Assembly: GCF_000422745.1 (NCBI RefSeq)
Contig: NZ_AUGQ01000006.1
Location: forward strand, 62,001-126,000
Direction: 5' to 3'
Length of the DNA stretch: 64,000 bases
From: Microbacterium gubbeenense DSM 15944
Lineage (GTDB): Bacteria > Actinomycetota > Actinomycetes > Actinomycetales > Microbacteriaceae
Part shown: positions 1 to 64,000 of the stretch, piece by piece
How the letters are laid out: each line of letters begins with the position of its first letter
How positions within the stretch are numbered: position 1 is the first letter of the stretch
Notes under the pieces: model-generated
Database searches by the model: none
What the model saw: the letters and a program-made list of their open reading frames with translations, nothing else
Told to the model about the DNA's origin: nothing
Program-made: the position numbers and the translations under genes

Positions 1-177
1 TTCTTCGGGGATGCCGAGGGTCTTGTTCAGCTCGGGGATGGCGATCGCCATCGTCGTCTCGTTGAGAATCGCGACGAAAGCGGCGACGAGCAGCAGCCAG
101 ATCACCCGCATTCCTGCAGGGTCGATCGCGTCGTGGGAGGCGGGCTGGGCCCGCATGGATCCGGTGTCTGTCGTCAC
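1..177 (-). CDS. MFS drug-efflux transporter, N-terminal fragment
   Basis: Only the first 59 codons are in the window; the rest lies beyond base 1. The protein begins with a short hydrophilic tail and enters its first membrane helix at about residue 24 (RVIWLLLVAAFVAILNET), followed by TMAIAIPELNKTLGIPEE. This matches the start of DHA2-family (EmrB/QacA) 14-helix proton-driven drug exporters, where the ExxMxxALP-like stretch in helix 1 is typical. The GTG at 177 is chosen because GGAG lies about 10 nt upstream; an in-frame ATG at 156 is the alternative. It is transcribed away from the ABC exporter at 334, so the two efflux genes share a 156-bp divergent promoter region. Substrate unknown. Confidence 0.8.
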   Translation of the reverse strand, partial: MTTDTGSMRAQPASHDAIDPAGMRVIWLLLVAAFVAILNETTMAIAIPELNKTLGIPEE

Positions 178-333
178 GAGGTGTGCTCCAGCAGAAGGGT
201 ATGAGCTGTCTCGGGCCAGGAGCGTGCAGAAGCTCCCCGTAGACAGACGATTCAGTTTAACGATGAGATCGGTGTGATGTATTCCCGCTCTCGTGAGAAT
301 TCTCCGAGTGTTCGCGCGCCATAGGCTAGCCGG
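178..333. promoter_or_regulatory. divergent promoter region between MFS and ABC exporter genes
   Basis: The 156-bp gap separates two efflux genes read in opposite directions. On the plus strand TAGGCT (322-327) sits 6 nt before the ATG at 334, fitting a leaderless -10 box. On the minus strand a TACCCT-like box lies just upstream of the GGAG ribosome site of the MFS gene. The middle of the gap is less GC-rich than its surroundings, as expected for a regulated intergenic region. No clear operator palindrome was identified. Confidence 0.5.
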
Positions 334-2238
334 ATGAGTATGGGACGGCCGATGGGCGGCGGGCGCGGGATGCGCCCGATCGACGAATCCGCGCAGCGGA
401 AGGCGAACGCCGCCGCGCCGCGCGTTCCCGACCTCGGGAAGCGGATCGTCGCGCTGTTCCGGCCGTATCGGCGTCGGGTCGCGATGACGGCGCTGCTCGT
501 GGTCGTCGGCGCCGGACTCGGCGTGATCCCGCCCCTCGTGATCCAGCGGGTCTTCGACGAGGCCCTGTTCCCACCCTCGGGCGAGGTCGACCTCAGCCTG
601 CTCGGCCTGCTCGTCGGCCTCATGATCGTGTTGTACGTGCTGGCGGCGGGCACGCAGGTCGTGCAAACCTGGCTGACGTCGAGCGTCGGCAACCGGGTCG
701 CGGGCGACCTGCGCGTGCGCATGTTCGACCACCTGCAGAACATGGAGCTGGCGTTCTTCACCCGCACCAAGACGGGCGTGATCCAGTCGAGGCTGCAGAA
801 CGACGTCGGCGGCGTCTCGGGCGTGCTCACGAGCACCGTGACGAGCATCCTCGGAAACGCCGTCACGGTGATCGCCTCGATCGTCGCGATGGTCCTGATC
901 GACTGGCGCCTGACGATCATCTCGCTCGTGATGACGCCCGTGCTCGTCATCGTCCAGCGCCGCGTCGGCCAGGTGCGGGCGCGGATCGCGAGCGAGACGC
1001 AGCAATCGCTGTCGGAGCTGACCTCGATCACCCAGGAGACGCTGAGCGTGTCGGGCATCCTGCTGTCGAAGTCATTCAACCGCCAGCGCACCGAGTCGGC
1101 GCGGTACTCGGCCGAGAACGCCAACCAGATCCGGCTCCAGGTGCGCCAGACGATGAGTGGGCAGGGCTTCTTCGCGATCGTCAGCGTGCTCATGAGCTCG
1201 GTTCCCGCGGTCATCTATCTCGCCGCCGGGTTCCTCATCGACGGCGCGGCCGGATCCATCACCGCGGGCGCGATCGTCGCGTTCACGACGGTGCAGGCAC
1301 GGGTATCGATGCCGCTCGTGAGCCTGATGCGGGTCGCGCTGGAGCTGCAGACGTCGCAGGCGCTGTTCGCGCGGATCTTCGAGTACCTCGACCTCGTGCC
1401 CGCGATCGCCGACCTCGACGATGCGGCCGACGTCGACGTCGATGGCGAATCGGATCAGGTGGGGCGCATCGAGTTCCGCGACGTCACGTTCCGGTACCCG
1501 GATGCGGCGCCCGATTCGACGCCGACGCTCGATCGCGTGTCGTTCGTTGCCGAGCCGGGCACGAACGTCGCGTTCGTCGGTCCGAGCGGCGCGGGCAAGA
1601 CGACGATCCTCTATCTGACGCCGCGCATGTACGAGGCCTCAGCGGGCGAGGTGCTGTTCGCCGGGCGCGACGTGCGCGAGCTGAGCATGGGATCGATCAT
1701 CGATCACGTCGGCATCGTCAGCCAGGAGACGTACCTGTTCCACGCCACGATCCGCGAGAACCTGCGCTACGCCAAGCCCGACGCGACCGACGACGAGATC
1801 GAGCGCGCGTGCCGCGGGGCGAACATCCACGAGCGCGTGATGAGCTTCGAGGGCGGGTACGACACCGTCGTCGGCGAGCGCGGGTATCGCCTGTCGGGCG
1901 GGGAGAAGCAGCGGATCGCGATCGCGCGCGTGCTGTTGAAGGATCCGCCGGTGCTGCTGCTCGACGAGGCGACCAGCGCGCTCGACACCGTGAGCGAGCG
2001 CGTCGTGCAGGAGGCGATCGAGCAGGCCGCGCGCGGGCGCACGACGATCACGATCGCTCACCGACTGTCGACCGTGGTCGGCGCCGACAAGATCTACGTG
2101 CTCGACGCCGGACGGATCGTCGAGCAGGGCACGCACGCGGAGCTGATGCGCCTGGACGGCTTCTACGCGACGCTCGCGACGCAGCAGGAGCCGGGTCAGA
2201 GCGGGCCGGGATCGGCGAAGTCGACCTCGGCGTTGTAG
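334..2238 (+). CDS. ABC exporter, fused permease and ATPase (MsbA/BmrA type)
   Basis: A 634-residue half-transporter of the type IV exporter fold, expected to dimerise in the membrane and export a lipid, drug or peptide. Residues about 45-330 hold six membrane helices with a typical coupling region (HLQNMELAFFTRTKTGVIQS). The nucleotide-binding domain follows: Walker A GPSGAGKT from residue 416, signature LSGGEKQRIA at 520, Walker B LLLLDEATSALD with the D/E pair at 544/545, and the H-loop histidine near 576. All catalytic residues are intact. The ATG at 334 has TAGGCT 6 nt upstream. Its 3' end overlaps the convergent nrtR gene by 43 bp. Substrate cannot be read from sequence. Confidence 0.93.
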   Translation: MSMGRPMGGGRGMRPIDESAQRKANAAAPRVPDLGKRIVALFRPYRRRVAMTALLVVVGAGLGVIPPLVIQRVFDEALFPPSGEVDLSLLGLLVGLMIVLYVLAAGTQVVQTWLTSSVGNRVAGDLRVRMFDHLQNMELAFFTRTKTGVIQSRLQNDVGGVSGVLTSTVTSILGNAVTVIASIVAMVLIDWRLTIISLVMTPVLVIVQRRVGQVRARIASETQQSLSELTSITQETLSVSGILLSKSFNRQRTESARYSAENANQIRLQVRQTMSGQGFFAIVSVLMSSVPAVIYLAAGFLIDGAAGSITAGAIVAFTTVQARVSMPLVSLMRVALELQTSQALFARIFEYLDLVPAIADLDDAADVDVDGESDQVGRIEFRDVTFRYPDAAPDSTPTLDRVSFVAEPGTNVAFVGPSGAGKTTILYLTPRMYEASAGEVLFAGRDVRELSMGSIIDHVGIVSQETYLFHATIRENLRYAKPDATDDEIERACRGANIHERVMSFEGGYDTVVGERGYRLSGGEKQRIAIARVLLKDPPVLLLDEATSALDTVSERVVQEAIEQAARGRTTITIAHRLSTVVGADKIYVLDAGRIVEQGTHAELMRLDGFYATLATQQEPGQSGPGSAKSTSAL

Positions 2239-2870
2239 CGGAAGATGCGGGCCGGACGGTGCGGGCCCGTGCGGAAGTCCTCGGTCGGCACGAGCGCTTC
2301 AGATCCTTCGAGGAGCCGCCGGAAGTTCGACGGGTCGAGGCGCTTGCCGAGCACCGTCTCGTACACGCTGCGCAGCTCGGCGAGCGTGAACTCGTCGGGG
2401 AGCAGCGCGGCGGCGATGCGGCTGTAGCCCGCCTTGTTCCGCAACCGCCAGACGGCGTATTCGATGATCGAGCGGTGATCGAACGCGAGGTCCGGCAGAG
2501 CCTCGACGGGGAACCACTCGACGTTCTCGGGCGATCCGGCGGCGGCCCGCTGGGCCTCGACGAGGTCGCTGCGCAGCAGCGCCCAGTACACGACCGAGAC
2601 GACGCGCGCTGAGGCGTTGTCGAACGTGTAGAGCTGCTCGAGCCAGCTCGGAGCGAGTCCGGTCGTCGCCGCGAGCGTGCGGCCCGCGGCTGTCTCGAGG
2701 CCCTCCGCGTCGCCGAGCCACCCGCCGGGAAGGGCCCACTGGTCGAGGAACGGCTCGCGCGTGCGCCTCACGAGCGGGATCATCAGCTCGTCGCGGTCGG
2801 TCCCGGCGCGCACCGAGAAGATCGCGGCCTGGACGGCGATCCGCGGCGGATCATTCGTGGCGACAGTCAC
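2196..2870 (-). CDS. nrtR: NrtR-type Nudix transcriptional regulator of NAD synthesis
   Basis: The 224-residue protein has an N-terminal Nudix-like domain (about 10-145: FLDQWALPGGWLGDAEGLETAAGR) and a C-terminal winged-helix region (about 150-215: FTLAELRSVYETVLGKRLDP, FRRLLEG). This is the architecture of NrtR, a repressor of NAD metabolism genes that senses ADP-ribose-type ligands and has usually lost Nudix catalysis. Here the Nudix box is degenerate: the REUxEExGU core reads RTLAATTGL, lacking the catalytic glutamates. It is the last gene after nadA-nadB-nadC-cysteine desulfurase, which strongly supports the role. The GTG start at 2870 has TAGGGT 7 nt upstream, overlapping the preceding stop, so it may also have its own leaderless promoter. 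Confidence 0.88.
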   Translation of the reverse strand: MTVATNDPPRIAVQAAIFSVRAGTDRDELMIPLVRRTREPFLDQWALPGGWLGDAEGLETAAGRTLAATTGLAPSWLEQLYTFDNASARVVSVVYWALLRSDLVEAQRAAAGSPENVEWFPVEALPDLAFDHRSIIEYAVWRLRNKAGYSRIAAALLPDEFTLAELRSVYETVLGKRLDPSNFRRLLEGSEALVPTEDFRTGPHRPARIFRYNAEVDFADPGPL

Positions 2871-2880
2871 GCACTAGACC

Positions 2881-4104
2881 CTACCGACCGCGTGCCGGAA
2901 GATTCGCGTGGGCCGCCGCTGCGAGCGCGCGGGCGACGTCGTCGAGGTCGTCGCTGCGCGCCGAGAGTGAGAAGCGGATCGCCGTTCGGGCCTCATCCTC
3001 GTCGCTTCCGAGGGCGAGGAGCACATGCGAGGCGTCTTCGCTCGCGGCGGAGCACGCGGATCCGCTCGATGCCAGCACCCCGCGGCGCTCGAGGTCGGTC
3101 AGGACCGCCTCGCCGTTGATGCCCTCGATCGTGAAGCTGGCGATGTGAGCCAAGCGCTGGGTGGGGTGCCCCGTGAGCCGGGCCGCCGGCACGACGCCGA
3201 GCACGTCCTGGACGAACTCGTCGCGGACCCGTGCGATGCGCGCCGCGGACTCGGTGCGTTCGGCCTCCGCCAGGTCGAGCGCGGCGGCCATCGCCACGGC
3301 GCCCGCGACCGACTCGGTGCCCGAGCGCCGCCCGCGCTCCTGGCCTCCGCCGTGCAGCAGGGGCTCGAGCGGGATCCGCTGCCGCACCATGAGCACTCCG
3401 GTGCCCTTCGGCGCGCCGATCTTGTGGCCGGAGAGGGAAACGGCATCGGCGAGAGCGTAACGACGGCGGCTTTCGGCCGCGGCGGCGGAACTCGGCCGGA
3501 AACGGCTCGTGTCCCCGCGATCTGCCGTCGTTGTGCGGCGCGCGAGCGGCAGCCACCCGGCGGCCTGCACGGCATCGAGGTGCAGCGGCACAGCGCGAGC
3601 TGCACAGACGGCGCGGATCTCGTCGATGTCCTGCACCGTGCCGACCTCGTTGTTCGCGTACTGCACGCTCACGAGCGAGGTGTCGTCGCGGATCGCCCGG
3701 TCGACCTCCGCCGGATCGACCAGCCCATGCCGGTCGACCGGCAGCACGGACGCCTCGATGCCGTGGATCCGCTCGAGCGCGGCGACGGATTCGAGCACGG
3801 ACGAATGTTCAACAGCGGTGGTGACGACGTGCCGGAGCCCGCGGCCCGCGAGAGCGGCCACGGCGATGCCCTTGACGGCGAGATTGTTCGACTCCGTGCC
3901 GCCGGAGGTGAAGACGATATCGCCCGCGCGGGCGCCGAGGTGCCGCGCGACGCGGTGCCGCGCGCTCGTGAGGGCCGCGCGGGCGCGCTCGCCCGCCGCG
4001 TGCGCGCTCGACGGATTTCCGAACTCCGTCGTGAGGAACGGGGTCATGGCCTCGAGCACCTCGCGGCGGACCGGAGAGGTGGCGGCGTGGTCGAGGTAGA
4101 TCAC
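2881..4104 (-). CDS. cysteine desulfurase (NifS/IscS family) of the nad operon
   Basis: A PLP-dependent enzyme that releases sulfur from cysteine; in nad operons it is thought to supply the iron-sulfur cluster of quinolinate synthase NadA. Visible features are the start IYLDHAATSPVRREV, the GTESNNLA loop, HLDAVQAAG, the PLP lysine K228 in SLSGHKIGAPKG, and the catalytic cysteine in SSGSACSAASEDASH. The GTG start overlaps the nadC stop (GTGA), so translation is probably coupled. Between GWLPLARR and YALADAVSLSG there is about 25 extra residues rich in Thr, Arg, Ser and Ala; this insert is bounded in DNA by a 9-bp inverted repeat (see the repeat at 3459). Length 407 residues. Confidence 0.92.
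   Translation of the reverse strand: MIYLDHAATSPVRREVLEAMTPFLTTEFGNPSSAHAAGERARAALTSARHRVARHLGARAGDIVFTSGGTESNNLAVKGIAVAALAGRGLRHVVTTAVEHSSVLESVAALERIHGIEASVLPVDRHGLVDPAEVDRAIRDDTSLVSVQYANNEVGTVQDIDEIRAVCAARAVPLHLDAVQAAGWLPLARRTTTADRGDTSRFRPSSAAAAESRRRYALADAVSLSGHKIGAPKGTGVLMVRQRIPLEPLLHGGGQERGRRSGTESVAGAVAMAAALDLAEAERTESAARIARVRDEFVQDVLGVVPAARLTGHPTQRLAHIASFTIEGINGEAVLTDLERRGVLASSGSACSAASEDASHVLLALGSDEDEARTAIRFSLSARSDDLDDVARALAAAAHANLPARGR
3459..3532. repeat. 74-bp in-frame insert with 9-bp terminal inverted repeats
   Basis: AACGACGGC at 3459-3467 is repeated in inverted form as GCCGTCGTT at 3524-3532. The segment encodes the extra residues found between the conserved LARR and YALAD stretches of the cysteine desulfurase, and removing 75 bp would restore an uninterrupted family-like sequence. 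This looks like a short palindromic element that inserted in frame, but no second copy was seen in the window, so mobility is inference. Confidence 0.45.
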
Positions 4105-4946
4105 GACACCGCGATGTCGAGCCCGAGATCGAGCGACCTCGCCGCGTGCGTCAGGGCTCCGACCGAGATCACGTCGACGCCCGTCGCGGCGATGTCGGAG
4201 ACCGAATCGAGGTTGACTCCGCCGGAGGCCTCGACCGCCGCACGGCCGGCGATCAGCCGCACCCCATCGCGCAGATCGTCGAGCGAGAAGTTGTCGAGCA
4301 TGATCGTGTCGACCCCGGCCGCGAGCACGGGCTCGATCTGGTCGATCCGGTCGACCTCGACCTCGATGTGGGTCGTGTGCGGGAGGGATTCCCTCGCCTC
4401 CCGCAGCGCCTGGGTGAGGTCGCGGCCGGCGACGACGGCGAGGTGGTTGTCCTTCGCCATGACGGCGTCGGACAGCGAGAAGCGATGGTTATGGCCCCCG
4501 CCCGAGACGACGGCGTGCCGCTCGAGCGCGCGGAGGCCGGGCGTCGTCTTCCGGGTGTCGGCGATGCGCGCGCCCGAGCCGGCGACGGCGTCGACGTAGC
4601 GCGCGGTCAACGTGGCAATGCCCGACATGCGCTGCGCGAGATTGAGCCCGACGCGCTCGGCGGTGAGCACGGCGCGTGCAGGCCCCGTCACGCGCGCGAG
4701 CCGGTCGCCCGCGGCGAAGCGGGATCCGTCGGCTGCCTCGAGCGCGACTGAGACCGCCTGGTCCGTCAGCCGGAAGGCGGCAGCGAACACCGCGCCGCCG
4801 CTGAAGACGCCGGGCTCGCGTGCGATGAGGTCGGCCTCGGCCGTCGCCGCGGCGGGGATCAGGGCCTCGCTCGTGATGTCGCCCCACGGGGCGTCCTCCT
4901 CGAGCGCGAGACGCACGACGCGGTCGATGGCTGCCTGGGTCAGCAT
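4101..4946 (-). CDS. nadC: nicotinate-nucleotide pyrophosphorylase (quinolinate phosphoribosyltransferase)
   Basis: Converts quinolinate and PRPP to nicotinate mononucleotide, the third step of de novo NAD synthesis. The 281-residue protein carries the family landmarks in order: EDAPWGDITSEALIP near the start, LNLAQRMSGIATLTARYVD, the active-site DTRKTTPGLRALERHAVVSG, HNHRFSLSDAVMAKDNH, EVEVDR, MLDNF and EASGGVNL. The ATG at 4946 is chosen because it matches the family N-terminus (MLTQAAIDRVVRLALEED) and follows the nadB stop by 20 bp. Its stop overlaps the GTG of the downstream cysteine desulfurase. Length and motifs are ordinary. Confidence 0.96.
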   Translation of the reverse strand: MLTQAAIDRVVRLALEEDAPWGDITSEALIPAAATAEADLIAREPGVFSGGAVFAAAFRLTDQAVSVALEAADGSRFAAGDRLARVTGPARAVLTAERVGLNLAQRMSGIATLTARYVDAVAGSGARIADTRKTTPGLRALERHAVVSGGGHNHRFSLSDAVMAKDNHLAVVAGRDLTQALREARESLPHTTHIEVEVDRIDQIEPVLAAGVDTIMLDNFSLDDLRDGVRLIAGRAAVEASGGVNLDSVSDIAATGVDVISVGALTHAARSLDLGLDIAVS

Positions 4947-4966
4947 GGGTCTCCTTCGAGCGGCGG

Positions 4967-6463
4967 TCAGGCCGCGGTGGGCACGAGCGCGGGGTCCGAG
5001 CGGTGGTGCGCGCCGACCGACTGCGGCCGGGTGCGAGCGGCGCGAACGATCTCGAGCGCCACGGTGAGGAGGCCGAGATCCTCGATGTCGGCGACGGAGG
5101 ACGGTTCGGCGAGGTCCGACAGCCAGCCCTCGATGCGATCGGCCGCGAGATCGAGGCCGGCCGCATCGCGCTCCAGCCCGGCGTGCTCCCACATCACCCG
5201 GCCGAGGGCCTCGCGGTCGAAGTCGTCGGCGGAATCTCCCTGGATCCGCGCACTGCGGCCGGGTCGTATCGGCGCGGCACTGCGGACCGTCGTGGGGCGG
5301 TAGCGCGACGCGGCGCGGGCGGCGCGCGATCCGAAGACCGCCCCCTCGAGCAGCGAGTTCGACGCGAGCCGGTTCGCGCCGTGCACGCCCGTGCACGCGG
5401 CCTCGCCCGCGGCGAAGAGACCGGGAACGCTCGTCGCGCCGTCGATGTCCGTGACGATCCCGCCCATCAGGTAGTGGGCTGCGGGGGCGACGGGGATCGG
5501 ATCCCGTGCCCAGTCGAGCCCGCGACCTCGCACGGCGCGGTCGATCGTCGGGAACCTCGCGGCGAGGTGCTCGGCCCCGAGGCCCGTCGCATCGAGCAGC
5601 ACGGGGCGGCCGCGCTGCTTCGCCATGGCGTCGGCGATCGCCCGCGCCACGACGTCGCGCGGGGCGAGCTCGCCGTCGGGGTGGGCGTCGAACGCGAACC
5701 GGCGCCCGTGATCGTCGAGCAGCACCGCACCCTCGCCGCGCACCGCCTCGGAGACGAGGAACGCCTCGCCGTCGGCAAGCACGGTCGGGTGGAACTGCAC
5801 GAACTCCATGTCGGCGACGCGCGCCCCCGCCCGCATCGCGGCGGCGATGCCCTCGCCCGTCGCACCGGCCGGGTTCGTCGTGCGCGCGTACGCCCGCCCG
5901 CACCCGCCCGTGGCGAGGATCACGGCCTCGGCGCCGACATCGACGGAGCGTCCCGAGCTGTCCATGAGCCGCGCGCCGACGACGGATCCGTCGGAGAGGA
6001 GAAGATCCTGCAGCGCGGTGTGCTCGCGCACGTCGATGCCGGCCGCGCGCACCGCGCCGATGAGGGCGCGCTCGATCTCGGCGCCCGTGGCGTCGCCGCC
6101 GGCGTGCAGGATCCGCGGGTGCGAGTGCGCTGCCTCGAGGCCCTGCGCGAGCCGGCCGTCGGCGTCGCGGTCGAAGACGACGCCGCAGTCGAGCATCAGC
6201 CACGCGATGACGTCGGTCCCGTCCTCGACGAGCGTCATCACGGCATCCGGATCCGCCGTATCGTCGGCCGCGCGCAGCGTATCCGCCCAGTGCGACGCGT
6301 GGGTGTCATCGGGGGAGACGACCGCGGCGATTCCGCCCTGAGCGTGCGTCGTGTTCGCATCGTCGATCCGCCCCTTCGTGGCGATCACGACCTCGGCGCC
6401 GCTCTCGCGGGCGACGAGCGCGGCGGTGAGGCCGGCGATCCCCGACCCGACGACGAGGATCAC
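4967..6463 (-). CDS. nadB: L-aspartate oxidase
   Basis: FAD enzyme that oxidises L-aspartate to iminoaspartate, the first step of bacterial NAD synthesis, handing its product to NadA. The 498-residue protein starts with the dinucleotide-binding motif VILVVGSGIAGLTAALVA, followed by THAQGGIAAV, HSHPRILHAGGDATGAEI, the flavoprotein segments LATGGCGRAY and EFVQFHPTVL, SEAVRGEGAVLLDDHGRRF, HYLMGGI and GEAACTGVHGANRLASNSLL. The GTG at 6463 is the only in-frame start fitting the N-terminus and overlaps the nadA stop as GTGA, so the two are probably translationally coupled. The C-terminal 90 residues are divergent and Arg/Ala rich. Confidence 0.95.
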   Translation of the reverse strand: MILVVGSGIAGLTAALVARESGAEVVIATKGRIDDANTTHAQGGIAAVVSPDDTHASHWADTLRAADDTADPDAVMTLVEDGTDVIAWLMLDCGVVFDRDADGRLAQGLEAAHSHPRILHAGGDATGAEIERALIGAVRAAGIDVREHTALQDLLLSDGSVVGARLMDSSGRSVDVGAEAVILATGGCGRAYARTTNPAGATGEGIAAAMRAGARVADMEFVQFHPTVLADGEAFLVSEAVRGEGAVLLDDHGRRFAFDAHPDGELAPRDVVARAIADAMAKQRGRPVLLDATGLGAEHLAARFPTIDRAVRGRGLDWARDPIPVAPAAHYLMGGIVTDIDGATSVPGLFAAGEAACTGVHGANRLASNSLLEGAVFGSRAARAASRYRPTTVRSAAPIRPGRSARIQGDSADDFDREALGRVMWEHAGLERDAAGLDLAADRIEGWLSDLAEPSSVADIEDLGLLTVALEIVRAARTRPQSVGAHHRSDPALVPTAA

Positions 6464-7749
6464 GGGAGCGCTCGCAGCATGCGATCGAGCGCCGTGCGCG
6501 CGGGCTCGGCGACGTCGCCGGTGACGCGGATCCGGTTGACCGTCTCGCCAGCGACCAGCTTCTCGAGCACCCACGCGAGATAGGCGGGGTGGATCCGGTA
6601 CATCGTCGAGCACGGGCACACGACGGGGTCGAGGCAGAAGATCGTGTGCTGCGGGTTCTGGGCCTGAAGGCGCCGCACGAGGTTGATCTCGGTGCCGATC
6701 GCGAACGTCGTAGGCTCGGTCGCCTCCTCGATCGCGCGGCGGATGACGTCGGTCGAGCCCGACTCGTCGGCCGCATCGACGACCGGCATGGGGCATTCGG
6801 GGTGCACGATCACGCGCACGCCGGGGTGCTCGGCGCGGGCCCTGTCGATCTGCTCGGTCGTGAACCGCCGGTGCACGGAGCAGAAGCCGTGCCACAGGAT
6901 GACGCGCGAGTCCGCGAGCTCGGTGGGGGAGGATCCACCGAGGGCGCGCCGCGGGTTCCACATCGGCATCTGCTCGAGGGGCACGCCCATCGCCTTGGCG
7001 GTGTTCCGGCCCAGGTGCTGATCGGGGAAGAACAGCACGCGGCGGCCGCGCGCGAACGCCCACTCCAGCACGGTCTTGGCGTTCGACGAGGTGCACACGA
7101 TGCCGCCGTGACGCCCGACGAAGCCCTTGATCGCGGCGGACGAGTTCATGTATGTCACCGGGATCACCGGCACGAGGCCGTCGGCGTCCGGCTCGTCGAG
7201 CGGGCCGAGCAGGTCTTCGAGCTGCTCCCAGCACTCCTCGACCTCGTCGATCGAGGCCATGTCGGCCATCGAGCACCCCGCGCCGAGGTGGGGGAGGATC
7301 ACGCTCTGATCGGGGCCGGAGAGCAGGTCGGCCGTCTCGGCCATGAAGTGCACGCCGCAGAACACGATCGCCTTGGCGGCGGGGTGCTCGCTCGCCGCGC
7401 GGGCGAGCTGGAACGAGTCGCCGACGTAATCGGCGTAGGCGACGATCTCGTCGCGCTGGTAGAAGTGGCCGAGGATCACGACGCGATCGCCGAGCGTCGC
7501 GCGCGCGGCACGGATCCGCTCGTCGAGCTCGTCATCGCTCGCGGCGCGGAGGTCTTCGGGCAGGTCGCCCTGCGCGGGCGCGATGCCGGGGAACGGATCG
7601 GCGGACGAGGATCCCGGCCCGTACCCGGGCGTCTTGTCGAACGTCCACGGCGCCTCGGCGAGGTCGGTCGAGCAGGAATCGGCGGGGTTCTGAGTGATCG
7701 CGCGGGCGACGGAGGCGTCGACCTCCAGGGTGAGCCGGGTGGCGGACAT
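6460..7749 (-). CDS. nadA: quinolinate synthase A
   Basis: A 4Fe-4S enzyme that condenses iminoaspartate with dihydroxyacetone phosphate to make quinolinate. The 429-residue protein has an N-terminal extension of about 80 residues, then the NadA core: VVILGHFYQRDEIVAYADYV, FCGVHFMAETADLL, YMNSSAAIKGFVGRHGGIVC, LFFPDQHLGRNTAKAMG, HPECPMPV, GTEINLVRRLQAQNP and the last cysteine region CLDPVVCPCSTMYR. The cluster cysteines are at the expected places. First gene of the nad operon; the ATG at 7749 is preceded by a region with two inverted repeats built from TAAGGT, probably the NrtR operator. Confidence 0.95.
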   Translation of the reverse strand: MSATRLTLEVDASVARAITQNPADSCSTDLAEAPWTFDKTPGYGPGSSSADPFPGIAPAQGDLPEDLRAASDDELDERIRAARATLGDRVVILGHFYQRDEIVAYADYVGDSFQLARAASEHPAAKAIVFCGVHFMAETADLLSGPDQSVILPHLGAGCSMADMASIDEVEECWEQLEDLLGPLDEPDADGLVPVIPVTYMNSSAAIKGFVGRHGGIVCTSSNAKTVLEWAFARGRRVLFFPDQHLGRNTAKAMGVPLEQMPMWNPRRALGGSSPTELADSRVILWHGFCSVHRRFTTEQIDRARAEHPGVRVIVHPECPMPVVDAADESGSTDVIRRAIEEATEPTTFAIGTEINLVRRLQAQNPQHTIFCLDPVVCPCSTMYRIHPAYLAWVLEKLVAGETVNRIRVTGDVAEPARTALDRMLRALP

Positions 7750-7765
7750 GGCGCTCCTCGAGAGA

Positions 7766-7819
7766 TAAGGTGTCGGAGACCATAACCTTACACCTGCTTA
7801 AGGTTCTGTTGACCTTAAG
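7766..7819 (-). promoter_or_regulatory. candidate NrtR operator upstream of nadA
   Basis: Two overlapping-style inverted repeats lie 17-70 bp before nadA. The inner one is a perfect 8-7-8 repeat, CTTAAGGT at 7797-7804 and ACCTTAAG at 7812-7819. The second uses the same core in a wider spacing, TAAGGT at 7766-7771 and ACCTTA at 7785-7790. Four copies of one half-site in front of an operon ending in an NrtR-type regulator is what an autoregulated NAD operon would look like. The link to NrtR is inference. Confidence 0.6.
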
Positions 7820-7839
7820 CGGGCTACCGTGCGCGCAAA

Positions 7840-7900
7840 CCTTCATTTCTGGCACTTTTCTACACGCAATTGCGTGTAGAAAAGTGCCAGAAATGAAGGG
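7840..7900. repeat. palindromic repeat copy 1 (60-bp perfect palindrome)
   Basis: Bases 7840-7899 read the same on both strands: arm CCTTCATTTCTGGCAC, a 28-bp core TTTTCTACACGCAA and its complement, then GTGCCAGAAATGAAGG. It begins 10 bp after the stop of the Nudix gene ending at 7910, so it could act as its terminator. The arms are shared with the copies at 9856 and 10998; the 28-bp core has the same length but different sequence. Confidence 0.85.
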
Positions 7901-7909
7901 AAGTCGGCG

Positions 7910-8329
7910 TTAGATGCCCGCGGCGCGGAGTGCGGGGAGGATCCGGGTCGTCATCAGCGGCGCCAGGTCGGCCGACGGCGGACCTTCCGTCGCGACCCAG
8001 CGGATCTCCTCGATCTCGGCAGCCGGCGTCGTCACCTCGACGGGCGGGTGCGTGAACACCGTGCCGCGCACGACGTAGCCGTCCTCGTTCGCCGCGGGCG
8101 CCTCGAAGACGCCGAGCAGCCGCATCCGCGCAGGATCCAGCTCGACGCGCAGCTCTTCGCGCACCTCGCGGATCGCCGTGTCGACGGCGCTCTCGCCCGG
8201 ATCCGGTTTGCCGCCCGGCTGCATGAACATGCTCGTGCCGCGCTTGCGCACGGCGAGCACGTGCCCCGTGCGCGGGTGCCGGATGACGACGGCGCTCACG
8301 CGGATCCGCTTGAGCTCGTGATCGATCAT
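7910..8329 (-). CDS. Nudix hydrolase, first of a coupled pair (downstream gene)
   Basis: A 139-residue Nudix pyrophosphohydrolase. The Nudix box is GGKPDPGESAVDTAIREVRE followed by ELRVE: the G-x5-E-x7-RE-x2-EE spacing is kept, but the usual glycine after the EE pair is replaced by arginine. The ATG at 8329 is used because it overlaps the stop of the upstream Nudix gene as ATGA and begins the conserved strand MIDHELKRIRVSAVVIRHP; the longer frame upstream is an overlap artefact. Substrate unknown; small proteins of this type often clean damaged or signalling nucleotides. Followed 10 bp after its stop by palindromic repeat copy 1. Confidence 0.85.
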   Translation of the reverse strand: MIDHELKRIRVSAVVIRHPRTGHVLAVRKRGTSMFMQPGGKPDPGESAVDTAIREVREELRVELDPARMRLLGVFEAPAANEDGYVVRGTVFTHPPVEVTTPAAEIEEIRWVATEGPPSADLAPLMTTRILPALRAAGI

Positions 8330-8799
8330 CGATCGAACCGCGCGGATCCCTCGTGAACGAGCGCCTCGCGGATCCGCTCGCGCATATCGTCGTTGACGCC
8401 CGCCGCGGCAATCTCGTCGATCGGGCACCACCATGCGCGCGTGTTCTCGCCGTCGGCGGGGTGCGGATCGCCGCCGTCCGCCGAGCAGCGCACGACGATG
8501 TCGAGGTACTGCGCGCGGTCGCCGTTCGCGTACGTCATCGGCGGGAGCGCGTGCACCCAGACGATCGCCTCGGCGCGCGCGCTGATGCCGGCCTCCTCGG
8601 CGACCTCGCGCACGGCGGCGAGAGTCGGATCTTCGCCGGGATCCACGATTCCAGTGACGGGCGTGACCAGGCCGTTGTCGGCGCGCTCGACGAGCAGCAC
8701 CTCATCGCCCTTCACAACGACGGCCGTCACGCCGATGAGCCAGAGCAGCTCGTGGCCGACCTTCTCGCGCAGGCGCAGGACGAAATCGGGTGTCGACAT
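8326..8799 (-). CDS. Nudix hydrolase, first gene of a coupled pair
   Basis: A 157-residue Nudix protein with an intact box, GIVDPGEDPTLAAVREVAEE followed by AGI. The start MSTPDFVLRLREKVGHELLW and the pattern WLIGVTAVVVKGDEVLLVERADNGLVTPVTGI resemble actinobacterial MutT-like NUDIX proteins. It sits directly upstream of a second Nudix gene with a 4-nt ATGA overlap, so both are made from one message. No known substrate can be assigned from sequence. Confidence 0.87.
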   Translation of the reverse strand: MSTPDFVLRLREKVGHELLWLIGVTAVVVKGDEVLLVERADNGLVTPVTGIVDPGEDPTLAAVREVAEEAGISARAEAIVWVHALPPMTYANGDRAQYLDIVVRCSADGGDPHPADGENTRAWWCPIDEIAAAGVNDDMRERIREALVHEGSARFDR

Positions 8800-8844
8800 G
8801 GTTCGACCCTAAGCCCGTCGTGGGGGCGCACTAGGCTTATCGAG

Positions 8845-9426
8845 GTGAGCTTCGCGTCAACACCCACCCTGCAGAACGACCGCGTGCGCCTGGAGCCGCT
8901 TTCCCCCGACCACGCCGAAGACCTTGTCACCGTCGTTTCGGACGGCGACCTGTGGCGCACTTGGTACACGAGCATTCCGCGGCCAGAGAATGTGTCCGCC
9001 GAGATCGACGCGCGACTCGTCCGCCAGCAGGCCGGAGAGATGGCGCCCTGGGCGATCATCGATCGTGAGACAGATCGTGCCGTGGGCATGACGTCGTACT
9101 GCAATATCGACGAGGCGAACCGCCGGGTCGAGATCGGGTACACGTGGATGGGGCGACAGACGCACGGCACGACGATCAACCCCTCGGCGAAACTATTGTT
9201 GCTGTCGCGGGCGTTCAACGATCTCGGATGCATCGCGGTGCAATTCTTGACGCATTGGCATAACCGTCAGTCACGCGCGGCGATCGAAAAACTGGGCGCC
9301 AAACAGGACGGCGTCCTGCGCAACCATCGGGTCATGCCCGACGGTCACATCCGCGACACTGTCGTCTTCTCGATCATCGAAGGCGAATGGCCGGCCGTTC
9401 GCCGCGGCCTCGAAGCGAGGATCTGA
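8845..9426 (+). CDS. GNAT family N-acetyltransferase (RimJ/RimL-like)
   Basis: A 193-residue acetyltransferase of the RimJ/RimL type, which acetylates protein N-termini or small amines from acetyl-CoA. Visible are NDRVRLEPLSPDHAEDLVTV, GMTSYCNIDEANRRVEIGYT, and the acetyl-CoA region followed by LTHWHNRQSRAAIEKLGAK and DGVLRNHRVMPDGHIRDTVV. The GTG at 8845 is chosen over the far upstream ATG because TAGGCT (8832-8837) ends 7 nt before it and because translation before it would run antisense through the Nudix gene. Its TGA overlaps the ATG of the next GNAT gene. Confidence 0.88.
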   Translation: MSFASTPTLQNDRVRLEPLSPDHAEDLVTVVSDGDLWRTWYTSIPRPENVSAEIDARLVRQQAGEMAPWAIIDRETDRAVGMTSYCNIDEANRRVEIGYTWMGRQTHGTTINPSAKLLLLSRAFNDLGCIAVQFLTHWHNRQSRAAIEKLGAKQDGVLRNHRVMPDGHIRDTVVFSIIEGEWPAVRRGLEARI

Positions 9427-9851
9427 TGGTCGTCGCTATTCGCCCGCTCAATGATTCCGACATCGACGCGGTGATCCGGTTATGGGAGACCTCCGGCCTG
9501 ACGCGTGAGTGGAACGATCCGCGCGCCGACATCGCCCGCGCCCGCGCCGTGTGGCCCGACTTGCTGCTCGTCGCCGTCGACGGCGACGCGGTCGTCGGAT
9601 CCGTTATGGCCGGATACGACGGACACCGCGGCTGGCTGTACTACCTCGCGACGGAACCGTCGTCGCGCGGGCAAGGGGTCGGATCCGCTCTCGTCGCGGA
9701 AGCGGAGCGCCGGCTCGGCGAGCTCGGCTGCCCGAAGGTGCAGCTCATGGTGCGCCGCGAGAACGCGCAGGTCCTGTCGTTCTACGACGCGCTCACCTAC
9801 GCCCCGAGCGACGTCGAGGTCTACGGCAAGCGCCTGAACGCGGTCCCCTGA
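9426..9851 (+). CDS. GNAT family acetyltransferase (YpeA-like)
   Basis: A 141-residue single-domain GNAT protein: AIRPLNDSDIDAVIRLWETS, the acetyl-CoA pocket LATEPSSRGQGVGSALVAEA (the Q/RxxGxG/A motif as RGQGVG), KVQLMVRRENAQVLSFYDAL and the end DVEVYGKRLNAVP. It closely resembles the YpeA group of unknown substrate. The ATG at 9426 shares its A with the stop of the preceding GNAT gene, so coupling is likely. Palindromic repeat copy 2 starts 5 bp after its stop and ends exactly where the convergent gene's stop begins. Confidence 0.86.
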   Translation: MVVAIRPLNDSDIDAVIRLWETSGLTREWNDPRADIARARAVWPDLLLVAVDGDAVVGSVMAGYDGHRGWLYYLATEPSSRGQGVGSALVAEAERRLGELGCPKVQLMVRRENAQVLSFYDALTYAPSDVEVYGKRLNAVP

Positions 9852-9855
9852 CCCT

Positions 9856-9929
9856 CCCCAACCCTTCATTTCTGGCACGATTCTTCATCGATTTGCATGG
9901 TGAAATGTGCCAGAAATGAAGGGTTGGGG
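9856..9929. repeat. palindromic repeat copy 2 (74 bp)
   Basis: Left arm CCCCAACCCTTCATTTCTGG plus CAC (9856-9878), 28-bp core (9879-9906), and a perfect inverted right arm (9907-9929), 23 bp each. It exactly fills the space between the stops of two convergent genes (9851 and 9930), where a bidirectional terminator would sit. The core is nearly the reverse complement of the core in copy 3 (three differences), so the two copies are the same element in opposite orientation. Confidence 0.88.
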
Positions 9930-10895
9930 TCAGAGGTGCGACGGGAGGGTGCGGAGCAGATCTCGCCGTGCAGGGCGGACCTCGGCGACGCCCGCGGTCC
10001 GGAGGACATCCCGCAGCTTCTCCGGCCGTCGCACGTCGTCCCATGCCCAGCGCGCGATGCCGCGCACCTGGCGGCGGAGTGCATCCTCTCGACGCTTCTC
10101 CGCCCATACCTGTTGCTCCGGGCCGGCCCCGTTCAACGAGTACTTCGCGCGTCCGTCCGCCTCGCCGATCACGTCCGCGCTGCGCCAGTAACAATCCGAG
10201 CGCACGATCGAACCGCCTCCGATCTCGAACTCCACCTGCAGCTCGGGGCGCTCGAAGCCGAGCCATTCGATCACGCAGAGCGACGCCGACTCGAGTGCGG
10301 TTTCGGCCAAGGGCGTCGCGGTCGCCAGCGGCCATCGAGCAGCGGCCCGCCCGCGCCGGCTGAGCCTCTCGTCGTTGGTCGCGAGCAGGACGTCGGGACT
10401 CATCCCTGATCGGCGAACCAATGCATCGGCCGCGGCGCGCGCGATCACGGGGTGGTGCGTGCGGGCGAGGTCCACGATCGTGTCGCTCGGTGACGTCGCC
10501 GCGATGCCGGGCTCGACGACGACGTCGGGCTCGTCGCTCGTGTGGTGCCACTGGATGTCGCCGGTGCGGCGGGAACCGCCCGACCGTTTCGCCCGCGCAT
10601 GGAGGTGATACGGCATTCCGAGCGTCGGCAGCCCCCAGAGCGCGGCCGCGGATTCGTGCATGAACACGGTGTGCGGCGACTTCATGGCGAACGCGTGGAT
10701 CCGCGCGAGATAGCGGCTCCACGGCGGCAGCGCTTCCCAGCCGTCGGTATCGACGTATACGCCGCTGCGGATGCGATGCAATCGCCCGACGCGGACGGCA
10801 TGGTCGAACCGCGTGCCGGATTCCGCACGTCGGATCAGAGCGATCGGCGGCGGCTGGATCGCGAGAGTCGAGAGCGGCGGATCCTGAAGTCTCAT
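9930..10895 (-). CDS. AbiEi-antitoxin-like protein with nuclease-like C-terminus, orphan
   Basis: A 321-residue protein with no toxin partner. The first 200 residues resemble the AbiEi-type antitoxin/transcription factor proteins common in Micrococcales: a wing-like start, HAVRVGRLHRIRSGVYVDTD, HTVFMHESAAALWGLP and PSDTIVDLAR. Residues about 215-290 (ESASLCVIEWLGFERPEL, then DVIGEADGRAKY) resemble the DUF559/Vsr-like fold with a possible E-x-D-G-x-x-K active site. The expected neighbour AbiEii nucleotidyltransferase is absent on both sides. Function is not known; in related genomes such genes occur as scattered singletons. The ATG at 10895 lies 100 bp from palindromic repeat copy 3. Confidence 0.6.
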   Translation of the reverse strand: MRLQDPPLSTLAIQPPPIALIRRAESGTRFDHAVRVGRLHRIRSGVYVDTDGWEALPPWSRYLARIHAFAMKSPHTVFMHESAAALWGLPTLGMPYHLHARAKRSGGSRRTGDIQWHHTSDEPDVVVEPGIAATSPSDTIVDLARTHHPVIARAAADALVRRSGMSPDVLLATNDERLSRRGRAAARWPLATATPLAETALESASLCVIEWLGFERPELQVEFEIGGGSIVRSDCYWRSADVIGEADGRAKYSLNGAGPEQQVWAEKRREDALRRQVRGIARWAWDDVRRPEKLRDVLRTAGVAEVRPARRDLLRTLPSHL

Positions 10896-10997
10896 CTATC
10901 GATCGTGACGCCGTTCACGCTTCTGAGTCCGAACTGCGAACAACTCATGCGGATCCGCGATTGTGAGCGACGTGTCGACGTCAGGCCGCCCCGTCAC

Positions 10998-11063
10998 AAC
11001 CCTTCATTTCTGGCACATTTCACCATGCAACTAGATGAAGAATCGTGCCAGAAATGAAGGGTT
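10998..11063. repeat. palindromic repeat copy 3 (66 bp)
   Basis: Arms AACCCTTCATTTCTGGCAC (10998-11016) and its complement (11045-11063) enclose a 28-bp core (11017-11044). The core matches the reverse complement of the copy 2 core except at three positions. The right arm overlaps the stop codon of the CPBP gene (11062-11064), so it again sits exactly at a gene's 3' end. Confidence 0.88.
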
Positions 11064-11796
11064 AGGGGAGGTAGGGGGCCGCCAGCGGGTAGCCGACGAA
11101 GGCGAACACATCCAGCAGCGTGTGGGCGATCACCAGGGGCATCACGCGCCGCCACTTCAGGTACACCCATCCGAAGACGAGGCCCATCACCATGTTGCCC
11201 AGCGCCATCGCGGGGCCCTGGTAGAGGTGATAAAGGCCGCGCAGCGCCGCCACGGCGACGAGCACGCGCCACCCGGATCCCAGGCGTTCGAACAGGTATC
11301 CGTTGAGGATGACCTCCTCGAGCAGACCCGCGCGCACGGCGGAGAGGAGGAGCAACGGGATCGTCCACCACGCGGCGTCGAGCTCCGACGCCTGTACCTG
11401 GAGCGTCAGCCCCATAAGGCGGCTGATCGCATACAGGCCGAGCCCGGGGATCCCGATCGACGCCAGCAGCAGAACCGCTGTTCCCACGTCGCGCCCGAAC
11501 CGCGAGAAGTTCAGCCCGATGCGCTGGAACGCGCTCTGCGCCGGTCGCCACAGCAGGTAGATCACGAGGGCGACGAGCGCGAGATCGAAGAACACGTCGA
11601 AGACCCGGTAGATCGCATCCCAGATCGCCTGATCCGCCTGCGACGGGTTGAGCGCCGTCGCTTGTTCGGACAGCGGCGCGGTCATGAGCGATCGGATGAA
11701 GGACAGCACCGAGTACACGGCCGATCTGCCGATCGACAGCGCGAGCACGATGCCGACCTCCCAGCCGAGGCGAGCTCGTGAGATGTCGGTGGTCAC
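11062..11796 (-). CDS. CPBP-family intramembrane protein (Abi/CAAX protease-like)
   Basis: A 244-residue membrane protein with about seven helices. The CPBP motifs are in order: EEVILNGYLFERL (motif 1, usually EExxxR), LRGLYHLYQGP (motif 2, FxxxH-like with the metal-binding histidine) and AHTLLDVFAF (motif 3, HxxxB). In motif 1 the arginine is replaced by asparagine, so protease activity is uncertain although the glutamates and histidines are kept. Family members process prenylated proteins, or bacteriocin precursors, or give self-immunity. The start is GTG at 11796, in a 39-bp divergent gap with the PH-domain gene. Its stop lies inside palindromic repeat copy 3. Confidence 0.82.
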   Translation of the reverse strand: MTTDISRARLGWEVGIVLALSIGRSAVYSVLSFIRSLMTAPLSEQATALNPSQADQAIWDAIYRVFDVFFDLALVALVIYLLWRPAQSAFQRIGLNFSRFGRDVGTAVLLLASIGIPGLGLYAISRLMGLTLQVQASELDAAWWTIPLLLLSAVRAGLLEEVILNGYLFERLGSGWRVLVAVAALRGLYHLYQGPAMALGNMVMGLVFGWVYLKWRRVMPLVIAHTLLDVFAFVGYPLAAPYLP

Positions 11797-11835
11797 GAAG
11801 TCAGCCTGTCACAACAACTCCGTATCCTTGACGGC

Positions 11836-12396
11836 ATGCCCCGCGACACCGACCCGATCGTGCTCCGCTCGTCATTCGCCTGGGTCTGGACCGGGCTCGC
11901 GATCGCGCTGACCGCATACCTCCTCATCGATATGGGGATCCGCGCGAGCGTCTGGGACGCGTTCCTCGTCGCCCCCTGGCTGCTGCTCGTGTGCTGGGTC
12001 GTGTGGCTGTTCCAGGTCGTCCCGCGCATCGAGGCCGACGAGCGCGGGGCCCGCGTCTACAACCTCCTCCGGATCCTCGACCTGCCCTGGTCGGCCGTGG
12101 CGAGCGTGCGGCTCCGCTACCACACGGAGTTCACGCTGCGCTCGGGCGAGACCGTCACCGCGTGGGGCGGATCCTCGCGGCGCCTGCACCTGTCCATCAA
12201 GCACCGCAGCGCGGAGGATCCCGCGATGGAGGAAGCCGACGCGCTCCAGCGCCTGCACGCGAACGCGGTGCGGGACCCGTCGCCCGCCCGCCGCCGCTGG
12301 AACGCCCCGGCGCTCGCCGCCCTCGTCGTGATCGTCGTGTGGATCGTCTTCTCGCTGATGCAGACCGGCGGAATCGTGATCCCCGGGGTGATGTAA
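11836..12396 (+). CDS. membrane-anchored PH-domain protein
   Basis: A 186-residue protein with two N-terminal helices (residues about 14-60), a bacterial PH-like domain (about 60-130: RIEADERGARVYNLLRILDL, PWSAVASVRLRYHTEFTLRS) and a C-terminal helix (about 155-175). The sequence resembles the low-molecular-weight PH domain proteins of actinobacteria, similar to mycobacterial PH-domain antigens, of unknown role. TATCCT (11823-11828) ends 7 nt before the ATG, fitting a leaderless transcript. Its TAA overlaps the putative -35 of the ECF sigma promoter that follows. Confidence 0.72.
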   Translation: MPRDTDPIVLRSSFAWVWTGLAIALTAYLLIDMGIRASVWDAFLVAPWLLLVCWVVWLFQVVPRIEADERGARVYNLLRILDLPWSAVASVRLRYHTEFTLRSGETVTAWGGSSRRLHLSIKHRSAEDPAMEEADALQRLHANAVRDPSPARRRWNAPALAALVVIVVWIVFSLMQTGGIVIPGVM

Positions 12397-12418
12397 CACT
12401 TCCGACGCCTCCGGCAAT
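12393..12418 (+). promoter_or_regulatory. candidate ECF-sigma autoregulated promoter
   Basis: GTAACA (12393-12398) is followed after 7 nt by CGCCTCCGGCAATA, ending in the ATG region of the sigma gene. An almost identical block lies before the lipoprotein gene at 13574. Shared unusual blocks upstream of a sigma gene and a gene two positions later suggest promoters read by this sigma factor. If so, transcription would start near 12430, downstream of the ATG at 12419, making the GTG at 12455 a plausible true start. Confidence 0.5.
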
Positions 12419-12967
12419 ATGAAGGGAAAGGACCCCTTCGACGAAAGCGATCGTGTGGCAGATCGAGCGATTCACGCGGACGAGTTCCGTGCGTTCTATC
12501 GCGCCCACTACGGGCTGATCCTCACGGTCGCCGAGCAGCGGCTCGACACGCACCAGGCCGCCGAGGACGCGACCGCCGACGCGTTCCAGATCGCGTGGCG
12601 GAGGTACCAGCACGATGACGCGACGCTCGCCCTCCCGTGGCTCTATCAGATCCTGCGGAACGTGATCGGAACCGAGTATCGACGGCTGGCAAGGGCGCGG
12701 CACGCGAACGAACAGCTCGATCTCGACCACGGCACGGATCCGCAGATCGAGCGGCGCATCGACGTACGGAATGCGCTGCGCCGGCTTCCGGAGCAGGACC
12801 GGGACCTGCTGTACATGGCCTACTGGGAGGACCTCACGGGCGACGAGCTGGCCGGGATCCTCGGGGCGAGTCCGGGCGCCGTTCGGGTGCGTCTGACGAG
12901 AGCGCGCGAGAAGCTCCGCACGATTCTTGCGGACATCGAGGCACGGCAGGGGGATCGCCATGGATGA
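12419..12967 (+). CDS. ECF-type RNA polymerase sigma factor
   Basis: A 182-residue sigma-70 family protein. Region 2 covers about residues 22-90 (FRAFYRAHYGLILTVAEQRL, then DAFQIAWRRY and LPWLYQILRN), and region 4 about 118-170 (LRRLPEQDRDLLYMAYWEDL, DELAGILGASPGAVRVRLTR). The next gene, overlapping by 8 nt, encodes a single-span membrane protein likely to be its anti-sigma factor. The ATG at 12419 is immediately after a promoter-like block; GTG at 12455 is an alternative start that would remove 12 residues before region 2. ECF group and signal are unknown. Confidence 0.9.
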   Translation: MKGKDPFDESDRVADRAIHADEFRAFYRAHYGLILTVAEQRLDTHQAAEDATADAFQIAWRRYQHDDATLALPWLYQILRNVIGTEYRRLARARHANEQLDLDHGTDPQIERRIDVRNALRRLPEQDRDLLYMAYWEDLTGDELAGILGASPGAVRVRLTRAREKLRTILADIEARQGDRHG

Positions 12968-13577
12968 CATCGAGGAGATGCTGCGCGACGCGCGTCCCGA
13001 ATCAGGGCGCCGTGACCGGGCGCCGAGCGCGCGTTCGGAGCGCGAACTCGACGCGTTGATCTTGTCGACGCAGGCGGAACAGATCCCTGGACGTGCGCGG
13101 GTCGTGAGGAAACGTCGGGGCATCGGTCGCCGGACGATACGAACCGCACTGATCCTCCTGGCGGGTGCGATCGCGATCGCGGTGGCCGGCGGGCTGGCCT
13201 CACTGCTCGACGGCGCGCAACAGGAACCGCCTCCTGTCGCGCAGCCCGCGGAACCGGATCCGTCGACCGTGCTGTCGAGTGCGGCCGACAAGCTCGATGG
13301 GACGGGCGAACAGAGCGAATCCGGTATTGCGGCGCCGGAAGACAGCCGGGCGCTCATCGAGTGGCTCACCTCGGGGGAGCTGACGCGGTCGAATCAGGCG
13401 ACCTGGCTTCGGGACCTGTCGGAGGACGGTCTCGCCACGCACGCCGAGCGCGGAGCCGACGACACGTGGCTTGTCGATGTCGCAGGCGTCACCCTCGTGA
13501 TCCGGGAAGCAGCGGGCGAGGTCTCGGCGGTCATCGACACGCAGGGCCGGACGCACACCGTTCCGCCGGGGACGTAA
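12960..13577 (+). CDS. putative anti-sigma factor, single-span membrane protein
   Basis: A 205-residue protein with an Arg-rich cytoplasmic part (1-58), one membrane helix (about 62-83) and an outside domain with the end VDVAGVTLVIREAAGEVSAV. It overlaps the sigma gene by 8 nt and starts at the ATG at 12960, so co-expression is expected. The N-terminus has a run MDDIEEMLRDARPE but no HxxxCxxC zinc motif, so it is not a ZAS-type anti-sigma. Identity as an anti-sigma rests on position and topology, not on a recognised domain. The outside domain could sense an envelope signal. Confidence 0.6.
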   Translation: MDDIEEMLRDARPESGRRDRAPSARSERELDALILSTQAEQIPGRARVVRKRRGIGRRTIRTALILLAGAIAIAVAGGLASLLDGAQQEPPPVAQPAEPDPSTVLSSAADKLDGTGEQSESGIAAPEDSRALIEWLTSGELTRSNQATWLRDLSEDGLATHAERGADDTWLVDVAGVTLVIREAAGEVSAVIDTQGRTHTVPPGT

Positions 13578-13600
13578 CAATCGCCCGCCTCCGGCAATAA
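13574..13600 (+). promoter_or_regulatory. second copy of the ECF-sigma promoter-like block
   Basis: GTAACA (13574-13579) then 6 nt then CGCCTCCGGCAATA (13586-13599), matching the block before the sigma gene except for one base of spacing. A start about 13610 would give a 23-nt leader carrying the ribosome site AGAGAGGA before the lipoprotein ATG at 13634. As in the first copy, GTAA overlaps the stop codon of the gene before it. Confidence 0.55.
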
Positions 13601-13633
13601 CCTCTGCAATACATCCCCGCAGAGAGGATCCCC

Positions 13634-14263
13634 ATGAAGATGCGACATCGCGCGCACGCCGCGGCGGTCCCGTGCGCCGTGCTCGTCCTCGGCACCGTCG
13701 GATGTGCGACCGGTCAACCCGCCGAGAGACCGAGCACGCCATCGGCCACCGCAATCGCGAACATCTTCACCACGCAGCACCGCACCACGGTCATCGACGA
13801 CGGCGACCGCCCGCCGCAGCTCTGCATCGGGGGCGTGGCGCAGTCGCTCCCGCCGCAGTGCGCGGGGATCGATCTCGAAGACTGGGACTGGAGCGCCGTC
13901 GGTGACCACGAGCAGCAGGGGAGCGTGCGGTGGGGCTCGTTCGTCGTCGCGGGCGAGTACTCCGCACCCGATAACTCCCTGCGCGTGACATCGGTGTCGG
14001 CGGACGGAACGGATCCTCGCCACACAATGGAGCCGTGCGCCGACGGATCCCGCGAGAAGACGGATCCGTCGAACGTCATGCGCATCTGGGAGTTCATCGA
14101 GGAGGACCTCGGCGTTCGAGTGTTCTCCGGCGGCGACGTCCCGGCGTGCGGATCCGTGGAGGTCCGAGTCGGGCACGACGACGGATCTATCCAGTCGGCG
14201 GTAGATGCAGAGTTCGGCGCGGGAACAGCGTCCGTCGATTCGGCACTCGTTCCCGCGCCGTGA
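13634..14263 (+). CDS. putative secreted lipoprotein of the sigma operon
   Basis: A 209-residue protein with a signal peptide (basic MKMRHR, hydrophobic AAAVPCAVLVLGTV) and a lipobox-like end GTVGC with Cys at about 24; the -3 residue is threonine, which is less usual. The mature part has paired cysteines (LCIGG, PPQCAG, MEPCADG, VPACGSVEV) that may form disulfides outside the membrane. No known domain was recognised. It has ribosome site AGAGAGGA and follows the promoter-like block shared with the sigma gene, so it is the best candidate target of that sigma factor. Confidence 0.65.
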   Translation: MKMRHRAHAAAVPCAVLVLGTVGCATGQPAERPSTPSATAIANIFTTQHRTTVIDDGDRPPQLCIGGVAQSLPPQCAGIDLEDWDWSAVGDHEQQGSVRWGSFVVAGEYSAPDNSLRVTSVSADGTDPRHTMEPCADGSREKTDPSNVMRIWEFIEEDLGVRVFSGGDVPACGSVEVRVGHDDGSIQSAVDAEFGAGTASVDSALVPAP

Positions 14264-14351
14264 CATCCGCCCAGCACCGGCACAGCCTGGCGCGATAAGG
14301 TGGATCGCCCTGATTTCGGGGCACCTCCCAACGACCCAGAAGGATCCCTTC

Positions 14352-16256
<1,905 letters not shown>

Positions 16257-16260
16257 TCCG

Positions 16261-16644
16261 ATGAGCTGGCCGGCTCGCGCCGTCACGTGGATCCTCGCGC
16301 TCGTCGCGGGGGCCGTGTTCGGCGTGGCCGGCACCATCACCCACCCGCTCGTCATGGGGTGGGTGCCGGTCGGTCTCATCGTCGCGGCGCTCGGCTGCGC
16401 CGGGCTGATCCTCGCCGTGCGGCTGCTCATCGAGGACCGCGGTGCGGTCCTCGCGTGCGGCGTCGGCATGATCGCCGCGCTCATGGTCTTCTCGGGCCGC
16501 GGCCCGGGCGGATCCGTCGTGGTTCCGCAGGCCGCCGAGGGCGAGTTCCCGTTCGGCATCACGTGGACGCTGCTGCTGACGGCGATCGTTCTCGTCGTCG
16601 TCGCGTGGCCGAGATTCCGCCGCCCCGAGCGCGCCGCCGGCTGA
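16261..16644 (+). CDS. small four-helix membrane protein (DUF6113-like)
   Basis: A 127-residue protein made almost entirely of four predicted helices (about 8-25, 32-54, 62-78, 98-117) with a short basic end RFRRPERAAG. It starts 5 bp after the typA stop and is probably read from the typA message. Many Microbacteriaceae have a comparable small membrane protein after typA; resemblance to DUF6113 is from memory of family pattern and is tentative. No catalytic motif. Confidence 0.7.
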   Translation: MSWPARAVTWILALVAGAVFGVAGTITHPLVMGWVPVGLIVAALGCAGLILAVRLLIEDRGAVLACGVGMIAALMVFSGRGPGGSVVVPQAAEGEFPFGITWTLLLTAIVLVVVAWPRFRRPERAAG

Positions 16645-16691
16645 GACCCGCCGCTGAGCCGACCATCAGGCCGCGCGGCTAGAATTACAGC

Positions 16692-17012
16692 GTGACTTAC
16701 GTGATCGCCCTTCCCTGCGTGGACGTCAAAGACCGCGCCTGTATCGATGAGTGCCCCGTCGACTGCATCTACGAGGGCGAACGCAGCCTGTATATCCACC
16801 CCGACGAGTGCGTCGACTGCGGTGCGTGCGAGCCCGTGTGCCCCGTCGAGGCGATCTACTACGAGGACGACCTCCCCGAAGAGTGGTCCGACTACTACAA
16901 GGCGAACGTCGAGTTCTTCGACGAGATCGGCTCCCCGGGCGGCGCCGCGAAGATCGGTGTCATCCCGAAGGATCACCCCGTCATCTCGGTTCTGCCGCCG
17001 CAGAGCGTCTGA
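16692..17012 (+). CDS. fdxA: ferredoxin, 3Fe-4S/4Fe-4S type
   Basis: A 106-residue electron-transfer protein of the 7Fe family. Cluster ligands: the first motif [17 protein letters not shown] and the second [16 protein letters not shown], in the FdxA pattern of actinobacteria, with the C-terminal tail found in that family ([18 protein letters not shown]). The GTG at 16692 has TAGAAT (16680-16685) 6 nt upstream, fitting a leaderless transcript. Its TGA shares a base with the ATG of dapC; ferredoxin-dapC adjacency is widespread in actinobacteria. Confidence 0.96.
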
Positions 17013-18121
17013 TGTCGATCAACGACCTCGACGACTACCCGTGGGACAAGGTCACGCCCTATCGTGAGCGGGCCGAGCAGCATTCCGGCGGAATCTGCGA
17101 CCTGTCGATCGGATCCCCGACGGATCCCACGCCGCAGATCATCCGCGATGCGCTCGTGGAGGCGACCGACGCACACGCGTATCCGACCGCGGCGGGATCG
17201 CCCGAGGTGCGCGCCGCGATCCGCTCCTGGTACGCGCGTCGCCGCGGCGTGACGGGGCTCACCGACGACAACGTGATCCCGACGATCGGATCCAAGGAGC
17301 TCGTCGCCCTGCTGCCGACGCTGCTCGGTCTGGGGGAGGGCGACGTCGTGGTGCATCCGCGCGCCGCCTATCCGACGTACGAGGTCGGCGCGCGCGTCGC
17401 CGGTGCCGCGCCCGTCGCCGCCGATGACCCCGACGAGTGGCCCGAGGGCACGAAGCTCGTGTGGATCAACTCTCCCGGCAACCCCGACGGCCGCGTCCGG
17501 GGCGTCGATGAGCTGCGCCGCGCGGTCGATCGCGCGCGCGAGATCGGCGCCGTGATCGCGAGCGACGAGTGCTACGCCGAGCTCGGCTGGGACGCGCCGT
17601 GGGACACGGAGACGATCCCGTCGATCCTGGATCCGCGCGTCGCGGGCGATTCTCGCGCGAACCTCCTGAGCGTGTACTCGCTCAGCAAGCAGTCGAACCT
17701 CGCGGGCTACCGCGCGGCGTTCGTAGCAGGGTGCAGCCGCGTCGTCGCCCAGCTGCTGAAGAACCGCAAGCACCTGGGCCTCATGCCGCCGGCGCCCGTG
17801 CAGCACGCGATGGCCGTCGCGCTCGCCGACGACGAGCACGTCGAGGCCCAGCGCGAGATCTACCGCCGCCGGCGCGACGAGCTCCGTCCCGCCCTCGAGA
17901 GCGCCGGATTCCGCATCGACGGCAGCGAGGCGGGGCTGTACCTGTGGGTGACCGAGGGCGATGACGCGTGGGCGTCGATGTCGCGGCTCGCAGAGCTCGG
18001 GATCCTCGCCGGTCCTGGCGTCTTCTACGGCGACTTCTACCCGAACCACGTTCGGCTGTCGCTGACGGCGAGCGACGATCGGATCCGTGCCGCGGCCAGC
18101 CGCCTGCGCGGGCCGTCGTAG
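17012..18121 (+). CDS. dapC: succinyldiaminopimelate transaminase
   Basis: PLP aminotransferase of fold type I that makes N-succinyl-LL-2,6-diaminopimelate on the way to lysine and peptidoglycan. Visible: LSIGSPTDPTP, DAHAYPTAAGSPEVRAAI, HPRAAYPTYEVGA, the NSPGNPDGRV turn, SDECYAELGW and the PLP lysine in VYSLSKQSNLAGYRAAF. The ATG at 17012 overlaps the ferredoxin stop (TGATG). Together with dapD and dapE nearby it completes the succinylase branch. Followed by a short hairpin (18137-18155) and T-run. Confidence 0.95.
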   Translation: MSINDLDDYPWDKVTPYRERAEQHSGGICDLSIGSPTDPTPQIIRDALVEATDAHAYPTAAGSPEVRAAIRSWYARRRGVTGLTDDNVIPTIGSKELVALLPTLLGLGEGDVVVHPRAAYPTYEVGARVAGAAPVAADDPDEWPEGTKLVWINSPGNPDGRVRGVDELRRAVDRAREIGAVIASDECYAELGWDAPWDTETIPSILDPRVAGDSRANLLSVYSLSKQSNLAGYRAAFVAGCSRVVAQLLKNRKHLGLMPPAPVQHAMAVALADDEHVEAQREIYRRRRDELRPALESAGFRIDGSEAGLYLWVTEGDDAWASMSRLAELGILAGPGVFYGDFYPNHVRLSLTASDDRIRAAASRLRGPS

Positions 18122-18136
18122 GTATCATCAACGATC

Positions 18137-18155
18137 CTCGGCGAACGTTGCCGAG
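18137..18155 (+). terminator. hairpin after dapC
   Basis: CTCGGC (18137-18142), loop of 7, GCCGAG (18150-18155), followed by TTTCA. It lies 16 bp after the dapC stop and before the gltA promoter. Modest stem, so termination may be partial. Confidence 0.5.
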
Positions 18156-18180
18156 TTTCACAGTGGCCCATTCGGGCCGA

Positions 18181-18259
18181 TAGGCTATGGCGGGGCGCCC
18201 TGCGGAACATGCAGCCGGGTTCGCCTGCATGGAGATCCCAGAAACGACGAGGAGATGCC
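18181..18259 (+). promoter_or_regulatory. gltA promoter and leader with hairpin
   Basis: TAGGCT at 18181-18186 is a -10 box; transcription from it would give a leader of about 65 nt. The leader contains an inverted repeat CATGCAG (18208-18214) and CTGCATG (18225-18231) with a 10-nt loop. The ribosome site GAGGAG lies before the GTG at 18260. Unlike many genes here, gltA therefore has a structured leader. Confidence 0.5.
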
Positions 18260-19555
18260 GTGAGCGACGCGGGAAACCTGCCCGAGAAGGCCACTCTGAC
18301 GGTAGGCGACAAGATCGCCGAGTTCCCGGTGCTGCCGGCGGTTGATGGCAAGAGCGCGATCGACGTATCGACGCTGTCGAAGCAGACCGGCTACACAGCG
18401 CTCGACTACGGGTTCGTCAACACGGCGTCGACGAAGTCGGATATCACCTACATCGACGGCGAGGCCGGGATCCTGCGCTACCGCGGGTATCCGATCGAGC
18501 AGCTCGCCGAGAACTCGAGCTTCCTCGAGGTGGCGTGGCTGCTCATCTATGGCGAGCTGCCGACGGCCGACGAGCTCGCGTCGTTCGACGACAAGATCCG
18601 CCGCCACACGCTGCTGCACGAAGACCTCAAGCGCTTCTTCGCGGCCCTTCCCTCGACGTCGCACCCGATGGCCGTGCTGTCGTCGGCGACGAGCGCGCTG
18701 TCGACGTTCTACGAGGGTCAGTCGGATCCCGACAACCCCGAGCACGTCGAGATGAACATCATCCGCCTGCTCGCGAAGCTTCCGGTGATCGCGGCGTACT
18801 CGCACAAGACCTCGAACGGGCAGGCCTTCCTGTACCCCGACAACTCGCTCGGGTACGTCGAGAACTTCCTGCGCCTGAACTTCGGCGTCATGAGCGAGCC
18901 GTACGAGATCAACCCCGTCATGGCGAAGGCGCTCGAGCGCCTGCTGATCCTGCACGCCGATCACGAGCAGAACGCGTCGACGTCGACCGTGCGCCTCGTG
19001 GGATCCACGGGAGCCGACCAGTACGCGTCCGTCTCCGCCGGCATCCACGCGCTCTCCGGCCCGCTGCACGGCGGCGCCAACGAGGCCGTGTTGAAGATGC
19101 TCGCGCAGATCGAGGAGTCCGGCGAGAGCGTCCAGCGCTTCGTCGAGCGGGTCAAGAACAAGGAAGACGGTGTGAAGCTCATGGGCTTCGGGCACCGCGT
19201 CTACAAGAACTACGACCCGCGCGCGAAGATCGTCAAGAACGCGGCCGACGAGGTGCTGGCGGCGCTCGGCGTCAACGACCCGATGCTCGACATGGCGAAG
19301 GAGCTCGAGGAGATCGCGCTCAACGACGAGTACTTCCAGGCGCGCAACCTGTACCCGAACGTCGACTTCTACACCGGTGTGATCTACAAGGCCATGGGCT
19401 TTCCGACGCGGGTGTTCACGGTGCTGTTCGCGATCGGTCGCCTGCCGGGCTGGCTGGCGCAGTGGAGCGAGCAGAACCGCGACCGTCAGGGCAAGATCGG
19501 CCGCCCGCAACAGCTCTACACGGGCGAGGCGGCGCGCGACTACCCGACGACGTAG
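18260..19555 (+). CDS. gltA: citrate synthase (type II)
   Basis: Condenses acetyl-CoA and oxaloacetate to citrate, first step of the TCA cycle. The 431-residue length fits the hexameric GltA type. Motifs: DYGFVNTASTKSDITYIDGE, LRYRGYPIEQLAENSSFLEV, HADHEQNASTSTVR, the active-site LSGPLHGGANEAVLKML, GFGHRVYKNYDPRA and DFYTGVIYKAMGFPTRVFTV. The GTG at 18260 is chosen because GAGGAG precedes it and the family N-terminus begins here; the longer frame from 18209 is not needed. It sits between dapC and dapD, convergent with dapD with a 14-bp gap. Confidence 0.96.
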   Translation: MSDAGNLPEKATLTVGDKIAEFPVLPAVDGKSAIDVSTLSKQTGYTALDYGFVNTASTKSDITYIDGEAGILRYRGYPIEQLAENSSFLEVAWLLIYGELPTADELASFDDKIRRHTLLHEDLKRFFAALPSTSHPMAVLSSATSALSTFYEGQSDPDNPEHVEMNIIRLLAKLPVIAAYSHKTSNGQAFLYPDNSLGYVENFLRLNFGVMSEPYEINPVMAKALERLLILHADHEQNASTSTVRLVGSTGADQYASVSAGIHALSGPLHGGANEAVLKMLAQIEESGESVQRFVERVKNKEDGVKLMGFGHRVYKNYDPRAKIVKNAADEVLAALGVNDPMLDMAKELEEIALNDEYFQARNLYPNVDFYTGVIYKAMGFPTRVFTVLFAIGRLPGWLAQWSEQNRDRQGKIGRPQQLYTGEAARDYPTT

Positions 19556-19569
19556 TCGCGCGCGCCGCG

Positions 19570-20508
19570 TCAGGCGTGCAGGGCCGCGTTCAGCGTCACT
19601 CCGACGCCGCGGCGCCTGCGGGCCTCGACGGCTCCTGTGACGGAGTTGCGGATGAACAGCAGGCCGCTCGCGCCCGAGAGCTGGGCGCCCTTGACGACGG
19701 GCGCGTCCGGCTCGTCGGCCAGCACGATCTTGGTGCCGGCCGTGACGTAGAGCCCGGCCTCGACGACGCAGTCATCGCCGAGCGAGATGCCGAGGCCCGA
19801 GTTCGCGCCGAGCAGCGTGCGCTGGCCGATCGACACACGGTGCGAGCCGCCGCCCGAGAGCGTGCCCATGATCGACGCGCCGCCGCCGACGTCGGATCCG
19901 TCGCCCACGACGACGCCCTGCGAGACGCGGCCCTCGACCATCGACGCGCCGAGCGTTCCGGCGTTGAAGTTCACGAATCCCTCGTGCATCACGACCGTGC
20001 CGGACGCAAGGTGGGCGCCGAGCCGGAGGCGCGAGCCGTCGGCGATGCGCACGCCCTTCGGCAGCACGTAATCGGTCAGGCGGGGGAACTTGTCCTGCGC
20101 GTATACCTGGATCCCGCTGAGCTTCAGCAGCGGCAGGTTCGCCGCCGCGAAGTCGGGAGCGACCGGCCCCGCGTTCGTCCACGCGTTGTTCGGCAAGTGG
20201 CCGAAGATGCCGTCGAGACTGATCGAGTTCGGCCGCACCAGCAGGTGCGACAGCGCGTGCAGGCGCAGGTAGGCATCGCTCGTGGATCCGACGGGCGAGT
20301 CGAGGTCGATCTCGATCTCGATCACCTCGGTCACGACAGCGCGGCGCGGATCCGGTCCGACCTGCTCGGCGAGCGCGCCGCGTTCCGCTGCGAGGTCGCG
20401 ATCCGCGAGGCGACCGATGAGGGGTGCCGGGAACCACGTGTCGAGAACGGTGCCGTCGGTCGCCGTGGTCGCGATGCCGACGCCGGAAGCCCAGCGCGTA
20501 TCAGTCAT
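19570..20508 (-). CDS. dapD: tetrahydrodipicolinate N-succinyltransferase
   Basis: Transfers succinyl from succinyl-CoA to tetrahydrodipicolinate in the lysine/DAP pathway; a left-handed beta-helix trimer. The 312-residue protein shows the actinobacterial DapD pattern: TDTRWASGVGIATTATDGTV, LRLHALSHLLVRPNSISLDG, the hexapeptide-type repeats (GTLGASMVEGRVSQGVVVGD, SDVGGGASIMGTLSGGG, LLGANSGLGISLGDDCVV) and SGLLFIRNSVTGAVEAR. The ATG at 20508 faces dapE across 25 bp; a TAGCCT box sits 6 nt upstream on the minus strand. Confidence 0.96.
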   Translation of the reverse strand: MTDTRWASGVGIATTATDGTVLDTWFPAPLIGRLADRDLAAERGALAEQVGPDPRRAVVTEVIEIEIDLDSPVGSTSDAYLRLHALSHLLVRPNSISLDGIFGHLPNNAWTNAGPVAPDFAAANLPLLKLSGIQVYAQDKFPRLTDYVLPKGVRIADGSRLRLGAHLASGTVVMHEGFVNFNAGTLGASMVEGRVSQGVVVGDGSDVGGGASIMGTLSGGGSHRVSIGQRTLLGANSGLGISLGDDCVVEAGLYVTAGTKIVLADEPDAPVVKGAQLSGASGLLFIRNSVTGAVEARRRRGVGVTLNAALHA

Positions 20509-20533
20509 GCATCCAGGCTAATAGGCTGGAGGC
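20509..20533. promoter_or_regulatory. back-to-back leaderless promoters of dapD and dapE
   Basis: The 25-bp gap holds TAGCCT on the minus strand (20520-20515) and TAGGCT on the plus strand (20522-20527), one base apart, each exactly 6 nt from its own ATG. Each polymerase footprint would cover the start codon of the other gene, so transcription of dapD and dapE should interfere. Confidence 0.6.
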
Positions 20534-21604
20534 ATGCTCGATCTCACCGCGTCCGCCGTCGACCTCACACGAGCACTGTGCGACATCCCGAGCGTGTCGG
20601 GGGATGAGGGCGCGTTGGCCGACGAGGTCGCCCGCGCGCTCGCGCCCGTGGCCCATCTCGAGGTGATCCGCGACGGCGACGCGATCGTCGCGCGGACGAA
20701 CCTCGGGAGGGCCGAGCGCGTGATCATCGCCGGTCATCTCGACACCGTGCCGATCAACGATAACCTGCCCGTGCGCGACGTCTCAGAAGACGGCGAGGCC
20801 TACCTCTGGGGCCGCGGAACGGTCGATATGAAGGCCGGCGTCGCGGTGCAGCTCAAGCTCGCGGCCGAGCTCACGGAGCCCGTCTACGACATCACCTGGA
20901 TCTGGTACGACCACGAGGAGGTCGAGGCCGAGAAGAACGGCCTCGGGCGGCTCGCGCGAACGAGGCCGGACCTGCTCGAGGGATCCTTCGCGATCCTCGG
21001 CGAGCCGTCGAACGGCGGCATCGAGGGCGGCTGCAACGGCACGCTGCGCGCCGTGGTGCGTACGCACGGGATCCGCTCGCACAGCGCGCGCGCCTGGCGC
21101 GGCGAGAACGCGATCCACTTCGCCGCGCCGATCCTCGCGAAGCTCGCGGAGCACACGGCTCGGACGATCGACGTCGAGGGCCTCGCCTACCGCGAGGGGC
21201 TGAACGCGGTGCGGATCTCCGGCGGCGTCGCCGGCAACGTGATCCCCGACCTGTGCGAGGTGGAGGTCAACTACCGTTTCGCGCCGGACAAGACCGCCGA
21301 GGAGGCGGTCAATCGCATCACCCACTTCTTCGACGAGTACGAGGTCGAGATCACCGACCTCGCGGGCGGGGCGCGCCCCGGCCTCGACGCCCCGATCGCG
21401 CAGTCGTTCGCCCGGGCGGTGGGCGGCACGCCGAAGCCGAAGTACGGCTGGACGGACGTGGCGCGGTTCAGCGCCCTCGGCATCCCGGCGGTCAACTACG
21501 GCCCCGGCGACGGCCAGCTGGCGCACGCCGACGACGAGCGGGTGCGGGTCAGCGAGATCGAGAATGTCGAGCGAGGGCTGCGCGGATGGCTGAGCGCCGA
21601 CTGA
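20534..21604 (+). CDS. dapE: succinyl-diaminopimelate desuccinylase
   Basis: Zinc hydrolase of the M20 fold that frees LL-diaminopimelate from its succinyl form. The 356-residue protein has the metal-ligand motifs VIIAGHLDTVPIND (His and the catalytic Asp), GRGTVDMKAGVAV (bridging Asp), WYDHEEVEAEKNG (catalytic Glu and metal Glu) and the dimerisation region THGIRSHSARAWRGENAIHF. The start has a TAGGCT box 6 nt upstream. The end overlaps the start of the next gene by 19 nt. With dapC and dapD this is a compact succinylase-branch group. Confidence 0.95.
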   Translation: MLDLTASAVDLTRALCDIPSVSGDEGALADEVARALAPVAHLEVIRDGDAIVARTNLGRAERVIIAGHLDTVPINDNLPVRDVSEDGEAYLWGRGTVDMKAGVAVQLKLAAELTEPVYDITWIWYDHEEVEAEKNGLGRLARTRPDLLEGSFAILGEPSNGGIEGGCNGTLRAVVRTHGIRSHSARAWRGENAIHFAAPILAKLAEHTARTIDVEGLAYREGLNAVRISGGVAGNVIPDLCEVEVNYRFAPDKTAEEAVNRITHFFDEYEVEITDLAGGARPGLDAPIAQSFARAVGGTPKPKYGWTDVARFSALGIPAVNYGPGDGQLAHADDERVRVSEIENVERGLRGWLSAD

Positions 21605-22830
21605 CCTCGGCGGCGCCCTGGGTGAGGGTGCTCGCCGTCTACGCGATTGCGCGCGCCGTCACGACCCTCCTGATGGCGCTGAGCTCGGCGCTGGCGCCGG
21701 CCGACGGTCGGCACGGACAGGGTCCGTCGATCCTCGACTACATCGCGGGGTGGGACGCGGCCTGGTACCGCGAGATCGCCCTCAACGGGTACCCCGCCGA
21801 CCTGCCCGTCGATGATTCCGGCTCCGTGCAGCAGAACGCCTGGGCCTTCATGCCGATCTTCCCCTGGCTCGCGCGCGGACTCGCCGCCGTGTGGCCAGCA
21901 GCCGGCCTCGGATCCGGCGACGTCTGGGCGATCGCGAACGCCTGGGCGATCGCCGCGGCCCTCGTCTCGCTCGTCGCGGGGTTCTTCGCGTGCTGGGCCG
22001 TCTATGTGCTGCTCGAGCGCGCGCTCGACGCGGAGCGCGCGCTCTGGGGCACGGCGTTCGTCGCGGCCGGTCCGCTGGCGCTGATGTTCCAGGTCGGATA
22101 CGCGGAGGCCCTCTTCCTCGCGGTCGCCATGTGGGCGCTCGTCGCGCTGTCGCGCGAGGCGTGGTGGTGGCTGTACCCGGCGAGCATGCTGCTGGCCTTC
22201 GTTCGCCCCGGCGAGCTCGCCCTGCCGCTGACGATCGCGCTGTACGGCATCTGGCGCATCCTGAACCGCCGCGACCGGCCGATCGAGCGTCGCGAGGTCG
22301 TGCACATCCTCGGCACCGGCGCGGTCGGCACCCTCGCGGGCTTCGCCTGGCCGGTGATCGTGAACGCCGTGACGGGAAGCGGATCCGCGTACTTCGACAC
22401 CGAGCTCGCGTGGCGGGCAGGTTGGGTGCCCGGCGGGGCGGACGGGTTCGTGCCGGGCGAGGGGTGGCTCACGGGCGCGAGCGTGTGGGCGGACCTCTGG
22501 GGCATCCCGACGTGGGCCGGGTACGTCCTGCTCGCCGTCATCGCCGCCGCCGCGGTGCTACTGTTCCTGACCCCGGCCGTCCGCGCGCTCGGCATCGAGA
22601 CGCGGCTGTGGTCGGCCAGCTACCTGGTCTACGCGGCGCTCGTGCTGTTTCCGCAGTCGAGCACGTTCCGCCTGCTGCTTCCGATCGCGCCGCTCATCGC
22701 GGGTGCGCTCGCGTTCCCGAAACTGCTGCGCTCGTCGCGGATCCTCATCCTCATCGCGCTCGCGGCGCTGCAGTTCTGGTGGATCCACGCCATGTACGGC
22801 CACGGGAACACCTATTTCCTCATTCCGTGA
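21586..22830 (+). CDS. GT-C type mannosyltransferase-like membrane protein (PIG-V family)
   Basis: A 414-residue membrane protein with about ten helices. The first extracytoplasmic loop carries IAGWDAAWYREIALNGYPAD, the WDxxWY-type acidic motif found in PIG-V/GT-C mannosyltransferases that use polyprenyl-phosphate sugars. Further loops include QNAWAFMPIFPWLARGLAAV. The ATG at 21586 overlaps dapE by 19 nt, in another frame; the longer open frame upstream of it is out-of-frame read-through of dapE. Probably adds a sugar to envelope lipids or proteins; donor and acceptor unknown. Confidence 0.75.
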   Translation: MAERRLTSAAPWVRVLAVYAIARAVTTLLMALSSALAPADGRHGQGPSILDYIAGWDAAWYREIALNGYPADLPVDDSGSVQQNAWAFMPIFPWLARGLAAVWPAAGLGSGDVWAIANAWAIAAALVSLVAGFFACWAVYVLLERALDAERALWGTAFVAAGPLALMFQVGYAEALFLAVAMWALVALSREAWWWLYPASMLLAFVRPGELALPLTIALYGIWRILNRRDRPIERREVVHILGTGAVGTLAGFAWPVIVNAVTGSGSAYFDTELAWRAGWVPGGADGFVPGEGWLTGASVWADLWGIPTWAGYVLLAVIAAAAVLLFLTPAVRALGIETRLWSASYLVYAALVLFPQSSTFRLLLPIAPLIAGALAFPKLLRSSRILILIALAALQFWWIHAMYGHGNTYFLIP

Positions 22831-22883
22831 CGCCCGATGACGCTCTTCGACACCCCTCGCGGGGCGTGTGGCTGGGCGTTCCC

Positions 22884-22916
22884 TATAGAATGGGTGTGAC
22901 CAATTAGGAAGGGGAG
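22884..22916 (+). promoter_or_regulatory. promoter and ribosome site of the DUF3117 gene
   Basis: TATAGAAT (22884-22891) is a near-consensus -10 and is followed by a strong ribosome site AGGAAGGGGAG (22906-22916) 6 nt before the ATG. The combination suggests high expression of the small protein. Confidence 0.65.
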
Positions 22917-22922
22917 CCACCT

Positions 22923-23096
22923 ATGGCTGCTATGAAGCCGCGCACCGGAGACGGACCCATGGAGGCCGTGAAAGAGGGGCGCCTCATCATCGTTCGCGTC
23001 CCGCTCGAAGGCGGCGGACGCCTCGTCGTATCTGTGAACGACGAGGAGGCGAAGGAGCTTCACGGCGTGCTGAGCGGCGTTGTCGAGGCAGCCTGA
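22923..23096 (+). CDS. DUF3117 small conserved protein
   Basis: A 57-residue protein read from ATG 22923 to TGA 23096: MAAMKPRTGDGPMEAVKEGR, then LIIVRVPLEGGGRLVVSVND and EEAKELHGVLSGVVEAA. The MKPRTGDGP start is the hallmark of DUF3117, a family present across actinobacteria with no assigned function. It has its own promoter, a strong ribosome site and a strong terminator, so it is a stand-alone small gene. It is too short to be picked up by length-based ORF screens. Confidence 0.95.
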   Translation: MAAMKPRTGDGPMEAVKEGRLIIVRVPLEGGGRLVVSVNDEEAKELHGVLSGVVEAA

Positions 23097-23117
23097 GCAT
23101 CCTGGCGTCAGCGACGC

Positions 23118-23156
23118 AGAAGAGGGCCGGATCCGTATGGGATCCGGCCCTCTTCT
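23118..23156. terminator. strong bidirectional terminator
   Basis: A perfect 17-bp stem, AGAAGAGGGCCGGATCC (23118-23134), a 5-nt loop and the complement (23140-23156), ending in TCTTCTTCT on the plus strand. It sits 21 bp after the DUF3117 stop and 11 bp from the stop of the convergent O-methyltransferase gene. Confidence 0.9.
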
Positions 23157-23167
23157 TCTGCTTCGCG

Positions 23168-23797
23168 TCAGCTGCGGCGGGTCGTGATCTGCAGCAGACC
23201 CTCCTCGAACGACGACAGCGTCGCGACGACCGACGTCGAGGCGAGCGTCTCGGTGATGAGGCCCCGGAGGTCGCTCGTCAGCGCGTCGCGGGCGACGGGA
23301 TCCGCGATGCGGCCGGAGGCCATCACCCGCGGGACGAGCACGGTGCCGCCCGGGCGCGCGAGGCGCAGCCCGTGCGCGACGTAGTCGATCGCGTGCTCGG
23401 GATCCGCATCGATCAGCACGATGTCGTACGCCGCTTCGTTCATGCGGGGGAGCACGCTGTCCGCGCGGCCCGTGATGTAGCGCACGTGCGACGGCGCGAT
23501 CCTCGCGTGCTGGAACGCCTGGCGCGCCGCGGCGAGGTGCTCGGGCTCCTTGTCGATCGTCGTGAGCACGGCCTCGGGCGCGCCGTGCAGCAGCCACAGG
23601 CCGGACACGCCCGCACCCGTGCCGATCTCGATCATCGTGCGGGCGCCCGACGCCGCGGCGACCGCGGCGATCTGCGACCCGACGGCCGGGCTGACGGGTG
23701 CGGCGCCGAGCTCGATCGCGTTCTGCCGCGCTCGAGCGATGTGGTCGGGTTCGACGATCGCCTCGCGCACGAATCGCGCCACTGCACTGTCTGTCAT
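23168..23797 (-). CDS. SAM-dependent O-methyltransferase (COMT-like)
   Basis: A 209-residue class I methyltransferase of the catechol-O-methyltransferase-like group. SAM-binding motif I is MIEIGTGAGVSGLWLL; others are TTIDKEPEHLAAARQAF, the ITGRADSVLP segment, DIVLIDADPEHAIDYVAHGL (motif with metal-binding Asp) and GGTVLVPRVMASG. It is divergent from a tatB-like gene, a pairing common in actinobacteria. The ATG has TACTCT 7 nt upstream. Substrate unknown. Confidence 0.88.
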   Translation of the reverse strand: MTDSAVARFVREAIVEPDHIARARQNAIELGAAPVSPAVGSQIAAVAAASGARTMIEIGTGAGVSGLWLLHGAPEAVLTTIDKEPEHLAAARQAFQHARIAPSHVRYITGRADSVLPRMNEAAYDIVLIDADPEHAIDYVAHGLRLARPGGTVLVPRVMASGRIADPVARDALTSDLRGLITETLASTSVVATLSSFEEGLLQITTRRS

Positions 23798-23834
23798 GTG
23801 ATCCAGAGTAGATGCCGCTACTCTGAATCACATG
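23795..23834. promoter_or_regulatory. mirror-image divergent leaderless promoters (O-methyltransferase / tatB)
   Basis: A 16-bp inverted repeat with one mismatch and an 8-bp spacer: CATGTGATCCAGAGTA (23795-23810) and TACTCTGAATCACATG (23819-23834). Each arm contains a TACTCT -10 box, 7 nt, and the ATG of one gene. The two promoters are thus nearly identical in sequence and face opposite ways. Confidence 0.7.
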
Positions 23835-24206
23835 TTCGGCGGCTTCACGATCGAGAAGATCATCATGATCGGGGTGATCGCGGCGATCCTGATCGGTCCC
23901 GAGCGCCTTCCTCAGGCAGCGGAGTGGCTGGGGCGCACGGCGCGCAAGACCCGCGAGTACGTTCAGGGCGCCCGCACGCGGGTGCAGGAGGAGATGGGCG
24001 AGGACCTCGGCGACGTCGACTGGAAGAAGCTCGACCCGCGCCAGTACGACCCGCGCCGCATCATTCGCGAGGCGCTCCTCGAGGACGACTCGCCGGCGCG
24101 TCCCGCGGCGGCGGCCACGACTGTCGCGATCCCGCGGACGACCCCGCTCGCCGTGACGGCCTTCACGTCGGAGGCGCCCCCGCCCTTCGACGACGAAGCG
24201 ACCTGA
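23832..24206 (+). CDS. tatB: TatB-like Sec-independent translocase component
   Basis: A 124-residue protein with one N-terminal helix (about 8-23) and an amphipathic helix after the G-P hinge: FGGFTIEKIIMIGVIAAILI, GPERLPQAAEWLGRTARKTR. This is the TatA/B pattern; the ExxxI helix start and longer charged tail favour TatB, part of the receptor for folded proteins with twin-arginine signals. The rest is charged and Pro/Ala rich. No tatA or tatC is nearby. TACTCT lies 7 nt before the ATG. Confidence 0.85.
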   Translation: MFGGFTIEKIIMIGVIAAILIGPERLPQAAEWLGRTARKTREYVQGARTRVQEEMGEDLGDVDWKKLDPRQYDPRRIIREALLEDDSPARPAAAATTVAIPRTTPLAVTAFTSEAPPPFDDEAT

Positions 24207-24216
24207 CGCGCGGTCC

Positions 24217-25350
24217 CTATCGCGTGCTGACCGGCAGCTTCCGTCCCGCCAGCCCGCGCCCCGTCGACGCGATGCGCTCGGCGATCGCCTCGACCGCGAG
24301 AGCGGCCGGATCGTCCGGGTGGGCGATCACGGTGGGGATCCCCGCGTCGCCGTCGGCGCGCAGGGCGGGGCTCAGCGGCACGGATCCGAGAAGCTCCGCA
24401 CCCTCGCCGAGCGCGCGCGCCACCTCGGCGCCGCCGCCGGATCCGAACAGATCCATGGTCGACCCGTCGGGCATCTGCATCGCCGACATGTTCTCGACGA
24501 CGCCCAGCACGCGCTGACCCACCTGGCGGGCGACGAGGCCCGACCGGATCGCAACGTCGCTCGCGGCCGCCTGAGGGGTCGTCACGACCAGGACCTCGGC
24601 GCCCGGGAGCAGGTGCCCGGCCGAGATGGCGATATCGCCGGTTCCCGGGGGCATGTCGAGCAGCAGAACGTCGAGGTCGCCGAAGAACACGTCGGTCAGG
24701 AACTGCTGCAGGGTGCGGTGCAGCATCGGCCCGCGCCACATCACGGCGCCGGGCGTCGACCCGTCCGACTGCTTCAGGAACATGCCGATCGAGATCGTCT
24801 TGACGTCGTGCGCGATGGGCGGCAGGATCATGTCGCCGACCTGCGTGGGGGAGGGCGCCTCGCCGTCCTCGACGAGCCCGATCAGCTGCGGGATGGAGAA
24901 GCCGTGCACGTCGGCATCGATGAGGCCGACCTTCAGCCCGCGGCGGGCGAGCGCGACGGCGAGGTTCGCGGTGAGCGTCGACTTGCCGACGCCGCCCTTT
25001 CCGCTCGTGACGGCGATCACGCGCGTGAGGGATCCCTCGCCGAACGGATTGCGCTTGGCGGGCCCGCGCAGCTTCTCCGTGAGCGCCTGCCGCTCGGCGG
25101 GCGTCATCACGCCGACCTCGACGCGGACCGGGCGCCCCTCCGCCTCGGATTCGGCGGCCTCGCGGACGTCCTGTTCGATGCGGTTCGCCGCCGGGCAGCC
25201 GACGATCGTCAGCACGATGCTCACGGTGACCTCGTCCGGCGTCGTCTCGACGCCGCGCACCATGTCGAGCTCCGACAGCGGTCGCCGCAGCTCGGGATCC
25301 GTGACGCGCCCGACCGCGTCGGAGATGCGCTGTGCGACCGGCTCGGTCAT
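24217..25350 (-). CDS. mrp: Mrp/NBP35 family P-loop ATPase
   Basis: A 377-residue ATPase of the Mrp/ApbC group, thought to carry and insert iron-sulfur clusters. It has an N-terminal MIP18/DUF59 domain (residues 1-80, IVGCPAANRIEQDVRE) and the ATPase: deviant Walker A AVTSGKGGVGKSTLTANLA, IDADVHGFSIPQLIG, LLLDMPPGTGDIAISAGHLL. The CxxC motif that holds the bridging cluster in many homologues is absent; the segment reads ENMSAMQMPDGSTMDLFGSG, as is usual for actinobacterial Mrp. The ATG at 25350 overlaps the DUF1003 stop by 4 nt. Confidence 0.93.
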   Translation of the reverse strand: MTEPVAQRISDAVGRVTDPELRRPLSELDMVRGVETTPDEVTVSIVLTIVGCPAANRIEQDVREAAESEAEGRPVRVEVGVMTPAERQALTEKLRGPAKRNPFGEGSLTRVIAVTSGKGGVGKSTLTANLAVALARRGLKVGLIDADVHGFSIPQLIGLVEDGEAPSPTQVGDMILPPIAHDVKTISIGMFLKQSDGSTPGAVMWRGPMLHRTLQQFLTDVFFGDLDVLLLDMPPGTGDIAISAGHLLPGAEVLVVTTPQAAASDVAIRSGLVARQVGQRVLGVVENMSAMQMPDGSTMDLFGSGGGAEVARALGEGAELLGSVPLSPALRADGDAGIPTVIAHPDDPAALAVEAIAERIASTGRGLAGRKLPVSTR

Positions 25351-25847
25351 CGTGAGCGCTCCTCGTCGAGCTCCTCGAGCGCGTGCTTCAGCTCGTCGCG
25401 CAGCGCATCGCGATCGATGATGGTCTTCTCCATCGCCTCGAGCGTGAGGCGCAGCGACACGATCTCGCGCGCGAGGTACTCGGTGTCGGCGAGGGTGCGC
25501 TCGGCGAGCTGGCGGTCGTTCTCGAGGGCCACGCGGTCGCGGTCGTCCTGACGGTTCTGGGCGAGCAGGATCAGCGGCGCGGCGTAGGAGGCCTGCAGCG
25601 ACAGCAGCAGGGTGAGCGCCGTGAACCCGATCGCGGCCGAGTCGAACCGCCACTCCACGGGTGCGAGCGTGTTCCAGGCCATCCACAGGGCGCAGAACAC
25701 CGTGAGGATGATGAGGAACCACGGCGTGCCCATCGCGCGCGCGATCCACTCGGTCGCCCGACCGAAGCGATCCTTGGGGCGGGGCGCCTCGTCCTGCAGG
25801 AGCGGGCTGCGGCCGCGCGTGAAGGTGCGGTCGTCGCGGGAGGCCAT
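25347..25847 (-). CDS. DUF1003 membrane protein
   Basis: A 166-residue protein with two helices (about 42-60 and 72-94) and a charged coiled-coil C-terminus. Family pattern: FGRATEWIARAMGTPWFLII, WNTLAPVEWRFDSAAIGFTA and LQASYAAPLILLAQNRQDDR, the last two being the DUF1003 signature. It lies between the MgtE_N protein and Mrp, overlapping both, a gene order shared by many actinobacteria. Function unknown. The ATG at 25847 is preferred over the GTG one codon upstream because it overlaps the previous stop as TGATG. Confidence 0.88.
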   Translation of the reverse strand: MASRDDRTFTRGRSPLLQDEAPRPKDRFGRATEWIARAMGTPWFLIILTVFCALWMAWNTLAPVEWRFDSAAIGFTALTLLLSLQASYAAPLILLAQNRQDDRDRVALENDRQLAERTLADTEYLAREIVSLRLTLEAMEKTIIDRDALRDELKHALEELDEERSR

Positions 25848-27130
25848 CACGTCGATGCCGTTCGGATCGAACCGGTCAGCGTCGGGATCGGATCGCCCTC
25901 ATCGTGCGAGCGCCAGTCGTCGGGCAGCAGCGAGTCGAGGATGTCGTCGACCGTGGCCGCCCCGAGCAGGCGGTGCGCGGTGTCGACGACGGGGAGCGAG
26001 ACGAGATCGTAGCTCGCCAGGCGCCGCGCGACCTCGGCGCCGGGCGCCTCGGCCTGCACGGGTTCGATCGAATCGTCGAGGATCGCGCCGATGCGCTCGT
26101 GCGGCGGGTACCGCAGCATGCGCTGGAAGTGGACGGTGCCGAGGTAGCGGCCCGTGGGCGTTTCGTACGGCGGCAGCGTGACGAACACGCTCGTCGCGAG
26201 CGCGGGGTGCAGCTCGTGACGGCGGATCAGCGCGAGCGCCTCCGCGATCGTCGCGTCGGCGGGCAGGATGATCGGATCCGTCGTCATGAGACCGCCGGCC
26301 GTGTCCGGGCCGTACTGGAGGATGAGGCGCACGTCCTCGGCCTCCTCCGGCTCCATCATCTGCAGCAGCTCCTCGCTGCGCGTGTCGCCGAGCTCGGCGA
26401 GGAGGTCGGCGGCGTCATCGGGCTCCATGGCGTCGAGGACGTCGGCCGCGCGCTCGTCGCCGATGGATTCGAGGATCGCGACCTGCTCGTCCTCGGGCAT
26501 CTCCTCGAGCGCGTCGGCGAGGCGCTCGTCGCTCAGCTCGGAGACCACCGCCATGCGGCGCTCGCGGGGCAGATCGAGCAGAGTATTGGCCAGGTCGGCG
26601 GGCCACAGCTCGGCGTAGCTCTGCGCGAGGTGCTCGGCCGACTGCGCCTGACCGGGGGCGGTCTGCTCGACGACCTCCTCCCACGTGGCAAAGGTCGTGG
26701 GGCCCTTCGAGAACGGCGACACCCCGGTGCGCGGGCGGCGCAGGAACAGCTGCGAGATCGCCCATTCCCCGATGCGGCTGCGCTCGATCGCGGCGTCCTC
26801 GATCGTCGCGGTGCCGGTGCCGTCGCGCAGGTCGACCCGGCGCCCGACGATCTCGGCCATGATGCGCCGCTCGTCGGCGCGCGGCTGGAAGCGCCGCACG
26901 TTGATGAGCCCAGTCGTGATGATCTGGCCCTGCGCGATCGAGGTGACGCGGCCGATCGAGACGAAGACCTGTCGGCGCCCGGGGATCTCGAGAACGAGTC
27001 CGATCACGCGGGGCGCGCCCGTACTTCGGTACACGATCACCACGTCGCGCACCTTGCCGAGCCGGTCGCCCGCCGGATCGAACACGGGGCAGCCGGCCAG
27101 TCGACCCACGAAAACCCTCTGCGTACTCAC
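25847..27130 (-). CDS. soluble PRC-barrel / MgtE_N / CBS protein
   Basis: About 427 residues without a membrane domain. Order: PRC-barrel-like domain (about 5-85, VFVGRLAGCPVFDPAGDRLG), a linker, the MgtE N-terminal superhelix (about 165-275, LPRERRMAVVSELSDERLAD, then EMPEDEQVAILESIGDERAA), and a CBS pair (about 285-415, AGGLMTTDPIILPADATIAE, LASYDLVSLPVVDTAHRLLG). MgtE uses these two domains to sense cytoplasmic magnesium, so this could be a metal- or nucleotide-sensing regulator without the channel. GTG 27130 has TAGTCT 6 nt upstream; a GTG at 27133 is the alternative. Confidence 0.85.
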   Translation of the reverse strand: MSTQRVFVGRLAGCPVFDPAGDRLGKVRDVVIVYRSTGAPRVIGLVLEIPGRRQVFVSIGRVTSIAQGQIITTGLINVRRFQPRADERRIMAEIVGRRVDLRDGTGTATIEDAAIERSRIGEWAISQLFLRRPRTGVSPFSKGPTTFATWEEVVEQTAPGQAQSAEHLAQSYAELWPADLANTLLDLPRERRMAVVSELSDERLADALEEMPEDEQVAILESIGDERAADVLDAMEPDDAADLLAELGDTRSEELLQMMEPEEAEDVRLILQYGPDTAGGLMTTDPIILPADATIAEALALIRRHELHPALATSVFVTLPPYETPTGRYLGTVHFQRMLRYPPHERIGAILDDSIEPVQAEAPGAEVARRLASYDLVSLPVVDTAHRLLGAATVDDILDSLLPDDWRSHDEGDPIPTLTGSIRTAST

Positions 27131-27172
27131 CACACCAGACTACTTCGCTCGCCTGCATGGGAGAATCGAAGA

Positions 27173-27772
27173 ATGAGCATGATGAACGCCGCACTGCCCG
27201 CGCCCGAGGTCGGCGAGACGGTCGCGACGTACAAGAAGTACGAGGGAGCCCAGCGCGCCGTCTCGAAACTGATCGAGAACGACGTGCCGGCGAAGGAGAT
27301 CGCGATCGTCGGGCGCTCCCTGCGCTCGGTCGAGAAGGTGACCGGAAAGCTCGGCTGGGCGCGCGCCGCCCGCCAGGGCGCGCTCAACGGCATCGTGCTC
27401 GGCCTGCTGTTCGCGGCGTTCGCGATCATCTGGATGCCCGACCTGCAACCGGCCGTCATCGGCGGGATCCTGCTGATCGGCCTCGGGTTCGGCATGGCGC
27501 TGCGCCTGCTGAACTACTCGATCGTGCGCCGCCGTCGCGACTTCGCGAGCGTCATGGCGATCACGGCGGATCATTACGAGGTCGCCGTCTCGCCCGCGCA
27601 CGTGCCCGAGTCGCGCCGCGTGCTCGGCACGGAGAAGACGCGCACCGTGGTGGCGCGGCCGCCGTCGAACGAGCCGCCGAGGTACGGCGTGCGCATCGAC
27701 GACCGTCCCCGCGACGAGCGCCCCGCCGAGGAGCGTCCCGCCGCGGATCCGGATCAGCCGCGCGAGGACTGA
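27173..27772 (+). CDS. general stress protein, YflT-like with two helices
   Basis: A 199-residue protein. The N-terminal 60 residues (ETVATYKKYEGAQRAVSKLI, then AKEIAIVGRSLRSVEKVTGK) match the YflT/GSP17M-type general stress domain; two helices follow (about 75-115, GIVLGLLFAAFAIIWMPDLQ and GGILLIGLGFGMALRLLNYS), and the tail is Arg/Pro/Glu rich and probably disordered. The ATG at 27173 faces the MgtE_N gene. Its last 19 bp overlap the convergent aminopeptidase gene. Function is unassigned. Confidence 0.8.
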   Translation: MSMMNAALPAPEVGETVATYKKYEGAQRAVSKLIENDVPAKEIAIVGRSLRSVEKVTGKLGWARAARQGALNGIVLGLLFAAFAIIWMPDLQPAVIGGILLIGLGFGMALRLLNYSIVRRRRDFASVMAITADHYEVAVSPAHVPESRRVLGTEKTRTVVARPPSNEPPRYGVRIDDRPRDERPAEERPAADPDQPRED

Positions 27773-29160
27773 GCGCCTGAGACCCAGGCCTCGATCTCGT
27801 CGGCCGTGCGCGGGAGCGCCGCTGAAAGGTTGACGGGCCCGTCGGCGGTCATCAGGATGTCGTCCTCGATGCGCACGCCGATGCCGCGGTACTCGGCCGG
27901 CACCGTCTCGTCGTCGATCTGGAAGTACAGGCCGGGCTCGATCGTGAACACCATGCCCGGCGTCACCACGCCGTCGTAGTACATCTCGCGGCGCGCCTGG
28001 GCGCAGTCGTGCACGTCGAGGCCGAGGTGGTGGCTCGTGCCGTGCACCATGTATCGGCGCTGCTGCCCGCCCTTATCGGCGTCGAGGGCCTCCTCGGCGG
28101 TGACGGGGAGCAGCCCCCACTCGGCCGTGCGCGCCGCGATGACGCGCATGGCGGTGTCGTGCAGGTCGCGGAACTTCATTCCGGGCCGTGCCGCGGCGAA
28201 CGCCGCGTCGGCTGCCTCGCGCACCGCCTCGTAGACCGTGCGCTGGATCGGCGTGAACGTCCCGCTCACGGGGATCGTGCGGGTGATGTCGGCCGTGTAC
28301 AGGCTGTCGAGCTCGACGCCGGCGTCGACGAGCATCAGATCGCCCGGCACGACGGCGCCGTCGTTGCGCGTCCAGTGCAGGTAGCAGGCGTGGGGGCCGG
28401 ATGCCGCGATCGTGTCGTAGCCCTCCCAGTTGCCGTCGCTGCGCGCGCGCAGGTGGAACACGCCCTCGACGATCCGCTCGCCGCGCTCGTGCGCGATGAT
28501 GCGCGGCAGCTCCCGCACGATGTCGTCGAAGCCCTTCGCCGTCACGTCGACGGCGAGCTGCAGCTGGCGCACCTCGAAGTCGTCCTTCTCGAGACGCAGC
28601 TCGCTGACCGCGCTCGTGAGCTCGTCGTGGCGGCCGACGACGAGATCGCGGTCGGTCGCGGCGAACTCGCCGATATCCTTCGTCGCGATGCCGAGGTCGT
28701 GCGCGACCGCGTCGAGCGAGGGGCGCGGACCGACCCAGAACTCGCCGATCGATGCGTCGCGGTAGAACTCGGGCATGTCGCGGGTCGCGCGGTCGCGCAG
28801 GAACAGGGTGGCCGCGTGCGCGTCGCCGTCGGGCTCGAACACGAGCAGCGAGTCGGGAACCGCGTCGGCGCCCCACCCGGTCAGGTGGGCGAACGCCGAG
28901 TGCGCGCGGAACGGGAAGTCCGTGTCGTTCGAGCGCTGCGCGAAGCCGCCGGCGGGGATCACGAGGCGCTGACCGGGGAATCGCGCGCTGAGCGCTTGGC
29001 GGCGTGCCGCGGCGTACGGCGCGGCCTCGCGCGGATCCGGAATCTCGTCCGCTCGCTCGGCCCAGCCGGTCCCGATCGTGTCGAGGAAGCCCTGCGGGAA
29101 CGGCTGACGGCGATTCGTGTTCGTGTCGTCAGCCGCGGTGGTGTCGGTGGTATCGCTCAT
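27754..29160 (-). CDS. pepP: Xaa-Pro aminopeptidase (M24B)
   Basis: A 468-residue metallopeptidase that removes N-terminal residues before proline. The N-terminal domain carries the AMP_N pattern (FRAHSAFAHLTGWGADAVPD). The pita-bread domain has the five metal ligands in LMLVDAGVELDSLYTADITR, HGTSHHLGLDVHDC, FTIEPGLYF and GIGVRIEDDILMT. It follows the EEP gene on the minus strand after 22 bp and is probably in the same transcript. Between them a short inverted repeat CCAGT-5-ACTGG (29165-29179) lies next to the ATG. Confidence 0.94.
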   Translation of the reverse strand: MSDTTDTTAADDTNTNRRQPFPQGFLDTIGTGWAERADEIPDPREAAPYAAARRQALSARFPGQRLVIPAGGFAQRSNDTDFPFRAHSAFAHLTGWGADAVPDSLLVFEPDGDAHAATLFLRDRATRDMPEFYRDASIGEFWVGPRPSLDAVAHDLGIATKDIGEFAATDRDLVVGRHDELTSAVSELRLEKDDFEVRQLQLAVDVTAKGFDDIVRELPRIIAHERGERIVEGVFHLRARSDGNWEGYDTIAASGPHACYLHWTRNDGAVVPGDLMLVDAGVELDSLYTADITRTIPVSGTFTPIQRTVYEAVREAADAAFAAARPGMKFRDLHDTAMRVIAARTAEWGLLPVTAEEALDADKGGQQRRYMVHGTSHHLGLDVHDCAQARREMYYDGVVTPGMVFTIEPGLYFQIDDETVPAEYRGIGVRIEDDILMTADGPVNLSAALPRTADEIEAWVSGAQSSRG

Positions 29161-29182
29161 GCCACCAGTTAATCACTGGAGC

Positions 29183-30202
29183 CTAGGAGGCGGGTTCGAG
29201 CTGCGCGACGAGCGGGCGGTGGTCGCTGCCCGCGTCGTCGAGGTTCGTCACGACGATGGATCCGCTGACCTCCCACGCGCTCGAGACGAGCACGTGGTCG
29301 ATGGGGGAGCCGAGCACCGCCGGGATCGACGTCGGCCACGTTCCCGCGCCGCCGTTGCCGGTCTCGGCGGCCGCGTCGCGGCACCAGCCGAGGTCGCCGT
29401 CGCCCTCGCCGAGCCCGGACATGTGATCGAGCGTCGCGTTGAAGTCGCCCGCCATGATCACGTTCCCCTCGACGCACTGGTCGGCGAGCCAGCGCAGGTC
29501 GCTGCGCCACGCGTCCATGTACTGCGGCTGCGGCGCCACGGCGTGCGCCGCGACGACGATCGGGCCATCGCCGTTCGTCGGCATGGCGATGGCCGACGGC
29601 AGCATGGTCGTTCCCGAGTCGGAGGCCTCGATGACCGAGTAGTCGCCGAGATCGGGGGAGATGAGGAGGGTCGTCTGCCACGCCTGCGGCCCGTCGACGA
29701 CGTCTTCGTTATAGGCCTCGTGGTGCACCCACATGGGGCGCCCGAGGTCGCGCATGATGACGGCGACCTCCTCGCCGACGCCCGCCGCCGTTTCGGGCAG
29801 CGAGATGATGTCGGCCTCCATCGCGACGGCGGTCTGCGCGATCGAATCGGCGCCGGTCGCGTTCCCAAGGGTGTTCCATGTCATCACGCGCACGCTCTCC
29901 TCGCCCTTGTCGGGGAGGGTGGCGGCACCGTACCCGCGGATCCCGAGGGTCACGCCGCTCGCGACCGCGGCGATCACGCACACGACGGCGATCGACACGG
30001 CGAACGGCCGCGCGCGGCGGGAGGCCGCGATGATGAGGAACACCACGGCGAGCACGGCGAACGCGGCCACCATGAGGCCGCGCATGGCGACGATCTGGGT
30101 GAAGGGCAGGCGCTGCTCGAGGTGGAAGAATCCGGGCCAGGTGATCACGGCCGCGGCGCACGCGAAGAGGACGGTGATGAGAACACCTAGCGAGCGAAGC
30201 AC
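29183..30202 (-). CDS. membrane-anchored endonuclease/exonuclease/phosphatase-family protein
   Basis: A 339-residue protein with three N-terminal helices (about 5-22, 38-60, 66-88) and an outward or cytoplasmic EEP domain. EEP motifs are present in order: VMTWNTLGNATG, IISLPETAAGVG (catalytic Glu), VVAAHAVAP, MAGDFNATLDHM (catalytic Asp/Asn), SPIDHVLVSS and AGSDHRPLVAQL (catalytic His). It may cleave phosphodiesters or phospholipid head groups. The GTG at 30202 has TAGGCT 6 nt upstream. Same strand and 22 bp from pepP. Confidence 0.88.
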   Translation of the reverse strand: MLRSLGVLITVLFACAAAVITWPGFFHLEQRLPFTQIVAMRGLMVAAFAVLAVVFLIIAASRRARPFAVSIAVVCVIAAVASGVTLGIRGYGAATLPDKGEESVRVMTWNTLGNATGADSIAQTAVAMEADIISLPETAAGVGEEVAVIMRDLGRPMWVHHEAYNEDVVDGPQAWQTTLLISPDLGDYSVIEASDSGTTMLPSAIAMPTNGDGPIVVAAHAVAPQPQYMDAWRSDLRWLADQCVEGNVIMAGDFNATLDHMSGLGEGDGDLGWCRDAAAETGNGGAGTWPTSIPAVLGSPIDHVLVSSAWEVSGSIVVTNLDDAGSDHRPLVAQLEPAS

Positions 30203-30263
30203 CCTTGGAGCCTAAGCAGGCGGGCTGTGAACTTCCGCCACTGCAGGGCATAGGATCCTTGAG

Positions 30264-31115
30264 ATGTCCCCCCAAATCGCCGGGCCCGCCGATCTCCACA
30301 TGCACTCCGAGTGTTCGGACGGCACCGAGGCGCCCGCCGAGGTCGTGCGCCAGGCGGGGATCGCGGGACTGCGCACGATCGCGCTGACCGATCACGACAC
30401 GGTCGCCGGGTGGGACGACGCCGCGCGGGCGTCCCGCGAATCGGGGATCGCGCTCCTCCCGGGCGCCGAGGTCTCCTCGAAGCACCGGGGCAGCAGCGTG
30501 CACGTGCTGGCATACCTGTTCGATCCGGATCACCGGGGGCTCTCGCATCTGATGGCGCGGGTCCGCGATGATCGCGTCGGGCGCGCGGAGCGGATCGCCC
30601 GGAACCTCGCTCGCGACCTGCCGGTGACCTGGGAGGACGTGCTCGAACAGCGCTCGGGAGACGCGACGATCGGCCGACCGCATATCGCCGACGCGCTCGT
30701 CGCGCGCGGAATCGTCAAGAGCCGGGCGGAGGCCTTCGCCGGGCCGCTGCATCCGGCCTCGCCGTACTACGTCAGTCACGCCGCGCCGACGCCGCTGGAG
30801 GCCGTCATCGAGATCGCGCGGGCGGGCGGGGTATCGATCATCGCCCACCCCGCGGGTCGCGGCACGATGCCGGAGCACGCGATCCGCGAGCTCCTCGACG
30901 CGGGGCTGGCCGGGTTCGAGCTGGGACACCGGGAGAACACAGCGACGGGGACCGCGCGGCTGCAACGGCTCGTCGAGGAGCGCGACCTGATCGTGACGGG
31001 GTCGAGCGACTACCACGGCGCGGGGAAGCCGAACCGCCTGGGGGAGAACACCACGGATCCCGCGATGGTCGCGCGCATCGTCGGCGCCGCCACGGGATCC
31101 GCACCGGTGTTCTGA
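30264..31115 (+). CDS. PHP-domain phosphoesterase (RNase AM / nucleotide phosphatase type)
   Basis: A 283-residue PHP protein of the TrpH/YciV group. Metal motifs: DLHMHSECSDGTEAPAEVVR (HxH), ALTDHDTVAGW (DHD), GAEVSSKHRG, IIAHPAGRG and GSSDYHGAGKPNRLGENT. Characterised relatives remove 3' phosphate from 3',5'-bisphosphonucleotides or trim RNA 5' ends. The gene is divergent from the EEP gene by 61 bp and has TAGGAT (30251-30256) 7 nt before its ATG. Confidence 0.92.
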   Translation: MSPQIAGPADLHMHSECSDGTEAPAEVVRQAGIAGLRTIALTDHDTVAGWDDAARASRESGIALLPGAEVSSKHRGSSVHVLAYLFDPDHRGLSHLMARVRDDRVGRAERIARNLARDLPVTWEDVLEQRSGDATIGRPHIADALVARGIVKSRAEAFAGPLHPASPYYVSHAAPTPLEAVIEIARAGGVSIIAHPAGRGTMPEHAIRELLDAGLAGFELGHRENTATGTARLQRLVEERDLIVTGSSDYHGAGKPNRLGENTTDPAMVARIVGAATGSAPVF

Positions 31116-31129
31116 GCCCCGCGGGGCTC
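31114..31129. terminator. short bidirectional terminator
   Basis: GAGCCCCGCGGGGCTC, a perfect 16-bp palindrome, starts inside the stop codon of the PHP gene and lies 8 bp before the stop of the convergent helicase gene. No T-run. Confidence 0.5.
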
Positions 31130-31136
31130 CTGAGGC

Positions 31137-32525
<1,389 letters not shown>

Positions 32526-32621
32526 GAAATGTGCTGCCTGTCTCGACGGTGCGGCGCGTTGACGCGAGGCGACCGCCGGTGGTGACGTCCACGCCCCACT
32601 CGATCTTCAACAGGCGCGGCT

Positions 32622-32640
32622 CCCCGATCCGGTGTCGGGG
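32622..32640 (-). promoter_or_regulatory. hairpin in the long leader of the helicase mRNA
   Basis: CCCCGA (32622-32627) and TCGGGG (32635-32640) with a 7-nt loop. A TACGCT -10 box on the minus strand at 32655-32650 would place this hairpin near the 5' end of a leader of about 110 nt. It overlaps the TACCCT box of the divergent ferritin-like gene. Confidence 0.4.
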
Positions 32641-32664
32641 CCGCTACCAGCGTACCCTGGTGAC

Positions 32665-33369
32665 GTGGTGAACTGGTTCTGGCAGCGCAGGCGTCCTGTT
32701 CGGCGACTCCGTCTGAGGTCGCGCGGAGATCAGAGCGACGCCGTGCGCGTCGACTTCGCGGAGCTCGCTCCCGACGTCGAGGTGTTCCTCGGCCAGGCGG
32801 CGTACCTGCAGCTCGGGTATTTCGAGACCCTGACCCGGCTGATCCGGCGCACGCCCGACCTCACGGAGAAGGAGGCCCTCTCGATTGCGGCCGGTGCGGC
32901 GCTCGAGAAGCACCGCGGGATCGTCGACATCATGCGCTCGCGCGGCGCGGATCCGACCGGGCTGATGCGCCCGTTCCAGGCGCCCCTCGACGAGTTCCGG
33001 TGGGCGACCATCGGCGCGCGGCCGCGCGAGACGATGCTGTCGGTGCACATCACCGCCGGCATGCTCGACGACTTCTACGTGGCGCTCGCCGCGACGTACG
33101 GCGACGTGGGGCGCCAGGTCGAACAGGTGCTGCGCGTCGAGCACGATCGAGAGCAGCTCGTCGATCTGCTCGTCGCGACGATCGACGAGGACGACGAGAT
33201 GAGGGGCCTGCTGTCGATGTGGGCGCGGCGCCTCGTCGGCGACACGTTGCTCGTCGCCCGATCGGCCCTCCGGATCGACGCCGATGACGAGGAGAAGATC
33301 GAGCCCGTCTTCACGGCGCTCGTCTCCAACCACTCTCAGCGGATGACGTCGATGGGTCTCGCGGCCTGA
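32665..33369 (+). CDS. ferritin-like fold protein
   Basis: About 234 residues. After a basic start (WFWQRRRPVRRLRLRSRGDQ) the protein is largely helical: FLGQAAYLQLGYFETLTRLI, LTEKEALSIAAGAALEKHRG and AAGMLDDFYVALAATYGDVG-like segments with Glu and His spaced as in a four-helix diiron bundle. Actinobacterial homologues beside the DEAD helicase and DUF3107 genes are annotated as ferritin-like, possibly related to tRNA hydroxylase MiaE; a metal site is plausible but unproven. GTG 32665 (or 32668) with TACCCT 6 nt upstream. Confidence 0.7.
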   Translation: MVNWFWQRRRPVRRLRLRSRGDQSDAVRVDFAELAPDVEVFLGQAAYLQLGYFETLTRLIRRTPDLTEKEALSIAAGAALEKHRGIVDIMRSRGADPTGLMRPFQAPLDEFRWATIGARPRETMLSVHITAGMLDDFYVALAATYGDVGRQVEQVLRVEHDREQLVDLLVATIDEDDEMRGLLSMWARRLVGDTLLVARSALRIDADDEEKIEPVFTALVSNHSQRMTSMGLAA

Positions 33370-33387
33370 CGCCTCCGCCCCTGCGCG

Positions 33388-33609
33388 TTAGGCGACGAAG
33401 CCGACCTTGCGCACTTCTTCCGAGCCGATCTCGACGTAGGCGAGGGCCGCCGTCGGGACGATGTAGGTCGATCCCTTCGCGTCGGTGAACGACAGCGAGG
33501 CCGTGCCTGCGAGGGCCTCGTCGACCTTCTTCGCGACTGCCTCGGGCGTCTCGGCGGAGGAGAAGTTGAGCTCGCGGCCGGTATTCATCATGCCGATGCG
33601 GATATCCAC
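33388..33609 (-). CDS. DUF3107 small conserved protein
   Basis: A 73-residue protein: MDIRIGMMNTGRELNFSSAE, TPEAVAKKVDEALAG, SLSFTDAKGSTYIVPTAALA, YVEIGSEEVRKVGFVA. This is the DUF3107 family, an actinobacterial small ATP-binding-like protein of unknown function, usually beside the ferritin-like and AdnA genes as here. It ends 18 bp from the convergent ferritin-like gene. Length is normal. Confidence 0.93.
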   Translation of the reverse strand: MDIRIGMMNTGRELNFSSAETPEAVAKKVDEALAGTASLSFTDAKGSTYIVPTAALAYVEIGSEEVRKVGFVA

Positions 33610-33705
33610 GGGTCGTGCCTTTCGTCGTGCTGATCGCCCCGAAACGGGCGCGCCATCAAGCCTATTGCAGTTCGGATGTCGGGGGTTCTGGATAGCGTGG
33701 GCATC

Positions 33706-36700
33706 ATGAGCGACATGTCATGGGATGCGGGTCAGGCCGCGGTGCTCGGGCTCGATTCCGCCGAAAGCGGAACCGTGATCGGGGCGCCCGGCAGCGGCAA
33801 GACCGCCGTGCTCGTCGAGCGCACCGCGCGGCTGCTCGAGGGCGACGATCCGCTCACGCCCGACCAGGTGCTCGTGCTCACGCCGTCCCGTGCGTCGGCG
33901 ACGCGTCTGCGCGATCGGCTCGGCACCCGCATATCGGCCGCGACGCCGGGCCCCCTCGCGCGGTCGGTCGGGTCGTTCGCGTTCCAGATCGTGCGCGCCG
34001 GCGCGACGGGTGGCCGGGCGCCCGAACTGCTGACGGGGGCGGAACAGGATCGCGTGCTCGCGCAGCTGATCGAGGGCGACATCTCCGACGCGCTGATCGA
34101 TTGGCCCGCCCACCTCGGCGAGACCGTGAGGCGTTCGCGGCAGTTCCGGTCCGAGGTGCGCTCCTTTCTCGACCAGGCGATCGAGCTCGACACGTCGCGC
34201 GACGAGCTGCGCGCGCTGAGGGGCGGCGAATGGGCCCCCGTCGTCGACCTCCTCGACGAGTATGCCGGGGTCATCCAGCGCATGCGCACGACGGCGCTCG
34301 GCGCATCCGAGCTCACGGGGCTCGCGGTGGATGCGCTGCGCGGCGAGTCCCACATCCCCGGCGTCGACGAGCTGCGGGTGGTGCTCATCGACGACGCTCA
34401 GGAGCTCACCCGCGGCGGGATCGCGCTCGCGGAGGCGCTGCGCGCACGCGGGGTCGCCGTGCTCGCGGCCGGCGACCCCGACATCGCCTCCGGGGCGTTC
34501 CGCGGCATCACGCCCGACATGTTCTCGGACCTCATCCGCGCGCTCGGCGACGTGCACGTGCTCGACGGCCAGCATCGATCGTGCGGCGAGCTCGCGTGGC
34601 TCGTCCGGCATCTGACCCAGACGATCGGTGCGGCGGGCCGCGTCGAGCACCGGCGCGCGCCCGGGCCCGAGCCCGAGTCGTGGGAACGCGTCACGACCCT
34701 GCGCGCCTCGTCGCCCGGCGAGGAGGCCGATCTCATTGCCCGGCGGCTGCGCGAGCTCCACCTCGGCGGCGCCACGGCGTGGGGCCGCATGGCGGTGATC
34801 GCCCACGACACGCGACAGCTGGTCGCGCTCGACACCGAGCTCGCCGCGCGCGACGTGCCCACGAGGGCGGCGGGCGTGCCCCGTCCGCTCGGCAGCGAGC
34901 GCGCCGTGCGCCAGATCATGGAGATCGTGCGCCTCGGCCTGACGCCCGTGGCCGACCGCGAGGTCGATCAGCTGGTCGAGGCCCTCCGCACGCCGTTCGG
35001 CGGTTTCGACGGCGTGGGGCTCCGGCGCCTGCGCGGCGCGCTGCGGCACGCCGAGCTCGAGGTCGGCGGCACGCGGCCGGCGAGAGAGCTGCTGAGGGAG
35101 GGGTTCGCGCACCCGGTGCTGTTCGCCACCCTCGACACGGGCGAGGGGCGAGCCGCCGAGCGGTTCGCCGTGACGCTGTCGCAGGTCGCCGTGATGGCAG
35201 AGAAGGGCGGCACGGTGCACGACCTGCTCTGGCACGTGTGGGATCGTTCGCGGCTCGCAGAGCCCTGGCACCGCATCGCGACCTCGCCCGGGCCGCTCTC
35301 GGGCGAGGTCTCCCGCGCCCTCGATGGGCTCGTCGCCCTGTTCGACGCAGCCAAGCGCGCGATCGAGCGCAACCCGAACGAGGGCCCGCAGCGCTTCATC
35401 CGCGAGATCCTCGACAGCGATGTCCCCGAGGACACGCTCTCGTCGCCCGAGCGTCACGACGCCGTGACGCTCCTCACGCCCGCGAACGCGCTGTCGACCG
35501 AGTTCGACGTCGTCGTGATCGCGGGGCTGCAGGACGGGGTATGGCCGAACACGCGCCTGCGCGGCGGAATCCTCGGATCCTGGCGCCTCGTCGATGCCGT
35601 GCGCGCGGCGCGCGACGGAAGCGATCCGGTCGACGAGCCGCTGATCGACCGGCGGCGCCAGGCCCTGCACGACGAGCTGAGGCTGTTCGTCCGGGCGGCG
35701 TCGCGCGCCACGACCCGGCTCATCGTCACGGCGGTCGACAACGACGATCAGATCGCGAGCCCGCTGTTCTCGCAGCTTCCGCCCGCGACTCCGGCGGCGG
35801 CGGGCGACGAGCACCCGCTCACCTTGCGGGGGCTCACCGCGAAGCACCGCCGCACCCTGACCAGCTCGCCCGACGAGCGAGCGCGCGCCGAGGCCGCCGG
35901 TCAGCTGCGCGCGCTCGCGGCCCACGGGGTTCCTGGCGCCGATCCCGACGAGTGGTACGGGGTGCGCGAGCCGTCGACCACGCGGCCGCTGCGCGACCTC
36001 GAGCAGACCTACGTCAAGGTGTCGCCGTCGCAGATCGACGCCTTCACCGAGTGCGGTCTCGGCTGGGTGATCGGCGCGCTCGGCGGCGACGCGATCACGT
36101 CTCCCAGCGCCGGCATCGGCACCCTGCTGCACGCGGCGCTCGAACAGGTTCCGGAGGGCGGGATCGACGAGATGAGGGCCGTGCTCGACGCGAGGTGGGG
36201 CGAGCTCGACTTCGAGGCGCCGTGGATCGCCGCCCGCGAGCGGCGCCGCGCCGAGGAGTACCTCGAGCGCCTCGATGGCTACCTCGCGCAGGTGGCGCTG
36301 CAGAACGGCCGGGTCGTCTCCTCCGAGGGCGCCTTCCGCCTGGCGATCTCCACCACCGACGAGCAGGTCGTGCCCGGCGGCGAGGCGTACGCGCCCGGCA
36401 ACGCGGTCGTCGGAGGATTCATCGACCGCGTCGAGGAGTATCCGCGCGGCTCGGGCGACCACGCGATCGCGCGCCGCGGCGCGCGAGGCAGCAAGACAGC
36501 GTGGCAGGCGATGGCAGCGCCGGACGAGGACGCCGGTCGCCGCGTCGTGGTCGTCGACCTGAAGACCGGCAAATCGGAGGATCGCACCAACGACGACCTC
36601 GTCGCGGGCGACGCGCAGCTCTCGGCCTATCAGCTCGCCGTCGCTCAGGGGCTCGTCGACGGCGCCGATCCGGGCGCGCTCGCGGGGGCGCGACTCGTCG

Positions 36701-36912
36701 TCGTGTCGAAGACCATCGGCGAGAGCCCGTACCGCCTCGCCCATCAGCACACGCTGGGCGGCGAGGCCCGTGAGGCCTTCCTGCACGCCGTCGCGGAGGC
36801 GGCGCGCGGCATGGCGGCCTCGAGCTTCGTCGCCGCCGTCGAGACGCATTGCCAGGGCCAGCGCATGGCCCCGGTCTGCCGGATTCACACGATCGGAGCG
36901 GTCAGCTCATGA
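33706..36912 (+). CDS. adnA: AdnA-type helicase-nuclease subunit
   Basis: First half of the AdnAB motor-nuclease that resects double-strand DNA ends in actinobacteria. The 1068-residue protein has a UvrD-like motor (VIGAPGSGKTAVLVERTARL; motif II VVLIDDAQELTRGG, where the usual DExQ is DDAQ) and a C-terminal RecB-like nuclease with D907 (FIDRVEEY), D951 and K953 (VVVVDLKTGKSE). Cysteines C783, C1049 and C1058 match three of four Fe-S ligands; the fourth position is Q1052. ATG 33706 is preferred over 33676 because TAGCGT ends 7 nt upstream. Overlaps adnB by 4 nt. Confidence 0.9.
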   Translation: MSDMSWDAGQAAVLGLDSAESGTVIGAPGSGKTAVLVERTARLLEGDDPLTPDQVLVLTPSRASATRLRDRLGTRISAATPGPLARSVGSFAFQIVRAGATGGRAPELLTGAEQDRVLAQLIEGDISDALIDWPAHLGETVRRSRQFRSEVRSFLDQAIELDTSRDELRALRGGEWAPVVDLLDEYAGVIQRMRTTALGASELTGLAVDALRGESHIPGVDELRVVLIDDAQELTRGGIALAEALRARGVAVLAAGDPDIASGAFRGITPDMFSDLIRALGDVHVLDGQHRSCGELAWLVRHLTQTIGAAGRVEHRRAPGPEPESWERVTTLRASSPGEEADLIARRLRELHLGGATAWGRMAVIAHDTRQLVALDTELAARDVPTRAAGVPRPLGSERAVRQIMEIVRLGLTPVADREVDQLVEALRTPFGGFDGVGLRRLRGALRHAELEVGGTRPARELLREGFAHPVLFATLDTGEGRAAERFAVTLSQVAVMAEKGGTVHDLLWHVWDRSRLAEPWHRIATSPGPLSGEVSRALDGLVALFDAAKRAIERNPNEGPQRFIREILDSDVPEDTLSSPERHDAVTLLTPANALSTEFDVVVIAGLQDGVWPNTRLRGGILGSWRLVDAVRAARDGSDPVDEPLIDRRRQALHDELRLFVRAASRATTRLIVTAVDNDDQIASPLFSQLPPATPAAAGDEHPLTLRGLTAKHRRTLTSSPDERARAEAAGQLRALAAHGVPGADPDEWYGVREPSTTRPLRDLEQTYVKVSPSQIDAFTECGLGWVIGALGGDAITSPSAGIGTLLHAALEQVPEGGIDEMRAVLDARWGELDFEAPWIAARERRRAEEYLERLDGYLAQVALQNGRVVSSEGAFRLAISTTDEQVVPGGEAYAPGNAVVGGFIDRVEEYPRGSGDHAIARRGARGSKTAWQAMAAPDEDAGRRVVVVDLKTGKSEDRTNDDLVAGDAQLSAYQLAVAQGLVDGADPGALAGARLVVVSKTIGESPYRLAHQHTLGGEAREAFLHAVAEAARGMAASSFVAAVETHCQGQRMAPVCRIHTIGAVSS

Positions 36913-39900
36913 CATTCACCGAGGGACGGGGCCTATCGGCCGGGGTGATCGCGCGGGCGCTCGATCTGTTCCCGCCGACGCCCGATCAGACGCGCGTTAT
37001 CGAGGCAGCGGCCGAGCCCGCGCTCGTCGTGGCCGGCGCCGGCAGCGGCAAGACCGAGACGATGTCGATGCGGGTGCTGTGGCTCGTCGCGAACGGCTTC
37101 GTGCGCGCCGACGAGATCCTGGGGCTGACGTTCACCCGCAAGGCGGCGGGCGAGCTCGCCGAGCGCATCGCGGATCGCCTCGCGCAGCTCGACGAGTACG
37201 GCCGGCGGGGTCTGCTGCCGCACCTGGCCGAGATCGTCGCCAGCGACGAGTTCGCCCGGCTCGAGGGTGTGAAGCCCCGCGCGCAGCGCCGGGCGATCAT
37301 CCGCGACGTGATCGAGATCTTCGCCGCGCGCCGCGGGCACGAGGCCGATGAGTCCGCGGTCGCCGACGACCTGCTCGATCGACCGCGGGTGTCCACCTAC
37401 AACGCGTTCGCCGACGCGATCGTGCGCGAGAACGCCGCGCGCATCGGGCGCGATCCCGACGCGGCGATGCTCGCGGACTCGTCCGCATGGATCGTGGCGC
37501 GACGGGTCGCGGTGCGCGCCGAGGGCGCCGGCCTCGAGGACATGGACGGCACGCTGGGCCCGCTCGTCGACGCGATCCGCACGCTCTCGGGCGAGCTGCT
37601 CGACCACCGGGCCGATCCCGAGGCCGTGCGGCGGTACGCGGTGCGCCAGGCCGCCGAGTTCGCCCCGTTCGTCGACGATTCCGTCGCGACGACGCGCTCG
37701 TGGGAATCGGCCCATCGCGCGCTGACCGCGCTTCCGACGTTCCTCGACATCGTCGCCGATTACGAGGCCGAGAAATCGAGGCGCGGGGTGCTCGAGTTCG
37801 CCAACCAGGTCGCGGGGGCTCTTGACGTCACCGAAGCCGCACCGGACGTCATCGAGCAGCTGCGGGAGCAGTACCCCGTCGTGCTGCTCGACGAATATCA
37901 GGACACCTCCGTCCTGCAGACGAGGCTGCTCGCCGCGCTGTTCCGCGACAGCGCCGTGATGGCCGTCGGCGATCCGAATCAGGCGATCTACGGCTGGCGC
38001 GGCGCGAGCGCCGACAACATCCCGAGCTTCCCCGCCGACTTCGCGCAGGAGAAGCCGGCGCACCGGTTCGAGCTGATGACGAGCTGGCGCAATGACACGA
38101 GCATCCTTACGGCGGCGAACACGCTCGTGAAGAGCTTCGAGACGGCGCCCCGCACCGGGGTGTCCGAGCTCGGGGCGCGCGACGGGGCGGGCCCGGGCGT
38201 CGTCGACGTGACGTACCCGCGCACGATCGATGAGGAGGCCGCAGGCGTGGCGGACTGGTTCGCGCGCCGGCAGGCCGAGCACACGGGCCGCGACCCGCTG
38301 ACGGGCGCCGTGCTGTTCCGCAGCAAGGCGCACATGCAGCGATTCGCCGATGCGCTCGGCGAGCGGGGCGTGCCGCACCGGATCCTCGGGCTCGGCGGCC
38401 TGCTGTCGGTGCCCGAGGTGACCGACGTCGTGAGCGCGCTGCGCGTGATCCACGACCCGCTCCAGGGCTCCGCGCTCATCCGCCTCCTCGTCGGACCGCG
38501 CTTCGCGGTCGGGGTGGCCGACATGGGGGCGCTGCATGACGTGGCGGTCAGCCTGTCGACGAGAGACCAGGCGCTGGCGCCGCTCAGCGCCGACGTCACG
38601 CAACGGGTGCGAGATTCGGCGGGCATCGACGAGCAGGTCTCGATCATCGACGCGCTCGATTTCGTTCGGCGCAGCCGTGCCGACCACGGCTTCCTCTCGG
38701 CGTTCACCGAGGAGGGGCTCGCGCGCCTCAAGGAGTCGGGCGAGATGTTCGACCGGCTGCGGCGGGCATCGTCGCAGCCCGTGCCCGACCTGATCCGGCT
38801 CATCGAGCAGGAGCTGCGCCTCGACATCGAGCTGCCGGCGAACGAATCGCGCGGCGCCGCGCGCACGGCCGCGAGCCAGCTGCGCGCGTTCGCCGATGAG
38901 GTGCGCGGCTTCCTCTCGGTCGACGAGCGCGGCACGCTCGGCAGCGTGCTGAGCTGGCTCGACCACGCCGAGAAGAAGGACGACATGGCGCCGCGCGCCG
39001 AGGCGCCCGAGCCGGGTGTGGTGCAGCTGCTGACGGTGCACGGCTCGAAAGGCCTCGAGTGGGACGCGGTCGCGGTCGTGCGCCTCGTCGCGAACGAGTT
39101 CCCCGGATCGATCAAGAACAAGTCGGGCGGGTTCCGCATGGGCAGCCTGCCGAACGCGTTCCGCGGCGACGCGGCCGCGCTGCCGTCGTTCGATTGGCAG
39201 GCTCCGGCCGTCATCCCGGACGCGAAGGCGCTCCGCGCCGAGACCAAGGAGCTGAAGGCGGCGTTCGACGCGTTCGAGCAGGGCAACCGCGACCATCACG
39301 CCGACGAGGAGCGGCGGCTCGCGTACGTCGCGGTCACGCGTGCGCGCACCCACCTGCTGCTGACGGGCTCGTACTGGGCGGGGCAGAGCGAACCCCGCAA
39401 CCCCAGCGCTTACCTCGTCGAGATCCTCGCGGCGCTGGGTCGGGATGCGGTGCCCGAGATGACGAAGGATGCTGAAACGAAGTCGTACGACGACGAGAAC
39501 CCTTACGCGGGCGAGGGCGCGACGATCTCGTGGCCGCTCGATGCCCTCGGCGCCCGCCGCGCCCGGGTGGCAGCGGCAGCCGATCTGGTGCGCGGCGCCG
39601 AGATGGCCGAACCGACGGTCGAGCTGCAGCGCCTGCTCGACGAGCGCGATGCGCGGGGCGCCACCCGCGTGATGCCGGTGCCCACGCGCGTGCCGGCGTC
39701 GAAGTTCAAGGACTACGTGGTCGGTTTCGACGAGACGATCTCCGCTCTTGCGCGCCCGATGCCCGAGCGGCCGTACCGCCAGACCCGGCTCGGCACGCTG
39801 TTCCACCAGTGGGTCGAAGAGCGCTCGGGACTCACGGCCCGCGCGGCGTCGATCGATGACGCGCTATGGGACACCGACGACGGCGAGGAGTGGGCGGATC

Positions 39901-40325
39901 CCGCGGCGCAGACCGACGACGACGCACGCGACCTCGGCGTGCTGCGCGAGAAGTTCGAGCGCAGCGAATGGGCGATCCTGAAGCCGATCGAGGTCGAGAC
40001 CGAGGTCGATTTCCCTCTCGTCCTCGACGAGAACGAGCCGCCCCACATCATGATCTGCAAGCTCGACGCCGTGTACCGCAGAAACGGCAGGATCGAGATC
40101 GTCGACTGGAAGACCGGGAAGGCGCCGCGCACGCCCGCAGAACGCACCGACCGCATGCTGCAGCTGGCGCTGTATCGGCTCGCCTACCACCGGCGCCACG
40201 GCGTGCCGCTCGATGAGATCGACGTCGCGCTGTTCTACGTGCCCGACGAGCTCGTGCTGCGCGACGAGGGAGCGATGGGGGAGCGCGAGCTCATCGCGCG
40301 CTGGAGGGCGGCGCGGAAGCCTTAG
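36909..40325 (+). CDS. adnB: AdnB-type helicase-nuclease subunit
   Basis: Second half of AdnAB. The 1138-residue protein carries a complete UvrD motor: Walker A VVAGAGSGKTETMSM with K48, LTFTRKAAGELAER, motif II VVLLDEYQDTSVLQTRL with D328, GDPNQAIYGWRGASADN, and VHGSKGLEWDAVAVVRL. The C-terminal RecB-type nuclease shows D1053 (ICKLDAVYRRNG), D1066 and K1068 (EIVDWKTGKAPRTP) and QLALYRLAYHRRHG. No Fe-S cysteines are visible here. ATG 36909 overlaps the adnA stop (ATGA). Ends 4 bp into the convergent phosphotransferase gene. Confidence 0.93.
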   Translation: MTFTEGRGLSAGVIARALDLFPPTPDQTRVIEAAAEPALVVAGAGSGKTETMSMRVLWLVANGFVRADEILGLTFTRKAAGELAERIADRLAQLDEYGRRGLLPHLAEIVASDEFARLEGVKPRAQRRAIIRDVIEIFAARRGHEADESAVADDLLDRPRVSTYNAFADAIVRENAARIGRDPDAAMLADSSAWIVARRVAVRAEGAGLEDMDGTLGPLVDAIRTLSGELLDHRADPEAVRRYAVRQAAEFAPFVDDSVATTRSWESAHRALTALPTFLDIVADYEAEKSRRGVLEFANQVAGALDVTEAAPDVIEQLREQYPVVLLDEYQDTSVLQTRLLAALFRDSAVMAVGDPNQAIYGWRGASADNIPSFPADFAQEKPAHRFELMTSWRNDTSILTAANTLVKSFETAPRTGVSELGARDGAGPGVVDVTYPRTIDEEAAGVADWFARRQAEHTGRDPLTGAVLFRSKAHMQRFADALGERGVPHRILGLGGLLSVPEVTDVVSALRVIHDPLQGSALIRLLVGPRFAVGVADMGALHDVAVSLSTRDQALAPLSADVTQRVRDSAGIDEQVSIIDALDFVRRSRADHGFLSAFTEEGLARLKESGEMFDRLRRASSQPVPDLIRLIEQELRLDIELPANESRGAARTAASQLRAFADEVRGFLSVDERGTLGSVLSWLDHAEKKDDMAPRAEAPEPGVVQLLTVHGSKGLEWDAVAVVRLVANEFPGSIKNKSGGFRMGSLPNAFRGDAAALPSFDWQAPAVIPDAKALRAETKELKAAFDAFEQGNRDHHADEERRLAYVAVTRARTHLLLTGSYWAGQSEPRNPSAYLVEILAALGRDAVPEMTKDAETKSYDDENPYAGEGATISWPLDALGARRARVAAAADLVRGAEMAEPTVELQRLLDERDARGATRVMPVPTRVPASKFKDYVVGFDETISALARPMPERPYRQTRLGTLFHQWVEERSGLTARAASIDDALWDTDDGEEWADPAAQTDDDARDLGVLREKFERSEWAILKPIEVETEVDFPLVLDENEPPHIMICKLDAVYRRNGRIEIVDWKTGKAPRTPAERTDRMLQLALYRLAYHRRHGVPLDEIDVALFYVPDELVLRDEGAMGERELIARWRAARKP

Positions 40326-41497
40326 TCCTTCTCGTCGACGTCGACCGGCTGCGTCGCGTCGTCGACGGGGCGGGTGGCATCGTCCGGGTCGACCGTGCGC
40401 GGCGGCGCCGCGTCCCACGACTCCTCCGAGTGCAGGCGCAGCTCGTCGGGGTCGAACTGGTCGGTGTGCATCGAGGTGTCCGACCCGTTCGGGGTCGTCC
40501 GGGGCATGCGATCGAGCAGGGCGATCGCCTCGCTGACGTCGGCGCGGTCGCGCACGGGCAGATCCGCCATCAGGTCGTCGTCGACGAGCCCCGCCGAGAG
40601 CGAGTCGAGCAGCGCGGCCGCGTCGTCGACGATGTCGGTGCGGTGAGCCTCGATGCCGTGCAGGAGCCAGCGGGCGAACTCGAGCTCGGCGTGCAGCCGT
40701 GCGCGCACGCGCAGCGCGGCATCGGGCGAGCGCACGGCGGCATCGCCGTAACCGCGGAACACGTCTTCCGCACCCTCGGACGCACCGGCTGTCCAGTGCA
40801 GGTCGACTGCGGGATCGCCGATCGAGAGGCCCTGCCAGTCGAGCACGCCTGTCACGCGCGGAACATCATCGGCGTCGTCCTGGAGGACGAACGACGTTGC
40901 CTGCGCGCCGCCGAGCACGACGACCTGCTCGTAGCCCCACAACCGGTCGTCCTCGACGGCCTCCCGCCAACGCACCATCAGGCGCACCGGCACGCGGCCC
41001 GACCGGCCGATCGCGTCCAGAAGCCGCTCGAGACCGGCCCGAGCATCGGCGGGCGAGCGCTCGGGCAGCCCCGCCGCGCGCACGACCGACGGGGGCAGTC
41101 CGTGCACGCGGGCGATCGCCCCGCCGATCTCGCCCGCGACGCCGCGACCGGCCGGAATGTGGGCGGCCTCGACCTGGTAACCCGGCAGGTATGTCATCAC
41201 GACGATGCGCGCGTCGCCGATCGCGGCGGTTCCGCGCGATTGCGGAGCATCGAACCCGAGGTATGCGCGGGCGCCGGCGGTGAGAGCGCGCAGCGCGACG
41301 AGCTCGCTGTCGATCTCCTGGTCGACCTCGGCCGAGGTCGGAATGCGCACGACGAGCTTCTCGCCGTCCGCGAGCGTGATGAGCGCGGCATCGAACCGGC
41401 CCGACCCGTCTGCCGTGAGGCGCCTGGTGGAGCGGATCGCGGCGTCCGGCAGCGCCGCGGATGCGGCCGCGGCTAGAGTGAGGGTGGTTCGTGCCAT
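40322..41497 (-). CDS. aminoglycoside phosphotransferase-family kinase
   Basis: A 391-residue kinase-like protein of the APH/macrolide 2'-phosphotransferase fold. It has an N-lobe strand and lysine region (LITLADGEKLVVRIPTSAEV), GGAIARVHGLP, the linker and the catalytic-loop region around VTGVLDWQGLSIGDPAVDLH, where DxxxxxxGDPAxDL corresponds to the metal-binding motif; the Brenner-type HGD is not obvious. The C-terminal 70 residues are acidic and repetitive (DDATRPVDDATQPVDVDEKD). This gene is a usual neighbour of nudC and uvrD2 in actinobacteria; no evidence ties it to drug resistance. TAGTCT lies 7 nt before the ATG. Confidence 0.82.
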   Translation of the reverse strand: MARTTLTLAAAASAALPDAAIRSTRRLTADGSGRFDAALITLADGEKLVVRIPTSAEVDQEIDSELVALRALTAGARAYLGFDAPQSRGTAAIGDARIVVMTYLPGYQVEAAHIPAGRGVAGEIGGAIARVHGLPPSVVRAAGLPERSPADARAGLERLLDAIGRSGRVPVRLMVRWREAVEDDRLWGYEQVVVLGGAQATSFVLQDDADDVPRVTGVLDWQGLSIGDPAVDLHWTAGASEGAEDVFRGYGDAAVRSPDAALRVRARLHAELEFARWLLHGIEAHRTDIVDDAAALLDSLSAGLVDDDLMADLPVRDRADVSEAIALLDRMPRTTPNGSDTSMHTDQFDPDELRLHSEESWDAAPPRTVDPDDATRPVDDATQPVDVDEKD

Positions 41498-41561
41498 GCC
41501 GCCCAGACTAGGTGGCGCACACGTGCGCCCCGCCCCGCCACGCCCCGCAGAGAGGGAGTCG

Positions 41562-42449
41562 ATGCCTGCATCCGCCGCTTTTCCGATCGATCTGAGCGCA
41601 GACGAGCGCATGGACGATGGCCTCCTCGACAGGCTGCGCGGCGACGACCTCACGCTCGTCGTCAGCGTGATCGGCGACCGGATCGCGACATCCGACGGGA
41701 CGCTCGCCATCGCATCGCCCGCGGACGTGGGAGACGCGACGTGGGCCTTCCTCGGGCGCGCTCCGAGCGGCGCCGGCGTGCTGCTCGCCGTGCTCGGAGA
41801 CCGCGACGCATCGGCCCCCGCAGGGGAGTGGTCTGCCTTCCGCGACGCGGCCGTCAGCATGTCGCAGCCTGAGGTCGAGCTCGGCACGAGCGCGGTCGCG
41901 CTCGGCCGATGGCTCGCGGACGCGTCGTTCTGCCCCGCATGCGGATCCGCCACCGAGCAGCGCATGGCCGGCTGGGCCCGCGGGTGCACCCAGTGCCGTC
42001 GCGAGCATTTTCCGCGCACGGATCCCGCTGTGATCGTCGCGGTCATGAGCGAGGACCGCCAGCGCCTGCTGCTCGGTGCGAACGCCCTGTGGCACGGGGA
42101 GATGTTCTCGTGCTTCGCGGGCTTCGTCGAGGCGGGCGAATCGGCGGAATCGGCGATCCATCGCGAGCTGGTCGAAGAGGCCGGTGTGCGCGTGCGCGAC
42201 GTGCGCTACATCGAATCGCAGGCCTGGCCCTATCCGCGCTCGCTCATGCTCGGATACCACGCCACCGTCGTCGACGAGGCAGAGGTCCGGCCCGACGGCG
42301 AGGAGATCGTCGAGGCGCGCTGGTTCACGCGCGAGGAGATCGGCCGCGGGCTTGCGGGCGAGCTGGACGTGCGGGTTCCCGGGGGGATCTCGGTCGCGCA
42401 TCGACTGATCCGCACCTGGTACGACGAGGCGGAGGATCCCGCGCCGTGA
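41562..42449 (+). CDS. nudC: NAD(H) diphosphatase NudC
   Basis: Nudix enzyme that splits NADH and removes NAD caps from RNA 5' ends. The 295-residue protein has a zinc ribbon (CPACGSATEQRMAGWARGC, then CTQC), the Nudix box GFVEAGESAESAIHRELVEE plus AGV, and the family-specific ESQAWPYPRSLMLGY (consensus SQPWPFPxS). The ATG at 41562 has ribosome site AGAGGGAG; the open frame extending to 41205 is antisense to the phosphotransferase and rejected. Its stop overlaps the GTG of uvrD2. Confidence 0.95.
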   Translation: MPASAAFPIDLSADERMDDGLLDRLRGDDLTLVVSVIGDRIATSDGTLAIASPADVGDATWAFLGRAPSGAGVLLAVLGDRDASAPAGEWSAFRDAAVSMSQPEVELGTSAVALGRWLADASFCPACGSATEQRMAGWARGCTQCRREHFPRTDPAVIVAVMSEDRQRLLLGANALWHGEMFSCFAGFVEAGESAESAIHRELVEEAGVRVRDVRYIESQAWPYPRSLMLGYHATVVDEAEVRPDGEEIVEARWFTREEIGRGLAGELDVRVPGGISVAHRLIRTWYDEAEDPAP

Positions 42450-44149
42450 GCGCGCTGGACTCGCTCGACGCCGAACAGCGTCGCGCGGCGGAGATCGTGC
42501 GCGGTCCCGTGGCGGTGCTCGCCGGCGCCGGCACCGGCAAGACGCGCGTCATTACGCACCGCATCGCGTACGGCGTCGAGGAGGGCACGTACACGCCGAA
42601 CCGCGTGCTCGCGCTGACGTTCACGTCGAAGGCCGCGGGCGAGCTGCGCGGCCGGCTGCGCGCCATGGGCGTCGTCGGTGTGCAGGCGAAGACGTTCCAC
42701 GCGGCCGCGCTCGCGCAGCTGAACTACTTCTGGCCGACGGTGGCGGGCGACACGGCCCCCAGGATCGTCGATAACAAGGTGCGCCTGCTCGCGCACGCGG
42801 CCGATTCGGTGAAGCTTCGGCCAGACACGAACACGCTGCGAGACATCGCAGCCGAGATCGAGTGGCGCAAGGTCACGATGCGCTCGATCGAGCAGTACGC
42901 GGCGCTCGAGCGCCGCGTCGGATCAGTCTCGCCGACCGCGCTCGTCGACCTGATGGGCGCGTACGAGAAGCTCAAAGACGAGCGCCGTCAGCTCGATTTC
43001 GAGGACGTGCTGCTCGCGTGCGCCGGCATGATCGAGTCGGAGCCGAAGGTCGCCGTTGCCGTGCGGGAGCAGTACCGGCACTTCACGGTCGACGAGTACC
43101 AGGACGTCTCGGCGCTGCAGAACAGGCTCCTCGAGCTGTGGCTCGGCAACCGCCGCGACATCTGCGTCGTCGGAGACGCGAGCCAGACCATCTACTCCTT
43201 CACGGGCGCCGACGCATCGTTCCTGCTCGATTTCGGCAGCACGTATCGCGACAGCACGATCGTGCGCCTCGAGCGCAACTATCGCTCGGCGCCGCCCGTC
43301 CTCGCCGTCGCGAACGCCCTGATGCGCGATCGGCCCGGCGCCTTGCGGCTGACCGCCGCATCCGCTGAGGAGGGCGCACCGGCGCCGACCGTCACGGCCT
43401 ATGAGCACGACGCGGCCGAGGCCGACGGCGTGGCGCGGCGGATCCGTGCACTGATCGACGGGGGAGCGCAGCCGGGCGATATCGCCGTGCTCTACCGGTC
43501 GCATGCGCAGTCCGCGCCGCTGCAGCAGGCGCTCGCGCAGCAGCAGATCCCGACGAGCGCGATCGGCGGCACGCGGTTCTTCGACATGCCGGAGGTGCGA
43601 CAGGCGATCCTCGCGATCCGGGCGGCCGCGGTCGCGCCGAGCGACCTGACCTTCTCGGGCGCGGTCCGCGATGTGCTCCGAGGGCTCGGCCACACCGACG
43701 AAGCGCCCGAGGCCGGCGGCGCGCGGCGCACGGCCTGGGAGGCGCGGCAGGCGATCCTCCGGCTCGCGGAGGAGGCCGGGCCCGGATCGACGATGCGCGG
43801 GTTCGCCGACGATCTGCTGGCGCGCGCGAAGGATCAGCACGAGCCCGCGCTGACGACCGTCACGCTCGCGACGCTGCACGCGGCGAAGGGCCTCGAATGG
43901 CCGACCGTCTTCCTCGTGGGCGCGTCGGAGGGGCTGCTGCCGATCTCGTACGCCACGAGCCTCGACGGCATCGACGAAGAGCGCCGCCTCGCCTACGTCG
44001 GCATCACCCGCGCCGAGCGGCGCCTCGTGGTGTCGTGGTCTCGGGGCGGTCGAGCAGGGCGACGGGCATCTCGCTTTCTCGCGGAGATCGGCACAGACAC
44101 GCTGCGTGAGGTCGATGCGAGCGCCACCGGCGCCGCCCGTCGAGGCTGA
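42446..44149 (+). CDS. uvrD2: UvrD-like DNA helicase (UvrD2 type, short form)
   Basis: A 567-residue superfamily 1 helicase: Walker A LAGAGTGKTRVITHRIAY with K32, LTFTSKAAGELRGRL, motif II FTVDEYQDVSALQNRLL with D216, VVGDASQTIYSFTGADASF, RLERNYRSAPP and LHAAKGLEWPTVFLVGASEG. The mycobacterial UvrD2 is about 130 residues longer with a tetracysteine and HRDC region; both are missing here and the protein ends soon after the motor (SRFLAEIGTDTL). GTG 42446 overlaps the nudC stop. Its last 146 bp are antisense to the cyclodehydratase-like gene. Confidence 0.92.
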   Translation: MSALDSLDAEQRRAAEIVRGPVAVLAGAGTGKTRVITHRIAYGVEEGTYTPNRVLALTFTSKAAGELRGRLRAMGVVGVQAKTFHAAALAQLNYFWPTVAGDTAPRIVDNKVRLLAHAADSVKLRPDTNTLRDIAAEIEWRKVTMRSIEQYAALERRVGSVSPTALVDLMGAYEKLKDERRQLDFEDVLLACAGMIESEPKVAVAVREQYRHFTVDEYQDVSALQNRLLELWLGNRRDICVVGDASQTIYSFTGADASFLLDFGSTYRDSTIVRLERNYRSAPPVLAVANALMRDRPGALRLTAASAEEGAPAPTVTAYEHDAAEADGVARRIRALIDGGAQPGDIAVLYRSHAQSAPLQQALAQQQIPTSAIGGTRFFDMPEVRQAILAIRAAAVAPSDLTFSGAVRDVLRGLGHTDEAPEAGGARRTAWEARQAILRLAEEAGPGSTMRGFADDLLARAKDQHEPALTTVTLATLHAAKGLEWPTVFLVGASEGLLPISYATSLDGIDEERRLAYVGITRAERRLVVSWSRGGRAGRRASRFLAEIGTDTLREVDASATGAARRG

Positions 44150-44858
44150 CGGCGACGGATCGGGTGCGCGACGAGCGCTCATCGACGGAGGAGACGACGC
44201 GCGCGACGAGCGAGGCAGCGAGCGCTCCGAGCGTGCGCGACGGGTCGGCGCCGGTCGTGCGCGACGCGAGCTGGGTCGCGATCATCGGCCACGCGGCGTC
44301 CCGCTCGCGCTCGTGCTCCCATAGGCACGAGAGGCAGGCCGTCGTGCCCGGCAGGATGTAGGGGCCGACGACCGCGCGCCCGACCTCGAGCGAGATGGGA
44401 AGGTGCGGCACGTCGGCGCTCATCATCTCGCGGGCGAGGTGCGGGGGAACGAGATCGCGGCCGAGCAGGATCGCGGCGCCGCCGGACGCCGCTTCGATGG
44501 CGGTGCGCCGCACCGCGACGAATCCGGCGTCGCGGAGCCCATCGAACATGCCGAGCACGGCCTCGTGCGGCACGCGGTCCGCGGTGACGAGCGAGATCTC
44601 GCGCGGCGCCGCGACCTCACGCAGTGCGGGGCCGAGCACGGCGAGGAACGCCGCCGTCTCCGCGGGCTCGGCGCCGAACGCGGCCGCGACGCCCGCGATC
44701 CGCCCGGCCGGGATGCCGCCCTCGAGCGCGGCGAGCAGCTTGAGCTGCCAGCGCGACGGATCCTCGAGCACGACGACGGCCGGACGCGCGCCGATCTGCA
44801 GTGACCGCGCATCGCGCCACAGCACGGGGCGCGCGGGGTCGACCTCGATCATCGGCAT
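44004..44858 (-). CDS. orphan TOMM cyclodehydratase-like (ThiF-type) protein
   Basis: A 284-residue protein resembling the E1/ThiF-like component of azole-peptide (TOMM) cyclodehydratases and their actinobacterial orphans beside uvrD2. Visible are VVLEDPSRWQLKLLAALEGG, HLPISLEVGRAVVGPYILPG, TTACLSCLWEHERERDAAWP (CxxC of a zinc site) and a late HRPHAACLCRSPRES (CxC, second half of the site). No YcaO gene or leader-peptide precursor is present. The CxC lies within the 146-bp overlap with uvrD2, so both reading frames are constrained there. Function unknown. Confidence 0.7.
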   Translation of the reverse strand: MPMIEVDPARPVLWRDARSLQIGARPAVVVLEDPSRWQLKLLAALEGGIPAGRIAGVAAAFGAEPAETAAFLAVLGPALREVAAPREISLVTADRVPHEAVLGMFDGLRDAGFVAVRRTAIEAASGGAAILLGRDLVPPHLAREMMSADVPHLPISLEVGRAVVGPYILPGTTACLSCLWEHERERDAAWPMIATQLASRTTGADPSRTLGALAASLVARVVSSVDERSSRTRSVAVSLDGRRRWRSHRPHAACLCRSPRESEMPVALLDRPETTTPRGAARRG

Positions 44859-44895
44859 GGCCCGATTCTGCCGCGCCGCGGCCGGTCACATCCGG

Positions 44896-44932
44896 TTATC
44901 CACAGGTCGATCTCGAGATCGGCCCCTGTGGA
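44896..44932. terminator. long hairpin with an embedded DnaA-box sequence
   Basis: TCCACAGG (44899-44906) and CCTGTGGA (44925-44932) flank CGATCTCGAGATCG, a perfect 14-bp palindrome (44908-44921). It lies 8 bp after the stop of the metalloprotease gene on the minus strand and before the cyclodehydratase-like gene, fitting a terminator. The left side contains TTATCCACA (44896-44904), identical to the DnaA-box consensus. Confidence 0.55.
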
Positions 44933-44939
44933 CGGTGCG

Positions 44940-46310
44940 TCACGCGGGCCGCGGACCCTCCGGGCCCTCGGTGCCGTCGGCGCTGTCCTCGCCCTCGTCG
45001 TCCCCATCCTCGGCGTCCGCGAGCAACTGTGCGAGGGCGTCGTCCATCTCGTCGCGAGGCGCCTCGTCGCCGCGGGCGGCGGCCTCGAGGCGGGCGATGA
45101 GGGCTGACGGATCGTCGATGTCCGACGCGCTCGGAACGAGGTCGGGATAGTCCCACAGTGCGTCGCGCGCGTCCTGGCCGACGGCGTCGCCGACCGTCCG
45201 CCACATTGCGGCCGCCTCGCGCAGGCGACGCGGCTTGAGCTGCAGGCCGACGAGCGCGCCGAGCGCGTCTTGCGCCGGACCGCCGACCGCGCGGCGGCGA
45301 CGCGTCGCCTCCGCGATCTTGTCGAGGCTCGGCACGCGGCTCGTGGCGTCGGCCGCGACGACGTCGACCCACCCCTCGATCAGGGCGAGCATGTTCTCGA
45401 GCCGCGCGAGCGCGTTCTGCTGCGCCTCCGACTGCTGGGGGAGCAGAGCGCCCGACTGCAGCGCGTCCTGCAGCTCCGAGGGATTCGACGGGTCGAAGCG
45501 CTCGGCGAGATCCTCGAGCACCTGGGTGTCGACGTGGATCCCGCGCGCGTAGTCGGTGACCTGGCTCATGACGTGCAGGCGCAGCCACTTGGCGTGCTTG
45601 AACAGGCGCGCGTGCGCGAGCTCGCGGGCCGCGAAGTACAGCGCGAGCTGGTCATCGGGAATGCCGAGTCCGTCGCCGAGGTCGGCGAAGTTCTGCGGCA
45701 CGATGGCCGCCGTGCCCGTGGGAAGCAGCGGAAGCCCGACGTCGCCGCCCGACACGACCTCCTTCGACAGCTTGCCGACGACCTGGCCGAGCTGGTTCGC
45801 GAACAGCGTGCCGCCGACCTGGCGCAGCATGCGGCTCGCGCCCTGGATCATGCCCTGCATCTCATCGGGCGCCTGCTGATCGAGCGCGCTCGTCAGGGCA
45901 TCGGCGACGCTCGTCGCGACCGGCTCCGCGAGCTCCTGCCAGACCGGAAGCGTCTGCTCCACCCAGTTGCCGCGGGTGAGGACCTGCAGCGGCTCTCCCG
46001 TGGCGGCGAGCGTTGTAGCCTCGCCGAGCCAGAGGTCGGCGAGCTGGAAGGCCTGGTCGAGGTCGGCGCGATCGCGGGAGCTGATCGACGTGCCCGCCTG
46101 ATTCGCGATGTGCAGCGCGCCGGTCTTCGCGGCATCCCACGAGATCCCCTCATCGCCGGAGGAATTCATGGCCTGCTGCAGGGCGAACATCATCTGCTGC
46201 ATCTGGGCGGGGTCGACGCCCATGTTCTGCAGCTGTTCGGCCCCCTCGCCGCCGAGCATTCGGCGGAGCATCTCCTGGAAGTCGTCGTCAGGGGTGTTGT
46301 CGTCGCTCAC
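44940..46310 (-). CDS. DUF2342-type zinc metalloprotease-like protein
   Basis: About 456 residues matching the actinobacterial DUF2342 / coenzyme F420 biosynthesis-associated family, predicted zinc metalloproteases. Signatures: DFQEMLRRMLGG, WDAAKTGALHIANQ, GGTLFANQLGQVVGKLSKEV, ALYFAARELAHARLFKHAKW (the ExxH-type motif), ENMLALIEGWVDVVAADA and LKPRRLREAAAMWRTVGDAV. The tail is acidic. GTG 46310 is preferred because GGAAAGG lies about 9 nt upstream; an ATG at 46343 is possible. Divergent from the PDZ-Lon gene, as in many actinobacteria. Confidence 0.88.
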   Translation of the reverse strand: MSDDNTPDDDFQEMLRRMLGGEGAEQLQNMGVDPAQMQQMMFALQQAMNSSGDEGISWDAAKTGALHIANQAGTSISSRDRADLDQAFQLADLWLGEATTLAATGEPLQVLTRGNWVEQTLPVWQELAEPVATSVADALTSALDQQAPDEMQGMIQGASRMLRQVGGTLFANQLGQVVGKLSKEVVSGGDVGLPLLPTGTAAIVPQNFADLGDGLGIPDDQLALYFAARELAHARLFKHAKWLRLHVMSQVTDYARGIHVDTQVLEDLAERFDPSNPSELQDALQSGALLPQQSEAQQNALARLENMLALIEGWVDVVAADATSRVPSLDKIAEATRRRRAVGGPAQDALGALVGLQLKPRRLREAAAMWRTVGDAVGQDARDALWDYPDLVPSASDIDDPSALIARLEAAARGDEAPRDEMDDALAQLLADAEDGDDEGEDSADGTEGPEGPRPA

Positions 46311-46411
46311 GAGAGCCGCCTTTCCGCGGTGCTCAGCCTGCATTGTGGGTACAGGAACTACGCTAACGTCTCTGGGGCCGGTCGTGCCCGTGATCAGAAA
46401 GGCTTACCGCG

Positions 46412-47503
46412 TTGTCGGATAGTCCACAGGAACCACGCGCGTGGCCGCGCCGCGTCGTCGCGGGATCCATTGCACTCGTCGTCGCGCTCGTCGCACTGCT
46501 TGTCATGAGCTTCCTGCCGACCGAATACGTGCTGCAGCGACCGGGCCCGGTGTACAACACGATCGGCGCCGTCCAGGATGCCGACGGCGCAGAAGTGCCG
46601 CTCATCAGTGTGCCCGACGGCGAGGCCCACGAGACCACGGGGTCCCTTTCTCTCACGACCGTCGAGGTCGTCGGCAACCGCGAGCACCCGTTGTCGTGGA
46701 TCGAACTGGCCTCGGCGTGGTTCGATCGGTCGCGCGCGATCGTGCCGATCAGCGCGGTGTTCCCCGAGGGGCAGACGAGCGAGCAGCGCGACGCGCAGAA
46801 CCAGGCCGCGATGACCGATTCGCAGAGCGAGGCGGAGGCCGCGGCGCTGCGGCACCTCGGCTACGACGTGCCCGCGGACATCCGCGTTGTGTCCCTGACC
46901 GATGACTCGCCCTCGCAGGGCCTCATCGAAGAGGGCGACCTGATCCGCGCCGTGGACGGGCAGACGGTGGAGCAGGTGACCGGACTGCGTGACGGGATCG
47001 CGGCGGCCGCCGGCGACCCGGTCGTCCTCACACTCGAGCGCGACGGTGATGAGGTGACGGAAGAGGTCACCCCCGAGAAGCTCGAGGACGACAGCTGGGC
47101 GATCGGCGCGCTGCTCTCGGTGAGCTACGAGAATCCCGTTGACATCTCGATCCAGCTCGACAACGTGGGCGGGCCGAGCGCCGGCACGATGTTCGCGCTC
47201 GGCATCATCGACACCCTGACCGAGGGGGAGATGACGGGCGGCGAGAACATCGCCGGCACCGGAACGATCACCGCCGAGGGCGACATCGGGGCGATCGGCG
47301 GCATCCGTCAGAAGCTGTACGGCGCATCGAACGCCGGCAACGACTTCTTCCTCGCTCCCGCATCGAACTGCGCGGAGGTCGTCGGCCACGTTCCGCATCG
47401 CCTCACGGTCGTCAGCGTCGAGACGCTCGACGATGCCGTGGACGCGGTCGACATGATCGCTCAGGGCGAAGCGGAGAATCTCCCGTCCTGTGCCCCCTCA
47501 TAG
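46412..47503 (+). CDS. membrane-anchored PDZ-Lon serine protease (YlbL-like)
   Basis: A 363-residue protein with one N-terminal helix (about 16-34), a PDZ domain (about 155-230, SPSQGLIEEGDLIRAVDGQT) and a C-terminal Lon-type protease domain. The Ser-Lys dyad is visible in VGGPSAGTMFALGIIDTLTE (Ser) and GDIGAIGGIRQKLYGASNAG (Lys). The start is a TTG at 46412 with ribosome site AGAAAGG; no better in-frame start exists. Likely an envelope quality-control or regulatory protease. Confidence 0.93.
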   Translation: MSDSPQEPRAWPRRVVAGSIALVVALVALLVMSFLPTEYVLQRPGPVYNTIGAVQDADGAEVPLISVPDGEAHETTGSLSLTTVEVVGNREHPLSWIELASAWFDRSRAIVPISAVFPEGQTSEQRDAQNQAAMTDSQSEAEAAALRHLGYDVPADIRVVSLTDDSPSQGLIEEGDLIRAVDGQTVEQVTGLRDGIAAAAGDPVVLTLERDGDEVTEEVTPEKLEDDSWAIGALLSVSYENPVDISIQLDNVGGPSAGTMFALGIIDTLTEGEMTGGENIAGTGTITAEGDIGAIGGIRQKLYGASNAGNDFFLAPASNCAEVVGHVPHRLTVVSVETLDDAVDAVDMIAQGEAENLPSCAPS

Positions 47504-47525
47504 GAACCGCTCATAGAATGGTCGG

Positions 47526-50450
47526 GTGACCAATAACCACGCGCAGCCTCCGGCCACATCCGTTTCTCCGACGCGACGGATCGTGATCGCGACCGTTGCG
47601 ATCATTGCGGTCCTCATCGCGGTGCTGTTCGGGCTCGCGAGCCTGTATACCGAGCTTCTCTGGTATCGCCAGCTCGACTTCGGAACCGTCCTCACGACGC
47701 AGTGGGTCGCGCGCGTGGTCATGTTCGCCATCGGATTCGTCGGCATGGCCGTTCCGGTCTGGCTCTCGATCTTCCTGGCCTACCGCATGCGCCCCGTGTA
47801 TGCGCGCCTGAGCTCGCAGCTCGACCGCTACCAGGAAGTCGTCGAGCCGCTGCGCCGCCTCGCGATGTGGGGCATTCCGGTGCTGTTCGGATTCTTCGCC
47901 GGCTTCGCGGCCTCGACGCAGTGGGAGACCACGTGGATGTGGTTCAACGGCGTCGACTCGGGTGAGACCGATGCGCAGTTCGGCCTCGACCTGTCGTTCT
48001 ACATGTTCGACCTGCCGTTCTACCAGGGCCTCGTCGGGTTCGCCTCGGCGGTCGTGCTGATCTCGCTGCTCGTGACGGCGCTCGTGGCGTACCTGTACGG
48101 ATCCGTTCGCGTCGGCCAGGGCGAGATGAGCATCTCGAAACCCGCGCGCATCCAGGTCGCGATCATCGCCGGCGTATACCTGCTGCTGCAGGCGGCCAGC
48201 ATTTGGCTCGACCGCTTCGCATCGCTCACCGCCGAGGCGGGGCGCATCACCGGACCGGACTACGTCGCGGCGAACGCCGTGATCCCCGGCCAGACGATCC
48301 TGTCGATCGTCGCGGCGCTCGTGGCGATCCTGTTCCTCGTCACCGCATTCATCGGCAAGTGGCGCTACCCGCTCGTCGCGACCGGCCTGCTGATCGTGAC
48401 CTCGCTCGTGATCACGCTCGCACTGCCGTGGGGCGTGCAGACGTTCCAGGTCACACCGAACGAGCGTGCGCTGCAGAGCGAGTTCTACCAGAAGAACGTC
48501 GACGCGACGCGCGCGGCCTATGAGCTCGACGAGATCGAGACGACGCAGTACGAGGCCGAGACCACGGTGGAGAAGGGCCAGCTGCGCAACGACGCGGCGA
48601 CGACGGCCTCGCTGCGCCTGATGGATCCCTCGATCATCAGCCCGACGGTGCAGCAGCTGCAGCAGGTGCGTCCGTACTACCAGTTCCAGGACACCCTCGA
48701 CGTCGACCGCTATGAGATCGACGGCGAGATGCAGGACACCGTGGTCGCCCTTCGCGAGCTGAACCTCGATGGCCTCGGCGAATCGCAGAGCTGGGTCAAC
48801 TCGACGATGACGTACACGCACGGCTACGGCATGGTGGCCGCGCGCGGCAACGAGCGCACGGACGAGGGCGAGCCGGTCTTCATCGAGGGCGACATCCCCG
48901 CGTCCGGCTTCCTGACTGACGTCGAGTACGAGCCCCGCATCTACTTCGGCGAGCAGACGCCGCTGTATTCGATCGTCGGCGCGCCCGAGGGCGACGACCC
49001 GGTCGAGCTCGACTACGCCACCGGTTCGGGAGACGAGAACCAGACCTACACGACGTTCTCCGGCGACGGCGGACCGAGCCTCGGCAGCTACTTCAACCGC
49101 ATGCTCTACGCGCTGAAGTTCCAGTCGGAGCAGATCCTGTTCAGCGACCAGATCAACGACGAGTCGCAGATCCTGTACGACCGCAACCCCCGCGACCGCG
49201 TGCAGAAGGTGGCGCCGTACCTGACGCTCGACCAGGATCCGTACCCCAGCGTCGTCGACGGCCGCGTCGTGTGGATCGTCGACGGTTACACGACGAGTGC
49301 GTCGTACCCGTACGCGACCCCGACGTCGCTGTCGCAGGCGATCAGCGACTCGTCGAACCCGCAGCCGAACCTGCTCGTCGACGACGTGAACTACATGCGC
49401 AACTCGGTCAAGGCGACGGTCGACGCCTATGACGGATCCGTCACCCTCTACGCGTGGGACGACGAGGATCCGGTGCTCAAGACGTGGCAGAACATCTTCC
49501 CGTCGACCCTCAAGTCGGTCAGCGAAATGTCGGGCGACCTGATGAGCCACGTGCGCTACCCGACCGACCTGTTCAAGGTGCAGCGCTCGATGCTCGGCGT
49601 CTACCACGTCGACACGGCGAGCGCGTTCTACCAGCGCGACAACGCGTGGGAGACGCCGCAGGATCCGACCGACGAGAGCGCGCTGCAGCCGCCGTACTAC
49701 CTGACGATGCAGATGCCGGGCGAGGAGGAGCCGACCTTCTCGATGTTCACCTCGTTCATCCCCGACGGCGGTGACCGCCAGGTGCTCATGGGCTACCTCT
49801 CGGTCGACTCCGATGCGGGCGGCGAGGACGGTGCCGTGCGCGACGACTACGGCAAGCTCCGAATGCTCGAGATATCGTCGGCGAGCACAGTTCCCGCACC
49901 GGGTCAGGTGCAGAACACGTTCGACTCGAACCAGCAGGTCGCCGAACAGCTGAACGTTCTGCAGATCGGTGACTCGACGGTGACGCCGGGTAACCTCCTG
50001 ACACTGCCGGTCGGCGATGGTCTGCTCTACATGCAGCCCGTCTACGTGCAGTCGTCCCGCGACACGTCGTACCCGCTGCTGCGCAAGGTGCTGGTGGTGT
50101 TCGGCGATGAGGTCGCGTTCGAGGACACGCTCGCCGAGGCGCTCGACACCCTGTTCGAGGGTGATTCCGGTGCCGAGACGGGCGACGAGGACATCACTCC
50201 GACGGCGCCCGAGGCCGACCCCGAGGGGTCGGGCGAGGACCCGACCGAGGGCAGCGTCGAGGATCCGAGCGCCGAGCCGACCGAGGAGCCGACGGATCCC
50301 TCCGGCGGAACGTACGAGGACGCTCTCGCCGAGGCGAAGACCGCACTCGACGCCAAGCAGGCGGCGCTCTCGTCGGGCGACATGGTCGCCTACGCCGAGG
50401 CCGACGCCGACCTCACGCAGGCCCTCGAGAAACTGCTCGAGCTGGAGTGA
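47526..50450 (+). CDS. UPF0182 large membrane protein
   Basis: A 974-residue protein of the UPF0182/COG1615 family. Seven helices occupy the first 310 residues, followed by a large outside domain (DPSIISPTVQQLQQVRPYYQ, VARGNERT-like and RMLYALKFQSEQILFSDQIN segments) and an acidic Glu/Asp/Pro-rich stretch (about 885-930) and a short coiled end. Widespread in actinobacteria next to the PDZ-Lon gene; function unknown. GTG 47526 has TAGAAT (47514-47519) 6 nt upstream. The 22-bp gap to the protease gene contains this promoter. Confidence 0.95.
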   Translation: MTNNHAQPPATSVSPTRRIVIATVAIIAVLIAVLFGLASLYTELLWYRQLDFGTVLTTQWVARVVMFAIGFVGMAVPVWLSIFLAYRMRPVYARLSSQLDRYQEVVEPLRRLAMWGIPVLFGFFAGFAASTQWETTWMWFNGVDSGETDAQFGLDLSFYMFDLPFYQGLVGFASAVVLISLLVTALVAYLYGSVRVGQGEMSISKPARIQVAIIAGVYLLLQAASIWLDRFASLTAEAGRITGPDYVAANAVIPGQTILSIVAALVAILFLVTAFIGKWRYPLVATGLLIVTSLVITLALPWGVQTFQVTPNERALQSEFYQKNVDATRAAYELDEIETTQYEAETTVEKGQLRNDAATTASLRLMDPSIISPTVQQLQQVRPYYQFQDTLDVDRYEIDGEMQDTVVALRELNLDGLGESQSWVNSTMTYTHGYGMVAARGNERTDEGEPVFIEGDIPASGFLTDVEYEPRIYFGEQTPLYSIVGAPEGDDPVELDYATGSGDENQTYTTFSGDGGPSLGSYFNRMLYALKFQSEQILFSDQINDESQILYDRNPRDRVQKVAPYLTLDQDPYPSVVDGRVVWIVDGYTTSASYPYATPTSLSQAISDSSNPQPNLLVDDVNYMRNSVKATVDAYDGSVTLYAWDDEDPVLKTWQNIFPSTLKSVSEMSGDLMSHVRYPTDLFKVQRSMLGVYHVDTASAFYQRDNAWETPQDPTDESALQPPYYLTMQMPGEEEPTFSMFTSFIPDGGDRQVLMGYLSVDSDAGGEDGAVRDDYGKLRMLEISSASTVPAPGQVQNTFDSNQQVAEQLNVLQIGDSTVTPGNLLTLPVGDGLLYMQPVYVQSSRDTSYPLLRKVLVVFGDEVAFEDTLAEALDTLFEGDSGAETGDEDITPTAPEADPEGSGEDPTEGSVEDPSAEPTEEPTDPSGGTYEDALAEAKTALDAKQAALSSGDMVAYAEADADLTQALEKLLELE

Positions 50451-50452
50451 CG

Positions 50453-51466
50453 ATGACGGGACCTCGTCTCGGTTTCTTCTCGCGTCTGCTCGAGGACGCA
50501 CCGGCGGCTGATCGCTACCGGTTCGCCCTCGAGCAGATCGAGGCCGCTGATCGGGCGGGGTTCTCGTCGGCGTGGGTCGCGCAGCACCACTTCAGCCGCG
50601 ACGAGGGCGGCCTGCCGTCGCCGCTCGTCCTGCTGGCCGCGGCCGCCGCGCGCACGACGCGGATCCGGCTGGGCACGGCGGTCCTGACGCTCCCGATCGA
50701 TGATCCGGTGCGCGCCGCCGAAGATGCGAGCGTGCTCGACGCGATGTCCGGCGGCCGCGTGCAGCTGGGCGTGGCCCCGGGCGGGACCCCGGCGTCGTTC
50801 GCGGCGTTCGGCCGGGATCCGTCGCACCGCGCGGAGCTCTTCGCTGACCACCTCGGCGTCTTCCGGGACGCGCTGGCGGGGCTCGGCGTGCGGGGAACGG
50901 ACTCGCGGATCTATCCCGCGTCAGACGGGCTGTCGGCCCGGATCTGGCAGGCGACGTTCGGCGCGGCGGGCGCCGTGCGGGCGGCCTCGGCGGGAGACGG
51001 GCTCATGCTCTCGCGCACGCAGGAGAAGCCGGGCGGGATTCCGCTGCACGACGCGCAGCTGCCGATCATCGAGGCCTACCGCGGTGCGCTCGACGACGGC
51101 GCGGCCGCGCGGGTGCTCGCCTCGCGCACGGCGGTGGTCGTGGATTCGGACCGCGATCGCACCCAGTTGATCGAGGCATCGCGGGCCCAGCTTGAGCGCA
51201 CGGCGCGCAGCACCGTGCGGATCGATCCTGATGGGATGAGCCTCGACGCCCTCGTGCGCGCAACCGACACGCATGTCGGCACGGTCGACGAGGTGGTCGA
51301 GTCGCTGTCGGCGGATCGCGCGATCGCGGCGTCGACCGACGTGTCGTTCCAGGTACATTCGCTCCGGGCGGATCACGAAACGACGCTGCGTTCGATCGAG
51401 CTGCTCGCGGGCGTGGTCGCCCCGCACGTCGGCTACGGGCTCACTTCGGACGCGCGCGCCACCTGA
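50453..51466 (+). CDS. luciferase-like FMN/F420 monooxygenase (LLM class)
   Basis: A 337-residue TIM-barrel oxidoreductase of the bacterial luciferase-like family: GPRLGFFSRLLEDAPAADRY, GFSSAWVAQHHFSRDEGGLP (the VxxHH active-site region), TTRIRLGTAVLTLPIDDPVR, AEDASVLDAMSGGRVQLGVA. Members use reduced flavin or F420 to oxidise small organics. The ATG at 50453 has GGAG 5 nt upstream; a GTG at 50447 overlapping the previous stop is an alternative. The last 26 bp overlap the convergent membrane gene. Confidence 0.88.
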   Translation: MTGPRLGFFSRLLEDAPAADRYRFALEQIEAADRAGFSSAWVAQHHFSRDEGGLPSPLVLLAAAAARTTRIRLGTAVLTLPIDDPVRAAEDASVLDAMSGGRVQLGVAPGGTPASFAAFGRDPSHRAELFADHLGVFRDALAGLGVRGTDSRIYPASDGLSARIWQATFGAAGAVRAASAGDGLMLSRTQEKPGGIPLHDAQLPIIEAYRGALDDGAAARVLASRTAVVVDSDRDRTQLIEASRAQLERTARSTVRIDPDGMSLDALVRATDTHVGTVDEVVESLSADRAIAASTDVSFQVHSLRADHETTLRSIELLAGVVAPHVGYGLTSDARAT

Positions 51467-52163
51467 GGAACGCAACGAGGGCGGCCGAGAAGACGGCGAA
51501 GCCCGCGGCCATGACGCCGATGTAGGAGAACACGCCGCCCCATCCGCCCTGCACCGCCGGGTTGAAGAACGGGTAGGGGTACCACGACGGCGCGCCGCCG
51601 ACGGGCGAGACGATGAACGGCGCGCGCACGAGCGTGTAGAGCACATACGCGATCGCGTATCCGATGGGTACGAGCATCGCGGACCACCGCGGCCGTGCGG
51701 GGCGCGGCGCGATGAGCACGTCGGCGAGCAGCACGAGGGGGGCGATCACGTGCATGAGCTCGCTGGTCCACGCGACGTACGGGGCGACGCCGCCCGCCGT
51801 GTCATCGCCGCGGAGCAGGGCGTTGTAGACGACTCCCGTCAGCAGCATGCAGCAGGCGGCGAGCACCTGGCCGGCCACGAGGACGCGCGGCTGCGGGGCG
51901 CCGCGGCGGCCGCGCGTGAAGCCCCAGATCGCGGCCGCGCCGAGGAAGAGCGCGGCGAAGATGTTCGACTCGATCGTGAAGTAGCTGAAGTAGTTCGCCA
52001 CGTAGGTCGGAACGTGCGCGGCGGGCGGATCCTCCGCGATCCGCACATAGGACAGGTCATGGACGAACAGGTACACGAGTGTGAAGATGATCACGAGCGC
52101 CGCGAGAGCGCGGAACGCTGACCACGCGACGAGGAAGCGCGCGGCGCCGGACGAACGAGTCAT
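51441..52163 (-). CDS. Pr6Pr-family six-helix membrane protein
   Basis: A 240-residue membrane protein with six to seven helices: FRALAALVIIFTLVYLFVHD, NYFSYFTIESNIFAALFLGA, VLAACCMLLTGVVYNALLRG, WTSELMHVIAPLVLLADVLI, MLVPIGYAIAYVLYTLVRAP and GGVFSYIGVMAAGFAVFSAA. The pattern NYFSYFTIESN and HVIAPL are typical of the Pr6Pr/FAR-17a-AIG1-like group; the motif suggests hydrolase or transporter but no function is established in bacteria. The ATG at 52163 fits GGAG upstream; the longer frame to 52250 is not supported. Confidence 0.8.
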   Translation of the reverse strand: MTRSSGAARFLVAWSAFRALAALVIIFTLVYLFVHDLSYVRIAEDPPAAHVPTYVANYFSYFTIESNIFAALFLGAAAIWGFTRGRRGAPQPRVLVAGQVLAACCMLLTGVVYNALLRGDDTAGGVAPYVAWTSELMHVIAPLVLLADVLIAPRPARPRWSAMLVPIGYAIAYVLYTLVRAPFIVSPVGGAPSWYPYPFFNPAVQGGWGGVFSYIGVMAAGFAVFSAALVAFLRWRARPK

Positions 52164-52250
52164 GGGCGCTCCGGGAGGTGAGGCGAGGAGAGAATGGTTC
52201 ACGTCATCGTATCGCCCGCCGGAGGCCATTGATGGCCCCGAACGGCGCAT

Positions 52251-52309
52251 AATCGACTATTGTAGAATTACACGTGAAACACACGCTCATCGGGTGAAAG
52301 GAATGCATC
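52251..52309 (+). promoter_or_regulatory. SDR gene promoter
   Basis: A TAGAAT -10 box (52263-52268) lies in an AT-rich stretch unusual for this window, inside TGTAGAATTACA, followed by a CACGTG palindrome (52271-52276). A leader of about 35 nt carries ribosome site GAAAGGA before the ATG at 52310. The symmetrical sequence could bind a regulator. Confidence 0.5.
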
Positions 52310-53092
52310 ATGGCACGTTTTGACGGCAAGACGATCGTGATCACTGGCGGCGGTTCAGGACTCGGACGCGCGACGGCCGTGCGCGTCGCGAGCGAGGGCG
52401 CGCAACTGGCGCTCGTCGATATCTCCGAAGAGGGCCTCGCAGCGTCGGTCGACGCGGTGCGTGAAGCGGCGCCCGACGCAACCGTCATCACGGTGGTGGC
52501 CGATGTGTCGAAGGAATCGGACGTCGAGGCGTACGTGTCGGCGACGATCGAGAAGTTCGGCCGCATCGACGGGTTCTTCAACAACGCCGGCATCGAGGGC
52601 AAGCAGAACCTGACCGAGTCGTTCACGAACGACGAGTTCCAGCGCGTGCTGTCGATCAACCTCTCCGGCGCGTTCCTCGGCCTCGAGAAGGTGCTGGCGC
52701 ACATGCGCGAGCAGAAGAGCGGATCCGTCGTGAACACCGCGAGCGTCGGCGGTATTCGCGGCGTCGGCAACCAGTCGGGCTACGCGGCCGCGAAGCACGG
52801 TGTGGTGGGCCTCACCCGCAACTCAGCGATCGAGTACGGCGAGTACGGGGTGCGGGTGAACGCGATCGCCCCGGGCGCGATCTGGACGCCGATGGTCGAG
52901 AACTCGATGAAGCAGCTCGACCCGGAGAACCCGCGGAAGGCCGCGGAGCAGTTCATCCAGGCCAACCCGACCAAGCGCTACGGCGAAGCTCACGAGATCG
53001 CGGCGGTCGTCGCGTTCCTGCTCTCCGACGACTCGAGCTACGTCAACGCGGCCGTGCTGCCGATCGACGGCGGCCAGTCGGCGAAGTACTGA
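52310..53092 (+). CDS. short-chain dehydrogenase/reductase
   Basis: A 260-residue classical SDR: cofactor motif TGGGSGLGRATAVRVASEG, NNAG in FFNNAGIEGKQNL, catalytic Ser in VNTASVGGIRGVGNQ, and the YxxxK pair in GYAAAKHGVVGL. D/S after beta-2 (LVDISEEG) suggests NAD rather than NADP. The end VLPIDGGQSAKY is typical. Substrate is not deducible. It stands alone with its own promoter and a strong downstream terminator. Confidence 0.93.
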   Translation: MARFDGKTIVITGGGSGLGRATAVRVASEGAQLALVDISEEGLAASVDAVREAAPDATVITVVADVSKESDVEAYVSATIEKFGRIDGFFNNAGIEGKQNLTESFTNDEFQRVLSINLSGAFLGLEKVLAHMREQKSGSVVNTASVGGIRGVGNQSGYAAAKHGVVGLTRNSAIEYGEYGVRVNAIAPGAIWTPMVENSMKQLDPENPRKAAEQFIQANPTKRYGEAHEIAAVVAFLLSDDSSYVNAAVLPIDGGQSAKY

Positions 53093-53110
53093 CGCGGTCG
53101 CCAGGTAGGT

Positions 53111-53151
53111 ACGGAGGGCGGCCATCCCCGTGCGGGGTGGTCGCCCTCCGT
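53111..53151. terminator. bidirectional terminator after SDR
   Basis: ACGGAGGGCG (53111-53120) pairs with CGCCCTCCGT (53142-53151); inside, CCA and CCCC pair with GGGG and TGG around a GTGC loop. It sits 18 bp after the SDR stop and 2 bp before the stop of the convergent HNH gene. Confidence 0.85.
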
Positions 53152-53153
53152 CG

Positions 53154-54857
53154 TCACGCCCCGACCAGCAATCCTGATTCGAGGCGCTCGAGGAACGTCT
53201 CGTCCCACCGCTGCTCGAGGCGGAGCGCCCGCGGATCGTCGAACCACGAAAGGTCTCGTTCGACGTCCGATGCGGCGTCGTCCGGCCTTCCGCCCTCCGG
53301 GTCGGCGCCCAGGGCGGCGAGCTCCCGCTCGCGCCGGCGCATGTCGGCGTAGCGCGCCTGTCGGCCCCGGATCGTCTCGCGCTGCAGCTGGGCGAATTCG
53401 TTGTCGCCCCGGTCGGCGAGGAACTGCTGAACATGTGCGTCGGCATCAGCGTCGGCATCGGTGCGCGCCGTGCCGCCGCGTGGCGGCGTGTCGCAGAAGA
53501 AGACGCGACTGATCGGCTCGTCGGTGACGGTGCGGCCGAGGGGAGTGGTGAACTCGACGACTCCTCCCGCTTTCTGCCTGACGCGCCAACCGGTCTGATG
53601 CTTCATCTGATGATGGCCGGGACACAGCGACTCGAGGTTGTCGAGCGACGTCCGCCCGCCGAGGGCATAGTCGTGCCCATGATCGATATCGCACTTCCGG
53701 GCGGTCGTCTCGCATCCGGGGATGCGGCACGTCATGTCGCGTGCGAGCAGCGCGCGCTTCTGCGCCGCGGTCGGTCGGTAGTGATCCGCCGCGGCGATCG
53801 TGCCGTCCTCTGGCCGGATGAACAGCCGTTCCCAGCCTGCGGCCTGCCCGGCGAGGATGCGGAGAGTATCGGGAGACGCGAGCTCGCCGCTCTCGAGCCA
53901 GCCGGACCCGCGATCTGGATCGAGGAGCTGGTCGACGGGGATCGTGATGTGCACCGTCGGGCGGATCTGATCGAGCGTCGTGCCCGTACCGGACGCCGCG
54001 AGCTCGTGACCGGTCGGCTCGGCCGTCAGCAGCACATCCTGCAGCAGGTCGACGCGGATCTGCATGAGGGTGCGATTGTCGGTCGCGGCGATCTCGAGCG
54101 GGTTGGTGATCTCGCCTCGGCCCGATTCGGGGGACGTCCACTCGCCATCGGGAAGCGCGCCGTGCTCGCGCTCGTACTCGCGCATCGCCCGCAGGCGGTC
54201 GCGGCGGATCGCATGGGCACGCGAATCGAGGATGTCCAGAATCGCGCGCGTCTCGACCGTCGGCGCATAGATCTGAGTGAGCGACATGCCGTAATCGCCG
54301 GCGCGCACCGAGATGTAGCGCCGAGCACGCTCGGCGTCGTGCCGCTCCATGAGTGATCGCGTGTCGAGGTCGGCCGCCTGCTTCTTCACGATCTTGGCGA
54401 ACTCGCGGGCCGTGCGCGCCTCCGCATATGCCGGAGCGTGGTCGTCGAGCGAGGCGCGGGCGTGCGCGTCGAGAGCCCCTCCGGCCGCCGCGACATGGCC
54501 CGCATGTGCGAGCGAGATGCGCCCGTCCGTAAGCGAGGCGAGCGTCTTCGGGTAGTCGTGGTCGAGGGTATCTGCGAGGTTCATCTCGTTCCGCGCCTCG
54601 CTCGGGGCGACGCGGAGAGCGCACGCTGCTTCGGCGGCCAGCGACCGACGGGCATCGGCGCGCGCATGGGAGTTCGACGAACCCTGGGCCTGCGCGTCGG
54701 CGAGCCGCGCGAGAACGGCGAGCGCCCGAACGCGGCGCCCCTCGACGAGCGCGGCATCGCGACGGGCCTGTTCGAGACTGAGGAGGGCCTCGCGCGCCTC
54801 GTCGCACTGCTCGCCGGTGAGACCGGTGAGCAGATCGTCGAACGCGTCGTTGTTCAT
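53154..54857 (-). CDS. DUF222 / HNH endonuclease-domain protein (13E12 family)
   Basis: A 567-residue protein: an N-terminal DUF222 region (about 30-330) and an HNH nuclease domain (about 385-440) with CRIPGCETTARKCDIDHGHD and SLDNLESLCPGHHQMKH, keeping the zinc cysteines and the His residues. Such 13E12-type proteins occur in many copies per actinobacterial genome, and behave like selfish or defence-like genes of unknown role. No inteins or partner genes are present. The ATG at 54857 starts a 393-bp gap before rpsA. Confidence 0.9.
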   Translation of the reverse strand: MNNDAFDDLLTGLTGEQCDEAREALLSLEQARRDAALVEGRRVRALAVLARLADAQAQGSSNSHARADARRSLAAEAACALRVAPSEARNEMNLADTLDHDYPKTLASLTDGRISLAHAGHVAAAGGALDAHARASLDDHAPAYAEARTAREFAKIVKKQAADLDTRSLMERHDAERARRYISVRAGDYGMSLTQIYAPTVETRAILDILDSRAHAIRRDRLRAMREYEREHGALPDGEWTSPESGRGEITNPLEIAATDNRTLMQIRVDLLQDVLLTAEPTGHELAASGTGTTLDQIRPTVHITIPVDQLLDPDRGSGWLESGELASPDTLRILAGQAAGWERLFIRPEDGTIAAADHYRPTAAQKRALLARDMTCRIPGCETTARKCDIDHGHDYALGGRTSLDNLESLCPGHHQMKHQTGWRVRQKAGGVVEFTTPLGRTVTDEPISRVFFCDTPPRGGTARTDADADADAHVQQFLADRGDNEFAQLQRETIRGRQARYADMRRRERELAALGADPEGGRPDDAASDVERDLSWFDDPRALRLEQRWDETFLERLESGLLVGA

Positions 54858-55250
54858 GCCCCGATTCTATCGAACAAATGAACGAAGAACAAGACTTTCA
54901 CGAAGATTGGTGATAGAAACTAGGAACGATGATGAGTTGCCGCAGTTCGTCCCGTGCGCGGGGTGTGCGTCCCGAGCCGCCCCGGCTCGTTCCGCACGCG
55001 CTCGGGAAGAGGGGGAGGAGTGACCAGATCCCAACTCCCGCGTGGCATCGCGGTGACCTATCGTGCTATCCTGAAGTGTCACGCGTGCGCGCGTCGGCTC
55101 GCTCGCTCTTCGGATCGGGCGTGCAGACTGCCGCGTGATCGCTGAAACCCATCCAACCGCTTCCGGTTCCCCTGTGTGATTGTGCGGGCACGTGCCCATT
55201 CCGTCCGGATCTGAAGCCCGAGATTTCAACCCCTGAAGGCTAACTACTAC
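54858..55250 (+). promoter_or_regulatory. rpsA promoter region and long leader
   Basis: This 393-bp gap has no supported gene. A likely rpsA -10 is TATCCT near 55069, preceded by TG as an extended -10, giving a leader of about 170 nt. The leader holds two hairpins: AACCG-CTTC-CGGTT (55155-55168) and the perfect palindrome GGGCACGTGCCC (55186-55197). The ribosome site GAAGG precedes the ATG at 55251. A small open frame at 54929-55138 has no family support. Upstream, TAGAAA in an AT-rich stretch near 54910 may be a second promoter. Confidence 0.5.
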
Positions 55251-56714
55251 ATGACTAACGCAACGACCGCCTCGGCCACCACGCAGGTCGCGATCAACGA
55301 CATCGGATCTGCGGAAGACTTCCTGGCCGCGGTCGAGAAGACTCTGAAGTTCTTCAACGACGGCGACATCATTGACGGCGAGATCGTCAAGATCGACCGC
55401 GATGAGGTTCTGCTCGACGTCGGATACAAGACCGAGGGCGTCATCCCCTCGCGCGAGCTGTCCATCAAGCACGACGTCAACCCCGATGACGTCGTCAACG
55501 TGGGCGACCGCATCGAGGCCCTGGTTCTCCAGAAGGAGGACAAGGAAGGCCGACTGATCCTGTCGAAGAAGCGCGCGCAGTACGAGCGCGCCTGGGGCGA
55601 CGTGGAGCAGGTCAAGGAGAACGACGGTGTCGTCAAGGGCACGGTCATCGAGGTCGTCAAGGGCGGCCTCATCCTCGACATCGGCCTCCGCGGCTTCCTC
55701 CCGGCCTCGCTCATCGAGCTGCGCCGCGTGCGCGACCTGACGCCGTACCTCGGCCAGGAGCTCGAGGCGAAGATCCTCGAACTCGACAAGAACCGCAACA
55801 ACGTGGTGCTCTCGCGCCGTGCGCTCCTCGAGGAGACGCAGTCCGCGAGCCGCGCTCAGTTCCTGGGCGGCCTGCACAAGGGCCAGGTCCGCAAGGGCCA
55901 GGTCTCGTCGATCGTCAACTTCGGTGCGTTCGTCGACCTCGGCGGCGTGGACGGCCTCGTCCACGTGTCCGAGCTCTCGTGGAAGCACATCGACCACGCC
56001 AGCGAGGTCGTCGAGGTGGGCCAGGAGGTCACCGTCGAGGTTCTCGAGGTCGACCTCGACCGCGAGCGCGTCTCGCTGTCGCTCAAGGCGACGCAGGAAG
56101 ACCCGTGGCAGGTCTTCGCCCGCACGCACCAGATCGGTCAGATCACGCCCGGTAAGGTCACCAAGCTCGTTCCGTTCGGTGCGTTCGTTCGCGTCGCGGA
56201 CGGCATCGAGGGCCTCGTGCACATCTCCGAGCTGTCGCACAAGCACGTCGAGATGGCCGAGCAGGTCGTATCGGTGGGCGAGGAGCTGTTCGTCCGCGTC
56301 ATCGACATCGACCTGGACCGCCGCCGCATCTCGCTGTCGCTCAAGCAGGCCAACGACATGGTCGACCCGAACGGCACCGAGTTCGACCCGTCGCTCTACG
56401 GCATGACGACCGAGTACGACGAGAACGGCGAGTACAAGTTCCCCGAGGGCTTCGACCCCGAGACGAGCGAGTGGCTCGAGGGCTACGACGAGGCGCGCGA
56501 GACCTGGGAGCAGGAGTACGCTCAGGCGCAGGCTCGCTGGGAGAACCACAAGGAACAGGTCGCCAAGGCCATCGAAGCCGAGGCGAACGCCGAGGAGCAG
56601 GCCCCGGCCGGCTCGGCGGCATCGAGCACCTTCTCGTCGGAGAGCGCCGGTGCCGGCGCCCTCGCTGACGACGAGGCCCTCGCGGCGCTCCGCGAGAAGC
56701 TCGCCGGCAACTGA
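55251..56714 (+). CDS. rpsA: 30S ribosomal protein S1
   Basis: A 487-residue S1 with four S1 (OB) domains at about residues 35-105, 120-190, 205-275 and 290-360, seen as repeated blocks such as DGEIVKIDRDEVLLDVGYKT, KGTVIEVVKGGLILDIGLRG, KGQVSSIVNFGAFVDLGGVD and PGKVTKLVPFGAFVRVADGI. The C-terminal 120 residues are acidic and disordered. Four domains and this length are normal for actinobacteria. It binds mRNA and helps translation initiation, although leaderless messages do not need it. GGATCC is absent from its coding region. Confidence 0.97.
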   Translation: MTNATTASATTQVAINDIGSAEDFLAAVEKTLKFFNDGDIIDGEIVKIDRDEVLLDVGYKTEGVIPSRELSIKHDVNPDDVVNVGDRIEALVLQKEDKEGRLILSKKRAQYERAWGDVEQVKENDGVVKGTVIEVVKGGLILDIGLRGFLPASLIELRRVRDLTPYLGQELEAKILELDKNRNNVVLSRRALLEETQSASRAQFLGGLHKGQVRKGQVSSIVNFGAFVDLGGVDGLVHVSELSWKHIDHASEVVEVGQEVTVEVLEVDLDRERVSLSLKATQEDPWQVFARTHQIGQITPGKVTKLVPFGAFVRVADGIEGLVHISELSHKHVEMAEQVVSVGEELFVRVIDIDLDRRRISLSLKQANDMVDPNGTEFDPSLYGMTTEYDENGEYKFPEGFDPETSEWLEGYDEARETWEQEYAQAQARWENHKEQVAKAIEAEANAEEQAPAGSAASSTFSSESAGAGALADDEALAALREKLAGN

Positions 56715-56730
56715 TCTAGCCGCAGCATGA

Positions 56731-56760
56731 GCGGGTCGGATCCTTCGGGATCCGGCCCGC
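56731..56760 (+). terminator. strong terminator after rpsA
   Basis: A 13-bp stem with one G-U pair, GCGGGTCGGATCC (56731-56743), a TTCG tetraloop, and GGATCCGGCCCGC (56748-56760), followed by GTTCTCGTT. It starts 16 bp after the rpsA stop. Confidence 0.9.
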
Positions 56761-56817
56761 GTTCTCGTTCAGGCGGCGCTCGGTAGGCTGAATCACAGTG
56801 CGACGAAGGGAGAGCGC

Positions 56818-58290
56818 ATGGCCCTCGCCCGATGGCGCGTCCCCGTGCGGGTGCGGATCCTCGCCGCGATCCTCGCGGTCACGGCGGTCGGCCTCGTCGT
56901 CGCCGGCGGCATCGCCTTCTTTCTGCAGTACACCCGCGTGATCGACGGGATCGACGCCGAACTGCACCAGGAGCTCACGGGCATCGAGACCCGCATCGAC
57001 GGCGATCGCGTCGGATCGGTCGACGGCTCCGCCGGAACCGCGACTGTCGAGGATCTGTCGGGCTTCACGAACGTCGACGCGCTCGTCGAGGAGATCATGA
57101 GCATCGTGTCGCCGCCGCTCGGCGGCAGCACCCTCGGCCTGATAGACGGCAGCCCGGCATACGGGCCCGGTGCGTCGACGATCATCGACCTCAGCGATCC
57201 CGATTTTTCGAACGGCGTCGCCGAGGTCGCGACGTCGAGCGGCATCGTCATCGGCACGCACGCGCTGGGCGGCAGCCCCGTGCGCTACCTCGCGGTTCCC
57301 CTCGCCGTAGACGGCGATCAGGCCGAGGGACTGTTCATCTCGGGCATCTCCGTCGACTCGCGCCTCGCTGATCTGCGCTCGGTCATCGGCGCGTACGCCT
57401 GGGCCGCGCTCGGCGTCCTCATCGTCATCGGCCTCGTGGGCTGGATCGTCGCCGGGCGGCTGTTGAGGCCCGTGCGCGAGCTGCGCACCACCGCCGCACG
57501 GATCACCGCCGGCGCCCTCGACGAGCGCATCCCCGTGAGTGGCAACGACGACCTGTCGGACCTCACCGAGACCATCAACGCGATGATCGCGCGCCTCGAG
57601 GAGGCGTTCCGCGGGCAGCGGCGCGTGCTCAACGACGTGCGGCACGAGCTCGCGACCCCCGTCACGATCGTGCGCGGTCATCTCGAGCTCGTCGACCTGA
57701 CCGATCCCGCAGACGTCGCCCAGACGCGCGACCTTGCGATCGATGAGCTCGACAGGATGTCGGGCCTCATCGCCCAGATCTCGCACCTCGCCGAGGCCGA
57801 ACGCAGCGGGGCCCACGCGCCGCGAGCCGTTGACGTCGACGAGCTCACGCGCGGCGTGTTCGCGAAGATCCGCGTCATTCCGGATCGTGATTGGACGCTT
57901 GGATCCGTTGCACGAGGCGAGGCGTTCGTCGATCACGAGCGGATCACCCAGGCCTGGGTGCAGCTCGCCGACAACGCGGCGAAGTATTCCGAGCCGGGCA
58001 CCCGCATCGAGATCGGCAGCTCCCTCGATCGCGATGGCCTGCGCTGCTGGGTCGATGACGACGGGCCCGGCATCCCCGACGAGGCCCGCGAGCGGATCTT
58101 CGAGCGGTTCGGCCGCGCCACGGACAGCCGCGGCGCCGACGGATCCGGGCTCGGGCTGTCAATCGTGCTCGCGCTCGTGCACGCACACGGAGGGCGGGTC
58201 GATCTCGATACGCAGGTCGGGCGCGGATCCCGGTTCACGGTGGTTCTGCCGCGGACCCCCGCGGACCCCGACGACGAGGAGGAACGATGA
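56818..58290 (+). CDS. sensor histidine kinase
   Basis: A 490-residue two-component sensor. Order: helix 1 (about 12-36), outside sensor domain (37-190), helix 2 (about 196-216), HAMP linker (LLRPVRELRTTAARITAGAL), dimerisation domain with the phosphorylated H276 in VRHELATPVTIVRGHLELV, and the ATPase: N-box LADNAAKYSEPG, G1 DDDGPGIPDEARERIFERFG and G2 GSGLGLSIVLALVHAHGG. It is placed before its regulator, overlapping it as ATGA. TAGGCT near 56785 and ribosome site AGGGAGAG support the start. Signal unknown. Confidence 0.95.
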   Translation: MALARWRVPVRVRILAAILAVTAVGLVVAGGIAFFLQYTRVIDGIDAELHQELTGIETRIDGDRVGSVDGSAGTATVEDLSGFTNVDALVEEIMSIVSPPLGGSTLGLIDGSPAYGPGASTIIDLSDPDFSNGVAEVATSSGIVIGTHALGGSPVRYLAVPLAVDGDQAEGLFISGISVDSRLADLRSVIGAYAWAALGVLIVIGLVGWIVAGRLLRPVRELRTTAARITAGALDERIPVSGNDDLSDLTETINAMIARLEEAFRGQRRVLNDVRHELATPVTIVRGHLELVDLTDPADVAQTRDLAIDELDRMSGLIAQISHLAEAERSGAHAPRAVDVDELTRGVFAKIRVIPDRDWTLGSVARGEAFVDHERITQAWVQLADNAAKYSEPGTRIEIGSSLDRDGLRCWVDDDGPGIPDEARERIFERFGRATDSRGADGSGLGLSIVLALVHAHGGRVDLDTQVGRGSRFTVVLPRTPADPDDEEER

Positions 58291-58952
58291 GCAGGATCCT
58301 GATCGTCGAAGACGAGGACCGCATCGCCACGTTCATCGAGAAGGGCCTGGGCGCCGCGGGGTATGCGACCGAGCGCGCCGCGAGCGGCGACGAGGGCCTC
58401 GAACTGGCGCGGTCGATCGAGTTCGATCTCGTCCTGCTCGACGTCGGTCTGCCCGGCATGGACGGCTTCAGCGTCCTTCGGGCCCTGCGGGGCACCGGCA
58501 GCCGCGTGCCCGTCATCATGCTGACGGCGCACAGCTCGCTCGAGGACACCGTGCGCGGCCTCGACGGCGGCGCCGACGACTACATTCCGAAGCCGTTCCG
58601 CTTCGACGAGCTGCTCGCCCGCGTGCGCGTGCGGATCCGCGACATTCAGCCGGAGGCGACCTCGTCGACGACGCTGAGCTTCGGGAGAGTGAGCCTCGAC
58701 CTGCGCTCGCGCCGCGCGGAGGTCGATGGCGCGAACGTCGAGCTCTCGGCGCGCGAGTTCGCCCTCGCGGAAGAGTTCCTGCGCCATCCCGACCAGGTCA
58801 TGAGCCGCGAACAGCTGCTCAGCCAGGTCTGGGGCTACGACTACGACCCCGGCTCGAACATCGTAGATGTGTACGTGCGGTACCTGCGCGCGAAGCTCGG
58901 AGCCGAGCGGATCGAGACCGTGCGCGGAATGGGATACCGCCTCGTGGGCTGA
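58287..58952 (+). CDS. OmpR-family response regulator
   Basis: A 221-residue regulator: receiver domain (1-118) with the phosphate site D52 in LVLLDVGLPGMDGFS, acidic pair EDED, MLTAHSS and the lysine in DDYIPKPFRFDE; winged-helix DNA-binding domain (about 130-221) with SAREFALAEEFLRHPDQVMS and VDVYVRYLRAKLGAERIETV. It overlaps the kinase gene by 4 nt. OmpR-type proteins bind direct repeats, and one candidate lies just downstream at 58973-58989. Confidence 0.95.
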   Translation: MSRILIVEDEDRIATFIEKGLGAAGYATERAASGDEGLELARSIEFDLVLLDVGLPGMDGFSVLRALRGTGSRVPVIMLTAHSSLEDTVRGLDGGADDYIPKPFRFDELLARVRVRIRDIQPEATSSTTLSFGRVSLDLRSRRAEVDGANVELSAREFALAEEFLRHPDQVMSREQLLSQVWGYDYDPGSNIVDVYVRYLRAKLGAERIETVRGMGYRLVG

Positions 58953-58960
58953 TTCCGCTG

Positions 58961-58990
58961 GATGAGAATCTTCTCATCTGTGCCTCATCC
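58961..58990. promoter_or_regulatory. operator-like palindrome and 11-bp direct repeat before the GT operon
   Basis: A perfect 8-2-8 palindrome GATGAGAATCTTCTCATC (58961-58978) starts 9 bp after the regulator's stop. CTCATC at 58973-58978 is repeated at 58984-58989, an 11-bp period like the tandem sites of OmpR-family regulators. TAGAAG near 59015 could be the downstream -10. The palindrome could also be a weak terminator; both uses are possible. Confidence 0.5.
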
Positions 58991-59065
58991 TCCTTTCCCG
59001 GACGACGACGAGTGTAGAAGTCGTACAGCCCCGACATACCGATGGGGCAGGGATCAGGAGTAGAC

Positions 59066-60238
59066 ATGAGCACGAGAATCGTCTTGTTCTCGCACGACTC
59101 GGCCGGCCTCGGCCACATCCGCCGCAATCTTGCGCTCGCACACGCGCTGAGCGCCGGATCGGCCGAACCCGTCACGGGTCTGCTCGTCGCGGGGCGCCCC
59201 GAGGCGACGAGGTTCCGTGCGCCGCGAGGATGGGACTGGCTCATCCTTCCCGGCGTGCAGCACGGCGAGGGCGGCTACGTCTCGCGCGAGCTCGACCTCG
59301 ATCTCGAGGCGTCGACCGCGCTGCGCGGCGGCGCGTTCCGTGCGGCCCTCTCGGCGTTCGCCCCCGACCTCGTCGTCATCGACCGCCACCCGTTCGGCGT
59401 GGGCGGCGAGCTCGAGGACGGGCTGCGCACGCTGCGCGCCGCGAACCCCGAGTGCCGGATCGTCCTCGGCCTTCGCGACGTGCTCGACGCACCGCGAGCA
59501 GCGGCCGGCGAGTGGAGCGCGCTCGGCGGGGCACCGCGGATCCGCGCGCTCTTCGACGCGATCTGGGTCTACGGCGACCCCCGCGTGCACGATCTGTCGG
59601 TATCGGGCGAGCTGCCCGCATCGCTTCGCGATCTTGTCGCGCACACCGGCTACCTCGCCGACGGCCGGGTCGACGGCCCCCAGCACCAGGTCGACGCGCC
59701 GTACCTGCTGACGACCGTCGGCGGCGGAATCGACGGCGTCGACCTCGCTGCTGCCGCCGCCGCGGCCCCCGTGCCGGAGGGCCTCACGCACCTCATCGTG
59801 ACCGGACCCCAGATGACCGCCGCGGATCGCGAGCGCGTCGCGGCAGTCGCGACCGACCGCACGAGCGTGGTGCGCCGGGTGCCGGATGCGCTGCCGCTCA
59901 TCCGCGGCGCGGAAGCGGTCGTGTGCATGGGCGGGTACAACACGATCTGCGAGGTGATGTCGACAGAGACTCCCGCGCTCGTCGCTCCGCGGCGCCGTCG
60001 TCGTGCCGAGCAGGGGATCCGCGCCGCGGCGCTCACCCGCGCCGGCGTGATCGAAACGCTCTCGCCGTGGGAAACGGATCCGGAGACCATCGGGCGCTGG
60101 TTCGCCGCGAACGCAGGACGCACGATCTCGCGGGCCGGCGTCGAGCTCGATGGCCTCGGCCGGATCCCGTCGATCGCCGCAGACCTCCTCGGGTCTGCAG
60201 ACGCTTCAGTTCTGGAGGATGAGTTCATTGCAGTCTGA
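59066..60238 (+). CDS. COG4671/MurG-like glycosyltransferase
   Basis: A 390-residue GT-B protein similar to the COG4671 group of predicted glycosyltransferases. The N-terminal nucleotide-fold start MSTRIVLFSHDSAGLGHIRR is typical (HD and GLGH), followed by LVVIDRHPFGVGGELEDGLR and GLRDVLDAPR; the donor-binding half shows YLLTTVGGGIDG and AEAVVCMGGYNTICEVMSTE. The donor sugar is not known. The ATG at 59066 is set by AGGAG at 59056-59060. First gene of a run of four overlapping genes. Confidence 0.85.
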   Translation: MSTRIVLFSHDSAGLGHIRRNLALAHALSAGSAEPVTGLLVAGRPEATRFRAPRGWDWLILPGVQHGEGGYVSRELDLDLEASTALRGGAFRAALSAFAPDLVVIDRHPFGVGGELEDGLRTLRAANPECRIVLGLRDVLDAPRAAAGEWSALGGAPRIRALFDAIWVYGDPRVHDLSVSGELPASLRDLVAHTGYLADGRVDGPQHQVDAPYLLTTVGGGIDGVDLAAAAAAAPVPEGLTHLIVTGPQMTAADRERVAAVATDRTSVVRRVPDALPLIRGAEAVVCMGGYNTICEVMSTETPALVAPRRRRRAEQGIRAAALTRAGVIETLSPWETDPETIGRWFAANAGRTISRAGVELDGLGRIPSIAADLLGSADASVLEDEFIAV

Positions 60239-61481
60239 CAACGCGCGCGGCGGCATCGGCTACGTCGTGAAGGTGTACCCGCGCTTCTCGGAGACGTTCA
60301 TCGTCACGGAGCTGCTCGCGCGCGAGGCAGCGGGGGAGACGCTCACCGTCTTCGCCCTGCGCCCCTCGCAGGATCCGCGCTTCCACCCGCAGCTCGCACG
60401 CGTGGCGGCGCCCGTGCGCTACCTGCCGCGGCCGAGCAAGCCGTCGCTGTTGTGGGCGGCGCTGCGCGAGGCCGAGCCGTGGGTCGGCGATGGCGTCGCT
60501 CGTGCGCTGCCGGAGCTGCTCGCCTCGGAGGCGGACGAGGCCATCGCCGCCGTCGCCCTCGCCCAGCACGCCCGCGAGGAGCGGCTGACGCACCTGCACG
60601 CGCACTTCGCGACTTCGGCGGCCGTTGTCGCCCGGCTCGCCAGCCTCATCACGGGGATCCCGTACTCGTTCACGGCGCACGCGAAGGACCTGTTCCACGA
60701 GTCCGTCGACCCCGCGCGCCTGCGCACGCTGATCGCGGACGCCGCCTATGTCGCGACCGTCAGCGCCTTCAACGTCGCCCACCTGCGCGGCATCGCGCCC
60801 GACGACGCCGACCGGATCCACCTCGTGCCGAACGCGATCGAGGTCGAGCGGTTCGCGTATCGGCGCCCCGTCCGTCCGGCAGGCGCGCTCCGCGTCGCGG
60901 CCGTCGGTCGCCTCGTCGAGAAGAAGGGATTCGACGTGCTGCTCGACGCGTTCGCCGTGCTGCGGGCGACGGGCATCGACGCCGAGCTGACGCTCGCGGG
61001 CGGCGGCGAGCTGGCCGACGAGCTGAGCGATCGCGTGCGAACGCTCGGCCTCCAGGACGCTGTGCGGATGCCCGGACCCCTCTCGCAGTGCGAGGTCACC
61101 CAGCTGCTGCGCGAGTCGGACGTCTTCGCCGCCCCGTGCATCGTCGGATCCGACGGCAACGCCGACGGGCTGCCCACGGTGCTGCTCGAGGCGATGGCCA
61201 CGGGGGTGCCCTGCGTCTCCACGCCGGTCACGGGGATCCCCGAGGTCGTCATCGACGGTGAGACGGGGCTGCTCACCTCGCCCGGTGACCCGGCCGCGCT
61301 GGCGACGGCGCTGCGCCGCGTCGCGCAGGGATCCGTCGATATCGTCGCGCTCGCCGAGGCGGCTCGCTCTCTCGTCGAGCGCCGCCACGACGCCCGGAAC
61401 CAGGCCCATGCGCACGCACGCCTGACGAACGGCGATCTGCCCGAGACCGCGCAGGACTTCTCACGAGAGCTGGTGGCGTGA
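60228..61481 (+). CDS. GT4-family glycosyltransferase
   Basis: A 417-residue GT-B protein. GIGYVVKVYPRFSETFIVTE is the N-terminal pattern of colanic-acid-type transferases such as WcaL; HLHAHFATSAAVVARLASLI, YSFTAHAKDLFHE and VAAVGRLVEKKGFDVLLDAF follow, and the donor motif EAMATGVPCVSTPVTGIPEV contains the GT4 ExxxxG-P element. The start is taken as TTG 60228 because GGAGG (60214-60218) is correctly spaced for it but abuts the ATG at 60219. It overlaps the previous gene by 11 nt. Confidence 0.87.
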   Translation: MQSDNARGGIGYVVKVYPRFSETFIVTELLAREAAGETLTVFALRPSQDPRFHPQLARVAAPVRYLPRPSKPSLLWAALREAEPWVGDGVARALPELLASEADEAIAAVALAQHAREERLTHLHAHFATSAAVVARLASLITGIPYSFTAHAKDLFHESVDPARLRTLIADAAYVATVSAFNVAHLRGIAPDDADRIHLVPNAIEVERFAYRRPVRPAGALRVAAVGRLVEKKGFDVLLDAFAVLRATGIDAELTLAGGGELADELSDRVRTLGLQDAVRMPGPLSQCEVTQLLRESDVFAAPCIVGSDGNADGLPTVLLEAMATGVPCVSTPVTGIPEVVIDGETGLLTSPGDPAALATALRRVAQGSVDIVALAEAARSLVERRHDARNQAHAHARLTNGDLPETAQDFSRELVA

Positions 61482-62572
61482 TGCGCGTCGCATTTGTATG
61501 CACGGACCCCGGCATTCCGGTGGACGGTTCGAAGGGCGCGTCGGTGCACGTGCAGCAGATCGTGCGGGCGTTCCAGCGCCGCGGCGACGACGTCACGGTG
61601 TACGCGACCCGGTCGGGATCCGCCGAGATGGGCGGCGCGCCCATCGTCACGGTGCCCGTCGGGCGCGGCGACGCCGCGGACCGCGAGCGTGCGGTCGCGC
61701 GCGCCGCCGTCCAGATCGCCGAGCGGATCGCGGACGACGGATGCGACCTCGTGTACGAGCGCCTCTCGCTCTTCTCCGATGTGTCGGCGCGCGTGGCGGC
61801 CCCCGCTGTCGTGGAGGTCAACGCGCCCCTCATCGAAGAGCAGCGCACCCATCGCACTCTCGTCGACGAGACCGGTGCCACAGCCGCGGTGCGCCGCGTC
61901 CTGTCCCGTGCCGCGACCGTCGCCTGCGTCTCCGAGCCCGTCGCCGAGTGGGCGCTCGCGCACGGATCCGCCGACGCGTCGACGATCGTCGCGCCGAACG
62001 GCGTCGACACCCGCGCGTTCGCCCCCGCCGAACTGCGCGACGGGATCCTCGAGGTCGTCTTCATCGGCTCGCTCAAGAGCTGGCATGGCGTCGACATCGC
62101 GATCGCCGCGATCGCGGACCTCGAGGGCGTGCGCCTGACGATCATCGGCGATGGGCCCGAGCGCGAGCGCCTGGAGGGCGTCGCCGACGCGCTCGGTGCC
62201 GACGTGCGCTGGCTCGGGGCGATCCCGCACGAGGCGGTGCCGGCGGAGCTGGCCGCCATGCACGTCGGTGTCGCGCCGTACCCGGCGACCGCCGATGCGT
62301 ACTTCTCCCCGCTCAAGGCCTTCGAATACCTCGCCGCGGGACTCGCGGTCGTCGCGTCCGAGACGGGTCAGATTCCGAGCCTCATCGCTCACGACGACAC
62401 GGGGATCCTCGTGCCGGCCGGCGGCGTCGACGCGCTCCGCGGCGCACTCACCACGCTGCGCGACGACCGCGGCCTCGCGCGCCGACTCGGATCCGCAGGT
62501 CGGGCGCGCGCCGTCAGCCAGCACGACTGGGATCGCACCCTCGATCGCATCCTTCCGGGAGGGTTCCGATGA
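61481..62572 (+). CDS. GT4-family glycosyltransferase
   Basis: A 363-residue GT-B protein: MRVAFVCTDPGIPVDGSKGA, SVHVQQIVRAFQRRGDDVTV, PAVVEVNAPLIEEQRTHRTL, IVAPNGVDTRAFAPAELRDG, VVFIGSLKSWHGVDIAIAAI and a donor region with FEYLAAGLAVVASETGQIPS. It is the third transferase in the run. ATG 61481 shares a base with the previous stop (TGATG), and its stop overlaps the ABC gene by 4 nt. Substrates unknown. Confidence 0.88.
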   Translation: MRVAFVCTDPGIPVDGSKGASVHVQQIVRAFQRRGDDVTVYATRSGSAEMGGAPIVTVPVGRGDAADRERAVARAAVQIAERIADDGCDLVYERLSLFSDVSARVAAPAVVEVNAPLIEEQRTHRTLVDETGATAAVRRVLSRAATVACVSEPVAEWALAHGSADASTIVAPNGVDTRAFAPAELRDGILEVVFIGSLKSWHGVDIAIAAIADLEGVRLTIIGDGPERERLEGVADALGADVRWLGAIPHEAVPAELAAMHVGVAPYPATADAYFSPLKAFEYLAAGLAVVASETGQIPSLIAHDDTGILVPAGGVDALRGALTTLRDDRGLARRLGSAGRARAVSQHDWDRTLDRILPGGFR

Positions 62573-64000
62573 GCACCAACAAGCCGGCGAACGGCAGCCT
62601 CAACGCCGTGCGGCGCACCCTCGCGCTCGCTCGGCCGCACCTGCGCGGCCAGGGCTGGATCATGGCCGGCGGCGTCGCGATGATGCTGATCGAGGTCGTG
62701 ATGCGCGTCGCGGAGCCGTGGCCGCTGAAGATCGTGATCGACGCCGTCACCGTGAGCCTCGGGGCGACGGAGGGAGCCGCGGAGGGACAGCCCGGCGCGA
62801 GCGTCGCCCTGCTCGTCTCCTGTGGGATCCTGCTGCTCGGGTTCGTCGGCGTGCGCGCCATCGCGCAGTACTGCTCGACGGTCGTCTTCGCGCTCGTCGG
62901 ATCCCGCGTCGCGACGCGCCTGCGCTCGCGCGTGTTCTCGCACCTGCAGTCGCTCGGGCAGAAGTACCACTCCCGCGCGCAGCACGGCGACAACGTGCAG
63001 CGCCTCGTCGGCGACGTCGGGCGGCTGCAGGAGGTCGCCGTCTCGGCCGGACTGCCGCTCGTCGGCAACGTGATCACCCTTGTCGTCCTGTCGATCGTGA
63101 TGATGGTGATGGATCCGCTGCTCGCGCTCGTCGTGCTCGGATCCGCGCTCGCCTACGCGATCATGTCGCGGTCGAGCGGCCGCAAGATTGTTGCGGTGTC
63201 GCGCCGCACCCGCAAGAGCGAGGGCCAGATCGCGAACGCCGCGTCCGAGACGTTCGGCGCGATCCGCGTCGTGCAGGCGTACGGGCTCGAGCAGCAGCGC
63301 GGCCGCACCTTCGAGCACAGCAACGAGCGCGCGCTCGGCCAGGGCGTCGCCTCGCGCCGCCTCGCTGCGGGCCTCGAGCGCGGAACCGACGTGATCGTCG
63401 GGCTCGCCCTCGCGATCGTGCTCGTCGTCGGAGGCTGGCGCGTCATCGAGGGCGCGCTCACGCCGGGCGACCTCGTGATCTTCACGACCTACCTGAAGCT
63501 CGCGCTGCGCCCCCTCAAGGACCTCGCGAAGTTCACGGGCCGGATCGCTCGCGCGCTCGCGTCGGGAGAGCGCGTCGCCGAGGTGCTCGACGAGCGCCCC
63601 GAGATCGCCGACCGCGACTGGGCGCGACCGCTGGGCGAGCTCGCGGGCGGCGTGCGCGGCCGCATCGAGTTCGACCGCGTCGACGTCGACGACGGACACG
63701 GGCGGCCGTTGTTCCGCGACCTGTCCTTCCGCGTCGAGCCGGGTAGCAAGGTCTGCGTGCTCGGCCCGTCGGGCGCGGGGAAATCGACCCTCGCGGGGCT
63801 GCTGACGCGCGTCGCGGATCCGGTCTCGGGGCGCCTCGCGATCGACGGCGTCGACGTGCGCGACGCGACGCTCTCGAGCCTGCGGGCGAGCGTCTCGAGC
63901 GTGCTGCAGGAGGCGGTGCTGTTCGCGACGAGCGTGCGCGAGAACATCCGCTTCGGGCGGCTCGATGCGAGCGACGCCGAGGTGGAGGAGGCGGCGCGCC
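62569..64000 (+). CDS. ABC exporter (permease plus ATPase), C-terminus beyond window
   Basis: The first 477 codons are present. Six helices (about 25-300) include WIMAGGVAMMLIEVVMRVAE, PWPLKIVIDAVTVSLGA and VVGGWRVIEGALTPGDLVIF; the ATPase then shows Walker A VLGPSGAGKSTLAGLLTRVA and the Q-loop region SSVLQEAVLFATSVRENIRF. Signature, Walker B and H-loop are cut off at 64000. Linked by overlap to three glycosyltransferases, it probably exports the glycan or glycolipid they build. Confidence 0.9.
   Translation, partial: MSTNKPANGSLNAVRRTLALARPHLRGQGWIMAGGVAMMLIEVVMRVAEPWPLKIVIDAVTVSLGATEGAAEGQPGASVALLVSCGILLLGFVGVRAIAQYCSTVVFALVGSRVATRLRSRVFSHLQSLGQKYHSRAQHGDNVQRLVGDVGRLQEVAVSAGLPLVGNVITLVVLSIVMMVMDPLLALVVLGSALAYAIMSRSSGRKIVAVSRRTRKSEGQIANAASETFGAIRVVQAYGLEQQRGRTFEHSNERALGQGVASRRLAAGLERGTDVIVGLALAIVLVVGGWRVIEGALTPGDLVIFTTYLKLALRPLKDLAKFTGRIARALASGERVAEVLDERPEIADRDWARPLGELAGGVRGRIEFDRVDVDDGHGRPLFRDLSFRVEPGSKVCVLGPSGAGKSTLAGLLTRVADPVSGRLAIDGVDVRDATLSSLRASVSSVLQEAVLFATSVRENIRFGRLDASDAEVEEAAR

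Follow-up and report, generated by a model that had tools for sequence, protein, structure and literature searches.

The window, by which we mean the whole stretch of DNA analysed here, comprises 64,000 nt of the forward strand of Microbacterium gubbeenense DSM 15944 (GCF_000422745.1, contig NZ_AUGQ01000006.1, positions 62,001-126,000). It contains three related palindromes, two of which form the ends of a unit built around a predicted nuclease gene. The features are as follows:

7840-7899: palindrome copy 1, a perfect 60-bp inverted repeat with a 28-bp core
7856-7883: core of copy 1, 28 bp, self-complementary
7910-8434, minus strand: NUDIX gene, with copy 1 at its 3' end
9387-9851, plus strand: GNAT gene, its stop codon facing copy 2
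9856-9929: palindrome copy 2, which ends the nuclease-gene unit on its downstream side
9879-9906: core of copy 2, 28 bp
9930-10895, minus strand: gene for a 321-aa AbiEi-like plus Vsr/I-Bth0305I-like protein, a candidate trans-acting factor
10998-11063: palindrome copy 3, which ends the same unit on its upstream side
11017-11044: core of copy 3, 28 bp, inverted relative to the core of copy 2, with two differences
11062-11796, minus strand: CPBP gene, its stop codon overlapped by copy 3

As the original prediction held, the three palindromes have a common arm: CCTTCATTTCTGGCAC and its complement flank exactly 28 bp in all three cases. Copy 1, which sits 3' of the NUDIX gene and upstream of nadA, is built of two 30-nt arms that are 100% complementary and loop-free; its core is indeed perfectly self-complementary. 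Copies 2 and 3 do carry the same core in opposite orientation, although comparing core 2 with the reverse complement of core 3 yields two differences rather than the three originally reported; including flanks, the two are mutual inverted copies across 82 nt (91% complementary). Copy 3 lies around 102 bp ahead of the start codon of the 9930-10895 gene, while copy 2 exactly fills the convergent gap between the stop codons of that gene and the GNAT gene. Sequence, open reading frames and family assignments together also bear out the claim that all three copies are located at gene 3' ends. An exact search for the arm across the genome returned 17 matches, compared to none for a reversed control pattern, and this, along with RNA folding z-scores of -8.5 to -11.6 for the window elements, places the palindromes beyond chance. 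No Rfam family reaches its gathering score anywhere in the window.

Among the conditions set for abandoning the idea of a spreading element was a genome with only these three copies; the genome search instead gives 14 copies, with arms always paired and cores of 28 bp (11 copies) or 27 bp (three copies). Across the genus, a loose pattern detects the element in 9 of 366 Microbacterium genomes at 5-25 copies each, with species-specific arms, and a covariance model finds 10 strong and one weak case among the same number of genomes. The junction that holds copy 1 in the window genome is empty in the genome labelled G341, with no target-site duplication evident at this single filled/empty pair, whose flanks are divergent. 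Copy number, patchy occurrence and this empty site support, at the level of sequence, the proposal that the palindromes are a spreading element. A viral origin was rejected, the exact-arm pattern occurring in 0 viral contigs. JB110 and M. halotolerans have 15 sites in common, where arm identity is 450/450, a figure that arises partly by construction because the loci were found via exact arms. A second palindrome dialect is dispersed in three further genomes (G025, G031 and G157): 12 of 20 loci furnished 13 palindromes, 12 of them at a gene 3' end, and the remaining eight had no palindrome under the filter used. None of the 12 loci with a palindrome has a homolog of the nuclease gene alongside. 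One genome, G043, combines a nuclease gene that has its own dialect with dispersed copies of the window's dialect.

Among 85 non-redundant copies, 32 are convergent, 47 codirectional and six divergent with respect to neighbouring genes, where gene calls, here as for the second-dialect loci and the unit-locus comparison below, were made with a home-made GC3 ORF caller and contain errors (copy 1, for example, was scored divergent as L005 even though the NUDIX gene is on the minus strand). The element's TTTCT motif lies 5-30 bp from 79 of 111 gene 3' ends. RNA folding predicts strong hairpins, and solo palindromes at gene 3' ends may insulate or terminate transcription. Canonical intrinsic terminators were rejected as an identity for the elements: no T-run follows the hairpins and a terminator scan called none of them.

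The original prediction noted that no transposase is near. This misses the point, since it overlooks the gene that copies 2 and 3 enclose; that gene encodes a predicted DNA-binding nuclease, and its homologs are bracketed by their own palindromes. PADLOC AbiEi models match the protein (E 2.3e-10). In its predicted structure (pLDDT 94), the N-terminal part resembles AbiEi (6y8q, Z 10.3, rmsd 5.9 over 163 residues) and the C-terminal part resembles the I-Bth0305I/Vsr endonuclease fold (Z 9.6, rmsd 2.8 over 94). Residues D234, E245, D247, G248 and K251 are invariant across 83 aligned homologs (the window protein plus 82 of 92 listed); the Vsr/EDxHD catalytic domain is predicted at the level of fold and acidic/lysine residues. 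At E <= 0.001, Foldseek on its own found no match, a sequence search of the PDB gave none, and neither Pfam nor NCBIfam matches the protein at their cut-offs. The AbiEii nucleotidyltransferase toxin is absent beside the gene, which has GNAT and CPBP neighbours in the window. Homologs are present in 315 of 366 Microbacterium genomes.

We next consider whether palindromes accompany these homologs. At least one palindrome occurs in the two expected stretches at 45 of 98 homolog loci, and both at 11, leaving 53 without a palindrome at threshold. Note that the loci are non-random, consisting of top-scoring places plus 39 distinct loci hand-picked from listings, and that they are related by descent. 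Palindromes are found within 300 bp upstream at 28 of 97 loci, mostly around 95-175 bp ahead of the start codon, and around the stop codon at 28 of 97, mostly 0-20 bp past it or slightly overlapping it. Control stretches 600-900 bp away at the same loci gave 0/95 and 1/97 (1/192 together), gene bodies 0/98 and dinucleotide shuffles 0/484; nadA control loci gave 1/30 and 0/30, the single match being the window's own copy 1. Palindromes that flank the same gene resemble each other and not those of other genes (mean self score 47.1 versus 8.4 for cross comparisons), the self pairing ranking first of 11 in all 11 loci that have both. Dialect also follows protein (Mantel rho 0.26 over 44 loci, 0/999 permutations), and the six pairs with more than 65% protein identity all have dialect scores of 27-67. 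Beyond the family, at order level, a flanking palindrome occurs at 8 of 27 loci, three of which (L353, L363, L365) have a matching pair. The association between gene and palindromes is thus well supported by sequence comparison. Because palindrome-gene-palindrome units with gene-specific dialects recur in relatives, they point to a repeat-spreading system on an enzyme without that known role.

Could the gene be an incidental neighbour? Passive palindromic miniature elements moved by an unrelated or lost transposase would fit the patchy distribution and the many family genes without a palindrome at threshold. We regard this as highly improbable given position-specific bracketing, gene-specific dialect pairing and the controls above. 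RAYT was also rejected as the mobiliser: its domain (Y1_Tnp, PF01797) was found in none of 26 genomes (10 in which pattern or model detects elements, plus 16 others), whereas the same search matched 5 of 14 control genomes.

The history of the unit is most visible in two close relatives, G252 and G086, where the gene is only 44% identical while its neighbours are 91-99% identical, and where DNA homology ends immediately beyond each palindrome. Alignment of the two loci thus shows gene and both palindromes replaced as a block. Note that the G252 palindromes fall below the finder threshold and were read by eye; among 12 genomes with the unit at this locus, one palindrome (score >=13) was found in seven and both in none, and the gene that the caller labelled 'g1' in this comparison does not correspond to the CPBP gene identified there. 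In G008, gene and palindrome are both missing from the CPBP-gcvP junction. Broken or relic versions of the gene occur in G128, G129 and G057, and palindromes persist in these genomes; the relics in G129 and G057 lie between or near palindromes, and none was found beside that of G128. No nuclease gene was found in G341, though palindromes persist there. A multicopy near-identical unit was not found, the gene behaving as a single-copy locus; an apparent case in G499 is explained by a contig-end duplicate, L319 being identical to L320.

Two further scenarios might be invoked. In the first, nothing moves: the AbiEi-like protein autoregulates via the upstream palindrome, the other palindromes are protein-bound bidirectional terminators or roadblocks, and copies arise by rare duplication plus gene conversion. 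AbiEi and Rv2827c use 23-bp inverted repeats to repress their own promoters (PMC3985639, PMC7319586), the elements are strong hairpins at gene 3' ends, and the copies at the 15 orthologous JB110/M. halotolerans sites are old. Yet the missing T-run and the negative terminator scan speak against this scenario, which on its own leaves block replacement, patchy presence and the copy missing from a homologous junction unexplained; we consider it unlikely. In the second, solo palindromes serve as landing pads: a palindrome that lacks the gene is cut by the nuclease, repair from a palindrome-gene-palindrome template copies the gene in, and recombination between the two palindromes later removes it, leaving a solo palindrome. 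The predicted homing endonuclease-like catalytic fold, the allelic replacement between G252 and G086 and the relics in G129 and G057 would be consistent with such homing. However, in no relative is a solo site seen to contain the gene, most solo sites of two dialects have no gene nearby, and the G008 junction lacks gene and palindrome alike, so that we hold homing to be improbable.

We suggest instead, with a probability of roughly 0.6, a REPtron-like system that an AbiEi-Vsr-type nuclease would drive, in which the palindromes on either side of the gene would be its cognate DNA sites and the ends of the unit, and solo palindromes non-autonomous copies of those ends, spread with the protein's help. 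The AbiEi-like N-terminal part would bind each arm, inside which direct 5-mers lie ~19 bp apart; with two arms in dyad ~28 bp apart, a dimer would occupy the ~60-bp palindrome and the Vsr-type C-terminal domain would nick or cut there. Repair or copying would then bring either just the palindrome or the complete unit to a new or allelic site, and solo palindromes would survive chiefly at gene 3' ends, where harm would be least. Sequence comparison shows the copies, the bracketing, the gene-specific dialects, the replaced unit with its breakpoints just beyond the palindromes and the empty sites; DNA binding, cleavage, mobilisation, the direction and chemistry of spread and any effect on transcription or termination are what we infer. 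Counting against a REPtron-like system are the 53 of 98 palindrome-free loci, with only 11 having both palindromes; single-copy behaviour; no target-site duplication evident at the one filled/empty site; palindromes that outlast a broken or missing gene; the mixed dialects of G043; and the Foldseek null and rmsd of 5.9 for the AbiEi match.

Palindromic repeats that spread without ordinary transposases have been studied almost only via the RAYT enzyme class. The predicted nuclease described here is of another kind and common in actinobacteria; it is tied to its own palindromes and, if the proposed system is real, a protein family unnamed in Pfam and NCBIfam at the cut-offs used would gain a role. 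More tentatively, and at slightly under even odds, AbiEi-Vsr genes with palindromic ends as recognition sites, block dialect swaps and scattered solos might constitute a distinct class of selfish or domesticated element, an actinobacterial counterpart of RAYT/REPIN with an unrelated enzyme. The many natural enzyme-site pairs make recognition, cleavage and spread directly testable.

No earlier report of the nuclease-gene/palindrome pairing was found among titles and abstract openings in the non-subscription literature. As in IS200/IS605 family insertion sequences (PMC8266576), the gene is bordered by palindromic ends; the enzyme class differs, and no multicopy unit was found here. With AbiE type IV toxin-antitoxin operators, the system has in common the AbiEi-like fold and inverted repeats that are long and similarly spaced: in S. 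agalactiae, AbiEi binds an 11-bp inverted repeat whose halves are N27 apart and can be extended to 23 bp, then with N3 between them (PMC3985639), and the spacing here is N27-28. Unlike AbiE, the present system has an extra nuclease domain, a second palindrome after the gene and dispersed copies at gene 3' ends, and its neighbours are GNAT and CPBP genes rather than a nucleotidyltransferase toxin. The catalytic-domain fold is that of the Vsr-like EDxHD homing endonuclease I-Bth0305I, which forms a dimer on a target just short of 60 bp (PMC3943268), close to the length of our palindromes, but the gene here is located outside introns, between two complete palindromes, and its cleavage activity is a prediction. 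REPtrons (PMC8266576, PMC3116915) rely on a TnpA-REP/RAYT (HuH) enzyme rather than a predicted AbiEi plus Vsr-type nuclease, and on REPs of 20-50 nt with GTAG in front (PMC8266576), where our elements measure 58-74 bp, have long exact arms and, in an alignment of the 14 copies (58-60 bp paired arms), conserve no GTAG tag; REPtron copies number in the hundreds, ours in the tens. What the two have in common is the architecture: a single-copy nuclease gene between cognate palindromes, dispersed intergenic copies, and a repeat that co-evolves with its enzyme.

The three palindromes (paired arms enclosing a core) that the original prediction described in the window are real, and the second and third of them bracket a gene.

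7840-7899: palindrome, copy 1, flanked by a NUDIX gene and nadA
9856-9929: palindrome, copy 2
9930-10895, minus strand: nuclease-like gene for a 321-aa AbiEi-like and Vsr/I-Bth0305I-like protein
10998-11063: palindrome, copy 3

Core 2 and the inverted core 3 differ at two positions, not at three as first stated. Nor are these the only copies: the 16-nt arm has 17 exact matches in the 3.02-Mb draft genome (reversed control pattern: 0), and a genome search followed by alignment yields 14 paired-arm elements with at most three mismatches, spread over nine contigs, with cores of 28 bp in 11 and 27 bp in three. Genome-wide, every arm match with at most one mismatch is one half of a paired element. 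A separate GC-rich 39-bp hairpin in the window (23118-23156, AGAAGAGGGCCGGATCC...), similar to one in the relative G129 (L176 19485-19524), is probably an ordinary terminator-like hairpin.

Homologs of the gene occur in 315/366 genomes of the genus, 94/150 of the family and 41/99 of the order. When we searched 98 distinct homolog loci for palindromes (length at least 44 bp, score 15), one lay upstream of the homolog in 28/97 cases and around its stop in 28/97, so that 45/98 loci have at least one (genus 27/49, other genera 18/49) and 11/98 have one on both sides. In a separate set outside the family, 8/27 loci have a flanking one. Control stretches at the same loci gave 0/95 and 1/97, gene bodies 0/98, shuffles 0/484, and nadA loci 1/30 and 0/30. 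The flanking palindromes typically measure 57-74 bp, 67 being common; a perfect 68-bp one (L266 1285-1352) precedes a homolog from a different genus. In all 11 double cases the closest resemblance is between the two palindromes of the same gene. The palindrome version belonging to a gene (its dialect) differs between paralogs within one genome (L281, L282 and L283 in G452; L304 and L305 in G067), and homologs of higher protein identity have more similar dialects. We put the probability that gene and palindromes are associated at about 0.95. At the threshold used, the majority of these loci lack a palindrome, so bracketing either decays or is not universal. Two identical stretches close to both ends of one contig (L319 and L320, G499) are likely an assembly overlap.

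Near nadA, the gene sits between the neighbour genes CPBP and gcvP in 12 of 20 genomes examined. In G008, where no palindrome is present, CPBP and gcvP lie end to end and their stops overlap; in G152 they are 2.1 kb apart without the gene, and six further genomes have no CPBP there. Between G252 and G086 (L321, L325) the gene is 44% identical and neighbouring ORFs 91-99%; in the alignment, read by eye, DNA homology ends some 20-35 bp beyond the left palindrome and some 5-20 bp beyond its right counterpart. The G252 version of the gene also occurs in G100. Gene and palindromes are replaced as one block.

Palindromes are also dispersed away from the gene. A search of 84,980 genomes of named species with the exact paired pattern gave 55 matching stretches, which belong to Microbacterium halotolerans, M. 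halophytorum, M. suaedae, Candidatus M. stercoravium and 'Frigoribacterium sp. JB110' alone; in viral contigs the pattern had no match. Within the genus, a covariance model matched 11/366 genomes (one weakly), and a less strict pattern, derived from the TTTCT-SS frame common to the elements, matched 9/366 with 5-25 copies apiece and one control match. Read by eye, the arms are species-specific yet keep a 5-mer frame.

Arm frames, read by eye
Window genome: AACTC-TTC-ATTTC-TGGCAC-ATTTC
G128: AAGTC-CAC-ATTTC-TCCGAC-ATTTC

G129 and G057, near relatives at first seemingly negative, have palindromes of still other dialects. G043 holds two dialects, its gene being bracketed by one of its own (L214 1281-1339 and 2460-2512, TCCACAAGTCTTCACCGAGTCC...) while window-dialect copies are dispersed.

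Where a gene was called on both sides (85 non-redundant copies; seven at locus edges excluded), 32 copies lie between convergent, 47 between codirectional and six between divergent genes. The gene caller used is crude, and at least one of its 'divergent' calls, that for copy 1, is wrong. The distance to the element's TTTCT motif is 5-30 bp for 79/111 gene 3' ends. Copy 1 is absent from the nadA-NUDIX junction of the nearest relative, G341. JB110 and M. halotolerans have 15 sites in common, where flanks are about 73-95% identical, arms identical at 450/450 positions and cores at 372/425; at one (L088/L063) the core of a solo palindrome is inverted in place (28/28 flipped, 24/30 unflipped).

Within the 200-kb samples taken from G160 and G031, the only family-type 67-bp palindromes are the pair around the gene. 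Genome-wide, this second-dialect arm pattern has 13 matches in G031, 20 in G025, eight in G157 and three in G361; the remaining 145 of the 149 genomes searched have none. Of 20 stretches taken, 12 contain second-dialect palindromes, 13 in all: seven between convergent, five between codirectional and one between divergent genes, and no gene homolog is close to any of them. The window's pattern thus recurs independently in a second dialect.

The gene itself is broken in two pieces in G128 (L389, L392), an 81-residue remnant in G129 (L390), split across two frames with a stop in G057 (L388, L391), all three clade members, and not found in the draft of G341. Palindromes persist in all four. This fits a cycle of invasion, spread and decay, and shows just as much that they can persist without the gene.

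Pfam and NCBIfam assign the window protein to no family (one sub-threshold Pfam row, E 0.15), and a PDB sequence search returned 0 matches. It does match AbiEi models of PADLOC, over residues about 21-184 (E 2.3e-10 at best), and E202, Q220, D234, E245, D247, G248 and K251 are invariant across an 83-homolog alignment. With the AlphaFold2 model (mean pLDDT 94.0, pTM 0.91) Foldseek gave no match at E <= 0.001, its top row being the AbiEi-like Rv2827c (E 0.042).

VIA-align 2 matches of the model, with Z scores somewhat higher than the level the tool rates as common
AbiEi 6y8q: Z 10.3, rmsd 5.9, 163 residues, model 18-194
I-Bth0305I 3r3p: Z 9.6, rmsd 2.8, 94 residues, model 199-305
NGO0050 3hrl: Z 9.0
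Vsr 1cw0: Z 8.1

We lean towards the putative nuclease as the driver of palindrome spread. The arrangement of gene and palindromes would work much like a REPtron (PMC8266576); a true REPtron was rejected, the defining HuH transposase being absent from the 26 genomes tested. The inverted repeat that AbiEi binds has 11 bp and N27 spacing, near the N27-28 between the arms of the window palindromes (PMC3985639), and I-Bth0305I dimerises on nearly 60 bp, close to the palindromes' length (PMC3943268). Taken together, these figures are most simply read to mean that the protein would recognise its own palindromes as a dimer.
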